A stretch of DNA of 52,542 nucleotides. It comes from Oscillospiraceae bacterium (GTDB lineage: Bacteria > Bacillota > Clostridia > Oscillospirales > Acutalibacteraceae). This document shows, in pieces, positions 1 through 52,542 of the stretch (its first letter is position 1; the number at the start of each line of letters is the position of its first letter). The position numbers were made by a program, and so were the translations under genes. The stretch lies in the NCBI GenBank assembly GCA_902787025.1, contig CADAER010000003.1, positions 1 to 52,542 of the forward strand, given 5' to 3'. The notes below the pieces were generated by a model. It did no database searches. It saw only the letters and a program-made list of their open reading frames with translations, and was not told the origin of the DNA.

Positions 1-2
1 AC

Positions 3-128
3 AAAATTATCGTTCATGAAGCAGATAAATCCACAGGCAAACGCACCCAGGCAATTGAAATCGTATTCAACTTTATCGGTCAAATTGCTTTCAACCCCGA
101 AAGCTCCGATTATCCGATTGCAAGTTAA
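3..128 (+). CDS. C-terminal fragment of a large serine recombinase (DUF4368 type)
   Basis: This frame is open from the window edge and stops with TAA. It encodes 41 residues that begin KIIVHEADKSTGKRTQAIE and end in a Phe-Asn-Phe-Ile-Gly segment, the usual extreme C-terminus (DUF4368) of large serine recombinases of Clostridia mobile elements. These enzymes excise and integrate transposons or prophages through an N-terminal catalytic serine domain, which lies outside the window. The fragment is more AT-rich than the genes that follow and is followed by a 12-bp hairpin. I infer that the left edge of the window is the end of an integrated element. The match rests on a short stretch, so the family call is good but not certain. 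Confidence 0.7.
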   Translation, partial: KIIVHEADKSTGKRTQAIEIVFNFIGQIAFNPESSDYPIAS

Positions 129-178
129 GATGCGCCCTAGCAAACCCTATTAAATCAAGAAAAAACAAGTGAAACAAC

Positions 179-217
179 AGAGTCGTGTGACTCGTTTTTA
201 ACAAATCACACGACTCT
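179..217 (+). terminator. Hairpin after the recombinase, likely terminator
   Basis: AGAGTCGTGTGA (179-190) pairs perfectly with TCACACGACTCT (206-217) around a 15-nt T-rich loop. It lies 50 nt after the recombinase stop. No long U-tract follows, so it could equally mark the element end. Confidence 0.5.
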
Positions 218-373
218 ATGACTAAAAAGTTCCTTACAAGGAATTAAGCATGCCTAATTACTGATTAAGGGACCTGCGGTCAGCATTTGTAAGCGGAACG
301 CGGCGGGTTTGTAACCGGGTAAGGGCGGAGCCCTTCCGCAATTATTCATTATTCATTATTAATTAATCAATAA

Positions 374-397
374 AAAAAGCGCCTGCGGGCGCTTTTT
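374..397 (-). terminator. Rho-independent terminator of the parAB-GH101 operon
   Basis: AAAAAGCGCC (374-383), loop TGCG, GGCGCTTTTT (388-397). The stem has A and T tracts on both sides, so it can act in both directions. It sits 10 nt beyond the stop of the minus-strand gene ending at 408. Confidence 0.85.
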
Positions 398-407
398 GTA
401 TGCGGGT

Positions 408-1781
408 TTATTTGCCTTTTATTGCCAGGGCGTGACGGGGGGATATGCCGAGGGATATTCTGCCGTCTTTTATCGGGGTTTCGGTGATGAACTTATTGCC
501 CTCGCGGGTGATTTCGTAAACATCCGCTTTTCCGAAATCCGCGTCGGGGATTTCGAAATCTCCCGATTTTCCGTTTTCCGAATAGGCGATGAACAATGTG
601 TTTTCCTTATCAAGAGGGAGAAGGACGTCGCCGCCCGATTTGAGAACGGCTCCGTTTTTCGTTATTGTTCCCGTCGCTCCCTCGCTTACTATGCCGTCCG
701 AGAAATAAACGGTGAGGTCTTCGCCTTTTTTTTCATAGCTCAGGCGTTCGTGACGGTTGAGATAAAAATAAGGCAGCTGCAATGTGCAGAATTCGCGGAC
801 GAACAGGTCAACCCAGATGTCGGGATCGGTGCCGTTGTTCATCCATATATCCTCGCCGTGCATGGCGCCGTAGAAGGCTTTGAGCTGACGCTTTTCCGTC
901 AGGTGGCCGCTGTAAAGGGCGGGCGGGATGCTTACGCACTCCGCTTCGGTCATACCGCTAGTCCACCAGGTGGCGGCTATTCTGCCGAGGGTGTAAATCG
1001 GAACATCGCGCCAATCGGCTTCGGGGCGGGGTCTGCCGAGGGTCGCGTAGAGTTTTCCTATGGGGTGCCTGAGACTTTCCGTTCTGAGTTCAGCCTCGCG
1101 GTAGGTGTATTCGGAGGTTACATCGATGCCGAGCGAGAGGATGTAGTCGAGCATTTTGTTTCTCGCCTCGTTTTCCTCGTGCACGGTGGTGAGCGGATTG
1201 AGGTTCTGCGCTATGCAGAAATTGTCGATGTGGACGGTTCCCGCCTCGCGCACGGGGACGGTCTGACAGAATCTTTCCCATATCTCTCTGAAAAGTCCGC
1301 TCTCCCAGAAATATTTATAACTCGTCTTGTAAGCGTTTCTGCCGTTGAAAACCTCGATGACGGCGGGTTTTCCGTTGATTCCGTTGACTATCGCGTTCGC
1401 TCTGACAAGGTCGGGGAAGGAGGGCGTTGCCTCGTAAGCGTCGGAGACATTGACATGAAAGCTTACGACGGTGTTGTATTTTTTCGCCTCTTCGATGAGA
1501 TTGTAAAGCGCCTGCCTGCCGTCCGCGTCGTCATCGCTTTTAAGCGCCTCGTTTATGACGTTCATTTCGGGGTAGCAGTCATCGTGGCCGAGCCCCTGCC
1601 AGCCGACGAGGTAAACTATCTTCTTTATTCCCTGCGTTAAATTGTCAACGATTCGGATGATTTCGAGCGCCTGACGGAAGCTGATGAGCACCTGAGAGCG
1701 GTTGTTCTCAAAGTCGGGCTTCGCGAGAAACATCTTCATCCACAGAGTCTGCGAATAGTCGTAATTCCATTTTGGAATCAT
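408..1781 (-). CDS. GH101-like glycoside hydrolase (endo-alpha-N-acetylgalactosaminidase-related)
   Basis: The protein has 457 residues and no signal peptide or membrane segment. Near residue 57 it carries VYLVGWQGLGHDDCYPEMN, which resembles the start of the GH101 (endo-alpha-N-acetylgalactosaminidase) barrel, where a similar Gly-Trp...Gly-His-Asp segment follows the first strands. Further barrel-like strands include a His-Val-Asn strand (about 107-111) and a His-Ile-Asp-Asn-Phe segment (about 183). The last 110 residues look like a beta-sandwich. Characterised GH101 enzymes are far larger and secreted and cut the O-glycan core from mucin, so this short cytoplasmic form is unusual and its substrate is unknown. 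It is the last gene of the parAB operon, 14 nt after the cupin gene, with an AAGGAG site before ATG. Confidence 0.55.
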   Translation of the reverse strand: MIPKWNYDYSQTLWMKMFLAKPDFENNRSQVLISFRQALEIIRIVDNLTQGIKKIVYLVGWQGLGHDDCYPEMNVINEALKSDDDADGRQALYNLIEEAKKYNTVVSFHVNVSDAYEATPSFPDLVRANAIVNGINGKPAVIEVFNGRNAYKTSYKYFWESGLFREIWERFCQTVPVREAGTVHIDNFCIAQNLNPLTTVHEENEARNKMLDYILSLGIDVTSEYTYREAELRTESLRHPIGKLYATLGRPRPEADWRDVPIYTLGRIAATWWTSGMTEAECVSIPPALYSGHLTEKRQLKAFYGAMHGEDIWMNNGTDPDIWVDLFVREFCTLQLPYFYLNRHERLSYEKKGEDLTVYFSDGIVSEGATGTITKNGAVLKSGGDVLLPLDKENTLFIAYSENGKSGDFEIPDADFGKADVYEITREGNKFITETPIKDGRISLGISPRHALAIKGK

Positions 1782-1795
1782 AGTTAATCTCCTTT

Positions 1796-2143
1796 TCAGG
1801 CGTAAACGATGAGGGCGATTATATCAACGGTTTCATCCGTGCGGTTCGCTATTGAGTGGGAGGTTTCGGCGGGGCAGACAAGGACGTCGCCGGGTTTCGC
1901 GTCAACCCATTTGTCGCCGTCCTTATAGGTCGGGCAGCCGCGTTCGACCACGAAAATCTCGCTGTCGCCCTCGTGAACGTGTTCGCCTATTGAGCAGCCG
2001 GGTTCGAGGGTGATTCTCGCGAAGAGTCTGCCCTTGCCGAGCAGTTCATCCTTGCCGGTGAAGTTTGTGATTTTTACGGTGCCGTCGCCGTCGCGCATAT
2101 GCTCTCTGAGTTCAACCTTGCAGTCTTTTTCTTTGATTACCAT
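1796..2143 (-). CDS. Small cupin-domain protein
   Basis: A 115-residue single cupin barrel. The metal-binding first motif is seen as GCSIGEHVHEGDSEIFVVERG (residues about 49-69; His-x-His with a downstream Glu), and the second motif is PGDVLVCPAETSHSI (about 84-98), with its histidine. Family members bind a metal and a small ligand such as a sugar or a carboxylate, or act as sugar isomerases or dioxygenases; the exact role is not evident. Its start codon overlaps the end of the metallophosphoesterase by 7 nt and is preceded by GGAGG, so the two are translationally coupled. The next gene is a glycosidase-like enzyme, which hints at a sugar ligand. Confidence 0.8.
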   Translation of the reverse strand: MVIKEKDCKVELREHMRDGDGTVKITNFTGKDELLGKGRLFARITLEPGCSIGEHVHEGDSEIFVVERGCPTYKDGDKWVDAKPGDVLVCPAETSHSIANRTDETVDIIALIVYA

Positions 2144-3498
2144 ATTAATCCTCCGTATTTATCCACGCGGTATGCGATAAATGTGATTTCGGGAGAGGTC
2201 GCGGTCTTGCGGTAGGCGGTTTCCGCTTTCGCGGTGAGGGTGTAGGTTTTGCCGCTTTCGAGCGTGTCCGCGCCTATGCGGAAATCGGCGGTGCTGTCGT
2301 CGTCGAACACGAAATAGTCGTCGACGAATTTGTCGGAGAATACCTGTTTTCCGCTTTCATCCTTTATTGTTACGGTGTAGTTGTGGACAATGTAGCCTTC
2401 GGCGGGCTGCGCCTCGTCAAAGGAGATTATCCACTCGCCGCCGTCGTTTTTGTATGCGGTCGCCTGCATATCCTCAGCGAATACGGGGGCCTCGTCGTGA
2501 GCCTTCATATTCTTGTAGGTGTATGCGAAGGTGTCGGGATCGTTCGCGTTTTCGATATAATAATCGCAGAAATAGGTGTCGGAGTATAAATCGTAGCCGC
2601 GGATGCGCACGCTGCCGTCGCTGTCCGCCTCGACTACGGTTATCTGCGCTGCCTTTTCGTAGCCGTCGGGATGATGGCCGGGCAGGAGGTTCTTGTCGGT
2701 TTCAAATGTAGCCATGGCGCCGCAGCCTACAGTTGTGTATTTCGTCTGCAGGATGCTTCTCGGGTCGTTCATCGGGAAGTGGGAGTGACCGGAGAAATCG
2801 ACGATGCCGGGGTGTTTGTTGAATATGGGGTTGAGCTGGGGGTCGCCCCAGTAGGTGCTGCCGTAAACGGTTCCCCAGGCGTGGGGATGCTGGAAGACGA
2901 ACACGGGTTTCGTTCCCGATTTCTTCTGCGCCTGAGTGATGGAGTCGTCAAGCCATTTGAGGCTTGAGGGGGTGAAGGTCCACTCGGTCATTGAGCGCTC
3001 GCCCGAAAAGGCGACGAACTGAAAACCGTTTATATCCGTTACGGTGTCGGGCTCGTGCTCGAAATATTTTACAAAATACTCTTTGTAGTTGTCATTCTTG
3101 AATTCGTGGTTGCCGTGGATGTTTACGAGGGTTGTTTCCTCACGGACGTGTTCTTTGAGAGTCGCCGCGTAATTCGCGTAATCGCCTTCGCCGCCGATGC
3201 TGGAGAAATCGCCGAGGCCGAAAAAGCCGTCAACGCCCGCGTAGGTTTCGTCATTGTCAAACAGCTCGTAGGCTGTGTCAACGGCGTCCGCTATATTGTC
3301 GTTGCGGTTGTGGGAATCGGTGAAGAGAACGACGCGCACTTCGGGGACGAAATCCTTGGGCGTTTCGGGGAAATCCGCGACGGTTCCGCCCGCTATCATC
3401 ATAAGCTGGGAGGGCAGAACAACTGTGAGGACCATAAAGATGCCGAAAACGACGCCGACAATCCAGTTCTTTATTTCAATAAGTGTTCCCATATCCAT
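2137..3498 (-). CDS. Membrane-anchored calcineurin-like metallophosphoesterase
   Basis: The protein has 453 residues. An N-terminal membrane segment (about 12-36) anchors an extracytoplasmic phosphoesterase domain. The dinuclear-metal motifs are complete: D61-x-H63 (FTDSHNR), G-D97 (GLGDFSS), G129-N-H-E (HGNHE), a histidine in FQHPH, and a final SGHSHF. A beta-sandwich-like C-terminal domain (from about 345) ends with fibronectin-like strands. The family hydrolyses phosphomonoesters or diesters such as nucleotides or wall polymers; the substrate here is unknown. It lies 12 nt after parB with AAGGAG before the start. A second anchored metallophosphoesterase is at 23157-24161, but the two are not close copies. 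Confidence 0.85.
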   Translation of the reverse strand: MDMGTLIEIKNWIVGVVFGIFMVLTVVLPSQLMMIAGGTVADFPETPKDFVPEVRVVLFTDSHNRNDNIADAVDTAYELFDNDETYAGVDGFFGLGDFSSIGGEGDYANYAATLKEHVREETTLVNIHGNHEFKNDNYKEYFVKYFEHEPDTVTDINGFQFVAFSGERSMTEWTFTPSSLKWLDDSITQAQKKSGTKPVFVFQHPHAWGTVYGSTYWGDPQLNPIFNKHPGIVDFSGHSHFPMNDPRSILQTKYTTVGCGAMATFETDKNLLPGHHPDGYEKAAQITVVEADSDGSVRIRGYDLYSDTYFCDYYIENANDPDTFAYTYKNMKAHDEAPVFAEDMQATAYKNDGGEWIISFDEAQPAEGYIVHNYTVTIKDESGKQVFSDKFVDDYFVFDDDSTADFRIGADTLESGKTYTLTAKAETAYRKTATSPEITFIAYRVDKYGGLIW

Positions 3499-3510
3499 AT
3501 CGGTATCTCC

Positions 3511-4383
3511 TTAACCGAGTTTTCCGAGAGCCTTCGCGATTCTCGCGAGGTCGTCCTTGCCGTAGAAATCTATCTGAAGAGTGCCGTTTTCCTTGCCTGC
3601 CGCGGTCAGGACCTTCGTCTTTCTGCCGAGAGCGGTTTCGAGCGAGAGTTCGACCTCGTCAAAATAGGAGTCCCTCGACGAAGCGCGGGGGGCTGTTTTC
3701 TTTTTGGGCGCAGCCGAAAGGGTTTTGACGAGTTTTTCGGTTTCGCGCACCGAGAGTTTTTTGGAAATTATCGTTCTCGCGGCTTCGATTATCGTTTCGT
3801 CGTCGTCAAGTCCCGCGAGCGCTCTCGCGTGGCCGGCGGAAAGTTCGCCCGACGACAGGCTTTTAAGCACCTGTTCGGGAAGTTTCAGAAGCCTCATAGC
3901 GTTTGAGACGGCGGGGCGCGATTTGCCCACGCGCTCGCTTACCTGCTCCTGGGTAAGACCGAAGTCATCCATAAGCTTGCGGAAGCCCTGAGCCTCTTCG
4001 ACGGGGTCGAGGTCGGCTCTTTGCAGGTTTTCGACCAGCGCGAAGACCGCCGCCTCCTCGTCGGACATCTCCTTTATTACAACGGGGACTTCGCTTACGC
4101 CCGCGATGCGAGCGGCTCTCCAGCGGCGTTCGCCCGCCACGAGACGGTATGAGCCGTCGGGCATCGGACGCACGAGAAGAGGCTGAAGAACGCCGTGCTT
4201 CGCTATGCTCTGCGCGAGTTCGGTGAGTTTTTCATCGTCGAAGTTCTTGCGGGGCTGTTCGCGGTTTGGAACAATATCCGTAAGTTTCAGACGAACGGAC
4301 GCGCTCGAGGAGAGATCCTCTGTCGCGTTATCAATAAACAGGGCGTCTATGCCCTTGCCGAGACCGCCTTTTTTTGCTGCCAT
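3511..4383 (-). CDS. parB: Chromosome-partitioning protein ParB (Spo0J)
   Basis: The 290-residue protein starts with the typical KKGGLGKGIDALF segment that binds and stimulates ParA. The ParB/Sulfiredoxin CTPase domain follows (about 35-125), with NREQPRK and the GERRWRAAR box. Then comes the helix-turn-helix region that reads parS (about 130-190, LTQEQVSERVGKSRPAVSN), and a dimerising C-terminus. ParB loads on parS sites near the origin, slides as a CTP clamp and recruits ParA and SMC. The gene is 16 nt downstream of parA with AGGAG before ATG. The usual neighbours rsmG/gidB and noc are absent here. Confidence 0.96.
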   Translation of the reverse strand: MAAKKGGLGKGIDALFIDNATEDLSSSASVRLKLTDIVPNREQPRKNFDDEKLTELAQSIAKHGVLQPLLVRPMPDGSYRLVAGERRWRAARIAGVSEVPVVIKEMSDEEAAVFALVENLQRADLDPVEEAQGFRKLMDDFGLTQEQVSERVGKSRPAVSNAMRLLKLPEQVLKSLSSGELSAGHARALAGLDDDETIIEAARTIISKKLSVRETEKLVKTLSAAPKKKTAPRASSRDSYFDEVELSLETALGRKTKVLTAAGKENGTLQIDFYGKDDLARIAKALGKLG

Positions 4384-4399
4384 TTCAATCTCCTGCCCT

Positions 4400-5167
4400 T
4401 CACTGACTGTTTCTTTCCGCGAATTCCTCGGCGAGCGCTGTGTATGCCGCGGCTCCGCGAGATGATCTGTCGTAATAGATTACGGGTTCGCCGTAGCTCG
4501 GCGCTTCGCTCAGACGGACATTGCGGGGAATGACCGTTGAATAAACCTTTTTCGGGAAGCAGCGTTTTACTTCCGCGACAACCTGCTGGGTGAGGTTGAG
4601 TCTGCCGTCATACATCGTGAGGACCACGCCCTCCATTTCGATATATGGGTTGTAGAGCCTTTTGACCGTGCGCACGGTGTTGACGAGCTGTGAAAGCCCT
4701 TCGAGAGCGTAGTATTCGCACTGGATGGGAACAAGAAGAGAGTCCGCCGCCGTGAGCGCGTTCACCGTGATAAGCCCCAGAGAGGGTGGGCAGTCGAGGA
4801 AGATGAAATCGAAATCATCCCTGACGGGAGCCAGCGCGATTTTAAGCCTGGATTCCCGTTTCTCGACGGAGGCGAGTTCGAGTTCCGCGCCCGCGAGTTC
4901 CATATTCGAGGGCATAATGAACACGTTTTCGTAAGGCGTGCTGAGTATGACATCCTTCGCGGGAGCGCCGTTTACGAGAGCGTCGTAGGCGGACGCCGTG
5001 AGCCCTCTTTTGTTTATTCCGAGACCGCTTGTCGAATTGCCCTGAGGGTCAACATCCGCCAGCAGCACTCTTTTGCCGAGCGCTCCGAGGCAGGCGGCGA
5101 GGTTGACGGCGGTGGTGGTTTTGCCTACTCCGCCCTTCTGGTTGACAAGCGCGATTATTTTACCCAT
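4400..5167 (-). CDS. parA: Chromosome-partitioning ATPase ParA (Soj)
   Basis: The 255-residue MinD/ParA-type ATPase has the deviant Walker A motif KGGVGKTT (residues 11-18), the A-prime motif DVDPQGN (about 40) and the Walker B-like strand FIFLDCPPSLG. It binds the nucleoid as an ATP dimer and, with ParB, separates origins. I start at the ATG in MGKIIALVNQ (5167), which has AAAGGATG about 8 nt upstream. The frame stays open further upstream, but those 24 residues lack similarity to the family and the extension has no good ribosome site. It is the first gene of a five-gene minus-strand operon. Confidence 0.96.
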   Translation of the reverse strand: MGKIIALVNQKGGVGKTTTAVNLAACLGALGKRVLLADVDPQGNSTSGLGINKRGLTASAYDALVNGAPAKDVILSTPYENVFIMPSNMELAGAELELASVEKRESRLKIALAPVRDDFDFIFLDCPPSLGLITVNALTAADSLLVPIQCEYYALEGLSQLVNTVRTVKRLYNPYIEMEGVVLTMYDGRLNLTQQVVAEVKRCFPKKVYSTVIPRNVRLSEAPSYGEPVIYYDRSSRGAAAYTALAEEFAERNSQ

Positions 5168-5227
5168 AGTTATCATCCTTTTCGTTGCTGTCCGGGCTGA
5201 CGGCGCGAGCCGCCGCCCTGAAATATG

Positions 5228-5256
5228 AGTATAACACATTGTTTTATAAAAATAAA
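5228..5256 (-). promoter_or_regulatory. Candidate promoter of the parA operon
   Basis: On the minus strand TATACT (5233-5228) is preceded at 17 nt by TTTATT (5256-5251). The -35 is weak. It lies in the AT-rich divergent gap between parA and rlmB, about 60 nt before the parA start. Confidence 0.4.
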
Positions 5257-5302
5257 GATTTTTCGTATTTAAGGATAAAATAAAAAATTTTTTAAAATAC
5301 TA

Positions 5303-5331
5303 TATGCAATACAAAAATTGTGTGATATAAT
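5303..5331 (+). promoter_or_regulatory. Candidate promoter of rlmB
   Basis: A perfect TATAAT at 5326-5331 in the context TGTGATATAAT. The -35 position (5303-5308, TATGCA) is poor, so the TG upstream of the -10 may compensate. It lies 50 nt before the rlmB start. Confidence 0.5.
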
Positions 5332-5380
5332 ACATCTTGTATTGTTATTTTTCGAGACAACAACTTGTAGGGGGTGCCGT

Positions 5381-6115
5381 ATGCAGAACGAAGAAGGGCT
5401 TATCGTCGGAAGAAACGCGGTGACGGAAGCGCTCAAAAGCGGTCGCGAGATTGACACCCTCTTTGTAGCGAAGGGCGAGAGAAGCGGCAGCATCGGTAAA
5501 ATTATCGGGCAGTGCCGCGACGCGGGCGTTACCGTAAAGGAGGTTGACTCCCGCAAGCTTGACAAGATGTGCTCGGGAGCGAATCATCAGGGCGTTGCCG
5601 CCTTCGCCGCCGTTCACGAATACGGCACGGTTGAGGATATGCTGAAAAAGGCGGAGGAAAAAGGCGAGCGCCCGTTCATCATCGTATGCGACGAGATTGA
5701 GGACCCGCACAATTTAGGCGCGATTATCCGCACGGCGGACGCCTGCGGGGCTCACGGAGTGATTATTCCGAAGCGCAGGGGCGTGTCGCTGACCTACGCT
5801 GTGGGAAAGGTGAGCGCGGGCGCTGTCGAGTATGTTACGGTGGCGAGAGTTCCGAACCTCGCGGCAGAACTTGAGGATTTAAAGAAAAAAGGCTTCTGGG
5901 TTTACGGAGCGGATATGGGCGGAAAGCCCTGGAACGAGCAGGATTATTCGGGCAGCGTCGCCCTTGTGATAGGCTCGGAGGGCAGAGGACTCAGCCGCCT
6001 TGTCAAAGAGAAATGCGATTTCATCGTTTCCCTGCCGATGAGGGGGCAGATAAACTCCCTCAACGCTTCCGTGGCGGCGGGAATACTTATGTATAAAGTT
6101 ACCGAAAACAGATAA
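5381..6115 (+). CDS. rlmB: 23S rRNA 2'-O-ribose methyltransferase, TrmH/SpoU family (RlmB-like)
   Basis: A 244-residue SPOUT methyltransferase. The N-terminal substrate-binding domain starts LIVGRNAVTEAL (about 6-17). The catalytic knotted domain carries motif 1 (NLGAIIRTADACG, about 121), motif 2 (LVIGSEGRGLS) and motif 3 (LPMRGQINSLNASVAAGI). This set fits RlmB, which methylates G2251 of 23S rRNA from S-adenosylmethionine, although paralogous TrmH enzymes are hard to tell apart. The start is the ATG at 5381 after an AGGGGG site; the frame extends 21 codons further up but that stretch overlaps the promoter. It is divergent from parA and 14 nt ahead of the next gene. Confidence 0.85.
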   Translation: MQNEEGLIVGRNAVTEALKSGREIDTLFVAKGERSGSIGKIIGQCRDAGVTVKEVDSRKLDKMCSGANHQGVAAFAAVHEYGTVEDMLKKAEEKGERPFIIVCDEIEDPHNLGAIIRTADACGAHGVIIPKRRGVSLTYAVGKVSAGAVEYVTVARVPNLAAELEDLKKKGFWVYGADMGGKPWNEQDYSGSVALVIGSEGRGLSRLVKEKCDFIVSLPMRGQINSLNASVAAGILMYKVTENR

Positions 6116-6129
6116 ACGGGGTGATAGGT

Positions 6130-9100
6130 ATGGAAAAAGACAATCTGAATTTTGACCTCGACGCTCTTCTGGAGGAGGCGAAAGGCTATTCCTCCGGCGA
6201 AAGCGCGCCCGCGGCTTCCGCCGCGGCGGCGGGGAGCTGGTCCCTCGACGATATTGATGCTCTGATAGCGGGGCTTGACGAGCCCGCGAAGCCCGCCCCC
6301 ATAAAAGAGGAGAAGGAAGAAAAAGCGGAAGAAGAGCCTGAATACGAAGCGAAGCAGATAAAGGAATTCCCCGACGAGGATGTTCCCGTCAAGGAATATT
6401 TCCGCAAGGACGCGAAGCCCGAACCCGTGGCGATTGAACCCGCAGCGGAAGAAGAGCCCGAAAAAGAGGAAGAGAATGACGGAGAGCCGTCGTTCCTTTA
6501 TGACAGCGAAATGTCGGAGGCTGAAATCGACAGCCTTGTGTCATCGCTTTTCGGCGATTTTATGCCCGACACCCCGAAGGCGGAAGAAGCCGTGAAAGCC
6601 GTTGAGGATGAGGACGACGAGCCTGCCACGCAGATTTACGAAAACGAAAAGCCTGTGACCGCGCCTGTTGAAAAGGCGGAGGAGGAGCAGGAAAAATCCG
6701 AGCCCGAAAAAGCCGCTCCCGTGAAAGAGGAGCCCGAAAAGAAGGGCGCTTCTCAGAAGACGGCGGAAATTCCGACAGCCCCTCTCTATGAAGACGTTTA
6801 CTCGGGAGCCGAGCCCGGCCCCGTTGACATAAGCGATGTTCCCGTAAAGCAGGAGGAGCCCGTTGAGATTCCTCCCGAAAAGCCGAAGGGGGAAATACGC
6901 GAGTTTTCCCGTTCGAAAGCAAACGCGAACAAGCTCGCGGGCATGGTAATAAACGATTTTGTTCCGAAAAAGAAGGAAGAGGAAAAGACAGACCCCGACA
7001 GGATACCCGATTACGACCCGCTCGCCGTGTATATGGCGGCTCAGAAGGAGAGCGAAGAGGCGGGTATGGAGACGGACGAAAACAGAGAGAGTTTCTTAAA
7101 CCCGATGAAGCTCGAGGATACGGCGGAAATCGACAATGATTTTTTAGAGCCGATTGACAAGCCGGGCATCCTGTTCAAAAAGAATCAGTATGAAATGACC
7201 TCCGACCTTGACCCGCTGCCGATAGTTATTTCGGCGGACAAGGCGAAGGCCGTTGACCGCACGAGAGTTGCGACAACGAAGAAAGAGCCCGCGCCCGAGG
7301 AGATAAAGGACGAGGAATTCCCCGGTCAGATAAAGCTTTCGGGCTTCGAGCCCGTCCCCGAGGAATCGCTGCCCGACAACACGAGCGAGGCGGAGCTTGA
7401 AGCGATGCTCAGCGAATCCAGACGCCACAAGGCGAAGGATTTCATCGTTTCCTCCGAGGAGATTGACGGAGAGCCCGAGGAAATCGACGGCATATCGTTC
7501 GAGAAAATAGCGGACGAGACGGCTCCCGCCGAAGAAAGCCCCGCTCCCGTGAAAAAGAAAAAGCCGAAAAAGCAGGGGAACGGCAGAAGGCTGTATTCGC
7601 TCGGCAAACCCCTGCCCGAATACAACGAGCCGGGGGACCGCAGGCATGTTCACTCCTCGCTCAACGCGGCGGGTATCATATGTTTAAGACAGCTTCTCAT
7701 TGACGCGCTTATCGGCATAGTGCTTTTCATATTCAATATGGTGGCGGCTTTTTCGGAGACCGACATCTTCTGCCGCGGCGGAGCGGGCTACTACATAGCG
7801 AACGCGGTGCTGCTCATAATAGCGGCGGTATTCAACAGCAGAATTCTTATGTCGGGCTTCAACGCGATATTAAGGGGCGAGCCTGACGCGTCCGCGGCGG
7901 CGACGGCGGTGAACGCTCTCATCTTCCTGCATATCACCGTTTCGGCGGCTGTTGAGATAAGGCAGGGCGGAGACACTCCCGTTTTCGCGATGCTCGGCGT
8001 GCTGGCGTTCGCGGCTGTGAGCGCGGCGGATTATTTCAACGCCAGACGCATAATCAAGAATTTCGAACTCTGCGCTTATAAATATGAAAAGAAGCTTTAC
8101 ACAATACACGATTTTGAGGATGAAAACGAGATAAGGGAACTCAGCCGCGGCATTATGCTTGACAGAGCGGACCTGCTTTACTCCTCGCAGACCGATTTTC
8201 CCGAAGGCTTTATGAGATATTCGGGCAGCGGTCAGACGGAAATCAGGGCGGTCAAGAGAGTTCTTCCCGTAGCGGGAGTGGCGGCGATAGTCACGGCGGC
8301 GGTCAGCGCCTTCATTTCGAGAGACGGTCTCGCGGCTTTCACCGCGGCTGTCGGAGCGTTCGGTTTATGCGCTCCGCTGTTCGCCTCGTTCATCCCCGCT
8401 GTGTCGCTCAACTCGGCGGGCAAGGCGCTCAACAAGGACGGCGCCTTCGTTTCGGGACTTGATTCTGCCGCGGAATTCACGAACACAAACGGCGTTGTGC
8501 TTGACAGCGGCGACATCTTCAACCGCACGAAATGCCGTATGCACGGTATGGTCGATTTCAAACAGATAAGAATGGACGACCTGCTTGTTTACGCGGCGGC
8601 TCTTGTTATAAAATCGAACGGACCTCTGCGCGAGTGCTTCGAAAACGTGATAAGCGAGGACCACAACCTGCTTCCGACGGTCCGCGACCTCGCTTACGAG
8701 GACAAGCTCGGCGTTTCGGCGAGGATTCACTCGCAGAAGGTGCTTCTCGGCAACAGAACGCTGCTTGAAAATCACGGCGTGAACGTTCCCGACATATCGC
8801 TGGAGGAAAAATACACCTCAACGGGCAAGCGCGCCCTTTACCTCGCGGTTTGCGGAAAGCTCGCCGCCATGTTTGTTGTGAGCTACGCGGTTGACCTTAA
8901 TCTGCGCCCCTACTTCAAAAAGCTGGAGGACGCGGGCATTTCGATAATCGTTCGCACGAACGACGTAAATGTTACGGAGGATCTGCTCTCACGCGGGTTC
9001 GGTCTTCCCAAAACCGCTTTCTGCGTTCTGGGCAGTGTGGCGGGCAGGCTCTTCGCGCGCAGGCGCAATGAGGTTTCACCCTCCGCTCCCGCGAAGCTGG

Positions 9101-9336
9101 GCCACAACGGCAACGCTTTCACGATGCTCCGCGCGGTGACGGCGGCGGCGGCTCTCGTGCGAAACGCGGATTTCGGCGTGGTGCTTCAGATCGCGCTCTC
9201 CGTTCTCGGCTTCGCCGTATGCGCAATTTTAGCGGCGACATCCAACGTTCCGGGCGGAATCACATCCTGCCTTATCGCGGCGGCTCTCGCGGCGGCGGCA
9301 TACTTTGTTTCGGATTTAATTAACAGAAAGGATTGA
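6130..9336 (+). CDS. Degenerate P-type-ATPase-like membrane protein with long acidic N-terminus
   Basis: The protein has 1068 residues counted from the ATG at 6130, which follows GGGGTG; a GTG three codons upstream is less likely. Residues 1 to about 490 are Glu/Pro/Lys-rich, low-complexity and probably disordered. A membrane region with about eight hydrophobic helices follows. Its soluble part aligns by eye with the P and N domains of heavy-metal P-type ATPases: VVLDSGDIF (D792) sits where DKTGTLT should be, LLGNRTLL (about 873) matches the metal-ATPase GNR segment, and GKLAAMFVVSYAVD with RTND (about 942) replaces the TGD loop. The CPx membrane motif, DKTGT and the GDGxNDAP hinge are all missing. 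It is therefore unlikely to pump ions and may act as a scaffold or sensor; this is inference. It sits between rlmB and ddh in one transcription unit. Confidence 0.7.
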   Translation: MEKDNLNFDLDALLEEAKGYSSGESAPAASAAAAGSWSLDDIDALIAGLDEPAKPAPIKEEKEEKAEEEPEYEAKQIKEFPDEDVPVKEYFRKDAKPEPVAIEPAAEEEPEKEEENDGEPSFLYDSEMSEAEIDSLVSSLFGDFMPDTPKAEEAVKAVEDEDDEPATQIYENEKPVTAPVEKAEEEQEKSEPEKAAPVKEEPEKKGASQKTAEIPTAPLYEDVYSGAEPGPVDISDVPVKQEEPVEIPPEKPKGEIREFSRSKANANKLAGMVINDFVPKKKEEEKTDPDRIPDYDPLAVYMAAQKESEEAGMETDENRESFLNPMKLEDTAEIDNDFLEPIDKPGILFKKNQYEMTSDLDPLPIVISADKAKAVDRTRVATTKKEPAPEEIKDEEFPGQIKLSGFEPVPEESLPDNTSEAELEAMLSESRRHKAKDFIVSSEEIDGEPEEIDGISFEKIADETAPAEESPAPVKKKKPKKQGNGRRLYSLGKPLPEYNEPGDRRHVHSSLNAAGIICLRQLLIDALIGIVLFIFNMVAAFSETDIFCRGGAGYYIANAVLLIIAAVFNSRILMSGFNAILRGEPDASAAATAVNALIFLHITVSAAVEIRQGGDTPVFAMLGVLAFAAVSAADYFNARRIIKNFELCAYKYEKKLYTIHDFEDENEIRELSRGIMLDRADLLYSSQTDFPEGFMRYSGSGQTEIRAVKRVLPVAGVAAIVTAAVSAFISRDGLAAFTAAVGAFGLCAPLFASFIPAVSLNSAGKALNKDGAFVSGLDSAAEFTNTNGVVLDSGDIFNRTKCRMHGMVDFKQIRMDDLLVYAAALVIKSNGPLRECFENVISEDHNLLPTVRDLAYEDKLGVSARIHSQKVLLGNRTLLENHGVNVPDISLEEKYTSTGKRALYLAVCGKLAAMFVVSYAVDLNLRPYFKKLEDAGISIIVRTNDVNVTEDLLSRGFGLPKTAFCVLGSVAGRLFARRRNEVSPSAPAKLGHNGNAFTMLRAVTAAAALVRNADFGVVLQIALSVLGFAVCAILAATSNVPGGITSCLIAAALAAAAYFVSDLINRKD

Positions 9337-9341
9337 AATAT

Positions 9342-10328
9342 ATGAGTATCAGAATCGGACTTTACGGCTACGGCAACCTTTCAAAAGGCGTTGAATACGC
9401 GATTATGCAGAACCCCGACACGGCTCTCGCCGCGGTGTTCACAAGACGCGATCCCTCGACGGTCAAGACAATCACGCCCGGCGTTCCCGTTTACAAATCG
9501 GAGGACGCTCCCGCGCACAAGGATGAAATTGACGTTATGATAGTCTGCGGCGGCAGCGCCACCGATCTTCCCGTGCAGACTCCCGCTCTCGCGGAATATT
9601 TCAATGTTGTCGATTCGTTCGACACACATGTCCGCATAGCGGAGCATTTCAAGAATGTTGACAGAGTAGCGAAGGAAAACGGCACAGTCGGCGTTATTTC
9701 CGTCGGCTGGGACCCCGGTCTTTTTTCGGTTAACCACATTTACGGCGACGCGGTTCTTCCCGTGGGCAGAGACTACGCGTTCTGGGGCAAGGGCGTAAGC
9801 CAGGGCCATTCCGACGCCATCCGCCGTGTTGAGGGCGTAAAGGACGCGAAGCAGTATACGATTCCCGTTCCCGCCGCTCTCGAAGCGGTAAGAAGCGGAT
9901 CTAATCCCGACCTCACCACCCGTCAGAAGCACACAAGAGAGTGCTTCGTTGTTGCCGAGGAAGGCGCGGACAAGGCGAGAATCGAGAAAGAAATCAAGGA
10001 AATGCCCAACTATTTCGCAGATTACGACACGACGGTGACATTTATCACACAGGAAGAGCTCAACCGCGATCACAGCGGACTTCCGCACCAGGGTTTTGTC
10101 TTCCGCTGCGGCAGCATCGGCAAGGACGGCGGCGACAAGGCGATGATTGAATACCGCCTTACGCTCGATTCAAACCCCGAGTTCACGGCATCCGTCCTGC
10201 TCGCCTACGCGAGAGCGGCATACCGTCTGAGCAAAGAGGGCTTCAAGGGCTGCAGAACGGTTCTTGATATCGCGCCCTCCTACCTCACGGCGAAAACGGG
10301 CGACGACCTGTTCGCGTATCTTCAGTAA
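9342..10328 (+). CDS. ddh: meso-Diaminopimelate D-dehydrogenase
   Basis: A 328-residue NADP-dependent enzyme that reductively aminates tetrahydrodipicolinate to meso-diaminopimelate in one step, giving lysine and the peptidoglycan cross-link residue. The Rossmann segment is IGLYGYGNLSKGVEYAI (residues 5-21), followed by FTRRDP for the NADP phosphate and the family hallmarks SFDTHVRI and SVGWDPGLFSVN. Length is normal for the family (about 320-330). ATG at 9342 has AGAAAGGA 9 nt upstream; the preceding gene ends 5 nt before. The terminator at 10336 ends the transcript. Confidence 0.93.
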   Translation: MSIRIGLYGYGNLSKGVEYAIMQNPDTALAAVFTRRDPSTVKTITPGVPVYKSEDAPAHKDEIDVMIVCGGSATDLPVQTPALAEYFNVVDSFDTHVRIAEHFKNVDRVAKENGTVGVISVGWDPGLFSVNHIYGDAVLPVGRDYAFWGKGVSQGHSDAIRRVEGVKDAKQYTIPVPAALEAVRSGSNPDLTTRQKHTRECFVVAEEGADKARIEKEIKEMPNYFADYDTTVTFITQEELNRDHSGLPHQGFVFRCGSIGKDGGDKAMIEYRLTLDSNPEFTASVLLAYARAAYRLSKEGFKGCRTVLDIAPSYLTAKTGDDLFAYLQ

Positions 10329-10335
10329 AAAAATG

Positions 10336-10364
10336 AGGCTTGCAGAGTGTTGCAAGCCTTTTTT
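10336..10364 (+). terminator. Terminator after ddh
   Basis: AGGCTTGCA (10336-10344), loop GAGTGT, TGCAAGCCT (10351-10359), then a T tract. It lies 8 nt after the ddh stop. Confidence 0.92.
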
Positions 10365-10410
10365 GCGTGGAGAAGCCGGGGGTCAGGGGGAGTTTTGCGC
10401 ACGTTTATAT

Positions 10411-10603
10411 GCGGGACAAAACCCGCACGATATACGCCTGCGGCGTTCGATATATCCCGACGGGATTCGATATATTGCCTTGCGGCAATTCGATATGTTC
10501 CTTTGGAACGAGGGAACACCTCATCAGTCACTTCGTGACAGCTTTTTTCTCCGAAAACGGGAACCCTTTTGTCGCTTACTCGACATTTCCCCTGACAGGG
10601 GAA
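10411..10603 (+). repeat. Modular hairpin-array repeat, copy 1
   Basis: A dense run of short palindromes: GCGGG..CCCGC (10411-10426), ACGCCTGCGGCGT (10434-10446), ATCCCGACGGGAT (10454-10466), ATTGCCTTGCGGCAAT (10474-10489), GTTCCTTTGGAAC (10497-10509), GTCACTTCGTGAC (10527-10539), GTCGCTTACTCGAC (10571-10584) and TTCCCCTGACAGGGGAA (10587-10603). Consecutive hairpins from the second to the fifth are each separated by the same linker TCGATAT. A second copy lies at 52221-52399. The repeat keeps an open frame through it, but the protein reading is probably a by-product of the repeat. Confidence 0.85.
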
Positions 10604-10743
10604 TAACCTCAAGGGCGAGCCGAGATACGAGGGGAAATTGCAATAAAATACAATCGGCGCTTTGCGCCCGTTAATTCGGAATTGGGAATTAGGAATTAGG
10701 AATTATTAATTATAAATCCGCAAACGGATAAAGGGATGATAAT
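10604..10743. other. Intergenic tail after hairpin repeat
   Basis: No gene is seen. A GC-rich stretch is followed by an AT-rich low-complexity tract of GGAATTAGGAATTA-type units (about 10676-10705). The ribosome site AAAGGGATGATAAT then precedes the next gene. Similar AATTAGGA tracts flank the other repeat copy near 52160. Confidence 0.5.
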
Positions 10744-13083
10744 ATGAAATCTGCGGATCTGAAATCTCTCGCGGTTCTGCCCGCGGTTGTAACGGGGGGA
10801 TTCACTCCCGATATGACGACATGGGAGAATGTGCTGGAATCGGCGAAGCTTTTTCTCTCGACCGCGTTGCAGTCGGGCGTGCCGTTCAGACAGTTTTTAA
10901 GCGTGCTTTTCGCGCTCATTTACGCGGCTGTGCCCATGCTCGACAACATAACGATTCCGATTGACAAATTGATAGCGAAGCCTTTTGCCGCTCCCGCCAT
11001 TATGAGTGAATACTCATATGAGGAAGGCGGGCTTGTCGATGACGCCGATTTTTATGTCTCCCCCGATGGGGACGACACGGCTGACGGCTCTTTTTCGCAT
11101 CCGTTTAAGACGATAACCGCCGCGAGGGACGCGGTGAGAGTCCTTGACAAAAGCGGGAAAACGGGCGTGACCGTGGCGATTAAGGCGGGCGAATACCGCA
11201 CGGGATGCGTTGATTTCGGAGCGGAGGACGGGAGTGAAACCTGCCCCGTAACATATACGGCATACGGCGACGGAGAGGTTGTTCTGAACGGAGGGCTGAA
11301 AATTCCGTCATCGGCTTTTTCGAAGATTACCGACGGCGCGGTGCTTGACAGACTGAGCGCAGACGCGAAGAAAAACGCGCTGGTCGCCGACCTGTTCTCG
11401 CTCGGCGTTACGGCTGAGGATTACGGCAAAATTTACGCGATAGGCGCATACAACACGGCGTGGGCATACAGCGGCGATTATACGGGGCCTGTTTACTCGG
11501 GACTTTTCGTCAATGAAGAACGCTGTTCCCTCGCGAGATACCCCGACACGGGATTTATAAAGACGGGTAAAGTCGTCTCCGAAGGCGGAGCGGAAACGCC
11601 CGACGGTCCAGAGGGCGACACCTACGCGCCCGACAGAAAGACGGCGAAAAGGGTGGGCTCCTGGAAGACACTCGACGATGTGTGGATGATGGGCTTCTGG
11701 CGCTATGACTGGGCTGACGGCTCAACTCCCGTTGCCTCTTTTGACAAGGAAAAAGGCGAACTGAAAACAAAGTTTTACAGCCGTTACGGCACGAAGGACA
11801 ACGCGCCTTTCTTCTTCTTCAATGTGCTGGAAGAGCTTGACTCCCCGAACGAGTGGTATCTTGACCGCGAGAACGGAAAACTCTATTTTTATCCTCCCGC
11901 TGACATTGAAAAATGCAGTGTGGAAATGTCTCTCTCGACACAGCCCGTCATAAGGGTTTCGGGCACAAACGGCATTAATTTCAAAGGGCTTACGGTCAGC
12001 AACACGAGAAGCGACGCCGTCATCATAAACGGTGAAAACATCACCGTCGAGCACTGCAAGGTGAAGAACACGGGCGGTTCGGCGATTGTCGCCGACGGCA
12101 GAAATATAACCGTGCGCGATTGCGATATCCGCAACACGGGCAGGGGCGGAATATATCTTTCGGGCGGCGACACTCCGACTCTCACGCCTTCGGGCAACAT
12201 AGCCGTAAACAATCTCATCTGCCATATAAGCGAGATTTACCTGACCTATCAGCCGGGAATTTCGCTCTACGGAGTAGGCAACCGCGCAGAACACAACGAG
12301 ATTTTCGATTCCCCGCACGAGGCGGTGACATACGGCGGCAACGACAATATTATCGCATACAACCGCATACACGAGGTCTGCAAGATAACGAGCGACGCGG
12401 GCGCGATTTACGCCGGCAGAAGCTGGTGCTCCTACGGAAACAAGGTGCTTTACAACTGCATCTACAACCTCGGCACGGGCGATTTCACTCCCTGCGGAAT
12501 CTATCTTGACGACGCGCTCTCGGGGCAGACGGTTGAGGGCAACCTGCTTGTGAATATTCCGGGCGTCGCAATTATGCTCGGCGGAGGCAGGGACCTTGTT
12601 GTGAGAAACAACATTGTGGTTGCGCGCGGCGACAAGGGGCTTCAGTACGACCAGCGCGCGATTGACGGATTCTTCGGCGGATGGTTCGAGGAGCACTCGG
12701 GAAAAGACGGCAACATGTGGACGGACCTGCGCTCGTCTCCGTGGAAGACGGAAACCTGGCAGAAGGCGTACCCCGGTATGGCGAAGATAAGCGACGATAT
12801 GAACGACCCGGACAATCCGTATTTCGCGGCGAATCCCGCGAACAGCAGGGTTGACGACAACCTTTATGTCACGGGCAGGAGGACGGTCGGCGCGGTTGAT
12901 GAAAAGGTGCTGAAATACAGTGAGTTTTCGGGCAACGCCCTGTTCAGCCCGGCTCAGCTCGGCTTGCTTTTCGTTGACGCGGGAAACGGCGATTACAGGC
13001 TCAGGGACGATTCCCCCGCGACGGCTTTCTCAAAGGATATACGGTCACTTCCCATTGAACAGATGGGCAGGGTGAACGGGTGA
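10744..13083 (+). CDS. Right-handed parallel beta-helix protein, GH141-like
   Basis: A 779-residue protein. The hydrophobic N-terminus (membrane-like stretch at about 48-70) is followed from residue 102 by FYVSPDGDDTADGSFSHPF and TITAARDAVR, the typical entry into secreted beta-helix carbohydrate-active proteins. The segment VTVAIKAGEYRTG, the LEELDSPNEWYLDRENGKLY signature (about 357-376) and rungs rich in Asn/Val-Ile with the phrase GNDNIIAYNRIHEV match GH141-like and related beta-helix families, some of which are alpha-L-fucosidases or xylanases. No classical cleavable signal is obvious, so it may be membrane-anchored. Catalytic residues cannot be assigned by eye. It is a single-gene unit with a terminator right after the stop. 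Confidence 0.65.
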   Translation: MKSADLKSLAVLPAVVTGGFTPDMTTWENVLESAKLFLSTALQSGVPFRQFLSVLFALIYAAVPMLDNITIPIDKLIAKPFAAPAIMSEYSYEEGGLVDDADFYVSPDGDDTADGSFSHPFKTITAARDAVRVLDKSGKTGVTVAIKAGEYRTGCVDFGAEDGSETCPVTYTAYGDGEVVLNGGLKIPSSAFSKITDGAVLDRLSADAKKNALVADLFSLGVTAEDYGKIYAIGAYNTAWAYSGDYTGPVYSGLFVNEERCSLARYPDTGFIKTGKVVSEGGAETPDGPEGDTYAPDRKTAKRVGSWKTLDDVWMMGFWRYDWADGSTPVASFDKEKGELKTKFYSRYGTKDNAPFFFFNVLEELDSPNEWYLDRENGKLYFYPPADIEKCSVEMSLSTQPVIRVSGTNGINFKGLTVSNTRSDAVIINGENITVEHCKVKNTGGSAIVADGRNITVRDCDIRNTGRGGIYLSGGDTPTLTPSGNIAVNNLICHISEIYLTYQPGISLYGVGNRAEHNEIFDSPHEAVTYGGNDNIIAYNRIHEVCKITSDAGAIYAGRSWCSYGNKVLYNCIYNLGTGDFTPCGIYLDDALSGQTVEGNLLVNIPGVAIMLGGGRDLVVRNNIVVARGDKGLQYDQRAIDGFFGGWFEEHSGKDGNMWTDLRSSPWKTETWQKAYPGMAKISDDMNDPDNPYFAANPANSRVDDNLYVTGRRTVGAVDEKVLKYSEFSGNALFSPAQLGLLFVDAGNGDYRLRDDSPATAFSKDIRSLPIEQMGRVNG

Positions 13084-13084
13084 C

Positions 13085-13108
13085 AAAAGGCGGCGTAAGC
13101 CGCCTTTT
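13085..13108 (+). terminator. Terminator after the beta-helix gene
   Basis: AAAAGGCGGC (13085-13094), loop GTAA, GCCGCCTTTT (13099-13108), followed by further T residues. It overlaps the stop codon region by a few bases. Confidence 0.92.
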
Positions 13109-13188
13109 TTTGATTAGGAATCAGATGTCAGGAGGTAGGGGTTAGATGTTGAGGGGCGCGCACAAGAGGAGATTGCGGTGGATTTTGC

Positions 13189-13207
13189 GGGCGGATGATA
13201 TCCGCCC
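13189..13207. repeat. GGGCGGA/TCCGCCC interspersed hairpin element
   Basis: GGGCGGA (13189-13195), loop TGATA, TCCGCCC (13201-13207), then CCTACGGG-like sequence. I recall this hairpin plus the CCCTACGG tail as a frequent interspersed element in Clostridia-type genomes. Only one copy is in the window, so its repeat status is from memory. Confidence 0.45.
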
Positions 13208-13347
13208 CTACGGGTTGGTGTTTGATTTGTTGTTTTGTGTTCTCGGAGAGGGCGGGTGTTTTCGGAGGAAAGGCGGAAAATCATTTGATGAGGGGGATCG
13301 TAATACAATCTTAATATCCTTTAATTCAATGTTAATGCGATGTGCAG

Positions 13348-13376
13348 TTGTTTCTTAATGCCGCGGTGAATATAAT
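13348..13376 (+). promoter_or_regulatory. Promoter of the tandem-repeat surface protein
   Basis: TTGTTT (13348-13353), 17-nt spacer, TATAAT (13371-13376), 45 nt upstream of the ATG. Confidence 0.6.
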
Positions 13377-13420
13377 GAGGTCAGTTGAAAAAACAAACAA
13401 CAAAAAAGGAGAAATCAGAA

Positions 13421-15697
13421 ATGAAAACACTCAGAAAAATTGCGGCAGTTTTACTCATTATCGCGGCGCTTTGCCCCGTGCTTGCCCTCTACCCCGCGGC
13501 GGCGGATACCGGCACTGTTATGTGGATCCAACGGGATTACAGACAGGGTAAATATATTGATGCGCCGGTTGAGTTGGCCGGCGAAATAACCGAAGGCGCA
13601 AACGATGTGCTCGCGGACGATTATTGCTACAGCTTCAACGCGGAGAACACAGGCTATTATATGGTATATTTTTCACAGGAATACTATTACGACCTGGAAA
13701 TTGTAAAAGCAGTCGGCAAAAGCAATGTTGAGAGCTTTGTTTCAATCGGTTCAAGTGCTCCGTTTTTTGACTGTTACCGGACCGCCGGAGGCGAATATTA
13801 TCTGTTTTATATATATGAACCCGGCGTTTATTATTTCAGAGTGGTTTCAGACAAATATCAAGGCGAAGCTCCTTATGATGATTGCTTTATCTTTCTTTCT
13901 TATCTTGGAGATCTGGCTTCGTTCACATTTGAAGATGACCCTTTATATATGGAAAGTCTGAACTTTTTTCAGTGGTCGGATACGACAGTAAATGTATGCG
14001 GCATTGCCGGATTTACATACGGCAGTTATGAAATTAATAATATAATGGCCGAAATAGACGAGTGGGCTCCCGGCAGAAGAACGGTAACTATGGACATCTC
14101 CAACGGGCCGGAATTCACGGTTGAAGTGAACCTTGCCGTTCCGGAAGAAAAGCCCGAAAAGGTTATTTTACCCGATTATTTCATGCCTACCGTTGATTAC
14201 AGATACAATTCTTTATGTGTTTACAGCGTGCCGAGAGAATACGGCAGATTGTTTTCTTATCCGGAACAGTTTGAAGTTTGTTTTTCAGACGGAACAACAG
14301 CAGAAGCAAGAATAGATTGCATCGCGGGAGGGGTTCCGGGTTATGCGGACATTATTCTTGACAACAATTCAAGACATCCCGTTGACGTAAGATATTATCA
14401 TTCGGGAAATCTTTATAAATGCGTTATTACCGTGGATGACATTGTCCTTTATGAAGAGACGGCAACCGGTAAACCTGCCGCGCAGGATGAGGCGGATGAA
14501 GCTGCCGATACGGCGGATATTGAGGAGGTTATGTGGCATGCCCTGTCCGGCGGTGAAGAAGGCGACGGTTACAGAGCGCTGCCTGTCAGAGGCGAGTTGT
14601 CAGTCGGCGAAAACAATGTCAATGTCAATGACGGCTGCCTGAGTTTTTATGCGGAAAAATCCGGCTATTATGCTATAGTTGAGACGGTCGATCCGTCTGA
14701 ATCAAAAAACGGCGCAACATTTGACATTGCGGCGGTTGACAGCGAAAACAAAGCGAATTTCATTTTTTCAACAAACGGTCCCAGACTTTCAATTAACGAA
14801 GTTAATGACGGAAACGGATACAAGGGCATTGTTTTTTATATTGACGAGCCCGGAACATATTATTTCAGATTTTATGATGAAGATTACATCGACGGTAAAT
14901 ATGTCGAGACGGATATATTCAGCTGTTCGGAAGAAATAAGATATTTAGGCGACCTGGTTTCGGCTTCTTTCGGGAAAGACACGCTTTATATCGGAAAGGA
15001 TATTGACAGCACATGGGGTGACAGGTCTGTCGATTTCAGATGTGACCTCAGTTTTTCCGACGGAAACACTTATTCAAGCGGTTTGTTAGGCAGTGTTGAT
15101 GAACTGGAGCCGGGCGACAGAACGATAAGTTTCAGCGTTTCGAACGGCCCGAGTGTTGCTGTCAATGTGAAACTTGCCGGTCTTACGGAAAAAATTGAAA
15201 AGATTGTTTTTCCAGATGATTTCACACCTGCCGTAACATATCATTTTGAGCCGATTTATAACGGAGTTTCGAGCAGAACTTATTCTTACCCCGAATATGT
15301 TGAACTGCATTTTACGGACGGTTCCGTAAAAAAAGTTGATTTTGATTCAGACGAAAAATGGGTTGAGTGCAGCAGCAGTTTTACACTTGGTTCTGATAAT
15401 CAATATCACTACATCAAAACAGAATATGTTTATATGAGTGAAACAGAGGTTATGTTCCTTGTTAATCTTGACGGAGTCCGTGTTGATGAAATGCCCGTAA
15501 AACACATTTCACCGAGCAATTCGGATTTCGGGACATACCTTTCGAACGCGGGAGGGCTTCTGAAATTCTTACGCACGGGTTCTCTTGTGGATACGCTGGG
15601 GAACATCGGATTTGTCGCGGGCGCGCTGCTCGGACTGACAAAAAACTATTTCAAATATCTCGGCTTTATTACCGAAAAGCGTGTTGAGTCCGTTTAA
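13421..15697 (+). CDS. Secreted protein with two tandem homologous repeats, unknown function
   Basis: The ATG at 13421 follows AAGGAG and starts a 758-residue protein with a clear signal peptide (Lys/Arg start, hydrophobic core to about residue 28, cleavage near AAA). The mature part is two copies of one unit: VMWIQRD at residue 33 and VMWHAL at residue 370 mark the same position, a period of 337 residues. Each unit has a segment with SFxAExxGYYxI, a TYYFR strand, a Gly-Pro-xx-xVxVxL strand and an FSDGTT/FTDGS motif, suggesting beta-sandwich and Ig-like folds. A hydrophobic helix-rich tail (about 710-745) may hold it at the membrane. Base use is more AT-rich than in neighbours, suggesting later acquisition. 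I do not recognise a family. Confidence 0.75.
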   Translation: MKTLRKIAAVLLIIAALCPVLALYPAAADTGTVMWIQRDYRQGKYIDAPVELAGEITEGANDVLADDYCYSFNAENTGYYMVYFSQEYYYDLEIVKAVGKSNVESFVSIGSSAPFFDCYRTAGGEYYLFYIYEPGVYYFRVVSDKYQGEAPYDDCFIFLSYLGDLASFTFEDDPLYMESLNFFQWSDTTVNVCGIAGFTYGSYEINNIMAEIDEWAPGRRTVTMDISNGPEFTVEVNLAVPEEKPEKVILPDYFMPTVDYRYNSLCVYSVPREYGRLFSYPEQFEVCFSDGTTAEARIDCIAGGVPGYADIILDNNSRHPVDVRYYHSGNLYKCVITVDDIVLYEETATGKPAAQDEADEAADTADIEEVMWHALSGGEEGDGYRALPVRGELSVGENNVNVNDGCLSFYAEKSGYYAIVETVDPSESKNGATFDIAAVDSENKANFIFSTNGPRLSINEVNDGNGYKGIVFYIDEPGTYYFRFYDEDYIDGKYVETDIFSCSEEIRYLGDLVSASFGKDTLYIGKDIDSTWGDRSVDFRCDLSFSDGNTYSSGLLGSVDELEPGDRTISFSVSNGPSVAVNVKLAGLTEKIEKIVFPDDFTPAVTYHFEPIYNGVSSRTYSYPEYVELHFTDGSVKKVDFDSDEKWVECSSSFTLGSDNQYHYIKTEYVYMSETEVMFLVNLDGVRVDEMPVKHISPSNSDFGTYLSNAGGLLKFLRTGSLVDTLGNIGFVAGALLGLTKNYFKYLGFITEKRVESV

Positions 15698-15720
15698 GCG
15701 TTGAACCGGACGAATTGAAA

Positions 15721-15755
15721 AACCGGCGGGTGATTTCACCCGCCGGTTTGTTTGG
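15721..15755. terminator. Bidirectional terminator
   Basis: AACCGGCGGGTGA (15721-15733) and TCACCCGCCGGTT (15736-15748) form a very strong stem with A residues before and T residues after it. It serves the plus-strand gene ending at 15697 and the minus-strand gene ending at 15772. Confidence 0.9.
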
Positions 15756-15771
15756 TGTTATTGATTTTTAT

Positions 15772-15999
15772 TTAACGGAAATTATATGTGCAGATTAGTT
15801 CATCTGTTGAAAAATCGTTTTCGGTTTTGCCCTGTTTTTCTCCCCATACAACAATAATGTGACCGGAGCATTTGGGACAAATGTCTGGATAACCTTCGAA
15901 TTCTTTGCACTCTTTCTTTATTTTATAAAAAGGGGAGTCGTCAAACATGCTTATGAACTCGTGGTTGCAGAGGGGACATATTACTTTTTGACACTTCAT
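15772..15999 (-). CDS. Small zinc-ribbon protein
   Basis: A 75-residue protein with two CxxC pairs: C8-P-L-C11 and, after about 30 residues, CPKC. This is a typical zinc-ribbon arrangement. The start is the ATG at 15999, preceded by CGGAG at 6 nt; a longer frame begins 10 codons up but lacks a ribosome site. Function is unknown; such small ribbons often bind nucleic acid or modify protein contacts. It lies 33 nt after the SDR gene and is the last gene of the aconitase X operon, although its more AT-rich codon use suggests it may be a late addition. Confidence 0.7.
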   Translation of the reverse strand: MKCQKVICPLCNHEFISMFDDSPFYKIKKECKEFEGYPDICPKCSGHIIVVWGEKQGKTENDFSTDELICTYNFR

Positions 16000-16032
16000 A
16001 ACAACTCCGTGATTTAAAAAATTAAACAATAC

Positions 16033-16821
16033 TCACGCGTAAAGCTTGCCGATTATGCGGTTTGAGAGGGAGACGGGGAGGTGTCGGACGAGGAAAACGA
16101 CCGCCTTGTATGAAAAACCGATTGTGTATATCGGCTTCACCTTTTCTTTAAGGGCTTTGTCCGCTATGAACGCGCCCGCGACGGCGGGAGACATACCGTT
16201 TCGCTCGTCGTTTTCCATACGGGAGACGCTTTTTTCTATTCTGCCCTCATAGATGTCGTCGCCCTGCGCGGTTTTTTCGCGGGCGTCGGTGAATCCCGTA
16301 CTTATGTCGCCGGGCTGGACCGCGCACACGGTGATGCCGAAGGGGCGCACCTCGTTGGCGAGGGCGAGGGTGTAGCTGTTGACGGCGGATTTTGTAGCCG
16401 AGTAATATGCCTGGAAAGGCAGCGCGACGGGAGCGCCGACGCTGCTTAAATTGACGATTCTGCCGCCGCCCTGCTTTCTCATAACGGGGAGAACGAAGCG
16501 GTTGACATTGACCATACCGAAGAAGTTGACATCGAAAAGGCGTTTCGCGTCTTCGGTTGAGGTAAATTCAATCGCGCCCGAGATGCCGAAGCCCGCGTTG
16601 TTTATCGCTATATCTATTCTGCCCTCTTTTTCAACAATGAGGTTGACGGCGTTTTTTACGGCGTTTTCATCGGTGACATCGGCGGAGATATGATTCATTC
16701 CGTCAACGCCTTTTTCGCGGCGGCTCAGCTCATAGACGGTGCAGCCCTTTTCAATCAGGGAGAGCGCTGTCTGCCTGCCGATGCCGGAGGTTCCGCCGGT
16801 TATCAATACTACCTTACCCAT
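16033..16821 (-). CDS. Short-chain dehydrogenase/reductase (SDR)
   Basis: A 262-residue classical SDR. The NAD(P)-binding motif is TGGTSGIG (residues 7-14), followed by the NNAG motif (about 76-79), the catalytic Ser in NLSSVGAP (about 127) and Y-x-x-x-K in YYSATKSAV (about 139-147). The Arg after the second strand (ELSRREKG) suggests NADP use. The C-terminus has a hydrophobic stretch like lipid- or steroid-active members. The start codon comes 1 nt after the stop of the upstream GH36 gene and lacks a strong ribosome site of its own, pointing to translational coupling. Substrate unknown. Confidence 0.9.
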   Translation of the reverse strand: MGKVVLITGGTSGIGRQTALSLIEKGCTVYELSRREKGVDGMNHISADVTDENAVKNAVNLIVEKEGRIDIAINNAGFGISGAIEFTSTEDAKRLFDVNFFGMVNVNRFVLPVMRKQGGGRIVNLSSVGAPVALPFQAYYSATKSAVNSYTLALANEVRPFGITVCAVQPGDISTGFTDAREKTAQGDDIYEGRIEKSVSRMENDERNGMSPAVAGAFIADKALKEKVKPIYTIGFSYKAVVFLVRHLPVSLSNRIIGKLYA

Positions 16822-16822
16822 A

Positions 16823-18484
16823 TTACTGTTCGAGGATTTTGCCCGTTTTTATGTTGAAAACGAACTTTTTGTTTTCGCCGTTTTCGGTGTATTTTATCTC
16901 GATGACTTCTTTATCCGTATGATAAGCGGAAGTGATTTTCGCTTTGCTTCCCGCGAAAAATTCCCTGACGAGTTTAATCTCCTCGTCGCCGTAATCGCCC
17001 GCGTTGTCGCTGACGAAGAGGACGTCGCCGCACAGGCTGTTGACCTTGCCGAGCAGGTATTTCTGCTCTTTTGTGAAGGTGAGATTGTTTTCACGAAGGA
17101 AGAAGACATCGGGGTCATTGCAGAAGACTCTGCCGTTTAAGTGACGGCGGAAAATCGAGTTGTTTATCGCGTTCTGCGCCGAGGGAACCTCGCGGTTGAC
17201 GCCGAGCTTGTTGTAGAACTTGCCGCCGTAAACGAGGTCAACGTCGCAGCTTATGCGGCAGGCGTCAACGACGCCGAAGGAGGGGCCGAGGGGAACGCCG
17301 CAGCCGAGGAAGAGTTTATCCTCGCCGACGCACTCGCGCAGGAAGTCCATCGCTTCGCACATAATCTGACCTCTCGACTTGCCGTTTCTCGGGTGAATCG
17401 CCTCGGAATAGAGGAAGTCGAGTTTTACCATATCATAGCCCCAGTCGTGAAGGATGACATCGAAGAAGTGCTTTATATGCTCCCTGACCTCGGGGTTGTA
17501 CATATCGATTGTGTAGGCGCCGCCCCAGGCGAAGCAGCCCCATTCGGGTCTGCCGTTTTTGTCTTTTATCAGCCAGTCGGGGTGCATATTCGCGGTTTTC
17601 GAGACTCTCTGAACAGAGAAGGGGGCGACCCAGATGCCCGCGAGATAACCCTTTTCGTGAACCTTTTCGGCTATGGATTTCATACCGTTCGGGAATTTTA
17701 CGGGGTCAACGTCGAGCCAGTCGCCGACAAAGGTTTCGTAGCCGTCGTCAATCTGGAAAATCGAGACGGAATCCTTTACTCTGTCGAGACCGTTGAGATC
17801 GCGCAGAATGATTTTTTCATCTATCTTCTGGAAGTAGTTATACCAGGAGGTGTAGCCGCTCAGGTGCTCTATGCCGGGCTTGCGGAGGTTCATACCGCCG
17901 AAATAGGCGTCGAAAACCTCGTCGTAGCCGCCGGTGAAGCGCACGACATTGAGAAGCTCGTAACCGTCATCCGTTACCGCGCCTTCGACATCCTTGACTA
18001 TTGAGAAGGAGTTTTTGTTTGTATCGACGGCGAAAATCGTGTAGCCCGTACGCTCGTTCATTGAGCCGAAAAGCTCGAGGCTGTCGCCGTTTCTGAAATA
18101 GGTGTAGGTGAAGGAGTGATATGTTCCCGCCCTGCGGTAGTCGTTGAAGAACAGATAGTCGCCCGACATTGAGGCGAGGTGCTTTGTGAAGCCGCTGATG
18201 TTGGCGAGAGGGGAGATGCCCTGCTGCCTGTCGTTTTTATAAACCTCGGGGGTGGTTGACCAGGACTGGAAGCCGTTTGCGAAAAACGCCTCTTTGTCGC
18301 CCTGAGTTCTGTTTGTGTCAAGCCTGAAGGAGAGGAGTTCGAGTTCCTTTTTCGGATGAAGCACGCAGAGGATTCTGCCCTCCTCGACGGTCAGGTCGAG
18401 AGAGTAGTCGGCGTTTTCCTTTTCGTTGCTTACGTTTTTTATGCCGCCCGCGCGGTAGGCGAGCGTCGGTCTGAAATCATACAT
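16823..18484 (-). CDS. Alpha-galactosidase-type glycoside hydrolase, family GH36
   Basis: A 553-residue cytoplasmic enzyme. The N-terminal beta-sandwich (1 to about 200) includes FFANGFQSWS; the (beta/alpha)8 barrel follows. Catalytic residues can be seen: nucleophile D356 in MVKLDFLYSE and acid/base D414 in RISCDVD. IFQIDDGYETFVGDWLDVDP and GIWVAPFSV are typical GH36/GH31-clan strands. Length is shorter than the 700-750 residues of classical AgaA enzymes, matching the shorter GH36 subgroup. It releases terminal alpha-galactose from oligosaccharides such as raffinose-type sugars, which must first be imported because no signal peptide is present. It is 18 nt downstream of the small aconitase X subunit with GGAGG upstream of the ATG. 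Confidence 0.88.
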   Translation of the reverse strand: MYDFRPTLAYRAGGIKNVSNEKENADYSLDLTVEEGRILCVLHPKKELELLSFRLDTNRTQGDKEAFFANGFQSWSTTPEVYKNDRQQGISPLANISGFTKHLASMSGDYLFFNDYRRAGTYHSFTYTYFRNGDSLELFGSMNERTGYTIFAVDTNKNSFSIVKDVEGAVTDDGYELLNVVRFTGGYDEVFDAYFGGMNLRKPGIEHLSGYTSWYNYFQKIDEKIILRDLNGLDRVKDSVSIFQIDDGYETFVGDWLDVDPVKFPNGMKSIAEKVHEKGYLAGIWVAPFSVQRVSKTANMHPDWLIKDKNGRPEWGCFAWGGAYTIDMYNPEVREHIKHFFDVILHDWGYDMVKLDFLYSEAIHPRNGKSRGQIMCEAMDFLRECVGEDKLFLGCGVPLGPSFGVVDACRISCDVDLVYGGKFYNKLGVNREVPSAQNAINNSIFRRHLNGRVFCNDPDVFFLRENNLTFTKEQKYLLGKVNSLCGDVLFVSDNAGDYGDEEIKLVREFFAGSKAKITSAYHTDKEVIEIKYTENGENKKFVFNIKTGKILEQ

Positions 18485-18502
18485 AACTGAACGCTCCTCC
18501 GC

Positions 18503-18967
18503 TTATTCGACGGTTACGGTGCCGTCTTCGTCAACGGTAATCTTCATACCGTCCTTGACATAGTCGAGAAATTCCTGCCCGAGGCAGTCAACGGTCACCA
18601 TGGGCTCGTCGCAGAAATTCGCGGCGAGAATCGCGCCCGCGGCCGCGAGGGAGTCGATGTGCTCCGAGAAGAGAAGGCAGGCGGGGCTTTTGCCGAGAGC
18701 CTTCGCGCAGTAGAGGACCATTCCGCCCGTTGTCGAGCCTATTGTCTGGGGCAGGCAGAGAGCCTTGCCGAGCATCGGCTTGCGGTAGAGGTCCTTGTTG
18801 TTCTGGTCGTCACATTCGGTCTGCTTGTATTTGTTGCCGAGAATGGGAATCTCACCGAACTGAAGCGCGCCCTGGAAGGAGGCGAGGGTGTTGAAACCGC
18901 CGTGTGATACGAGAGCGGGGGCTGTGCATTTGCCCGCTACTACGGGGCGTCCCTTGAACTGTTTCAT
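18503..18967 (-). CDS. Aconitase X swivel (small) subunit, DUF126
   Basis: A 154-residue protein matching the swivel subunit of aconitase X (DUF126). It begins FKGRPVVAGKCTAPALVSHGGFN, and has LPQTIGSTTGGMVLY (about 73-87), the segment whose serine contacts substrate in this family. It pairs with the large subunit encoded 1 nt upstream; the start codon follows AGGAGG. In bacteria two-subunit aconitase X commonly acts as cis-3-hydroxy-L-proline dehydratase, while archaeal forms dehydrate mevalonate 5-phosphate. Which substrate is used here cannot be decided from sequence alone. Confidence 0.9.
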   Translation of the reverse strand: MKQFKGRPVVAGKCTAPALVSHGGFNTLASFQGALQFGEIPILGNKYKQTECDDQNNKDLYRKPMLGKALCLPQTIGSTTGGMVLYCAKALGKSPACLLFSEHIDSLAAAGAILAANFCDEPMVTVDCLGQEFLDYVKDGMKITVDEDGTVTVE

Positions 18968-18968
18968 C

Positions 18969-20264
18969 TTATTTTACCTCCTTTGTGATTATGTCGAGAA
19001 TCTGCTCGCTTCTGTAATAGCGCGAGGTTGTGTAGGTGCGCAGTTTGTTCGAGCAGGTGATTACGTTTTTGGATTTGCAAAGAGGATTGTTCATATACAT
19101 AAGCGGGCAGATGTAGCTGAGAACTATGCCGCAGTCTTTGAGAACCTGCGCTTTTGGAGTTTTGTTGAACTGCTCGATGACTCCGGGGGCGGAGGTGAAG
19201 ACGGTGGGAACGGAGACCTTTTTGAGCCCGTTCTTTTTGAGCCGTTCGGCGACGTTGTCGGTCCACTCGTTCAGCTGGGCGAGCGAGAGGTGCGGGCAGC
19301 CGACGAAGCAGAGCTGAGGCTTGCCGTCGGGGTTTTTCCACATTACGGGGTAGTTGTTCTGCACGCGTTCGAGTTCCGCGTCGTCAATGACATAGGTTTT
19401 CGCGTCGGGGGCGATAAGCGATTCGCCCTGCTCGACCGCCTCGGGAGTGAGGTTCGCTATGTGGTAGAGGCCTACCGCGCCGTTTGAGGCGGTTGCCGCG
19501 CCGAAATCCTTGAGATAAGCGCAGGCGTCGCCGTCAAGCTCGGTGCCGAGCCATTTGTCGAGGCCCTTGACATAGGGGACATCCTCCATGACCTTCATGC
19601 CGATTGCGGAGCCGAGAACCTGGGCTTCGGGCTTTTTGGTTGTGTTGACCTCGACTACCCAGGTGGCTTTTCTGCCCTCGTCGGTGAGAAGACCGAAATA
19701 GGGAACGAAGCCCGTGATTGAGCCGAAGAGTTCGATTATGCCCGAGTTTCTGTTGCATCTCGCGCCGAGAACGGAGTTGGCGTAAACGACAGCGGAGGAT
19801 TCCGCCCACGAAAGAATCTCGCCTTTTCCGGGCTTGTTGCCGACTTCGTCGAGATAGCAGGCGCAGGTGTAGGCATCCCTGCCGAGAAGACCGAGCTTTT
19901 CAAGCTGGGAGTCGTAACTGTCCTGCATGGAATACATAAGCTTGTTGAAAACAATGTTTTCGAGGAAGCTCGCGGGAACGTTTTTGTCGAGGGGCTTGGG
20001 GTCAACGGAGAATTTCTGCCCCGACAGGGCGTTGCCCTCGATAAGGGTGTCCATAAGGTCGTAAACGGGCTTCATAACCTTTAAGCCGAAGCTTGTTACG
20101 AGGTGACCCATCTTGCTTGTTACGGGGACCATTTTTTCGGCGCCGAAAGCCTCGCCATACATAACGAGGGTTTTCATCGCTTTCGCGACCGCGTCGCCCT
20201 TTGAGCCGTTAAGCAGGGCTTCCTGTTCGGGAGTGAGAACCATTTTGTAATCCATCGCTGTCAT
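18969..20264 (-). CDS. Aconitase X catalytic (large) subunit, DUF521
   Basis: A protein of about 431 residues matching the catalytic subunit of aconitase X (DUF521). It starts with the family segment LTPEQEALLNGSKGDAVAKAMKTLV, and has VTSKMGHLVTSFG, RCNRNSGIIELFGSITG with its conserved Cys, and CPHLSLAQL near residue 305. The enzyme holds an Fe-S cluster and dehydrates hydroxy acids; bacterial members act mainly on cis-3-hydroxy-L-proline. Two adjacent ATGs (20267, 20264) lie just after GAAAGG; I prefer 20264 for spacing. It is the first gene of a five-gene operon. No proline racemase or reductase is nearby, so the physiological role stays open. Confidence 0.9.
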   Translation of the reverse strand: MTAMDYKMVLTPEQEALLNGSKGDAVAKAMKTLVMYGEAFGAEKMVPVTSKMGHLVTSFGLKVMKPVYDLMDTLIEGNALSGQKFSVDPKPLDKNVPASFLENIVFNKLMYSMQDSYDSQLEKLGLLGRDAYTCACYLDEVGNKPGKGEILSWAESSAVVYANSVLGARCNRNSGIIELFGSITGFVPYFGLLTDEGRKATWVVEVNTTKKPEAQVLGSAIGMKVMEDVPYVKGLDKWLGTELDGDACAYLKDFGAATASNGAVGLYHIANLTPEAVEQGESLIAPDAKTYVIDDAELERVQNNYPVMWKNPDGKPQLCFVGCPHLSLAQLNEWTDNVAERLKKNGLKKVSVPTVFTSAPGVIEQFNKTPKAQVLKDCGIVLSYICPLMYMNNPLCKSKNVITCSNKLRTYTTSRYYRSEQILDIITKEVK

Positions 20265-20295
20265 CATTTCCTTTCAAATGAAGATTAACATTATT

Positions 20296-20324
20296 ATAAT
20301 AACATTATTCGGGCTGTGTTTCAA
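20296..20324 (-). promoter_or_regulatory. Promoter of the aconitase X operon
   Basis: Minus strand: TTGAAA (20324-20319), 17-nt spacer, TATTAT (20301-20296), with an overlapping TATAAT 3 nt further on. It lies about 30 nt upstream of the start codon. Confidence 0.65.
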
Positions 20325-20383
20325 TAAGATGAAAAGGCGAAAATACGGGGCTGAAATTGTGAAAATATACAATAAAGAGAAAA

Positions 20384-20403
20384 GGCGCGGAAGAATCCGC
20401 GCC
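20384..20403 (-). terminator. Terminator of the PadR-DUF1700-DUF4097 operon
   Basis: On the minus strand GGCGCGGA, loop TTCT, TCCGCGCC, followed by TTTTCTCTTT. It lies 20 nt beyond the stop at 20423. Confidence 0.88.
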
Positions 20404-20422
20404 TGAATTGTTAATTCAACTA

Positions 20423-21397
20423 TTATTTCTGAACGGTGAAGGTGATGTCGCCGGTGTCGGTGGTGATTTTGCAGATGCCGCCTGATGTTGACTGCGGGAC
20501 TGATATGCCGCCCGTGTCTGTTTTTGCTGTGAAAATCTTTTCGCTCAGCAGGGTGCCCGTGACATCGCCTGTGTCGGTGGTTATTGAGATGCTGCCCGCG
20601 TCGCTGCCGCTCAGGGTGACATCGCCCGTGCTTCTTGTGATGTTCATATCTTCTGAGACAAGGACGCCGTTGAGGGTTATTTCGCCTGAATCGCCCCGGG
20701 AATCAAAGGTTTTGCAGGCGAGGGTGTTAATCGCCGTATCGCCCGTGTCGGTGGTTTGGGTGAAACCTTCTGTGAGGGAGACGGAGTTTATACTGACATC
20801 GCCCGTGTCGGAGCGGAGTTTTATATTCTGCGCGGTGATGCCGTTTATTGCGATATCACCCGTGTCGGTCACGATGTGAACCGTGCCGTGAGTGAGGGAA
20901 CTGTCGGACGAGGGGAATGATTCGATACTTACATCTCCTGTGTCGGTTCCGATCTTGATATCGCCGAAAGAGAAGCCGTCGGGAACTGAGACATCGCCTG
21001 TTGAAGCGAGGACCGCGAGCGAGTCATATTTCCCTTCGGGAAGATAGACCGTCATTTTCGGGGAGCCGATGTTTATGCCGATGTTGTCAAGGAGTTTTCG
21101 CCTGTCATTAAAGCTGATTCTGAGACATCCGTCCTCAACGGCGACGGTTCTTTCAATATAACCGGGTTCGGCGCAGACGGCTTTCACGCTCCCGTCCTCC
21201 GATTTTCTGAGGCGGAGGTCCGAAACGCGGGTGTCGATGTTTATTGCCGTGAAGTCGCCGTCGGCGGTATAGGTTTTTGTTTCATAATTCTCGGTGCTGA
21301 ATTTTGAAATGTCAAAGCCCGAATACGCGTATATGCCCGCGAGGACTGCCGCGCCGAGCAGCATAAGAATAAAGGCGGCGAGAAGCGCTTTTTTCAT
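20423..21397 (-). CDS. DUF4097 beta-helix/adhesin-like protein, membrane-anchored
   Basis: A 324-residue protein with an N-terminal membrane segment (about 4-25) and then a repeated-strand domain of the DUF4097 family. About ten rungs carry the motif (T/S)DTGDxxI, spaced about 20 residues apart (for example TDTGDVSIE, TDTGDIAING, SDTGDVSINS), forming a beta-solenoid outside the membrane. In Firmicutes this protein is found next to a DUF1700 membrane protein and a PadR regulator and is thought to take part in envelope stress responses; the exact role is unknown. Its start overlaps the upstream gene by 4 nt. Confidence 0.88.
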   Translation of the reverse strand: MKKALLAAFILMLLGAAVLAGIYAYSGFDISKFSTENYETKTYTADGDFTAINIDTRVSDLRLRKSEDGSVKAVCAEPGYIERTVAVEDGCLRISFNDRRKLLDNIGINIGSPKMTVYLPEGKYDSLAVLASTGDVSVPDGFSFGDIKIGTDTGDVSIESFPSSDSSLTHGTVHIVTDTGDIAINGITAQNIKLRSDTGDVSINSVSLTEGFTQTTDTGDTAINTLACKTFDSRGDSGEITLNGVLVSEDMNITRSTGDVTLSGSDAGSISITTDTGDVTGTLLSEKIFTAKTDTGGISVPQSTSGGICKITTDTGDITFTVQK

Positions 21398-21996
21398 TCC
21401 GACGTCCCCTTTCCGATGAATTTTGATTTAAACGCGGTCAGAACCGCTTTTGTAAGACGGAGCATACCTTTTGAAACGCCTTTGCAGACGATGATGAAGA
21501 GAATGGAAAAGCCCGCGAGGAAAATCGCCGCGCCGAGCATCGCGAGCGCCTGAAGAACCTGCCCGCGGGTGAAGAAAAGCACCGCGGCGGCAATTCCGCC
21601 GGGAACGCAGGCGATGAGCGAAACCTCAACCGCCCACAGCGAGATTACAACCGCCCACACGCAGACATACAGCGAGAGAACAACGGCGAAGCCCGCGACA
21701 AGAAGGGGAAACCAGAGCGGAAAACCGAGAACGATGAGAACGATTTCCCAACCTTTAAGAGAACGGGAGGGTTTCATTTTTTCCCTGACGATTTTATTGA
21801 GGGGATAGTCCGCGATAATCTGCTTTATTATTTCTTCGGGAGATCCCGCGTCCGCGACCGCTTCCTCTTCGGTCAGACCCTCCTCGATGCGGTCGTCGAT
21901 CATTTCGGAATAAAACGCGAGGCGTTCGTCGATATCCGCCTGCGGAAGACCCGAAATGCCGTCTTTTATTATTCCGAGGAATTCCGTTTTATTCAT
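21394..21996 (-). CDS. DUF1700 (HAAS-domain) membrane protein
   Basis: A 200-residue protein. The N-terminal helical domain has the DUF1700 pattern NKTEFLGIIKDGISGL...LAFYSEMIDDRIEEGLTEEEA and a DAGSPEEIIKQI segment. Three to four hydrophobic helices follow from about residue 75. The family is regularly linked to PadR regulators and DUF4097 proteins. The ATG at 21996 follows AGGAGG at 6 nt; an upstream in-frame start 7 codons earlier lacks that spacing. The first codons overlap the end of padR by 8 nt, so the genes are coupled. Confidence 0.9.
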   Translation of the reverse strand: MNKTEFLGIIKDGISGLPQADIDERLAFYSEMIDDRIEEGLTEEEAVADAGSPEEIIKQIIADYPLNKIVREKMKPSRSLKGWEIVLIVLGFPLWFPLLVAGFAVVLSLYVCVWAVVISLWAVEVSLIACVPGGIAAAVLFFTRGQVLQALAMLGAAIFLAGFSILFIIVCKGVSKGMLRLTKAVLTAFKSKFIGKGTSE

Positions 21997-22306
21997 TTTC
22001 TTCCTCCTGTGAAACAAATTTGTAAATTGAGATTACTTCCTTCCACTCTTCCCTGAACGCTTCAAGGCGGTTTATTCCCGCCTGCGTTATATGGTAGTAT
22101 TTACGGAGCCTGCCCTCATGCTCGGCGGTCCGCACAGTAAGATAATCCGCCGATTCAAGCCGTTTGAGAATTGTGTAAAGCGTTGACTCGGACAGTTCCG
22201 TATAAGGCTTTAAATCCTTTATGATTTTATAGCCGTAGGAGTCTTCGTTTTTTATGGCGGCGAGCACGCAGACATCCAGAAGACCGCGTTTCAACTGAGC
22301 ATCCAT
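21989..22306 (-). CDS. PadR-family transcriptional regulator
   Basis: A 105-residue winged-helix protein. It starts MDAQLKRGLLDVCVLAAI, followed by the PadR signature SYGYKIIKDL, then LSESTLYTILKRLESADYL (recognition helix and wing), RLRKYYHITQAGINRL, and a short C-terminal dimerising helix. This is the short subfamily 2 form. PadR proteins repress their own operon and release DNA on binding small molecules. AGGAGG precedes the ATG. A 21-bp dyad sits between the -35 and -10 of its promoter (22327-22347), so autoregulation is likely. It is the first gene of the PadR-DUF1700-DUF4097 operon. Confidence 0.93.
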   Translation of the reverse strand: MDAQLKRGLLDVCVLAAIKNEDSYGYKIIKDLKPYTELSESTLYTILKRLESADYLTVRTAEHEGRLRKYYHITQAGINRLEAFREEWKEVISIYKFVSQEEENE

Positions 22307-22326
22307 ACAATACCTCCTTTTGCGTA

Positions 22327-22359
22327 ATACATCGTAACACGAAGTATATGTTTTGTCAA
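22327..22359 (-). promoter_or_regulatory. padR operon promoter with internal operator dyad
   Basis: Minus strand: TTGACA (22359-22354), 17-nt spacer, TACGAT (22336-22331). Within it lies a 21-bp dyad (22347-22327): half-site ATACTTCGT, 3-nt centre, and ACGATGTAT, which match in 8 of 9 positions. Binding there would block polymerase, as expected for PadR autorepression. Confidence 0.75.
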
Positions 22360-22407
22360 GATTTTTGAGCCGTTTTTCCGGAATCCGAAAAAAATTTTCA
22401 AAAAAAT

Positions 22408-22470
22408 GTAAAGTTTACTTGACATAGCGGGAAAATGTGATATAATACAGATGTAAAGCGAACTTTACAT
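22408..22470 (+). promoter_or_regulatory. Promoter of the XRE regulator flanked by two dyads
   Basis: TTGACA (22419-22424), 16-nt spacer, TATAAT (22441-22446). Palindrome GTAAAGTTTAC (22408-22418) abuts the -35, and ATGTAAAGCGAACTTTACAT (22451-22470) lies just after the -10. Both share the TGTAAAG half-site, a likely autoregulatory operator pair. Confidence 0.8.
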
Positions 22471-22489
22471 TTCGAAGGAGAGTGATGCT

Positions 22490-22687
22490 GTGAAAAACCG
22501 TATTGAAGAAATACGCAACGAAAGAGGCATACGCCAGGAGGAGCTTGCGAAGCAGCTCGGTGTATCAAGGCAGACCGTCAGTTCGCTTGAAAACGGAAGA
22601 TACAATCCGTCGATAACGCTGGCCTACAAAATCGCAAAGCTTTTCGGAACGACTATTGAAGATGTGTTTATCTTTGAGGAGGAATGA
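22490..22687 (+). CDS. Small Cro/CI-type (XRE) HTH regulator
   Basis: A 65-residue DNA-binding protein consisting almost only of a HTH domain: IRNERGIRQEELAKQLGVSRQTVSSLENGRYNPS with a typical second-helix/third-helix pair, ending in TIEDVFIFEEE. This is the YozG-like subgroup usually encoded just before a small membrane protein. The start is GTG at 22490 with AAGGAG 9 nt upstream. The stop region overlaps the ribosome site of the next gene. It is divergent from padR; the promoter carries two palindromes that it may bind. Confidence 0.92.
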   Translation: MKNRIEEIRNERGIRQEELAKQLGVSRQTVSSLENGRYNPSITLAYKIAKLFGTTIEDVFIFEEE

Positions 22688-22689
22688 TT

Positions 22690-23094
22690 ATGTATAACAA
22701 CAAAAAACTTGCTTTAAGCATTTTCTGGGTTCTCGCCGGTATTGCGCTTATTGTGCTTGCGGTGACGGAAATACTCAAATCTGCGTTTTACGCGGGAATG
22801 GGCGGAGGACTTGTCGCGATGGGATGCCTTCAGGCGATAAGAAACATTAAATACAGAAAAAACGCCGAATACCGTGAAAAAGTCGATGTTGAGGTAAACG
22901 ACGAGAGATATTCCTACCTCCGCATGAAAAGCTGGTCGCTGACGGGATTTCTGTTTGTTGTGCTCGCCGCGGCGGCATCGATAGTCGCGATGATTCTCGG
23001 AGAGAAGACGGTTCAGATAACGCTTGACTTTTCAATCTGCGCCGTGCTTGTTGTTTACTGGATTTCCTACCTTGCGCTGAGCAGAAAATATTGA
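22690..23094 (+). CDS. Small integral membrane protein paired with XRE regulator
   Basis: A 134-residue protein with four predicted membrane helices (about 8-25, 32-45, 76-98, 105-125) and a charged loop between the second and third. The arrangement is the common XRE regulator plus DUF2178-like/unknown membrane protein pair of Firmicutes. I start at the ATG at 22690, 6 nt after GAGGAGG; an ATG at 22684 overlaps the previous stop. Function is unknown; the partner may sense envelope state or be the target that the regulator controls. Confidence 0.8.
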   Translation: MYNNKKLALSIFWVLAGIALIVLAVTEILKSAFYAGMGGGLVAMGCLQAIRNIKYRKNAEYREKVDVEVNDERYSYLRMKSWSLTGFLFVVLAAAASIVAMILGEKTVQITLDFSICAVLVVYWISYLALSRKY

Positions 23095-23106
23095 AAAAGC
23101 ATACAG

Positions 23107-23134
23107 AAACGCCCCGTCGGGAGACGGGGCGTTT
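23107..23134. terminator. Bidirectional terminator
   Basis: AAACGCCCCGTC (23107-23118), loop GGGA, GACGGGGCGTTT (23123-23134). It separates the plus-strand membrane protein from the minus-strand phosphoesterase. Confidence 0.93.
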
Positions 23135-23156
23135 TCGATTTTGTTTTTAAGGAATT

Positions 23157-24161
23157 TTATTTTACGAGTTCGATTACCGCGTCATATTTCGGCTGCCAGA
23201 TGCCCGAAATGAAATTGCGGGCGCGGAAGATGACTTCGTTTTCATAGACCTCGACCACATAGCCCGTGCCGTTTAAGAAATTGCCGCCGCGCAGGAAGTC
23301 GGAATACATATAGCAGGGGGTGTTTACGAGGGTGTAGCCGTCGTATCTTTCGACCGAGGAATAAACCGTGTTGTCGTCGTCGGTGGAAAATCCCGCGTGG
23401 ATATGGCCGCTGATGAAAAAGACGTTTTTATACTGTTTTATGATTCCGAGGATTCTGTCGGAGGCGTCGCCTATTCCGCCCGTGCCGGGACCGTCGTCTT
23501 TATTCATTTCCCAGGTGTAGGGCAGGCCGTGGGTGTCGTTTACGGGCTGGTGGAAGAAAATGAAAATCGGTTTTCCCGTCTGGGACGCCGCTTCCATCTG
23601 CTCTTCAAACCACGCTATCTGCGTGTCGGAGACGGTGGCGGAGACGTGGTCGCCCTCGCTGCCTAAAATAATCGCGGGGCAGCCGTTTATCTCGGTTTTG
23701 TAGTAAACCTCCGTTATTTCCCTGCCCGTCGCGAGCTTGTTGTATTTTATGAAATTCTCTTTGGTGACAGCGGGGTCGTCGCTGCCCCAGGTGTCGTGGT
23801 TGCCGATGACCATAATGTTGTTGTCGGAGATGTCATATTTGCTCATGGCGAGGACGAAGCTTTCCCAGACCGCGGGTTCGCCGTTGTCGGTAATGTCTCC
23901 GTCAACGACAAAGGCGTCGAGTCTGTCCTTTGCTTTCGACATATCCTCAAGACCGATTTCGAGGACCTCGCGCCTGCCGTTGGCTTCTGTGAGGTGGGTG
24001 TCGGAAATCACCGCGAAGCTCGCGAGACAGCCGTCTTTTTTGTGCGAAATATCCGCTTTCTCAAAGCCGAAAATGCCGCCGAAAAGGGCGGCGACCGCCA
24101 TAAACACCGCGATACCCGCGCGGATGGGTTTGAAAAGGACGCTTACGATTGCTGCCAGCAT
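23157..24161 (-). CDS. Membrane-anchored metallophosphoesterase
   Basis: A 334-residue calcineurin-like phosphoesterase behind an N-terminal membrane segment (about 10-33). Metal-site motifs are present in order: D-T-H (ISDTHLTEAN), G-D (VVDGDITDNG), GNHD (MVIGNHDTWG), a histidine in FFHQPVND, and SGHIHAGF. Active-site composition is complete, so it should be catalytic outside the membrane; the substrate is unknown. I start at ATG 24161 with GGGAGG upstream; a longer reading begins 18 codons earlier without a ribosome site. It is a single-gene unit between its promoter (24194-24222) and the terminator at 23107. Confidence 0.88.
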   Translation of the reverse strand: MLAAIVSVLFKPIRAGIAVFMAVAALFGGIFGFEKADISHKKDGCLASFAVISDTHLTEANGRREVLEIGLEDMSKAKDRLDAFVVDGDITDNGEPAVWESFVLAMSKYDISDNNIMVIGNHDTWGSDDPAVTKENFIKYNKLATGREITEVYYKTEINGCPAIILGSEGDHVSATVSDTQIAWFEEQMEAASQTGKPIFIFFHQPVNDTHGLPYTWEMNKDDGPGTGGIGDASDRILGIIKQYKNVFFISGHIHAGFSTDDDNTVYSSVERYDGYTLVNTPCYMYSDFLRGGNFLNGTGYVVEVYENEVIFRARNFISGIWQPKYDAVIELVK

Positions 24162-24193
24162 ATAATTACCTCCCGGGTGTTTTTGTTTATTCA

Positions 24194-24222
24194 ATAATAC
24201 TCTGTTTGCTTGCATAATTCAA
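24194..24222 (-). promoter_or_regulatory. Promoter of the metallophosphoesterase at 23157-24161
   Basis: Minus strand: TTGAAT (24222-24217), 17-nt spacer, TATTAT (24199-24194), about 35 nt before the start codon. Confidence 0.65.
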
Positions 24223-24241
24223 GCGGAAAAAGAGAGTTTAT

Positions 24242-24261
24242 CCACCATATATAGTGTAAAA
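24242..24261 (+). promoter_or_regulatory. Shared 20-bp motif, copy 1
   Basis: CCACCATATATAGTGTAAAA matches CCGCCACATATAGTGCAAAA at 42188-42207 in 17 of 20 positions. Both lie upstream of plus-strand genes, this one 123 nt before the lipase start. It resembles a regulator box of the CAC-N-GTG type, but no factor can be named. Confidence 0.35.
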
Positions 24262-24308
24262 ATATATAAAATTAATAAGATGTTAATATAAAATTAACAC
24301 AATTTTTG

Positions 24309-24337
24309 TTGCGAAAGACTTACGCTTGTGATATATT
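24309..24337 (+). promoter_or_regulatory. Candidate promoter of the lipase operon
   Basis: TTGCGA (24309-24314), 17-nt spacer, TATATT (24332-24337) with an upstream TGTGA extension, 47 nt before the start codon. Confidence 0.5.
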
Positions 24338-24383
24338 TATTGTGTATTTATGTGTAAAAAAACGAGTCGGAAAGGTGACGGAG

Positions 24384-25556
24384 ATGGAAAGCGGAACAAA
24401 ATACCCACTTATATTCGTGCACGGTATGTTCGGCTGGGGCGCGGATGAAGGAATAAACTCCAAAATCCCATACTGGGGCGCCACCACGGGCGACCTTATG
24501 GAATACCTCAACGAAAACGGATACGAGGCGTATTCGACTTCGAGCGGTCCCGTTTCGAGCGCCTGGGACAGAGCCTGTGAAATCTACGCGAGGCTTACGG
24601 GCACGAAGGTTGACTACGGCAAGGCGCATTCCGAGAGGATGCACCACCGCCGCTACGGCAGAGACTACTCCGAGCCTCTTTTCGAGGGCTGGGGAGAGGA
24701 GAAGAAAATACACCTTATCGGTCACTCGCACGGCGGAAACACGGTGCGTATTCTTATGTATCTTCTCACATACGGAAGCGAAGAGGAGCGCGCCTGCACG
24801 CCCGAAAACGAGATTTCGGGACTTTTCACGGGCGGAAAAGAAGGCTGGGTAAAATCCGTGACGACGATATGCACTCCGCACAACGGCGCGAGCGCTTATC
24901 AGTTCGCGAAAAAATATAAAATTCTCGAACCGCTCAAGGCGTTCGCTTTCTATTATATCGGCACCGTGGGGCGTTCAAAGGCGGAGGGCGGATTCGTTGA
25001 CTTCCACCTTGAGCAATACGGTCTGAGCGACACGCCCGGTATGCAGGACGCTTTCCCCATCCGCAGGGCGAAAAAGATGCTCAACACCTACGGCGACAAT
25101 GTCGAAACGGACCTTGCTCCCGAGGGCGCCACGCAGGCGAACGATATGCTTAAAATCAGCCCCAACGTCTATTATTTCTCGTTCGCATACACGAATGTTG
25201 TCAGGATGAAGCACCTACCCACCCGCTACCGCGCGAAGCTCAGCGATTTCCCGTTCCTGACGCTTACATCCGACGCGATTCTCATTTATGAGCATTTTAT
25301 CACGCCCGGCTACAAAAAGACTTATCTTGAAATTGCGAACGACGGTCTTGTGAACCTCAAGAGCGCGCTTTATCCCGAGGATGAGCCGCACACGGAATTC
25401 GACCGCACGAATCTCAAGCCCGGAATTTGGAACGTTATGCCCGTGCGCAACGGCGACCACGGCACGCCCATCGGTCTGTTCGCGGATGTTCAGCAGACGA
25501 GAGACTTTTACCACATGCTTATCGAAATACTCAAAGAGGTTGAAGGCGACAGCTGA
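24384..25556 (+). CDS. Intracellular triacylglycerol lipase of the staphylococcal/Geobacillus type
   Basis: A 390-residue alpha/beta hydrolase. It begins YPLIFVHGMFGWG (oxyanion-hole region) and has the nucleophile elbow GHSHGG with S115, plus the zinc-site region typical of family I.5/I.6 lipases (His-rich HHRRYGRDYSEPL and CTPHNGA). The C-terminal catalytic histidine is likely in RNGDHGTPIG. Known members are secreted, but this one has no signal peptide, so it probably acts inside the cell. ATG at 24384 lies after AAAGG; an upstream open frame of 26 codons overlaps the promoter. It heads an operon with acyl-CoA ligase, which could activate the fatty acids released. Confidence 0.85.
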   Translation: MESGTKYPLIFVHGMFGWGADEGINSKIPYWGATTGDLMEYLNENGYEAYSTSSGPVSSAWDRACEIYARLTGTKVDYGKAHSERMHHRRYGRDYSEPLFEGWGEEKKIHLIGHSHGGNTVRILMYLLTYGSEEERACTPENEISGLFTGGKEGWVKSVTTICTPHNGASAYQFAKKYKILEPLKAFAFYYIGTVGRSKAEGGFVDFHLEQYGLSDTPGMQDAFPIRRAKKMLNTYGDNVETDLAPEGATQANDMLKISPNVYYFSFAYTNVVRMKHLPTRYRAKLSDFPFLTLTSDAILIYEHFITPGYKKTYLEIANDGLVNLKSALYPEDEPHTEFDRTNLKPGIWNVMPVRNGDHGTPIGLFADVQQTRDFYHMLIEILKEVEGDS

Positions 25557-25653
25557 TTTTCAGCCTTTTTGCGAAGCGGAACAGAAAAGGAACAAAAGAA
25601 GAAAAATCCGGAACAAAAAAATGCAATGAAATGAAAAGGAAGTGATTGGAAAA

Positions 25654-27402
25654 ATGGAACCCTTCTACGAGGTCAGGGATTTCAGCACCATAAGGGAAAT
25701 GCTTGACCAGAGTTTCAGGCTCTACGCCGACAGAACGGCGTTTGAGGTCAAAAAAGGAGACAAGCACTACAACATAACCTACGCGGAATACAGGCGGCAG
25801 ATGAACGCTCTTTCCGACGCCCTGCTTGACATGGGCTTTTACCGCAAGAAAATCGCGGTGGTCTCCGATAACAGATATAAATACGCTCTTACATATATGA
25901 CGGCCATCTGCTCGGGCAACTGCATAGTTCCGATTGACAGAGAGCTTATGACCGACGATATACACGGCATTATCGAAACGGCGGGCTGCGAGCTGCTGTT
26001 TGTAGATAAAAAGCACATTGACAAAATCGATTACGACCGTCTGGGCGACATTCCCGTTTACTGCTTCGACCCGCTTGACGAAAGCGAGAACCCGCACGGC
26101 GTGAAATCGTTCACCGAGCTTCACAACAGAGGCAGGGACCTTATCGCGCAGGGCAAGGAGCTGTGGAAGGAAATCGACGACGATCCCGAGGAAATGTGCG
26201 TGCTGCTCTTCACATCGGGCACGACGGGCGTTTCGAAGGGAGTTATGCTCTGCCAGCGCAATTTCGCTTTTGAAATCAAGGCGGCGATGGGAGTAATCAA
26301 GATTTATCCCGAGGACTGCGGCATTTCGCTGCTTCCGATTCACCACACCTTCGAGAGTTCGATTATTCTTTTCTTCGCCCCCTACTGCGGCGCGAAGGTC
26401 ACTTTCTGCGAAGGCTTCAAATATGTTCTCAAGAATATGAAGGAGTTCAACCCCTCCGTATTCGTCGCCGTTCCCCTTGTGCTTGAGACGGTTCACAAGC
26501 GCATTATGCGCAAAATCCGCGAGCAGAAACACGGCGAGGCGAAATTCCGTCTGGGCTTAAAGCTCTGCAAGGCGGGCAAAAGATTCAATGTCGATTTAAG
26601 CAAATATGTTTTCAAGGAAATTCAGGAAACCTTCGGCGGCAATATGCGTATGATTATCTGCGGAGGCGCCGCCGTTGACCCGAAGGTGCTTGAAGACTTC
26701 AACGCTTTCGGCATACAGATTATTTACGGCTACGGTCTTACCGAGTGCGCCCCTCTCGCGGTAATCAACCACGACAGGCTCCGCACGACGGATTCGATAG
26801 GCGAGCCTCTGCCCGGAGTTGAGACGAAGCTTGTCAACCAGGATGAAAACGGCATAGGCGAGCTGTGCGTCAAGGGCGGAATGGTTATGCTCGGCTATTT
26901 CAACAATCCCGAAGCGACGGCGGAGGTCATTGACGAGGACGGCTTCCTGCACACGGGAGACCTTGTTCAGATAGACGAACTCGGACACTACCACGTATGC
27001 GGACGGAGCAAGAACGTCATTGTCACATCAAACGGCAAAAACATTTACCCCGAAGAACTCGAATACCACCTCGACGGCGAGGATTTCATAAGTTCAAGCC
27101 TTGTTGAGGGCGTTGAGAACAAAAAGGGCGAGGTTCAGATTCACGCGCAGATTCTGCCCGACTCCGAGGAAATCAGCCTGAAAATCGGCAGAGAGCCAAC
27201 GGAGAAGGAAATTCAGGAGCTTATAAAAAGCGCGGTTGAGCGCATAAACGAAAAAGTACCCGCGTTCAAGAGAATCAAATCATTCACGATACGCAAGAAC
27301 GATTTTGACCGCACGACGGCGCAGAAGATAAAGCGCACGACAAACAAAACGACGGGAAAGTCGAAGAACAAGATAAAGGTAAACAACACAAAGGCAGGTT
27401 AA
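25654..27402 (+). CDS. AMP-forming long-chain fatty-acid-CoA ligase-like enzyme
   Basis: A 582-residue ANL-family enzyme. Core motifs are in order: LLFTSGTTGVSKGVML (P-loop, about 184-199), YGYGLTECAPLAVIN (adenylate binding), and HTGDLVQIDELGHYHVCGRSKNVIVTSNGKNIYPEE (hinge region). The C-terminal catalytic lysine is probably in the DRTTAQKIKRT segment near the end. It activates a carboxylic acid as acyl-AMP and passes it to CoA. Long-chain fatty acid is the likeliest substrate because a lipase gene precedes it. The start is ATG 25654 after AAAAGGAA; a GTG four codons up is too close to that site. The last 20 residues are Lys-rich, which is unusual. Confidence 0.88.
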   Translation: MEPFYEVRDFSTIREMLDQSFRLYADRTAFEVKKGDKHYNITYAEYRRQMNALSDALLDMGFYRKKIAVVSDNRYKYALTYMTAICSGNCIVPIDRELMTDDIHGIIETAGCELLFVDKKHIDKIDYDRLGDIPVYCFDPLDESENPHGVKSFTELHNRGRDLIAQGKELWKEIDDDPEEMCVLLFTSGTTGVSKGVMLCQRNFAFEIKAAMGVIKIYPEDCGISLLPIHHTFESSIILFFAPYCGAKVTFCEGFKYVLKNMKEFNPSVFVAVPLVLETVHKRIMRKIREQKHGEAKFRLGLKLCKAGKRFNVDLSKYVFKEIQETFGGNMRMIICGGAAVDPKVLEDFNAFGIQIIYGYGLTECAPLAVINHDRLRTTDSIGEPLPGVETKLVNQDENGIGELCVKGGMVMLGYFNNPEATAEVIDEDGFLHTGDLVQIDELGHYHVCGRSKNVIVTSNGKNIYPEELEYHLDGEDFISSSLVEGVENKKGEVQIHAQILPDSEEISLKIGREPTEKEIQELIKSAVERINEKVPAFKRIKSFTIRKNDFDRTTAQKIKRTTNKTTGKSKNKIKVNNTKAG

Positions 27403-27434
27403 AATAAAGTCATCATCCACCGAAAGGAGCAGAT

Positions 27435-28340
27435 ATGTCCGACAGATATCTGATAATCAACGCCGATGATTTCGGAATGTGCAACGCTTCCGTTGCGGCG
27501 GTTACCGACCTTTTCAGAAACGAAAAGAGCGCGCTTACATCCTCAACGATTATGGCTCCCTGCGGCTGGGCTCCCAAAGCGATTAAATTCGCAAAGGAGA
27601 ACCCGCAGTTCGCGATAGGCGTTCACCTGACGCTTACGAGCGAGTGGGGCGATTACCGCTGGGCTCCCGTGAACGCGGAAAAGACCGCCTCCCTCCGCGA
27701 CGAAGAGGGCTACATGTGGCACGAGAGCGTTGACGTTGAAAAGCACGCGGACCTTGACGAGGTCGCGGGCGAAATCCGCGCGCAGATAGAAAAATGCAGG
27801 GCGCTCGGCCTCAACCCCTCGCACCTTGACAACCATATGGGCTCGCTCTACGGCATTGAGACGGGTAGGTTCGAGCTGTTGCAGAAGACGATTGAAATCG
27901 CGGGCGAATACGGTCTTCCGTTCCGCTGCCCGTCGAAGCTCACTCCCGAAATGTTCGGCAACACGATGCTTGAAATAAACGTTGACATGGATACGGTAGG
28001 CGCCGCTTTCGGTCAGCTTATGGGTTACGCGGATATGCTCGGCGTCGCCCTTCCCGACTACCTTATCCCCAACGAGTGGGACGGAGGTCCCCAGTGCGAC
28101 AGTTACGAGAATTTCAGGGAATATATCTACAACCTTTACGCGTCGTTCCCCGAAGGCGTTACCGAAACCTATATGCACCCCTCGGTTGAGTGCGACGAGC
28201 TCAAGGGCACAAGCGGGCGCTGGAAATTCAGGACCTGGGAATATAAGCTCCTGAGCGATCCCGCAACAAGACAGCACATTGAGGCGCACGGCATAAAGCT
28301 TATAAATTACCGCGATCTCGCCGAAATGAGGAAGAAATAA
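27435..28340 (+). CDS. YdjC-family carbohydrate deacetylase (ChbG-like)
   Basis: A 301-residue protein with the YdjC signature: LIINADDFGMCNASV (metal Asp at residues 11-12), IGVHLTLTSEWG (His pair region), SHLDNHMGSLYG (about 132-143) and ETYMHPSVECDEL near the end. The family removes acetyl groups from N-acetylated oligosaccharides, best known for diacetylchitobiose in E. coli ChbG. It is cytoplasmic, follows the acyl-CoA ligase by 32 nt with AAAGGAG before ATG, and is followed by a strong terminator. Why it lies with lipid genes is unclear; a deacylase of another acylated sugar is possible. Confidence 0.88.
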   Translation: MSDRYLIINADDFGMCNASVAAVTDLFRNEKSALTSSTIMAPCGWAPKAIKFAKENPQFAIGVHLTLTSEWGDYRWAPVNAEKTASLRDEEGYMWHESVDVEKHADLDEVAGEIRAQIEKCRALGLNPSHLDNHMGSLYGIETGRFELLQKTIEIAGEYGLPFRCPSKLTPEMFGNTMLEINVDMDTVGAAFGQLMGYADMLGVALPDYLIPNEWDGGPQCDSYENFREYIYNLYASFPEGVTETYMHPSVECDELKGTSGRWKFRTWEYKLLSDPATRQHIEAHGIKLINYRDLAEMRKK

Positions 28341-28356
28341 CAAATGACAAAAAGAG

Positions 28357-28387
28357 AGCCGGCATCCTGAAAACGGATGCCGGCTTT
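28357..28387 (+). terminator. Terminator after the YdjC gene
   Basis: AGCCGGCATCC (28357-28367), loop TGAAAAC, GGATGCCGGCT (28375-28385), then TTTGA. It may serve both the plus operon and the minus gene ending at 28447. Confidence 0.92.
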
Positions 28388-28446
28388 GAATATCGGATTT
28401 CGGACGAAGTCGGGTGAAAATGCACGTCTGTTGTGTTGTAAAAGCG

Positions 28447-28641
28447 TTATTCAACAATCTGACAATTGTCAACGGCAAATTCAAGCAAAATATTTATAAG
28501 CTCATTTCTTGAACGGTTGGTTTCTTCCGAGAGGGAATCGAGGCGTGCGACAGTTTCATCTTTTATTCGAATAGAAAACACTTTGTAGCCGTCATCGCCT
28601 TTTAACTGCTTTTTGTGGATAATCAATTTTTCACTTTTCAA
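28447..28641 (-). CDS. Ribbon-helix-helix (CopG/Arc-like) regulator
   Basis: A 64-residue protein with a ribbon-helix-helix domain: the beta strand VFSIRIKDETV (about 21-31), then helix 1 (ARLDSLSEETN) and helix 2 (SRNELINILLEFAVDNC). Arg and Ser at the helix turn are as expected for the fold. The start is TTG at 28641, set by GAGGTG 7 nt upstream; an ATG at 28646 is out of frame and stops after two codons. It is divergent from the lipoprotein gene, separated by a palindrome-rich promoter it may bind. No toxin partner adjoins it, so a plain repressor is more likely than an antitoxin. Confidence 0.78.
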   Translation of the reverse strand: MKSEKLIIHKKQLKGDDGYKVFSIRIKDETVARLDSLSEETNRSRNELINILLEFAVDNCQIVE

Positions 28642-28668
28642 GTCATGTCACCTCATATTTATTATGAC

Positions 28669-28720
28669 TTGACAGAAATAAATAATATATGTTATGTTAT
28701 ATAACATAAATATAACATAT
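28669..28720. promoter_or_regulatory. Divergent promoter region with perfect palindromes (RHH operator)
   Basis: TTGACA (28669-28674) is followed by a plausible -10 TATGTT (28693-28698), with an 18-nt spacer. An 18-bp perfect palindrome TTATGTTATATAACATAA spans 28692-28709, covering the -10, and further half-sites ATATGTTAT (28687-28695) and ATAACATAT (28712-28720) extend it. Such nested half-sites are typical for cooperative ribbon-helix-helix dimers. Confidence 0.7.
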
Positions 28721-28737
28721 ACAAAAGGGGCATGATT

Positions 28738-30156
28738 ATGAAAAGAACAATCTGTATTATTCTTGCTTTTTCTATGCTTTTTTGCTTAGCTGCATGCGGC
28801 AAAAGTAAAAGTGAAGCGGGAAACAACGCAGCAGATGAAGGTGGAAAAACAGCCGTAACGGAAACCGCAACGCAAAAAACAATAACGCCGACAGTAAAAA
28901 AATCAGTTGAAGAGGATGATGACCTCGGACTGATGAATGTCAAAATTCAGGAAACCGAGGGCTTGAGTGATGTTGAAAAACTTTTGGTGAATTATTTTGA
29001 TGTTGACTATTTTGACGGTCCATCATTTGAGGCTCTTGAAAGATACCCGAAGATTTACAGAGGCGCGCAGATTATAGAGTCCGGTGTTGTTTTTAAAACA
29101 ATTGAATCGAATGATGAAACTTACACAATGCTTATGACAACCGACGAAGATTTCCGTTTCGGTGAACCGGCTGAATATTATGTAATAAAAGGCGAGCAGG
29201 GTGACGCAAGGATAATTGAAGGAGATAAAGTTGTAGTTTACGGTAAGTTTACCGGCATTGACAAATACACCGTTGACGGAACATCTTACAATGTTCCTAC
29301 AATTCTTGTCAATAAACACACTTTTTATGAAGGAACCGAAGGAGTTCCGTTATACACATTTGAAGAAATAAGATCAATCGCAAAATATATTTTCGGTGAT
29401 GATATAACCATACATGACGCATGTGATGAGAGTGAAGAAAAGTATTCCATGCTGGGTTCCGGAGAAGAGTATATAGTTGAGATTGAAAATCAGAGTAATG
29501 CAAATTTTACAAAATATGAGTTCGCAGCATGGAGAGGCGGAGAAATAGGCGATGCCAAATCAACATCAACAGAGCGCAGATTTATAACTGTTTCGGCGGA
29601 TTTTAAGCATTTTTACCTTCAGATTTATAACACAAACCTTAAAACTTACACCCTGTCTTGCTATGATCTGAACCTTAAAAAACTGTGGTCAAAGGATTTT
29701 GACGAAACAAATTCGGCGACACTAGATTACACGGCAAATCATATTTATCTTGTTGCAAACGGATATATGTATATTATTGACGCAGAGACAGGAGAGGAAT
29801 CTGTTCCCAAAAAATATGTGGGGGAAACAGACGGAATCAGAAAACTTAAAGACGGAATTCTGCTTTTACGCAAAGGTCCCTCAGATGCAATAATGAAAAC
29901 AGACCTTGCAGGTAATGTTTTGTGGTCAGTGAACACCGACACAGAAGTTATATATTCAATGACTGATGATGACAATCCTAAAATAATTGTTCAGATTGTT
30001 GAAGGAAACTATGTTGTAGAATACAAAGCTATAAGACAGCAATCAACATTTAATCCGTATCAAAATAAAAATGAAACATATAATGCGCCTGCGGAAACAG
30101 TAGGTTTGGTTATTTCTCCGAGTGGAGAAGTGATTTATAAAGGGGCTACACAATAA
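28738..30156 (+). CDS. Putative lipoprotein, unknown function
   Basis: A 472-residue protein with a lipoprotein signal: Lys/Arg start, hydrophobic stretch and the lipobox LAAC with the Cys near residue 20. A Ser/Glu/Thr-rich linker follows (about 22-65). The rest has many short strands; a segment LKTYTLSCYDLNLKKLW, with NHIYLVANGYMYIIDAETGE and VLWSVNTDTEV, resembles PQQ-like beta-propeller blades (about 295-420). I do not recognise a family by name. The start ATG at 28738 lies 7 nt after AAAAGGGG. Codon use is AT-rich compared with neighbours, consistent with transfer. It is divergent from the RHH regulator and ends at a terminator. Confidence 0.78.
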   Translation: MKRTICIILAFSMLFCLAACGKSKSEAGNNAADEGGKTAVTETATQKTITPTVKKSVEEDDDLGLMNVKIQETEGLSDVEKLLVNYFDVDYFDGPSFEALERYPKIYRGAQIIESGVVFKTIESNDETYTMLMTTDEDFRFGEPAEYYVIKGEQGDARIIEGDKVVVYGKFTGIDKYTVDGTSYNVPTILVNKHTFYEGTEGVPLYTFEEIRSIAKYIFGDDITIHDACDESEEKYSMLGSGEEYIVEIENQSNANFTKYEFAAWRGGEIGDAKSTSTERRFITVSADFKHFYLQIYNTNLKTYTLSCYDLNLKKLWSKDFDETNSATLDYTANHIYLVANGYMYIIDAETGEESVPKKYVGETDGIRKLKDGILLLRKGPSDAIMKTDLAGNVLWSVNTDTEVIYSMTDDDNPKIIVQIVEGNYVVEYKAIRQQSTFNPYQNKNETYNAPAETVGLVISPSGEVIYKGATQ

Positions 30157-30165
30157 AACACTGAC

Positions 30166-30193
30166 AACAGCCGCGCTGAAAAGCACGGCTGTT
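30166..30193 (+). terminator. Terminator after the lipoprotein gene
   Basis: AACAGCCG (30166-30173) pairs with CGGCTGTT (30186-30193), with an inner GCT/AGC stem closed by a GAAA tetraloop and one C-A mismatch; T residues follow. It may also stop the minus-strand gene ending at 30215. Confidence 0.85.
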
Positions 30194-30214
30194 TGTGTGT
30201 AAACATTTAAAACA

Positions 30215-30685
30215 TTACCCGGTATCTTTCAAGTCAAAAGACACATTCAGTTCCGCTCCCAACCCGTTTGCCAGCCTTTTAAGGGTTGCAACAGACGGAT
30301 TGGCGATTCCACGCTCGATTTTTGAAATGTCAGCCTGATCAATACCGGTTTTCGCCGACAGTTCTGACTGCGATATATTTGCTTTTGCTCTTGCTGCAAG
30401 GAGAGCGTTTGCAACTGTTATGTTTATTGAAATTGAATCTGCCGCAACTGTTATGCCGTCTTCGTAAACTGTTTCGGTTTCAATATCAAGGTCGTCGTTC
30501 CAGATAATGCCGTAACCGCCCATAAGTTTTCCGGAAGTGAACAGCTTGCGGTTTTTCAGAGCCGAAAGCGGAGGATACTTGTCAAACAGGACAGAGATAT
30601 CATACTCTTTAACTTCACCTGTCTGAAAGGTGAGATAAAAAGTTGTGCCTTTGCCGTATTCAAGTTTTACAGCTTTATGAAACAT
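30215..30685 (-). CDS. DUF2442-HTH fusion protein (antitoxin-like)
   Basis: A 156-residue protein with two parts. The N-terminus (1 to about 75) resembles DUF2442: FYLTFQTGEVKEYDIS and FTSGKLMGGYGIIWNDDLDIE. The C-terminus (about 92-150) is a Cro/CI helix-turn-helix: ISQSELSAKTGIDQADISKIERG. The gene starts 1 nt after the stop of the DUF4160 gene. DUF4160-DUF2442 pairs recur in bacteria and are thought to be toxin-antitoxin modules, where this DNA-binding partner would be the antitoxin and autorepressor. Codon use is AT-rich. Toxicity is inferred, not shown. Confidence 0.8.
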   Translation of the reverse strand: MFHKAVKLEYGKGTTFYLTFQTGEVKEYDISVLFDKYPPLSALKNRKLFTSGKLMGGYGIIWNDDLDIETETVYEDGITVAADSISINITVANALLAARAKANISQSELSAKTGIDQADISKIERGIANPSVATLKRLANGLGAELNVSFDLKDTG

Positions 30686-30686
30686 A

Positions 30687-30941
30687 TCAGTTCAGCGGCG
30701 GGAGCTTGATGTATTTCTCAGTCTCCCACATCTCCTCCAGTTCTTTTTGATATTTCAAGATAAACTCTTTTACCAACGCCTGTGCCTTTGCAGGAAATTC
30801 GCCCTCCATCAATTCACCGGTTGCAATCAAAAACGGTGCATCAAAATCATTGGTGATTGCGTGAATATGCGGAGGGTTATGCTCTTTGTTTCTGAGATAC
30901 ATAACAATTATTATTCCGTAAAAGTGGCTGATTGTAGGCAT
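30687..30941 (-). CDS. DUF4160 protein (toxin-like)
   Basis: An 84-residue protein matching DUF4160: PTISHFYGIIIVMYLRNKEHNPPHIHAI, with a conserved HNPPHIH motif (residues about 20-26), then a helical second half. The partner next door is DUF2442 fused to HTH. ATG at 30941 has GAGGAG 8 nt upstream; a TTG one codon earlier is in frame but poorly spaced. It is first in a two-gene operon whose promoter carries an internal dyad (30968-30987), as in autoregulated toxin-antitoxin modules. Catalytic activity is unknown. Confidence 0.82.
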   Translation of the reverse strand: MPTISHFYGIIIVMYLRNKEHNPPHIHAITNDFDAPFLIATGELMEGEFPAKAQALVKEFILKYQKELEEMWETEKYIKLPPLN

Positions 30942-30964
30942 CAATTCATCTCCTCTGCAATTCT

Positions 30965-30993
30965 ATTATATGGCATATATCCCATATTGTCAA
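30965..30993 (-). promoter_or_regulatory. Promoter of the DUF4160/DUF2442 operon with internal operator
   Basis: Minus strand: perfect TTGACA (30993-30988), 17-nt spacer, TATAAT (30970-30965). The spacer is almost entirely a dyad, ATATGGCATATATCCCATAT (30968-30987), whose halves agree in 9 of 10 positions. It is a good candidate operator for the HTH partner. Confidence 0.8.
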
Positions 30994-31038
30994 CAAACTT
31001 TTTTGTTTTCGGAATATGCGGAGTGAGTGCACGACAAA

Positions 31039-31073
31039 ACCGCCGTAAATGACAGATTATCAAATACGGCGGT
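31039..31073 (-). terminator. Candidate terminator for the membrane protein ending at 31101
   Basis: ACCGCCGTA (31039-31047) pairs with TACGGCGGT (31065-31073) around a 17-nt loop; on the minus strand TTTTG follows. The loop is longer than usual. Confidence 0.6.
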
Positions 31074-31100
31074 CTTGATTGCGGATGATAAGTATTTTCT

Positions 31101-31952
31101 TTATTTATAAAATGTATAAAGTACGGATGTGTCGCAGGCGGTGTTGTCAACATACCAGCTTCTGCCGATTTTCTGCAGGGTAACGGGCAGATTTTCAACC
31201 TCAGCCTGACCGTTGACATTGACGTTGACATTGACGGTGCATTTGTTTCCCTCGTTTTTCGCGACGCCCGCCGAAACGACCTCGATTTTGTAATCCTCGC
31301 CGAATTTTTCCTGATAGGCGCCGACGGAGGCTATCTTTGTCTGCACGCCCGTGTTGGCGTCATACTCGTCCTCGGTGCCGGTCAGGCTCTCGCCGTATGC
31401 GGCAAGGTTCGCTTCAAACGCGGTGAAGAACGCCTCGTCGTCAAAATACTTGTCGCCGAAAACCTCTTCGCGGACCTTCTGAAGCTCAGCTATATACTGC
31501 GTGAAAATTGCGTCATAATTGTCAAAGCCGTTGTTTGTTTCAACGAGGCTGACGAATACGGGATACATCGTGTCAATGACCTTGCCCTCAAGCTCACCGT
31601 TGTCGCCGAGAGTCTTTTCGCCTTTGAGGCTTTCATCGTTGAGACCTTTGAGTCCTTTTGTGCTGTCGCCGGGCTTGTAGTTTTCATAAACAACGGGGTT
31701 TATGTAGTTCTGACGGATGTAGTCGCCGAATTTCATATCCTTGCTTAAAAGCGTGTCTTTGAAGGCATTGTAGCCGTCGCCTGTCTGGACTATTGTGTCA
31801 ACATAGGCGACCGCCATCTTTTCGGGGTCAAACGCCGTGTATCTCGTGGTGTAGGTGAAAAAGGTGAGAGCGCCGAGAACAGCGGCTGTTACCAGTATGG
31901 CAAAAATGCCGTAAAGTTTGAGATTCAAACCTTTTTTCTTTTTATCGGCCAT
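31101..31952 (-). CDS. Single-TM extracytoplasmic protein downstream of an MFS transporter
   Basis: A 283-residue protein with a Lys-rich N-terminus (ADKKKKGLNLK), one membrane helix (about 13-33) and an extracytoplasmic domain of about 250 residues. The domain is largely helical, then ends in strands with VNVNVNVNG and SWYVDNTACD. No enzyme motif is seen. Start at ATG 31952 with GAGGAGG upstream; 14 further in-frame codons lie inside the end of the MFS gene. It follows the transporter by 13 nt, so the two are cotranscribed, and it may be a transport accessory or substrate receptor; this is inference from context only. Confidence 0.75.
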   Translation of the reverse strand: MADKKKKGLNLKLYGIFAILVTAAVLGALTFFTYTTRYTAFDPEKMAVAYVDTIVQTGDGYNAFKDTLLSKDMKFGDYIRQNYINPVVYENYKPGDSTKGLKGLNDESLKGEKTLGDNGELEGKVIDTMYPVFVSLVETNNGFDNYDAIFTQYIAELQKVREEVFGDKYFDDEAFFTAFEANLAAYGESLTGTEDEYDANTGVQTKIASVGAYQEKFGEDYKIEVVSAGVAKNEGNKCTVNVNVNVNGQAEVENLPVTLQKIGRSWYVDNTACDTSVLYTFYK

Positions 31953-31965
31953 TTTCTTTACCTCC

Positions 31966-33453
31966 TCAGTCTGCGTCGTTCGCCGGTTCGTCATAGTCTC
32001 TTTCAGCCGCGGCTTCGCGCCTTATCATAAGCTCTTTGACTATTTTTTCCTTCTTGTCGCCTACCATATCGTAGAAGAGAATCGGAAGACCCTGAAGGAT
32101 GACGAAAGCGGCGGGGATAATCGTGTAAATCATAAGGAATTTGTTGAGCGTCGCGTCTGTCTGCGCGGCGTATGCGACATTGGCGTCGGTGGAGACAAGG
32201 TAGCCCGACCAGGTGTAGAGCAGCCAGGGACCGAGCGCCTTTGTGAAAGCGGAGGCGATTTTCGCGAAAAGGCCGTAGCCCGCGTATGCGAGACCTTCCT
32301 GGCGCTTGCCCGTCTTCCACTCGATTTCGTCAACGCAATCCGCTATCATAATGTTGGGCGTGACGTTGGTGTTGCCGTGCTGGAGACCGCAGAAGAAGTT
32401 GAGAATAAGGAAGGGGATGATAAGTCCGCTGTTGAAGCCGATTCCCGTCGCGACAAAGTAAAGAATCGCGAGAGAGGTGGCGCCGTAGACGCAGAAAAGA
32501 ATATATGTCTGCTTTGTGCTGAATTTCTTGAGAACGAAGTTGACAAGCAGAGTGCCGACCGCCGTGCCGATACCCATCGGAAGAAGGAGGGCGAGCTTGA
32601 GATCCTTCGAGCCTAAAAGATAAATCGCTATGTAGAGCGAAACGGTGCCGTAAACGCCTCTGCCGAAGCCCGTGAGCTTGGTGAGGGATACCATAAGCAG
32701 GTTCTTGTTCGTGAAAACGACCTTGACGGCGTCTTTGAGCGAGACCTTTTCTCTTGTGTAGGGGACTCTTTCCTTGTTGTTTATGAAGAAAATCATAACG
32801 AACAGAATGAATCCGAGAGCGCATACCGCCGTTGAGATGACGAGGTCAAGACCCTGAGCCTCAGCGTTTTTATACTGCTGCTGACCCATGACCGCCTTCA
32901 TGACGATGCCGACCACAAGAACGACTACCATACCGCCGGACTGACCGACGCTCTTCATAAATGAGGCTATCGAAATCGCGGACGAACGCTCCGAGGGATC
33001 GGGCGAACACAGGGCGCCGAAACATTCCGCGGGCCTTTCAACCGCGCAGCCGACCGCCGTGTAAAGCGAATAGATGACATACATCCATATAATGGCGAGA
33101 GTCTGGTTTCTTGTGTTGGGCGCCACGAAAACAAGCATTGCTATAATTGCCATCGGAACAGCGCCGAAGCCTATCCACGGCTTTGCCTTGCCGAGTCTTG
33201 TTCTCGTGTTGTCGATAAGGAAGCCCGTGACAAGTTCAATAACCGCGCCGATTATGCCCGCCGCGAGGAATACGGCTGAAATCTGCGAGGAGATTACGGA
33301 ACTGTCAAAGCCCTTGCCCTTGAAGGCGAAATCGGCAAAGAAGGTCTGGGTGTAGTCGGGCATCCATCCCGTAAGCAGGGCGACGCCGAACAGACCGATG
33401 CCGAATGTGAACATTTCGGACTTCTTCATATATTTCTTCTTTTTTTCGCTCAT
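31966..33453 (-). CDS. MFS sugar:cation symporter-like transporter (GPH family)
   Basis: A 495-residue integral membrane protein with 12 predicted helices. The GPH/MelB hallmark is visible near residue 360: NIMIADCVDEIEWKTGKRQEG, matching the D-x-x-E/D-Y/W-x-x-x-T-G-x-R segment of glycoside-pentoside-hexuronide symporters. The N-terminal FGIGLFGVALLTGWM and the charged NTRTRLGKAKPWI loop between helices 2 and 3 (D-N-T-R-T-R-x-G) fit MelB-type transporters. It likely imports a glycoside with Na+ or H+. ATG at 33453 follows AAAGGAG. It is divergent from a second MFS gene at 33623. Confidence 0.87.
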   Translation of the reverse strand: MSEKKKKYMKKSEMFTFGIGLFGVALLTGWMPDYTQTFFADFAFKGKGFDSSVISSQISAVFLAAGIIGAVIELVTGFLIDNTRTRLGKAKPWIGFGAVPMAIIAMLVFVAPNTRNQTLAIIWMYVIYSLYTAVGCAVERPAECFGALCSPDPSERSSAISIASFMKSVGQSGGMVVVLVVGIVMKAVMGQQQYKNAEAQGLDLVISTAVCALGFILFVMIFFINNKERVPYTREKVSLKDAVKVVFTNKNLLMVSLTKLTGFGRGVYGTVSLYIAIYLLGSKDLKLALLLPMGIGTAVGTLLVNFVLKKFSTKQTYILFCVYGATSLAILYFVATGIGFNSGLIIPFLILNFFCGLQHGNTNVTPNIMIADCVDEIEWKTGKRQEGLAYAGYGLFAKIASAFTKALGPWLLYTWSGYLVSTDANVAYAAQTDATLNKFLMIYTIIPAAFVILQGLPILFYDMVGDKKEKIVKELMIRREAAAERDYDEPANDAD

Positions 33454-33492
33454 ACCGTTGCTCCTTTCGTATAAACGAAGATTAACAAATTT

Positions 33493-33521
33493 ATTATAAC
33501 TTAAATAAAATAAAAAAACAA
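33493..33521 (-). promoter_or_regulatory. Promoter of the minus-strand MFS operon
   Basis: Minus strand: TTGTTT (33521-33516), 17-nt spacer, TATAAT (33498-33493), about 40 nt before the start codon. Confidence 0.65.
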
Positions 33522-33559
33522 TTGTTTTATCTTTTAATTTAAAACATATATATTACATA

Positions 33560-33589
33560 TTGAATTTATGCGGTGTTGTATGTTAGAAT
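33560..33589 (+). promoter_or_regulatory. Promoter of the plus-strand MFS operon
   Basis: TTGAAT (33560-33565), 18-nt spacer, TAGAAT (33584-33589), 33 nt before the ATG. It is back-to-back with the promoter at 33493-33521. Confidence 0.6.
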
Positions 33590-33622
33590 TAATTTGTTAT
33601 TCTGAACGCAGGGAGGAAAAAT

Positions 33623-35422
33623 ATGGCGGATGTCGTCAAAAAAGTCACGGGGTTTTTCCACGAGGTCAAAGACCACTGGAAAACTCCGCCTGAGGGCAAA
33701 TATGTTCCTTACAAAGAATATAAGGACATTTTTCTCGCGGTAGGCTTCAACTATTCGGGCAACAAGACTCTCGAATACATAGTGTTCGCGGCTTCGTGCT
33801 ACCTTATGATGTATCACTACAAGCTGCCCTACCTCACATTCTCGGTTATAAACATAATCAACATGCCGCTCAACTATATCTGGACTATGATGACCTGGTA
33901 TATTGCGGACAACCTCGGTTTTATGCCGAAGAAGAACGAGCGCAAATTCTACGGAGTTTATATGCTGCTCGTTGTAATCGGCGTGCTGATGATTGTGTTT
34001 GACCCGTCGGCTCTGTTCAATCAGAGCGGCAGGTTCGTGACCTATATGAATTCGCTCGAGGGCATAAGCTGCGCTTCGGCCTTCAAGATTCTCGGCACGC
34101 ACATTCTCTGGAACGGCTGGTTCGGCGCGAGAAACATATTCTGGCGCAAAAAGCTTATTCCGAAATTCGGCAGATACAAATACAGCCTTTACTGCAACGC
34201 GATTCCCAAGTGCATTATGGTAACTCTCATAGGCTGGCTTCCGTTTTACAACATTCCCGACGTTATCACGAGAGTCTGGGTCGCAAACCTTATGTTCGCG
34301 ATTTTCAACCTCTTCCCGTTTGACAACTCGACTGAAATGTGCGCGCAGAACATAAGCCCCAACACGAGGGAGCGAATCTGGGTGCGCACGATTCCCATAA
34401 AGCTTTCGCATTTTCTCAATTCCATTGTGGCGATTCTCATGCCCGTATTTATCGGCATGCTGCGTTACGAATGGGCGGACATCAACCTTTTCAAATATAT
34501 AATTCCCGGTTTCTTTATTTTCTGCGTCGCGGTGACGATGATTTTCGCGGGCAGAATCAAAGAGAGAATTCCGCAGCCGCCGCTTGAAAAGAAGGTTTCC
34601 ATAAGCTTCTGGGACGGCATGTTCGGAGTTATGCGCAACAAATACAAGTGGGTCAACACCATTGTCGGACTTATTGACTCGCTGGGCAACGGAATGCTTC
34701 CGTTCGCGACGATTCTCTACCTTTACACCTTCCGTCTGAGCGGTCTTATTTACAGTCTGCTTGTCGCTCTCGTTTCGTTCGCGGGAACGCCGCCCGATTT
34801 CTTCGCTCCGTATTTCCTGCGCAGGTTCTCCTACAAGCAGCTGATGATTTTCTATCAGCTTTCAAGGGCGATAGGCAACGGGCTGATAGTCGGGGCGCTC
34901 TGGTTCCTCGGAGACAGCGTAAACCTGTGCGGAACAATCTGCGTGGTTGTGCTTATCTTTATGGAGATGACGAAGACGATACCCGTTACGGCGGGACACG
35001 ATATGGATATCCGTATCAACGACTATCAGATGTATCTCTCTGGCGAGAGGCTTGAGAATTTCTCGGGCGTTTTCGGCTGGTTTACGGGACCCGTAACATC
35101 TTTTGTAAGCCTTATCATCCCGATTATGCTTCTCAGGTACGGCTTCAACAGCAACTGGGATGTTCTGTTTGTTGATTCCTCAAGAATAAAAATTATAGTT
35201 ATTCCCATATTAATCGACATAGTGGGTTATGTTCTTATGACAATTCCGTACCTGTTCTGGGATTACGACGACAAAAAGCAGGCTATGGTAATGGAGGTGC
35301 TCAAAGCGAGGGAGGAAGCCACGGGCGGAAACCTTGACGGCACGACGGACGGAGTTGACGAGTCGCTGACGGCGGAAAACGCCGCGGCTGAGAGCGAAAC
35401 CGAAAGCGGGGTGATTGTGTGA
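33623..35422 (+). CDS. MFS transporter, divergent GPH-like paralogue
   Basis: A 599-residue membrane protein, longer than the usual 450-500 for this family. About 12 helices follow a soluble N-terminus (1 to about 40). The segment AGHDMDIRINDYQMYLSGERLENF (about 460-483) occupies the place of the GPH signature with D-x-x-x-D-Y-x-x-Y-x-x-G-x-R. The C-terminal tail (from about 560) is acidic, Glu/Ala/Thr-rich and cytoplasmic. It shares little direct identity with the other MFS protein. GGGAGG precedes the ATG. Its stop overlaps the next start as GTGTGA, so the BspA-like protein is translated with it. Confidence 0.8.
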   Translation: MADVVKKVTGFFHEVKDHWKTPPEGKYVPYKEYKDIFLAVGFNYSGNKTLEYIVFAASCYLMMYHYKLPYLTFSVINIINMPLNYIWTMMTWYIADNLGFMPKKNERKFYGVYMLLVVIGVLMIVFDPSALFNQSGRFVTYMNSLEGISCASAFKILGTHILWNGWFGARNIFWRKKLIPKFGRYKYSLYCNAIPKCIMVTLIGWLPFYNIPDVITRVWVANLMFAIFNLFPFDNSTEMCAQNISPNTRERIWVRTIPIKLSHFLNSIVAILMPVFIGMLRYEWADINLFKYIIPGFFIFCVAVTMIFAGRIKERIPQPPLEKKVSISFWDGMFGVMRNKYKWVNTIVGLIDSLGNGMLPFATILYLYTFRLSGLIYSLLVALVSFAGTPPDFFAPYFLRRFSYKQLMIFYQLSRAIGNGLIVGALWFLGDSVNLCGTICVVVLIFMEMTKTIPVTAGHDMDIRINDYQMYLSGERLENFSGVFGWFTGPVTSFVSLIIPIMLLRYGFNSNWDVLFVDSSRIKIIVIPILIDIVGYVLMTIPYLFWDYDDKKQAMVMEVLKAREEATGGNLDGTTDGVDESLTAENAAAESETESGVIV

Positions 35423-36534
35423 GCCGCAAAAAAGAAAAACATATGCACGACCTTGCGGCGATATACAGCGAGACGAAGCTGGATATTCCCGCGGACGAGG
35501 TATGGACCTATCAGGTTGAAGGGCTCAAGGCTCCCGTAATCGGCAAACCCGTGGAAAACGCGGGCAGGAAAAAGGCGATAGTCGTTGTCATACTGCTTAT
35601 CGCGATAGGCCTTTCGATTTTCTTCTCGGTGCGCGCGGTTCACAGCGACACATACAACTACGAGCAGGTTGAGGACGGCTGGCAGTTCTGTAAATTCAGC
35701 AACCCCGGAGACATTACCGAAATCACAATAGATTACGCGGAAGGCGACAAATCGAAGCCCATTACCGAAATCCGCGAATACGCCTTCAACTGCGACGACA
35801 AGCTCATAAACATAACCGTCGGCAAGGATGTAAAGAAAATCGACGGCAAATCGTTTTACAGCGTATGGAATCTTCAGAACATCTATGTTGATGAAGAAAA
35901 CCCGAACTACTGCGACATAGACGGCGTGCTTTACAGCAAGGATAAGACAGAGGTCATCTGCTACCCCATTGACCACGACGCCTACCTGCGCGAAAAGGCG
36001 GGTATAAAAGAGGAGCTGTGGCCCTGGAGTGAAAACGGCGAATACGGCGAGGATTACATAAACGCCGTGCAGACTTACAGGGTTCCCGAAACGGTTACGA
36101 AAATCGGCGAGCTCGCTTTCAACTACGCGAACCTTGTTACCGTTTATCTCCCCGAAGGGCTCAAGACCATTGAGACGCTGGCGTTCTTCAAGTCGACATC
36201 CCTCGCGAATGTTATGTCATACGGAGCGGGCGGCGAATACAAATCGCTTCCCGAAGGGCTTGAGTATATCGGCTCAGACGCTTTCAGCTACGACCAGGCG
36301 CTCACTTATATGTTCATCCCCGCGAGCGTGAAATACATCGGCCACCACGCTTTCTGGGACACCTGCTACAAGGAGGACGGCGAGGTCAAGGGCGTAAGCG
36401 TTATGAATGTGGCGCTCGGCGAAAACGAGTTTGAAGGCTCGGTTGACACAAACGACCACTGGCTGCCTAGTTACGACTGGAAGCTTCTGAAGAAGACAAT
36501 CGATGTCAATTACTCCGCGCAGAGAGAAAAATAA
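35419..36534 (+). CDS. BspA-like leucine-rich repeat protein with one TM anchor
   Basis: A 371-residue protein starting at GTG 35419, whose last base and the next TGA overlap the MFS stop. It has a cytoplasmic N-terminus, one membrane helix (about 53-75) and an extracytoplasmic domain of BspA-type leucine-rich repeats (LRR_5), seen as ITEIREYAFNCDDKLINITVG, VKKIDGKSFYSVWNLQNIYV, VTKIGELAFNYANLVTVYLP and KYIGHHAFWD. LRR_5 domains usually bind proteins or glycans. Coupling to an MFS gene suggests a membrane-side partner for the transporter, by analogy with the divergent operon. The terminator at 36555 ends the transcript. Confidence 0.82.
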   Translation: MSRKKEKHMHDLAAIYSETKLDIPADEVWTYQVEGLKAPVIGKPVENAGRKKAIVVVILLIAIGLSIFFSVRAVHSDTYNYEQVEDGWQFCKFSNPGDITEITIDYAEGDKSKPITEIREYAFNCDDKLINITVGKDVKKIDGKSFYSVWNLQNIYVDEENPNYCDIDGVLYSKDKTEVICYPIDHDAYLREKAGIKEELWPWSENGEYGEDYINAVQTYRVPETVTKIGELAFNYANLVTVYLPEGLKTIETLAFFKSTSLANVMSYGAGGEYKSLPEGLEYIGSDAFSYDQALTYMFIPASVKYIGHHAFWDTCYKEDGEVKGVSVMNVALGENEFEGSVDTNDHWLPSYDWKLLKKTIDVNYSAQREK

Positions 36535-36554
36535 AACAGAGTTCAATAAAGAAG

Positions 36555-36580
36555 AAAACCGCCCGGAAGGGCGGTTTTTG
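36555..36580. terminator. Bidirectional terminator after the LRR gene
   Basis: AAAACCGCCC (36555-36564), loop GGAA, GGGCGGTTTT (36569-36578), with flanking A and T tracts. It separates the plus operon from the minus gene ending at 36612. Confidence 0.93.
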
Positions 36581-36611
36581 ATTTATGTTTTTCGATTGTT
36601 AAGGCGGGGGC

Positions 36612-37538
36612 TTATCTCACAATTTTTTCGCCGTCGAACATAATCACGCACTCGGCGGCTCCGCCGGGTTTGCCTCCCGATTTTATCCAGTCAACATAGG
36701 CGCGTCTGAGCGCTGTGTCGGTCGGCCACTCGTCAACGGGTCTGTCGGCGTATTTTCCGAAAACTCTCCAGGCGTCGTTGAACTCCTCGCCCTCCCACGA
36801 ATCGATGACCTCAAAATCTTTCATAAATTTGAGGATGTTTGAGTTTTCGGGAAGGAACTTCGGGTGGTTCGGATTGAGCAGCCAGGAGCCGCAGATGAAA
36901 ATTACCCTGCCGTCGGGGAAGAGCCAGTGCAGATGCTCCCACGCGCATTTGTAGGAGGCGAGGCGCACCTCGTCCGTCAGCGGGATTCCCGAGGACGGAA
37001 TATGAAAGCCTATGAGCAGGTCGCCGGGGTTGATGACGTGGCCGCAGCTCATTGTGAAGGGCTTGTTTTTCTCGCTGAAATGGCAGAGCTGATACTGGAA
37101 CCTGCCGTAGGCGACGCGGTCAAGGCGGAAGAAGCCGTCAAACCAGTCGGCGACGAAGGAGCCCGGCACGCCCTTGCACTCAATGCACTCAAGCAGCTTG
37201 CAGCGCAGGTCGTCCATTGTATCCCAGTAAATCTGCTCGTCAATTCCCATAAGCCCGTATTGCTCCCAAAGCTCATAGGTAAGCGAAAGGGCGAACACGA
37301 AATGCAGGGTGTAGCGGTTGTAGCCCATCCGCGCGGCGAGAATGTCGAGTTTCGCGAGCGTCTTGCCGTCAAGCCGCGCCTTGTGATGCTCGAATTTATC
37401 GTAGAGCGCGTCGAAGGTGCGGGCGTAGGATTTGTTCGAATCGAGTTTGTCAAGCACCTCGGTAAAAAGCGAGACCGCCTCTTCGGGGTAGTTGTAGCGC
37501 GCCATAAAATCCTGTAAAAAAGGTGTGTTGTGAAGCAT
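36612..37538 (-). CDS. NAT_N/GNAT_C-type acyltransferase-domain protein
   Basis: A 308-residue protein. The first half is helical (NAT_N-like), and the second half has the GNAT_C-type pattern GDLLIGFHIPSSGIPLTDEVRLASYKCAWE and LFPDGRVIFICGSWLLNPNHPKFLPENSNILKF. I recall this two-domain family in Clostridia, annotated as acyltransferase or DUF5596, without a known substrate. It is cytoplasmic. CCGGAGG precedes the ATG. It is the last gene of the minus operon led by SDR and GH127, which suggests that its substrate is a sugar derivative. Function inference is weak. Confidence 0.65.
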   Translation of the reverse strand: MLHNTPFLQDFMARYNYPEEAVSLFTEVLDKLDSNKSYARTFDALYDKFEHHKARLDGKTLAKLDILAARMGYNRYTLHFVFALSLTYELWEQYGLMGIDEQIYWDTMDDLRCKLLECIECKGVPGSFVADWFDGFFRLDRVAYGRFQYQLCHFSEKNKPFTMSCGHVINPGDLLIGFHIPSSGIPLTDEVRLASYKCAWEHLHWLFPDGRVIFICGSWLLNPNHPKFLPENSNILKFMKDFEVIDSWEGEEFNDAWRVFGKYADRPVDEWPTDTALRRAYVDWIKSGGKPGGAAECVIMFDGEKIVR

Positions 37539-37550
37539 AGTTACCTCCGG

Positions 37551-39395
37551 TTATTCCGAAACAAGCCAGACGGTCATATCGCACTCGCCGCGGTTTATGC
37601 AGGCGTAGAACGGTATGAGCCTTATTTCGCACGGCTCGTAGTTTCTCTCATAGGCGTAAAGCCCGCCGTCAAATGTGTTCTGCGTGAGGCGTCTGCCTTT
37701 AATGATGATATCCGTTGTGCCGAGTTCGTCATTCTTCTCGGTTCTGCAGTCGGCGGTTGCGCCGATTTTCAGGGCGCGCAGGTTTTCGCCGTTGTCAACG
37801 CTCTCGGCGCAGTAAACCAGCGGTCCCATTGTAACGGCGACTCTGCCCGCGTCCTCATTCACAAGGGGGTTCGCGTAAACGGCTTTGGGCGCTGTGTCGA
37901 GAACAAGACTGACTGTTGAGGCGCCGTCAATGTCGATATAAGCGTAGCCGTTTTCAATTACGGGGCTCGCTTTTGCTCCGTTGACCGTAAGAGCGTAATA
38001 ATCTTTTGAAAATCCGGGTATTCTCAGCGCGAGTTTGCCTCTGAACGAACCGTCTGTTGAAATATCAACTTCCGCGCCGTAAGGGTAATCTGTTTTAATC
38101 TTGATTTCGCCCCGCGAGGTCTTTACGGTTGATGAAATATACTGATGAATGTAAACCGTGTTCTCATCCTCGCCGCAGATATAATCGCCGATTGAAGCGA
38201 TGAATCTCGTTATGTTGGGCGGGCAGCACGAGCAGTCAAAAACCCTCTGCCTCACGGGCTCGGGGAAGGGCTCCTGCTGTTTTGGAACGCCTTTGTTTCT
38301 TTCTCTCTCCGCGTGAAGGAACTCAAGCGGGTTTTTATAGAAGAACGAGCCGCCGTCAAGCGACACGCCCGAAAGGACGCCGTTGAACATCGCTCTTTCG
38401 ATGACATCGCCGAAACGGGAGTCAACCTTCATTTTCTGCATACGGGAGGCGAAATAAACGAGCGCTATGGCGGCGCAGGTTTCGGTGTAGGCCCTTGAGT
38501 TGGGCAGGTCATAGGGGACGGTGAACGCCTCGCCCACAGCGGACTGACCGATGCCGCCCGTGAGATACATCTTTTTGTTGTAAATGTCGTCGAAAAGCGC
38601 GAAGCAGGCTTTTTTCAGCGCTTCGTCGTCATATTCGAGCGCGATATCCGCCATTCCCGCGTAGAGATAGCACGCGCGAACGGAATGACCCTCCGCAGTG
38701 AACTGCTCGCGGCAGGGCAGATGACTCTGGAAATATCTCGAGGAACACCAGTAATCTTCCGGGACCTCCTCCTGCATACCCCTGCGGTCAATGAAATATT
38801 TAGCGAGGTTGAGCCATTTCTTTTCGCCCGTGCAGCGGTAAAGTTTGACGAGGGCGAGTTCTATTTCCTCGTGGCCGGGAGTGTGGAAGGCGGCGGAATC
38901 CTCGACCCTGAAAACGCGGTCGATGAGGTCGAGATATTTACACATTATTTTAAGCATTTTATCCTTGCCCGTGGCGTTGTAATAGGCGACAGCCGCCTCG
39001 GTGAGATGCCCCGCGCAGTAAAGCTCGTGCCAGTCGCGGTTTGAAAAGCGTTTGCCGGGCTCGCAGACCGTGAAATAAATGTTGAAATAGCCGTCGGGCT
39101 GCTGGTTTTTCTCCATTAAATCAACAACCTCGTCAACCTGTTTTTCAAGGTCGGGGCGCGGCTCTTTTTCGATTATGAATGCGACGCTCTCAATCCACTT
39201 CGCTATATCGGAATCCCAGAAGATATGGGGTTTTTTCTCCATACCGTCCTTCCACTCGAAGCGGAAGGCGTCGAATCTGCCCGTCTCGGCGAAGCGGTCG
39301 CGGACGTTGTAAATCGTTTTTTCGGCGTTTGTTTTCTGACGGTCCTTCCAGAAGCCGTCGCCGATCGCAACATCACGGAACGAAATGTTTTTCAT
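37551..39395 (-). CDS. Beta-L-arabinofuranosidase, family GH127
   Basis: A 614-residue GH127 (DUF1680) enzyme. The N-terminal (alpha/alpha)6 barrel has DIAKWIESVAFII and DWHELYCAGHLTEAAVAYY. The zinc and catalytic residues of the family can be placed: E305 and C307 in YTETCAAIAL, and C390-C391 in the CCPPN motif; one of these cysteines is the nucleophile in characterised members. Beta-sandwich domains follow (about 440-614). It releases beta-L-arabinofuranose from plant hydroxyproline-rich glycoproteins or related oligosaccharides. It is cytoplasmic (no signal), so substrates are imported. AGGGGAG precedes ATG. It lies 12 nt from the SDR gene and 12 nt before the acyltransferase. Confidence 0.93.
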   Translation of the reverse strand: MKNISFRDVAIGDGFWKDRQKTNAEKTIYNVRDRFAETGRFDAFRFEWKDGMEKKPHIFWDSDIAKWIESVAFIIEKEPRPDLEKQVDEVVDLMEKNQQPDGYFNIYFTVCEPGKRFSNRDWHELYCAGHLTEAAVAYYNATGKDKMLKIMCKYLDLIDRVFRVEDSAAFHTPGHEEIELALVKLYRCTGEKKWLNLAKYFIDRRGMQEEVPEDYWCSSRYFQSHLPCREQFTAEGHSVRACYLYAGMADIALEYDDEALKKACFALFDDIYNKKMYLTGGIGQSAVGEAFTVPYDLPNSRAYTETCAAIALVYFASRMQKMKVDSRFGDVIERAMFNGVLSGVSLDGGSFFYKNPLEFLHAERERNKGVPKQQEPFPEPVRQRVFDCSCCPPNITRFIASIGDYICGEDENTVYIHQYISSTVKTSRGEIKIKTDYPYGAEVDISTDGSFRGKLALRIPGFSKDYYALTVNGAKASPVIENGYAYIDIDGASTVSLVLDTAPKAVYANPLVNEDAGRVAVTMGPLVYCAESVDNGENLRALKIGATADCRTEKNDELGTTDIIIKGRRLTQNTFDGGLYAYERNYEPCEIRLIPFYACINRGECDMTVWLVSE

Positions 39396-39407
39396 ACTGT
39401 TCTCCCC

Positions 39408-40211
39408 TTATACGGTCAGAAGACCGGCGTCGAGAACATACTGCGCTCCCGTTGCGAAACGCGCCTTGTCGCTCGCGAGGAAAAGAACGAGATTCGCGAC
39501 ATCCTCGCTTTCAAGCCAGGGAGTGTCGATGAGATTGCCGGCCGAAGCGCCCGCTTCCTCCTCGGGGGTTTTGCCCTCGATGGCGGCAAGGCCGTCGTTC
39601 ATCGGAGTGTTGACAGCGGTCGGGTGAATGCTGAGAACTCTTATGTTATAGGGTGAAAGCTCAATCGCCCACGCTTTGGTAAGGCCTGTGAGGCCCCATT
39701 TTGAAGCGGTGTAGTGCGAGAGGCGGTTGCCTCCGCGAAGGCCCATAACGGAGGAGTTGTTGATGATAACGCCGCTTTTCGCCTGCATCATATAGGGGCT
39801 TATTCTTCTTGTTACCATAAACGGACCTTTGAGGTTTATGTCAATCATCGCGTCCCACTCCTCGTCGGTCATTTTGTCGACGCTCTGGTGGGCGCAGATT
39901 CCCGCGTTGTTGAAAAGAACATCTATTTTGCCGAACGCCGCTATTGTGCCTTCGACTGCCCTTTTTATCGCTTCGTCATCGCGCACATCGCCCGCGAAAA
40001 CCTCGCATTTTCCGCCCATCGCCTCAATTTCGGCTTTCAGGCTTTCGAGCTCCTCGTTTGTGCCGAACGCGTATGCAGGATATTCAATCTTTTTCGCGAC
40101 ATCAAAGCCGACAACGCTCGCTCCCTCTTTCGCGAACGCGAGAGCCGTCGCTCTGCCCTGACCGTGAGCCGCGCCCGTGATGAACACGACCTTGTTTTCA
40201 AATTCCTTCAT
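39408..40211 (-). CDS. SDR-family oxidoreductase
   Basis: A 267-residue classical SDR. The coenzyme motif is TGAAHGQG (residues 12-19), then NNAG (about 95), the catalytic Ser in INNSSVMGLRG (about 152-162) and YTASKWGL with the Tyr-x-x-x-Lys pair (about 167-171). The end PxxVNTPMND resembles sugar or polyol dehydrogenases. It is the first gene of the operon with GH127 and an acyltransferase, suggesting that it oxidises a sugar such as arabinose or a breakdown product. GAGG lies upstream of ATG. It is divergent from a TetR regulator. It is different from the SDR at 16033. Confidence 0.9.
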   Translation of the reverse strand: MKEFENKVVFITGAAHGQGRATALAFAKEGASVVGFDVAKKIEYPAYAFGTNEELESLKAEIEAMGGKCEVFAGDVRDDEAIKRAVEGTIAAFGKIDVLFNNAGICAHQSVDKMTDEEWDAMIDINLKGPFMVTRRISPYMMQAKSGVIINNSSVMGLRGGNRLSHYTASKWGLTGLTKAWAIELSPYNIRVLSIHPTAVNTPMNDGLAAIEGKTPEEEAGASAGNLIDTPWLESEDVANLVLFLASDKARFATGAQYVLDAGLLTV

Positions 40212-40285
40212 TTTCAGAACCTCACTTTCATTTTAAAGGTAATAAAAATTAATAATTTGTCATTTATAATTTGTAATTTTATTTC

Positions 40286-40314
40286 AGTATATCAAACCCG
40301 TTTTGTCAAGTCAA
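40286..40314 (-). promoter_or_regulatory. Promoter of the SDR-GH127 operon
   Basis: Minus strand: TTGACT (40314-40309), 17-nt spacer, TATACT (40291-40286), 75 nt before the SDR start. AT-rich direct repeats (AATTTGTCAT, AATTTGTAAT) lie between promoter and gene. Confidence 0.6.
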
Positions 40315-40335
40315 CGCAAAACAAAGCCGCGACGG

Positions 40336-40364
40336 TTGAAAAAGCAAAAAAATTATTGTATAAT
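40336..40364 (+). promoter_or_regulatory. Promoter of the TetR gene
   Basis: TTGAAA (40336-40341), 17-nt spacer, TATAAT (40359-40364), 33 nt before the TTG start. Confidence 0.7.
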
Positions 40365-40397
40365 AAAATTCACTTGTTAAGGAAGGAGGAAAACGGC

Positions 40398-40958
40398 TTG
40401 CCCAATTTTACCGAAAAAGCGATAAAACAGGCGTTTACCGAGCTTGTGAGAGAGCGTCCGCTCTCAAAAATCAAGGTCAAGGATATCGTAGAGCGCTGCG
40501 GCATAAACCGTAACTCCTTCTATTACCATTACGCCGACCTGCCCGCTCTCGTTGACAGCATAATCTCGGACGAGGTTGACAAGCTTACGGACGATTCGTC
40601 ATCCTTTTCATCCTTTAACGACGCGTTTGTTTCCGTTGTCAGATTCATAACGGAAAACAGGCAGGCGTTCTATCACATTTACGGCTTTGTCGATCACACC
40701 GTTTCGGAGCGCTATCTTCTGAGCATGTGCGACAAGGTTGTTACCGCGGGCTTCGACAGGATATACGGCGACAGAAAGATTTCCGCGTCGGACCGCAAAA
40801 TCATAATCCGCCATTACAAGGAGATTTCGTTCGGCATGCTCTTCAACTGGCTGGAAAGCTCGATGAAATACGATATCATCGCGTATTTCAACCGTCTGTG
40901 CGAACTCAAACAGGGTGAAATCGACAGAATGATTGAAAATTCCGAAAAGAAAATTTAG
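40398..40958 (+). CDS. TetR-family regulator
   Basis: A 186-residue protein whose N-terminal HTH reads LSKIKVKDIVERCGINRNSFYYHYADLPALV (about 23-53), the classic TetR pattern with FYYHY. The C-terminal helical ligand domain is of the TetR_C_8 (DhaS-like) subgroup, used for many metabolic regulators. The start is TTG at 40398 with GGAGGA 7 nt upstream; no ATG lies in frame nearby, and the upstream open frame crosses the promoter. Divergent to the SDR-GH127-acyltransferase operon, it is the likely regulator of that operon. Its ligand is not known. Confidence 0.88.
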   Translation: MPNFTEKAIKQAFTELVRERPLSKIKVKDIVERCGINRNSFYYHYADLPALVDSIISDEVDKLTDDSSSFSSFNDAFVSVVRFITENRQAFYHIYGFVDHTVSERYLLSMCDKVVTAGFDRIYGDRKISASDRKIIIRHYKEISFGMLFNWLESSMKYDIIAYFNRLCELKQGEIDRMIENSEKKI

Positions 40959-41036
40959 GCAAAAATCAAAAAATGTCTGAAAACAGGTCAAATCGCCCCG
41001 ATTGACCGTTTAAAAAAATTAAATAGTGCATATAAT

Positions 41037-41114
41037 GGGGGATAGAGCGAGTGTGGAATTCGGTTTATCTTATACGGGGGCTGTATTTGCGAAGGTGCAG
41101 CCCCCATCCCCCCC
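41037..41114 (+). promoter_or_regulatory. Structured leader before the DUF308 gene
   Basis: Inner stem GGGGGCTG (41076-41083) with CAGCCCCC (41098-41105), stacked on an outer stem GGGGGAT (41037-41043) with ATCCCCC (41106-41112). TATAAT lies at 41031-41036 but has no good -35. No U-tract follows. It does not match any riboswitch I know. Confidence 0.4.
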
Positions 41115-41139
41115 TTAAATATACAGGTAAGGTGATCAG

Positions 41140-41874
41140 ATGAAACCAAGATCCGTAGCGCCGATGCGAATCGCCAAAATCGGATATATCATTGTATCAG
41201 CCCTGATTGTTGCAATCGGAGTTGTTTTTATTTTACGGCCTTTTGAGAGCCTTGAGGTGCTCGGCATTATATGCGGAGCGGTTATGCTGGCTTTCGGCGC
41301 CATCAAGATTGTAGGCTATTTTTCCAAAGATTTATACAGACTTGCGTTCCAGTTTGACCTGGAGTTCGGCACGATTATGCTGATAATCGGCTTCTGTATA
41401 GCGGCGCGCCCCGAAAACGTCATTACGTTTTTCAGCGTTGTTATGGGACTCGCGGCGCTGACGGACGGTCTGCTCAAAATACGCATTTCGGTTCAGTCGA
41501 AGAATTTCGGGCTTGAGACCTGGCCGGTGATGACGGTGTTCGCCTGCCTTTCGTGTGTGGCGGGCATTGTGCTGATGTTCTGGCCGCAGGAGAGCGCGAA
41601 AATAATCTGCCTTCTGCTCGGCATCTGCCTTGTGGCCGACGGGATTCTGAACATTCTGGTTGTGCTGTTCACGGTGAAAATAGTCAAGAATCAGCAGCCC
41701 GACAAGAGGGATTTCCCCTACCGCGACGCCACCTATACCGACATTATCGAAAGCAAATCCGATGACAAAGACGAACCCGCGGAGATTGAAGAAGCGGATG
41801 AGACCGGAAGCGCGGTTTCTTATGAAGAAGAGAAAGCGGATGTTTCCGTTGAGCAGAACGGCGCGAAAGAATAA
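41140..41874 (+). CDS. DUF308 (HdeD-like) membrane protein
   Basis: A 244-residue protein with six hydrophobic helices, in pairs: GYIIVSALIVAIGVVFIL, LGIICGAVMLAFGAIKIVG, TIMLIIGFCIAA, FFSVVMGLAALTDGLLKIR, VFACLSCVAGIVLMFW, and IICLLLGICLVADGILNILVVLF. Repeats of this type are the DUF308/HdeD pattern. A C-terminal acidic cytoplasmic tail follows (about 205-244). HdeD is linked to acid resistance in E. coli, but Clostridia members are uncharacterised. AAGGTG lies 7 nt before the ATG. It is a single-gene unit with its own terminator and a hairpin leader. Confidence 0.85.
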   Translation: MKPRSVAPMRIAKIGYIIVSALIVAIGVVFILRPFESLEVLGIICGAVMLAFGAIKIVGYFSKDLYRLAFQFDLEFGTIMLIIGFCIAARPENVITFFSVVMGLAALTDGLLKIRISVQSKNFGLETWPVMTVFACLSCVAGIVLMFWPQESAKIICLLLGICLVADGILNILVVLFTVKIVKNQQPDKRDFPYRDATYTDIIESKSDDKDEPAEIEEADETGSAVSYEEEKADVSVEQNGAKE

Positions 41875-41898
41875 ACACAAAACAATATTTAAAAATAC

Positions 41899-41931
41899 AG
41901 CCGGCAGGATTTTACGATCCCGCCGGCTTTT
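41899..41931 (+). terminator. Terminator after the DUF308 gene
   Basis: AGCCGGC (41899-41905) pairs with GCCGGCT (41922-41928), with an inner GGAT/ATCC stem separated by a mismatch; T residues follow. Confidence 0.88.
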
Positions 41932-42332
41932 GTTTTGCCGTTTTTTTCGGATGACATCGTGTGACAAGGCAAAAGCTTTACAGGCGCGGTTTTTACGCTG
42001 ATTTTCCTGCTATTTTTCTTTTTCGGAATATAAAGCGCGGTTTTGCCTTCGGACCCGCCGAATTTACCGAAAAATAATCACAGAATAATTACAGAAAATC
42101 TCAGCGGTATTTTGTTAAATTTGACGAAACTGTGAACAACGCCGCAAAACCGCACGAAAAGTTCACATTTTATATGTAAAGTATATTCCGCCACATATAG
42201 TGCAAAACCCTGCTTTGAATAACAAAATGACCCGTTTAATTCCGGAATAGAAATTATAATTGTGTCTGGAAAGGGGGCTGCCTTTACACTCGATTTTATG
42301 TTTTTTCGGTGATTTCAGGCCTTTTTCAGTGC
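41932..42332. other. Long intergenic region before the Cys-rich surface protein
   Basis: No protein gene is supported here. It contains a 20-bp motif shared with 24242 (at 42188-42207), TATAAT at 42255-42260 followed by a hairpin, a further stem-loop built from GTGT/ACAC and AAAGG/CCTTT (42262-42289), and the upstream part of the promoter of the next gene. Confidence 0.5.
42188..42207 (+). promoter_or_regulatory. Shared 20-bp motif, copy 2
   Basis: CCGCCACATATAGTGCAAAA, matching the motif at 24242-24261 in 17 of 20 positions and lying 213 nt before the surface protein start. Confidence 0.35.
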
Positions 42333-42362
42333 TTGACAGCGTCAAAAAACATTTGGTATAAT
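42333..42362 (+). promoter_or_regulatory. Promoter of the Cys-rich surface protein
   Basis: TTGACA (42333-42338), 18-nt spacer, TATAAT (42357-42362), 58 nt before the ATG. The -35 is part of a small palindrome TTGACAGCGTCAA (42333-42345), which could be a regulator site. Confidence 0.75.
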
Positions 42363-42419
42363 TCAAAAGGTTTATTTTTTATATACCATAATAATTATTA
42401 AACCGAAAGGAAGAGATGA

Positions 42420-45400
42420 ATGAAAAGCACAAACACCTCGCATCTTAAGAAAACGCTTTCTCTGGTTATGGCAATAATCCTGACCTTCGGCGTTTTTGCA
42501 AGTGCAAACCTCGGCAGCCTTGTAGCATTTGCTGCCGAAAGAAAAGGCGAACCCGTTGCGCCTCTTGTTACCAGCTACTGGTGCTACTACAGCGACGGCG
42601 AAATCCGTTTCACGGGAGACATTCCCGCCATTGCCGATACGGACAGCATTCCCTGGGTCTCCTATGTCAGCAAGATTACAACCGTAACTATCGACCCCAA
42701 TAATGTTACATCCATCGGCGCAAACGGCCTTAAACTCCTCAATGTAAACGGCATTTACATTCCCAAAACCGTAACTACAATTGACTCGAACGCTTTCTCT
42801 AATTCCTCAATCAGAGAGATTTTCTATGAAGGTTCAAAAACAGAGTGGGAAAGCAAATTCACAGCTGTTGTTGACGGTCTCAAAATCAATTACAACCACA
42901 CTCATACCAGCGGACTCATCAAGCATTCTGTAGATGCTACCTGCACACAGAAGGGCTACGAAGGCGATAAGTACTGCTCAGTCTGCGGCGCTTTCTATGA
43001 GAACGGTGAAGACCTTCCCAAGACCAATCACAGCTGGTCAAAGAACTATGCTGTAATGGAAGCTCCCACCTGCATCAAGGGCGGCAAAGAGGCTAAATAC
43101 TGCACAATCTGCGACTCATGGGACTATTCCACCATCAGGGATCTTGCTCCCACCGGCTTACACGAATGGGCAGTTCTTCCCGACGACAAAGTTGAAGATT
43201 GCCAGGCATTTTTCGGCAAGGATCTTCAGGACGAACACATCACCATGCACTGCGTGAACTGCAATGTTTCAAGCGAAGATCCCCAGTTCAAGGATTTCAT
43301 TTTCAAAGATAAAGACGGCAACACCTACGGCAATAAAGACACCGCTTTCACGGAGCTTTCCGCGGCAACTCAGAAAAAGATTGTAAACAAAGTAGCGGTT
43401 GAATATAACAGACAGCTTAATATTGACACTGCTTTCAAGGGTGACAAAACAAACTGGAAAGTAAAACATGTTTATCATTATGAAACCACCGACCCCACCT
43501 GCACGGAAGACGGTCAGGTTCTCGTTACCTGCGAATGGTGCAAAAATTACACCGATTCTTATGTTCTCAAGGCAAAGGGCCACAGCAACGTTACCACAGG
43601 CGAAGTTGTTGATTATGTGATTCCCGCCGGCTGCCCCACTGACGAAGATCCCGACGCATCAGGCGAAAGAGGCACAAGATGCACAGTCTGCGGCGAAATC
43701 CTTTCCAGCGAAAAGATTCCCAACAACCACACCAAGGGTTACTGGTCCGGCTACTGGAAAACAATAGTAAAGCCCACCTGCGTTCAGGACGGTTATCAGT
43801 GGCTTGTCTGCAACTACTGCGGCAAATACATTCTTGATGAAGAAGGCAACTATGTAAAGAAAGACCTTCCCAAGACTCCCGACCAGCACGGAAACTCCAG
43901 ATGGTTCACAACACTCTACCCCACCTGCACCGAAAAGGGTGAGGAAATTCAGGTCTGCACCGTTGAGGGCTGCCCCTATTACTCAAATACAGATATAGGC
44001 AGCAAAGCGGTTAAAATCAGCGACAGAGATACCATCGACTTCATTCAGAAGGTTATCGGAGATACAAACACAGAACACTATCACTATGATACCACCGTTC
44101 CCGCCGACAAGAGAGTAACGGATGTTGCCAACACATGGGCGCTCTCACTTCTTGCGGCATACAGAGCGGGCAAAGACCTGTCTGTCGAAGCAGACAGCGC
44201 GGCGCTGAAAGAAGAACTTACGGAAGAGCTCAAGCTTGCCATAACCAAATACGGCAAAGAAGGTCTCGATGAAAACGGCAACGAAGCATTCCTGTTTGAC
44301 ATCGATCAGATAGTTGAAGCTCGCGGTCTCGCAAGCGCGGATGAGTTCTTTACAGCTGAAAGCACAGCAAGATTCGAGTTCAAAGAACTCTGCGAAAAAG
44401 CAGTTGAACTCTTCCTCAAAGATCCCAACCACGAATATGTAATCATCACAACAGAGCAGCTCATCGCTCTCTTCGAGCAGGCTTGGTATGACCTCGGCAC
44501 AAAGGAAATGGAAGAAGTTGTTCTCAACACTCCCGCCGATGTTGTCAAGAGAGTAACGGACCAGGCTCTTGCCAAGAAAGTTATTCCCGAACTCGGTCAC
44601 GATTATGTAAGAGTTCCCTACATCCAGGTCAACACCGAATTCATTCCCGTCTGCAAGGTTGACGGCGAAGACGGCTGGTACAGAATTCAGGGTTACGATG
44701 AAGCGGGCGAACCTCTTGCCGAAATTACCGACGAAGACGGTAACGTAATAACTGAAAAAGAACTCATCCCCGGCGAAGCAGTTACCTATGTAAACTGCAT
44801 CGAAGGCGACGGCAATATGATTTATCAGTGCAGAAGATGCATGAAGCTTGACGACCCCAAACTTGTCAAGCAGGGCTCGCACGACCTCAAGACAAAGCAT
44901 TTTGCCCCCACCTGCTATGAAGACGGTTACGATCATACATATTGCACAAAGTGCGATTATTTCGTTGACACCGTAACGGAAATTCATCTCACTCATAACT
45001 TTGTTGAAACAACAATAAAAGAGTCCACCTGCTCCAAGGCGGGCATCAAAGTCAAGATCTGCTCCTACTGCGGTCTTGTTGATACGGCAACCTATCAGAC
45101 TCTTGCGACACTTCCTCACCAGGACAGCAATGTTAACGAAATCGCGACCTGCTCGGAACCCGGCAGAGTAGGCGTTGTCTGCTCGGTATGCGGACGCTTC
45201 GACGGTCAGGTTATCGACGCTCTCGGTCACGATTACAAAGACACTGTTGTTGAGCCCACCTGCACAGAGCTCGGCTACACAGTAGCTACCTGCTCAAGAT
45301 GCGGCGACACAAAGGCGGCTTCGAATTATGTTCCCGCCGCAGGCCACCAGTACGGCAAGGCTATCAATATGGCAGCCACCTGCGACACAGGTTCATACAC

Positions 45401-45956
45401 TTATGAGGAATGCAGAATCTGCGGCTACAAGAAGATTTATAACGAGAAGAACGACGCTCTCGGTCACGAAATGGTAACCAAATCTGCAAAAGCTGCAACC
45501 TGCCTTGAAAACGGCTATACCGAGAGAATTTACTGCTCAAGACCCGGCTGTTCCTATGTTCAGAAGGAATCCAAGGTTCTTCCCGCTCTCGGCCATACTC
45601 CCGGTGCGGGTCCGACATGCACAAAGCCTCAGAAGTGCATCCGCTGCGATTACATTTTCAAAAAGGCTCTCGGTCATACTCCCGACAGATCAAAGGCTAC
45701 CTGCACGGAAGACAAGACCTGCACAAGATGTCTCACTGTTCTTGAAAAGGCAACCGGCCACAGCTACGGTGATTGGATTACCACCAAGGCATACACCGCG
45801 TTCAGAAACGGCGAGGCAGCTCGCACCTGCTCAAAATGCGGCGCTGTTGAAACAAAGATAATAGTTCCCAACATCTTCCAGAGAATTGCTTGGATATTCA
45901 CGCACTTCCTTGATATAATCCTTGCCCTTCTCGGCAGAGCAAACAACATATTTTAA
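42420..45956 (+). CDS. Large secreted Cys-rich repeat surface protein
   Basis: A 1178-residue protein with a signal peptide (about 1-40, cleavage after AFA). A leucine-rich repeat stretch of the BspA type (about 80-150, IYIPKTVTTIDSNAFSNSSI) is followed by about fifteen repeats of 30-45 residues with the pattern T-C-x6-9-C-x2-C-G (for example PTCTEKGEEIQVC, PTCTELGYTVATCSRCG), each usually ending with LGH or a similar Gly-His. These repeats look like zinc-binding or disulfide units. A repeat-poor insertion lies in the middle (about 525-800). The hydrophobic end WIFTHFLDIILALLG may insert in the membrane. AGGAAG precedes the ATG. It probably makes adhesion or cell-surface contacts. Confidence 0.83.
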   Translation: MKSTNTSHLKKTLSLVMAIILTFGVFASANLGSLVAFAAERKGEPVAPLVTSYWCYYSDGEIRFTGDIPAIADTDSIPWVSYVSKITTVTIDPNNVTSIGANGLKLLNVNGIYIPKTVTTIDSNAFSNSSIREIFYEGSKTEWESKFTAVVDGLKINYNHTHTSGLIKHSVDATCTQKGYEGDKYCSVCGAFYENGEDLPKTNHSWSKNYAVMEAPTCIKGGKEAKYCTICDSWDYSTIRDLAPTGLHEWAVLPDDKVEDCQAFFGKDLQDEHITMHCVNCNVSSEDPQFKDFIFKDKDGNTYGNKDTAFTELSAATQKKIVNKVAVEYNRQLNIDTAFKGDKTNWKVKHVYHYETTDPTCTEDGQVLVTCEWCKNYTDSYVLKAKGHSNVTTGEVVDYVIPAGCPTDEDPDASGERGTRCTVCGEILSSEKIPNNHTKGYWSGYWKTIVKPTCVQDGYQWLVCNYCGKYILDEEGNYVKKDLPKTPDQHGNSRWFTTLYPTCTEKGEEIQVCTVEGCPYYSNTDIGSKAVKISDRDTIDFIQKVIGDTNTEHYHYDTTVPADKRVTDVANTWALSLLAAYRAGKDLSVEADSAALKEELTEELKLAITKYGKEGLDENGNEAFLFDIDQIVEARGLASADEFFTAESTARFEFKELCEKAVELFLKDPNHEYVIITTEQLIALFEQAWYDLGTKEMEEVVLNTPADVVKRVTDQALAKKVIPELGHDYVRVPYIQVNTEFIPVCKVDGEDGWYRIQGYDEAGEPLAEITDEDGNVITEKELIPGEAVTYVNCIEGDGNMIYQCRRCMKLDDPKLVKQGSHDLKTKHFAPTCYEDGYDHTYCTKCDYFVDTVTEIHLTHNFVETTIKESTCSKAGIKVKICSYCGLVDTATYQTLATLPHQDSNVNEIATCSEPGRVGVVCSVCGRFDGQVIDALGHDYKDTVVEPTCTELGYTVATCSRCGDTKAASNYVPAAGHQYGKAINMAATCDTGSYTYEECRICGYKKIYNEKNDALGHEMVTKSAKAATCLENGYTERIYCSRPGCSYVQKESKVLPALGHTPGAGPTCTKPQKCIRCDYIFKKALGHTPDRSKATCTEDKTCTRCLTVLEKATGHSYGDWITTKAYTAFRNGEAARTCSKCGAVETKIIVPNIFQRIAWIFTHFLDIILALLGRANNIF

Positions 45957-45974
45957 TTAAGGCATAAACCCTTC

Positions 45975-46009
45975 CCGGGCTGACGCGTGAGCGTCAGCCC
46001 GGTTTTTTT
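45975..46009 (+). terminator. Terminator after the surface protein
   Basis: CCGGGCTGACGC (45975-45986), loop GTGA, GCGTCAGCCCGG (45991-46002), followed by seven T residues. Confidence 0.95.
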
Positions 46010-46131
46010 CATAAGCGGGTGGCGTCCGGTATATGACTGCAGACGGCGGGAGGCGGAGAAATCGTGCGGGTTGTTTTTTGTGATGGCTTATTCGGGGTTT
46101 TATTATATTATAATGTATTGAATTAAATGTA

Positions 46132-46160
46132 TTGAAAAGCGGCGGGGGTTGTGGTAAAAT
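46132..46160 (+). promoter_or_regulatory. Promoter of the uxaC operon
   Basis: TTGAAA (46132-46137), 17-nt spacer, TAAAAT (46155-46160), 38 nt before the start. Confidence 0.65.
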
Positions 46161-46198
46161 ATAAAATCGGAAACAAATGACTGCCGGGAGGTATGATT

Positions 46199-47605
46199 TT
46201 GGCAAAAAAATTTATGGACGCGGACTTCCTTCTTGACAATGAGCCTGCGAAAAAACTGTTCGCGGCGGCGAAGGATATGCCGATTTTCGACTGGCACTGC
46301 CACCTTTCGCCCAAAGAAATTTACGAAAACGAACAGCCTGCGGATATCGCGTTTTTATGGCTGGCGGGCGACCACTACAAATGGAGGGCGATGCGCTCCT
46401 GCGGAGTGGATGAGAAATATATTACGGGAAACGCGACGGGATATGAGAAATTCAGGGCTCTCGCGGAGATTATGCCCGGACTTATCGGAAACCCGCTTTA
46501 CCACTGGACGCATCTTGAATTGCAGAGATATTTTGACATTTACGAGCCGCTGAGCGCGAAGACCTGCGACGATATATGGGAGAGGGCCAACGCGAAAATC
46601 AGGGCGGGCGGATTCACCCCGCGCGAGCTTATAAAGAACTCGGGGGTTACCTGCCTCTGCACGACGGACGACCCTGCCGACTCGCTGGAATATCATATTA
46701 AACTCGCCGGGGACGACACCTTCGGCGTTAAGGTTATTCCCGCTTTCCGACCTGACAGGGCGCTCGGCATTGACCTGCCCGGCTGGAGAGACTGGCTGGC
46801 GGCTATGGAGAAGACGGCGGGCGTGAGACTTGAAAGCTACACGGCATTGACGGAAGTGCTGACGGACAGAATAGATTTCTTCGCTTCTCTCGGCTGCCGC
46901 GCGAGCGACCACGCGTTCGGCGAGTTCCCTTATCTCAGGGCTTCGAAGGCGGAAATCGAACTCATTTTCAGCAAGGCGGCGAAAGGCGAGACACTGAGCG
47001 ACGCCGAAATCGAGAAATACAAGACGGAGCTTATGCGCTTCCTCGCGAAGGAATACGCGAAGCGCGGGTGGGGCATGGAGCTTCACATAGGCCCGATGAG
47101 AAACAACAACACGGCGATGTTCAATAAAATCGGTCCCGACACGGGCTTTGACTCCATTGACGACCGTGAGGTCGCGCGCAAACTATCCCGTTTTATGGAC
47201 AGTGTGGCGGTTGAAAACCTGCTGCCGAGAACGATTCTTTTCACGCTCAACCCGAAGGACAATTACGTGCTCGGTTCGATGCTCGGCAATTTCCAGACGG
47301 GCGAGGCGCAGAGCAAGATTCAGTTCGGCTCGGCGTGGTGGTTCAACGACAACATAGACGGTATGCGCGAGCAGATGAAGGCTCTCGCGAACCTCGGCGC
47401 GATAAGCAAATTTGTCGGAATGGTCACCGATTCACGCTCCTTCCTCTCATACCCGAGGCACGAGTATTTCAGACGGATTCTCTGCGGACTGCTCGGAGAT
47501 ATGGTGGAAAACGGACTTTATCCCGAGGATTATGAGACGCTCTGCCCGATGGTGCGGGATATCTCATACAACAACGCGGTCAATTATTTCGGAATTGAAA
47601 TATAA
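46199..47605 (+). CDS. uxaC: Glucuronate isomerase (uronate isomerase)
   Basis: A 468-residue amidohydrolase-like barrel enzyme converting D-glucuronate to fructuronate, and galacturonate to tagaturonate. The metal-site motif is DWHCHLSP near residue 30, followed by GDHYKWRAMRSCG, CTTDDPADSLEYH, ELHIGPMRNNN and the late GMVTDSRSFLSYPRHEYFRRILC. Length is normal. I start at TTG 46199, which lies 7 nt after GGGAGG; the ATG at 46193 is only 1 nt from that site. No uxaA or uxaB is adjacent. It heads an operon with glpK and a malic enzyme. Confidence 0.93.
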   Translation: MAKKFMDADFLLDNEPAKKLFAAAKDMPIFDWHCHLSPKEIYENEQPADIAFLWLAGDHYKWRAMRSCGVDEKYITGNATGYEKFRALAEIMPGLIGNPLYHWTHLELQRYFDIYEPLSAKTCDDIWERANAKIRAGGFTPRELIKNSGVTCLCTTDDPADSLEYHIKLAGDDTFGVKVIPAFRPDRALGIDLPGWRDWLAAMEKTAGVRLESYTALTEVLTDRIDFFASLGCRASDHAFGEFPYLRASKAEIELIFSKAAKGETLSDAEIEKYKTELMRFLAKEYAKRGWGMELHIGPMRNNNTAMFNKIGPDTGFDSIDDREVARKLSRFMDSVAVENLLPRTILFTLNPKDNYVLGSMLGNFQTGEAQSKIQFGSAWWFNDNIDGMREQMKALANLGAISKFVGMVTDSRSFLSYPRHEYFRRILCGLLGDMVENGLYPEDYETLCPMVRDISYNNAVNYFGIEI

Positions 47606-47631
47606 CATAAATACAACGAAAGGGTGCTTTT

Positions 47632-49155
47632 ATGGCAAAATACGTTATCGCTCTCGATCAGGGCACGACAAGTTCAAGAGCCATAGCCTTTGACAAGGCG
47701 GGCAACATCATCGCGAAGGCTCAGAATGAATTTGACCAGATTTATCCGCAGGCGGGCTGGGTTGAACACGACCCGATGAAAATTCTTTACAGCCAGCTTC
47801 AGTCGCTGACAAGCATTATGGCGGAGGGTACGGTTGCCGCCGAAGATATTGCCGCAATCGGCATTACGAACCAGCGTGAGACGACAATTCTCTGGAACAG
47901 GGAGACGGGCAAGCCCGTTTACAACGCGATTGTATGGCAGTGCCGCCGCACCGCGGATATATGCGAGGACCTTATCAGAGACGGTCTTTCGGACTATATT
48001 CAGGAGCATACGGGACTTATTATCGACGCGTATTTCTCGGGCACGAAAATCAAGTGGATTCTTGACAATGTTCCCGAGGCGAGACAGCTTGCCGACGAGG
48101 GCAAACTCCTTTTCGGTACGGTTGAGACCTGGCTTATCTGGAACCTTACGGGCGGCGCGACGCTCAGCGACACCGCCGTTCACGTTACAGACTACTCGAA
48201 CGCTTCGCGCACGATGCTGTTTGACGTTGACAGACTCTGCTGGGACGAGACGCTTTGCGAAAAGCTCGGTATTCCGATGAGCATACTGCCCGAGCCCGTT
48301 CCTTCAAGCAAGGTTTACGGCAAGGTGGCGGGCGGAATCGTCGGCCTTGAGGACCTTGAGGGTATTCCGATAAGCGGCGCAATCGGCGACCAGCAGGCCG
48401 CTCTTTTCGGTCAGTGCTGCTTTGAATCCGGTCAGGCGAAGAACACATACGGCACAGGCTGTTTCCTGCTTATGAATACGGGCAAGACCCGCACGAAATC
48501 GAAGAAAAAACTTCTCACCGGCGTTGCCTGGGGCATCGGCGACGAGGTTGAATATGACATTGAGGGCTCGGCTTTCAATGCGGGCTCGGTTATCAAGTGG
48601 CTTCGCGATGAGCTCGGTCTCATCAACACCGCGAGACGCTGCGACGAGCTTGCCGAGAGCGTTCCCGACGCGAACGGAATCTACTTTGTTCCCGCATTTA
48701 CGGGACTGGGCGCTCCCTACTGGGATATGTATGCGAGAGGCGCGATAGTAGGTCTTACGAGAGGCGTAAACCGCGCGCATATCGCGAGAAGCGTTCTTGA
48801 GGCGATAGCCTACCAGATGACGGACCTTCTTGAAGCGATGAAGGAGGATTCGGGCATAAACTTCACCGAGCTGCGTGTTGACGGCGGCGCTTCCGTAAGC
48901 AATATCATGATGCAGATTCAGTCAGACCTTATCCGCTGCATGGTAGTGCGCCCGAAGACGGTTGAGACGACGGCTCTCGGCGCGGCTTATATGGCGGGAC
49001 TCGCCGTAGGCTTCTGGAAGAACAAGGAGGAAATCATCTCCAACAGGGAAATCGACAAGGTTTTCACTCCCAAGATGCCGCTTGAAAAGCGCAACGAGCT
49101 TTACAAAGGCTGGAAGAGAGCGGTTGACCGCTCGCGCGACTGGGCGAGACCGTAA
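47632..49155 (+). CDS. glpK: Glycerol kinase
   Basis: A 507-residue FGGY-family kinase that phosphorylates glycerol to sn-glycerol 3-phosphate with ATP. Motifs are complete: [15 protein letters not shown] (residues 7-21), the glycerol-binding NQRETTILW (R and E), the catalytic Asp in [12 protein letters not shown], and the FGGY signature region [15 protein letters not shown]. It matches the full length of bacterial GlpK and has no frameshift. AAAGGGTG precedes the ATG. It lies 26 nt after uxaC and 55 nt before the malic enzyme gene. There is no glpF in the window; the lipase operon at 24384 may supply glycerol. Confidence 0.96.
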
Positions 49156-49210
49156 ACGGTCAGACCTGACAAAAATGCAAAAAATATCTTTTAAATAAAG
49201 GAGAAACACA

Positions 49211-50383
49211 ATGGACTACGCAAAAGAATCATTACGCTTACACGAAGAATGGAAAGGCAAAATCGAGGTTATAGCAACCGTACCCGTAGCGAGCAAGGAC
49301 GACCTTTCGCTCGCATACACTCCGGGCGTTGCCCAGCCCTGCCTTGAAATACAGAAGGACCCTTCGAAGAGCTATGAGCTTACAAGAAGGCACAACCTCT
49401 GCGCTGTTATCACCGACGGCACCGCGGTTCTCGGCCTCGGCGACATCGGTCCCGAAGCGGGCATGCCCGTTATGGAAGGCAAGTGCGTTCTTTTCAAATC
49501 GTTCGGCGGAGTTGACGCTTTCCCTCTCTGCGTCAAGACAAAGGATGTTGACGAATTCGTAAACGCGGTTTATCTTATGTCGGGTTCCTTCGGCGGCATA
49601 AACCTTGAGGATATCGCGGCTCCCCGCTGCTTCGAAATCGAGCGCAAGCTCAAAGAGAAGTGCGACATCCCCATTTTCCACGACGACCAGCACGGCACGG
49701 CTATCATCACTCTCGCCGGTCTTATCAACGCTCTTAAAGTCGTAGGCAAAAAGATGGAGGACGTTAAAGTCGTTACATCGGGCGCGGGCGCTGCCGCTAT
49801 TTCGATTACCAAGCTTCTGCTTTCGGCGGGCTTCAAAAATATTGTTATGACCGACAGAAAAGGCGCTATCTACAAGGGCAGAGACGGTCTCAACTGGATT
49901 AAAGAGGAAATGGCCGAGGTTACAAATCTCAACGGTGAAAAAGGCACGCTTGCCGACGTTATCAAGGGCGCGGACATATTCATCGGCGTTTCGGCTCCCG
50001 GCACTGTCACGACCGAAATGGTTAAGACAATGAACAAGGACGCCATAGTTTTCGCCTGCGCGAACCCGACTCCCGAAATCTTCCCCGACGACGCGAAGGC
50101 GGGCGGAGCGAGAGTTATCTCGACCGGCAGAAGCGACTTCCCGAACCAGATTAACAATGTTCTCGCGTTCCCCGGCATTTTCAGAGGCACATTTGATGTG
50201 CGCGCGAGCGATATCAACGAGGAAATGAAGATGGCGGCTTCTCACGCTCTCGCGAGTCTTATCTCCGACGACGAGCTCAGCGAGGATTACATCATCCCCA
50301 AGGCGTTCGACCCGAGAGTAGGTCCCGCGGTGGCTGCGGCTGTCGCTCAGGCTGCCCGCGACAGCGGTGTGGCCAGAATCTGA
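49211..50383 (+). CDS. NAD(P)-dependent malic enzyme (oxaloacetate-decarboxylating malate dehydrogenase)
   Basis: A 390-residue short-form malic enzyme, oxidatively decarboxylating malate to pyruvate. The N-terminal part has the family segment [15 protein letters not shown] with the catalytic Tyr (about 37), [16 protein letters not shown] with the catalytic Lys, and the metal-site [15 protein letters not shown] and [10 protein letters not shown]. The C-terminal Rossmann domain carries [16 protein letters not shown]. The absence of a phosphotransacetylase domain matches the short subfamily. AAAGGAG precedes ATG. It is the last gene of the uxaC-glpK operon. Confidence 0.94.
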
Positions 50384-50405
50384 GAACATATCGAAAAAAC
50401 ATAAC

Positions 50406-50428
50406 AGCGGGCGCCCTGCGCGCCCGCT
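50406..50428 (+). terminator. Terminator after the malic enzyme gene
   Basis: AGCGGGCGC (50406-50414), loop CCTGC, GCGCCCGCT (50420-50428), followed by TTATAT. Confidence 0.85.
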
Positions 50429-50446
50429 TTATATAACGGAGTGCTT

Positions 50447-52126
50447 ATGGCAAAAGAAAAAACGAAGGCGAAAAAGATAATAATTCCCGTTGTTGCCGTT
50501 CTTCTCGCGGCGGCTCTGCTCGTCACGGGATATTTCGTGTGGTTCAGACCGGAACACGGAAAAATAAACGAATACGGCGGCGGCTCCGACACGAAAAAGA
50601 GCGTTGACCTCGCTCCTTCCGAAATACACTATGAGACGGCGGATTACAAGGGATACAAGGTCCCGGAGGTTTTTGCCGAAATACTTGAACAGGCGGATAA
50701 GGACAGCGAAGCGGCCTGCAAAAAATACGGCGTCGCGATGACGGTTGGTGACAATAAGATTTCCGAAACGGAATTCGCGATGGCATATTTTGATATGTTT
50801 ATCTATGCTGCCGACAATGAGATTGACGACCCGCAGGGACTTACCCCTGAGCTGACGGCGGCTCCCGCGGACCAGCCATACGGTAAAGAGGAGAATGTTA
50901 CCTGGGCCGACCGCCTGAAAGAGGAGACGGAGAAGGCTCTGCGGAAAAGATACATTCTCTTTTATGACGCTCTTGAAAACGGCTTTATGCTCTCCGACGA
51001 AACATTTTATGAACTCAGCGGACTTAAAAAAGAGGTTGAGTATTCAGCGGAAATGAAGCTGCAGACCGCCGACGAGATGCTCTCGGACAGTTACTGTGAA
51101 GGCACGACGGTCTGTCTCTATGTGCGCAATCTCATTATCAGAGGTTACGTTCTTGACTATGAAAAGGCTCTCAAAGAAAATTTCGCGTCCGCGCATTCCG
51201 ACAAAGAAATAAAGGGTATTTATGATAAAAATCCCTCGAAATACAATTATGTCGATGTCCGTATTCTTCAGATTTATCTTGAAGATGAAGAGGGCGCGAA
51301 ACGCGCGAAAAAAGAGATAAAGGATCTCGAGAGTTTTTATGATTTCTGTGTTGATTATTACAAGGAAATAGACCCGAATTTCGAGGATATAAAGGATTCC
51401 CAGACGGGATACAATTTTGCCCGTTACGACAGACTTGAAACCCTGTTCGGCAAGGATGTCGCCGAATGGTGCTTTGCCAAAGGCAGAAAAACGGGCGATG
51501 TCGGAGTTGTTCCCTCTGACGACTTCGCCTGTCTCATATATGTCGAAAAGCCGCAGTATTCTCCCGACAGCGTAAACTTCCATGAATCACTGACTCTTTT
51601 CAACGAAAGCGGCGTATCCGCGCAGAGCGATGCGGAATCAGCCGAAGCGAAAGCCGCGGCTAAAAGGCAGTATGACCTACTCGTAAAAAACAAAGGAACG
51701 GTCGAAGCTATGGAAGAAATAGCCGGACTGTATAACGAAAGCGGCCGTTCGGATGAATCAGGCGTCTGCGAGGGAGTTTATGTGTATGAACTCGGCTACA
51801 ATCTCGCCAGGTGGGCGCTGTCTCCCGACAGAAAGGCGGGGGATTATAAAGTCCTTGAAGCAGACAACGGTTGGGGAGTTTTTATGTTTGACGGTTTTAA
51901 CGAGGGAGACAAGGACGCATACTCATTAATTCGTCACTCTCTGGCGGAGGATGAATACAAGGAATATTATGAAAGCCTGCTGAACTTTAACGGCAACAAG
52001 GTTGTTTCGGACAAATCCGTTATTAAAAGCGCGTCGGAAAAAGGTGAGAAATCCTGCGCGAAATTCGCGGAAAAGAGATTGCAGAGAGTAAATGACGCGC
52101 AGGAAGCGCAAAGTCAGGCACAATAA
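50447..52126 (+). CDS. Membrane-anchored SurA/PrsA-like foldase
   Basis: A 559-residue protein. One membrane helix (about 11-30) follows a Lys-rich start. The extracytoplasmic part has a SurA_N-like helical segment (ACKKYGVAMTVGDNKISETEFAMAYFDMF, about 80-110) and a parvulin-like region (YNYVDVRILQIYLEDEEGAK; about 275-395, ending VPSDDFACLIYVEKPQ). These suggest a peptidyl-prolyl isomerase or folding chaperone for secreted proteins, though catalytic residues are not clearly conserved. ATG at 50447 has CGGAG 5 nt upstream; GTG at 50441 is too close. It is expressed separately from the malic enzyme and ends with its own terminator. The many surface proteins here are plausible clients. Confidence 0.7.
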   Translation: MAKEKTKAKKIIIPVVAVLLAAALLVTGYFVWFRPEHGKINEYGGGSDTKKSVDLAPSEIHYETADYKGYKVPEVFAEILEQADKDSEAACKKYGVAMTVGDNKISETEFAMAYFDMFIYAADNEIDDPQGLTPELTAAPADQPYGKEENVTWADRLKEETEKALRKRYILFYDALENGFMLSDETFYELSGLKKEVEYSAEMKLQTADEMLSDSYCEGTTVCLYVRNLIIRGYVLDYEKALKENFASAHSDKEIKGIYDKNPSKYNYVDVRILQIYLEDEEGAKRAKKEIKDLESFYDFCVDYYKEIDPNFEDIKDSQTGYNFARYDRLETLFGKDVAEWCFAKGRKTGDVGVVPSDDFACLIYVEKPQYSPDSVNFHESLTLFNESGVSAQSDAESAEAKAAAKRQYDLLVKNKGTVEAMEEIAGLYNESGRSDESGVCEGVYVYELGYNLARWALSPDRKAGDYKVLEADNGWGVFMFDGFNEGDKDAYSLIRHSLAEDEYKEYYESLLNFNGNKVVSDKSVIKSASEKGEKSCAKFAEKRLQRVNDAQEAQSQAQ

Positions 52127-52131
52127 GAAGC

Positions 52132-52157
52132 AAGCCGCCCGGAAGGGCGGCTTTTTT
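52132..52157 (+). terminator. Terminator after the foldase-like gene
   Basis: AAGCCGCCC (52132-52140), loop GGAA, GGGCGGCTT (52145-52153), then TTTT. Confidence 0.93.
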
Positions 52158-52220
52158 ATTAGGGGGCAGGAAGTAGGAATTAGGAGGTAGGAGTTAGGAG
52201 GTAGGAGATGGGGATTGTAT
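52158..52220. repeat. Purine-rich low-complexity tract
   Basis: Repeated AATTAGG/AGTTAGG and GGAGGTAGGAG units stand between the terminator and the hairpin repeat. Related tracts occur at about 10676-10705 and 13114-13150, next to other repeats. Confidence 0.6.
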
Positions 52221-52399
52221 GCGGGATAAAACCCGCGCGATATATCCCGACGGGATTCGATATATTGCCTTGCGGCAATTCGATATGTTCCTTCGGAACG
52301 AGGGGACACCTCATCCGTCTTGCCTTCGGCAAGCCACCTTTTTTCTCCGAAAACGGGCACCCTTTTGTCGCTTGCGCGACATTTCCCCTGACAGGGGAA
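52221..52399 (+). repeat. Modular hairpin-array repeat, copy 2
   Basis: It has the same order of hairpins as copy 1: GCGGG..CCCGC (52221-52236), ATCCCGACGGGAT (52244-52256), ATTGCCTTGCGGCAAT (52264-52279), GTTCCTTCGGAAC (52287-52299), CTTGCCTTCGGCAAG (52319-52333), GTCGCTTGCGCGAC (52367-52380) and TTCCCCTGACAGGGGAA (52383-52399). Relative to copy 1 the ACGCC hairpin is absent and the fifth hairpin has a different sequence but is still palindromic. TCGATAT linkers are kept. Confidence 0.85.
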
Positions 52400-52542
52400 T
52401 AACCTCGAGGGGAAGGCTTAACCCTCTCCGTCGCCTTTGGCGACACCGTCTCGCCTGCCGGCTCGGTCGGCGCTTCTGCCCTCAGAAATATGGTCGTCTC
52501 ACTCGCTTGGAGCGCGTCGTGATACTCCCTATTTCTTCACCT
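52400..52542. other. Non-coding end of the window beyond repeat copy 2
   Basis: No gene is seen. A further hairpin GTCGCC/GGCGAC (52430-52444) continues the array. GC-rich sequence follows to the window edge. Confidence 0.5.

Follow-up and report, generated by a model that had tools for sequence, protein, structure and literature searches.

Short palindromes that follow one another at constant spacing between genes raise the question of what kind of element they compose and which protein, if any, reads it. The window analyzed here, a stretch of 52,542 nucleotides from an Oscillospiraceae contig, contains such a series, which the first-pass annotation took for a single element of eight palindromes at 10411-10603, regular beyond chance and reminiscent of REP/BIME repeats, with no named family of this design. 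Direct reading of the sequence bears out the alternating design: five hairpins and four 7-nt linkers form an array at 10410-10512 that closes in GAG, and the linkers between hairpins 2 and 5 are all exactly TCGATAT (Table 1). The regularity holds as well, given that all four window segments bounded on both sides by (T/G)CGATAT, two per copy, form a flush stem no shorter than 4 bp, compared with no such hairpin segment in 200 dinucleotide shuffles of the window. The proposed extent fared differently: the first five palindromes are the array and the last three (approximately 10526-10604) belong to another repeat, so that the boundaries were drawn too wide, 10513-10603 being a separate repeat that occurs without the array elsewhere in the same genome (L003-L007). 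This second dispersed repeat, which adjoins the array, has hairpins of its own (CACCTCATC..GTC..GAC..CCACCTTTTTTCTCC..CCTCAAGGG). The window yields no Rfam match at gathering score, which fits the resemblance to REP/BIME repeats without a named family.

Table 1. Repeat features of the window and the basis on which each was placed
Feature	Position	Strand	Basis or remark
Hairpin 1, TGCGGG..CCCGCA	10410-10427	+	Sequence; RNA and DNA folds
Linker 1, ACGATAT	10427-10433	+	Sequence; its A doubles as the final base of hairpin 1
Hairpin 2	10434-10446	+	Sequence, alignment; module that, with one linker, is missing from the second copy
Linker 2, TCGATAT	10447-10453	+	Linker pattern, segment test
Hairpin 3	10454-10466	+	Segment test
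Linker 3, TCGATAT	10467-10473	+	Linker pattern, segment test
Hairpin 4	10474-10489	+	Segment test
Linker 4, TCGATAT	10490-10496	+	Linker pattern
Hairpin 5 and terminal GAG	10497-10512	+	Hairpin itself 10497-10509
Different dispersed repeat, CACCTCATCAGTCAC..GTGACAGC..CCTCAAGGGCGAGCC, carrying palindromes 6-8	10518-10620	+	Outside the array
Tandem heptamers, GGAATTA-like	10673-10706	+	Separate neighbouring repeat of the type flanking other S23 genes
Second array copy, linkers GCGATAT, TCGATAT, TCGATAT	52220-52302	+	About 240 nt from the contig end

Folding of 10405-10516 gave z scores of -3.07 as RNA and -4.52 as DNA, with no equally stable sequence among 200 shuffles in either case. The second array copy is shorter than the first by exactly one hairpin-linker module in an alignment of array copies (rows L011 and L015 of which are one copy). 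By eye, some relatives, such as L165 and L067, likewise have GAG after their final hairpin. The ORF upstream of the first copy (9333-10328) stops at 10328, with a terminator-like hairpin behind it at 10331-10364, and the array ends about 230 nt ahead of the next long ORF, which begins at 10744. Terminator-like hairpins, identified by eye, also precede some other copies, for example L161. The closest orthologues of the upstream gene (85-87% identity) align only to its stop codon; in G031 the orthologue is followed by an element-free terminator-like stretch and a different gene, so synteny differs, and no exact empty site for the window copies was found in the orthologue flanks read. Tandem heptamers of the GGAATTA / GGAGGTA type stand beside both array copies (10673-10706 and 52168-52209).

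The array belongs to a sizeable family. The genome of origin (2.26 Mb in 114 contigs, 88% complete) contains 14 matches to a three-linker pattern, overlapping ones counted, with array loci on contigs C2, C3, C6, C10, C13, C26, and C55, four of which (C2, C10, C13, and C55) carry almost identical copies. Genome contigs in general yielded at least 119 stretches with three TCGATAT linkers; among those listed, 68 have true hairpins (at least one that is flush with the linkers and has 4 bp or more) and 51 do not, and all 68 of the hairpin-bearing ones are titled Clostridia or a family or genus thereof. Judged from these sequences, the array family is common in gut Clostridia. Hairpin arrays were also present in 8 of 81 stretches from IMG/VR, two of them (L136 and L139) doubtful on sight.

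Stems differ between loci while pairing is kept. In 86 loci picked because they bear arrays, a stem of at least 3 bp forms in 336 of the 380 segments bounded by linkers (256 distinct). The 256 distinct segments, preselected for paired bases at stem positions 1 to 3 in loci that had themselves been chosen for hairpins, carry T-A (92), C-G (64), G-C (53), and A-T (47) at the third stem position and mainly G-C (129) and A-T (104) at the first. Rather than being confined to two copies without covariation, as the first-pass annotation had allowed for, the element thus appears in numerous species and at numerous unrelated loci, its stems varied but still paired. Loop polarity follows the linker: pyrimidine-first motifs of our choosing occur in 51 of the 256 segments compared with 5 for their reverse complements, and the first loop base is T in 186. 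Because the loops have polarity, a single-strand form is indicated; an element whose halves are inverted lacks a single sense strand.

Same-direction runs of two or more linkers most often contain four (86 of 155). Many arrays are two-sided: among 48 such elements, spanning 138-347 nt, 15 have the exact linker order FFFFRRRR and five the exact order RRRRFFFF, most of the others being off by one or two linkers. In its sequence, the window copy looks like one half of a two-sided element. Four-way junctions, in which left linkers would pair with right ones in a nested fashion, found no support (17 versus 18 of 28 in mixed elements).

The first-pass annotation also proposed a check for flanking target duplications. 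Run on two-sided relatives of the one-sided window copies, the check gave no general target-site duplication: flanking direct repeats of at least 9 nt surround one of 48 elements (null 2.7%) and those of at least 8 nt surround seven (null 8%). The single clear case is an 18-nt direct repeat around a phage array (L083 4352-4522, the same as L371), the terminal hairpin of which repeats part of the 18 nt in inverted form. By eye, the phage arrays (L364, L371, L402, and L444) lie at scaffold-capsid, terminase-portal, portal-next-gene, and capsid-next-gene junctions, placed between a stop codon and the ribosome-binding site of the next gene. Arrays occur in 4 of the 101 phage loci searched, from three contigs, with the query contigs included. 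At the capsid junction, the array is missing in 24 of 26 phage relatives examined, and the intergenic DNA is too diverged there for precise empty sites to be placed.

Several two-sided arrays finish just ahead of the ribosome-binding site of a gene; by eye, the array ends a few bases before it in L057, L173, L178, L184, L200, L230, and L274. The downstream genes of L057 and L184 are annotated as 23S_rRNA_IVP / four helix bundle protein (Pfam, NCBIfam) and belong to family PF05635, hereafter S23. HMM search identified S23 genes in 8 of the 68 listed stretches with hairpins and in none of the 51 without. Six of these eight array-adjacent genes fall in one tree clade and that of L236 in another; the L230 protein is too short for the tree, and its N-terminus resembles the main array-adjacent clade. 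The same HMM approach found no S23 ORF in the window. The genome of origin has three PF05635 genes, on C12, C26, and C59, and a two-sided array, degraded in part, abuts the start of the one on C26 (L274). A cognate S23 gene is accordingly present in the same genome as the window array, with a linker mismatch, the C26 array being of the GCGATAT type and the window mostly TCGATAT. The C26 gene is followed by a restriction-endonuclease-like gene that by eye resembles the one in L184, which is Mrr_cat according to Pfam.

Cognate S23 genes were found in 6 of 60 genomes, all within the nine array-rich ones (Fisher 1.7e-6, array-rich meaning at least five array matches, a threshold picked after the counts were known). 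In G024, four of six array matches adjoin its S23 gene; G031, G043, and G046 are array-rich and contain no cognate-clade S23 at any of their PF05635 places, all of which were read. In viral contigs, 24 pattern matches to one S23 query were obtained and none was confirmed.

The placement of arrays ahead of ribosome-binding sites would suit a regulatory leader, that is, arrays serving as S23-binding operators in 5' UTRs for autoregulation and control of neighbours and copied only by ordinary recombination. The seven arrays that stop a few bases before a ribosome-binding site and the phage copies between a stop codon and the ribosome-binding site of the next gene speak for such a role; nevertheless, the first window copy comes after a terminator-like hairpin and stops well short of the next long ORF, near-identical copies lie at unrelated loci, and PF05635 insertions interrupt 23S rRNA and RNase P RNA (see below). 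We regard this explanation as unlikely, although it fares better than the other rival explanations.

Does the word follow the protein? Searching from PF05635 itself, we found the family at 98 places in 40 of 60 genomes, the genome of origin included; 92 of these places and nine found through arrays (L057 being in both sets) gave 101 loci for analysis of flanks. A 6-mer occurs at least five times within 300 nt upstream of 59 of the 97 S23 genes that have at least 150 nt of upstream sequence, versus 2 of 85 control ORFs taken from the window and chance loci, and 38 of the 97 miss this threshold. The count was reached by none of 40 shuffles in 57 of the 97, and after removal of eight array-found genes a repeated upstream 6-mer persists in 52 of 89. 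Heptamers akin to the GGAATTA / GGAGGTA type, which neighbours both window copies, also flank S23 genes, including L273 in the genome of origin.

The heptamer word tracks the S23 clade. With proteins of at least 100 aa (13 of the 101 loci dropped for a short protein or flank) and pairs sharing a 16-mer removed, word similarity correlates with protein identity at Mantel r 0.317 for 88 genes (0 of 999 permutations) and at 0.264 for the 80 genes found by PF05635 alone (0 of 999). On an S23 tree, 24 word states among 60 labelled genes require 26 changes, compared with a shuffled mean of 49.6 and minimum of 45; without array-found genes, 54 labelled genes require 26 changes against a shuffled minimum of 41. 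The tree is a quick one with few columns and many unresolved forks, 28 of its 88 genes have no word label, and its word list was compiled after the flanks had been seen; the Mantel test is independent of that list. TCGATAT and GCGATAT mark neighbouring clades within one starred S23 group of 12, so that the window word is common to arrays flanking a cognate S23 clade. By eye, hairpin-type words occur in several S23 clades and another group has mainly plain tandem heptamers.

The association extends beyond the relatives of the window genome. PF05635 was detected in 29 of 149 genomes of a phylum sample (26 above the cut-off) and in 12 of 16 chance-locus genomes titled other phyla (11 above the cut-off). 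Upstream runs at lag 7 occur in 21 of 89 genes from relatives, 9 of 25 from the phylum, and 10 of 26 from other phyla, and in 1 of 86 controls; downstream, the numbers are 8 of 90, 7 of 25, and 14 of 27. At lag 14, the upstream counts are 28 of 89, 5 of 25, and 12 of 26, with 3 of 86 in controls, and lags 6 and 8 appear in at most one gene in S23 flanks. Period 7 is specific, and arrays of a 7-nt word, some with hairpins and some without, border a large number of S23 genes drawn from several phyla. The S23 gene of L519, from a Bacteroidetes bin, has an upstream repeat of 6 nt instead of 7 (GCAGTG/GCAGTA). BLAST detected downstream copies of the flank in inverted orientation for 27, direct for 16, and both for 2 of 146 usable S23 entries, a set from which 12 were skipped and in which some interrupted genes count as two pieces and some direct copies are plain heptamers.

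Some S23 genes lie inside RNA genes. According to Rfam, 23S rRNA is the interrupted gene in five cases and RNase P RNA in two, all seven insertions lying in the sense strand, and inspection by eye shows heptamer repeats beside S23 in all of them, inverted on the far side in most. The split RNase P RNA genes (L500 and L502, which come from one genus and are nearly alike) each carry an S23 gene whose heptamer arrays are inverted, in analogy to the IVS of 23S rRNA. The sense orientation would fit retroelement-like movement by a reverse transcriptase with an S23 partner, in the manner in which Avd partners the DGR enzyme, as would the resemblance of PF05635 to Avd (PMC10053308) and the presence of RVT_1 in 4 of 10 genomes searched. 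We consider this route improbable, given that RVT_1 was found neither in four array-rich genomes (the genome of origin, G021, G039, and G052) nor in G012 or G024. Slightly less probable again is a passive structural array, such as a transcription insulator or nucleoid site with incidental S23 neighbours: the location of the first window copy and others (e.g., L161) behind hairpins that look by eye like terminators agrees with it, and the match of word to clade, the search from PF05635, and the period of 7 argue against it.

Our preferred reading, to which we assign a probability of roughly 0.7, is that the array is half of a small, mobile-looking element of the S23/IVP (PF05635) family, non-autonomous and with the cognate S23 word as its linker. 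The conserved heptanucleotide would be the recognition word of the cognate S23 protein, and the hairpins would display it at regular spacing in a folded single strand, either RNA or ssDNA. Two-sided elements would represent two inverted half-arrays that may sit directly upstream of an S23 gene, sometimes with a cargo gene, and solo copies like those in the window would be dispersed among intergenic regions. We infer that S23 binds the word and that binding drives dispersal; the window copy would answer to the S23 gene on C26. More speculatively, the reader would act as a pentamer, and five hairpins with four words would fit a five-fold ring; one S23p has been reported as a homopentamer (PMC4990558), and 2rld, the only solved chain matched to S23, comes from an entry with five chains. 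The first-pass annotation had guessed at a mobile DNA substrate, a structured RNA, or a protein-binding array; of these, the data fit best with an array that is cognate to a protein and belongs to a mobile-looking element.

The window array falls outside each of the known classes with which it was compared, namely, IVS, REP/RAYT, Rfam structured RNAs, classical transposons or MITEs, and DGRs. With the 23S rRNA IVS it shares the protein family and the heptamers that lie beside the S23 gene in the observed rRNA and RNase P insertions; heptameric repeats upstream of the S23p start codon have been noted in one IVS (PMC4990558). Unlike an IVS, the window element lies between protein-size ORFs and outside any 23S rRNA gene (the window being free of Rfam matches), lacks its own S23 ORF, has hairpins between its heptamers, and exists in many solo copies. 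The REP/BIME and TnpA-REP (RAYT, REPtron) system similarly combines dispersed, strand-polar hairpins, a short conserved motif ahead of them, and a cognate protein (PMC8266576). However, the candidate partner of the window arrays is a four-helix-bundle protein whereas that of REP is an HuH enzyme, and the window family has a 7-nt word and variable stems; the tetranucleotide GTAG is absent from 10405-10512, where the conserved element is TCGATAT. By analogy, the array may work like REP/RAYT, of which it is not a member. Mobilization of a REP/BIME-type repeat by a Y1 (REP-associated) transposase is the least credible explanation, since the word tracks S23 and Y1_Tnp (PF01797) was not found in the genome of origin (88% complete), G031 (97%), or G039 (98%, 22 array matches), despite the palindromes, intergenic position, inverted pairs, and hairpin strand polarity and the detection of Y1_Tnp in 7 of 10 genomes searched. 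As the genome of origin and G039 carry arrays with neither Y1 nor reverse transcriptase found, such engines need not be present, and may have been present in the past.

The TAACTGA heptamer repeats of Beggiatoaceae, Cyanobacteria, and Bacteroidetes are likewise intergenic 7-nt repeats, often located just upstream of starts, the binding protein and mode of spread of which were described as unknown (PMC4679880). In contrast to the present arrays, they have no reported link to S23, the main text of that paper having no mention of intervening, IVS, four helix, or S23, and the hairpin-linker form does not appear in its accessible part. The DGR accessory protein Avd is similar to PF05635, structural alignment suggesting homology (PMC10053308); the window genome differs in that RVT_1 was not found there. 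In the accessible text of the open-access literature searched, S23/IVP is not tied to dispersed hairpin or heptamer arrays, barring the upstream heptamers of one IVS, and a term search of the available text of a paper on insertions in CPR rRNA genes (PMC11270868) returned no passage on IVP, heptamers, or repeats.

A more general proposal, which we rate at somewhat under even odds, is that non-rRNA S23/IVP proteins might be the sequence-reading core of a widespread and so far unrecognised class of mobile elements, each clade with a seven-letter code of its own. Many heptamer and hairpin repeats of bacterial genomes that lack an explanation would then be their termini and solo copies, the ribosomal IVS would be a special case that landed in an rRNA gene, and each half-array would be read by one S23 pentamer. 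By 2016, IVS elements had been known for more than 25 years, and both their functionality and their origin were described as unclear (PMC4990558). With a word that varies from one protein clade to another, the DNA or RNA target of each S23 protein can be predicted, and the questions of IVS function and origin and of the TAACTGA reader become directly testable. An S23 protein that reads the word would link these repeats to the selfish inserts of ribosomal RNA genes, and S23-linked arrays may account for some of the simple repeats that gut metagenome bins contain. PF05635 genes have also been noted in cas loci (PMC3936711).

Several features of individual S23 loci deserve mention. In three genomes (L057, L184, and L274), the arrays are found close to or at the end of a gene that by eye looks like rlmD/rumA, and the S23 gene nearby precedes a nuclease gene of the NERD or Mrr type; this layout may reflect a preferred site and a cargo. 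In L057, L285, L312, L326, and L336, a direct copy of much of the upstream array lies downstream of S23, a cassette-like layout. The S23 genes of L295, L305, L317, L328, L337, and L350, whose pieces were kept separate, are each interrupted by a single stop codon, suggesting turnover of autonomous copies.
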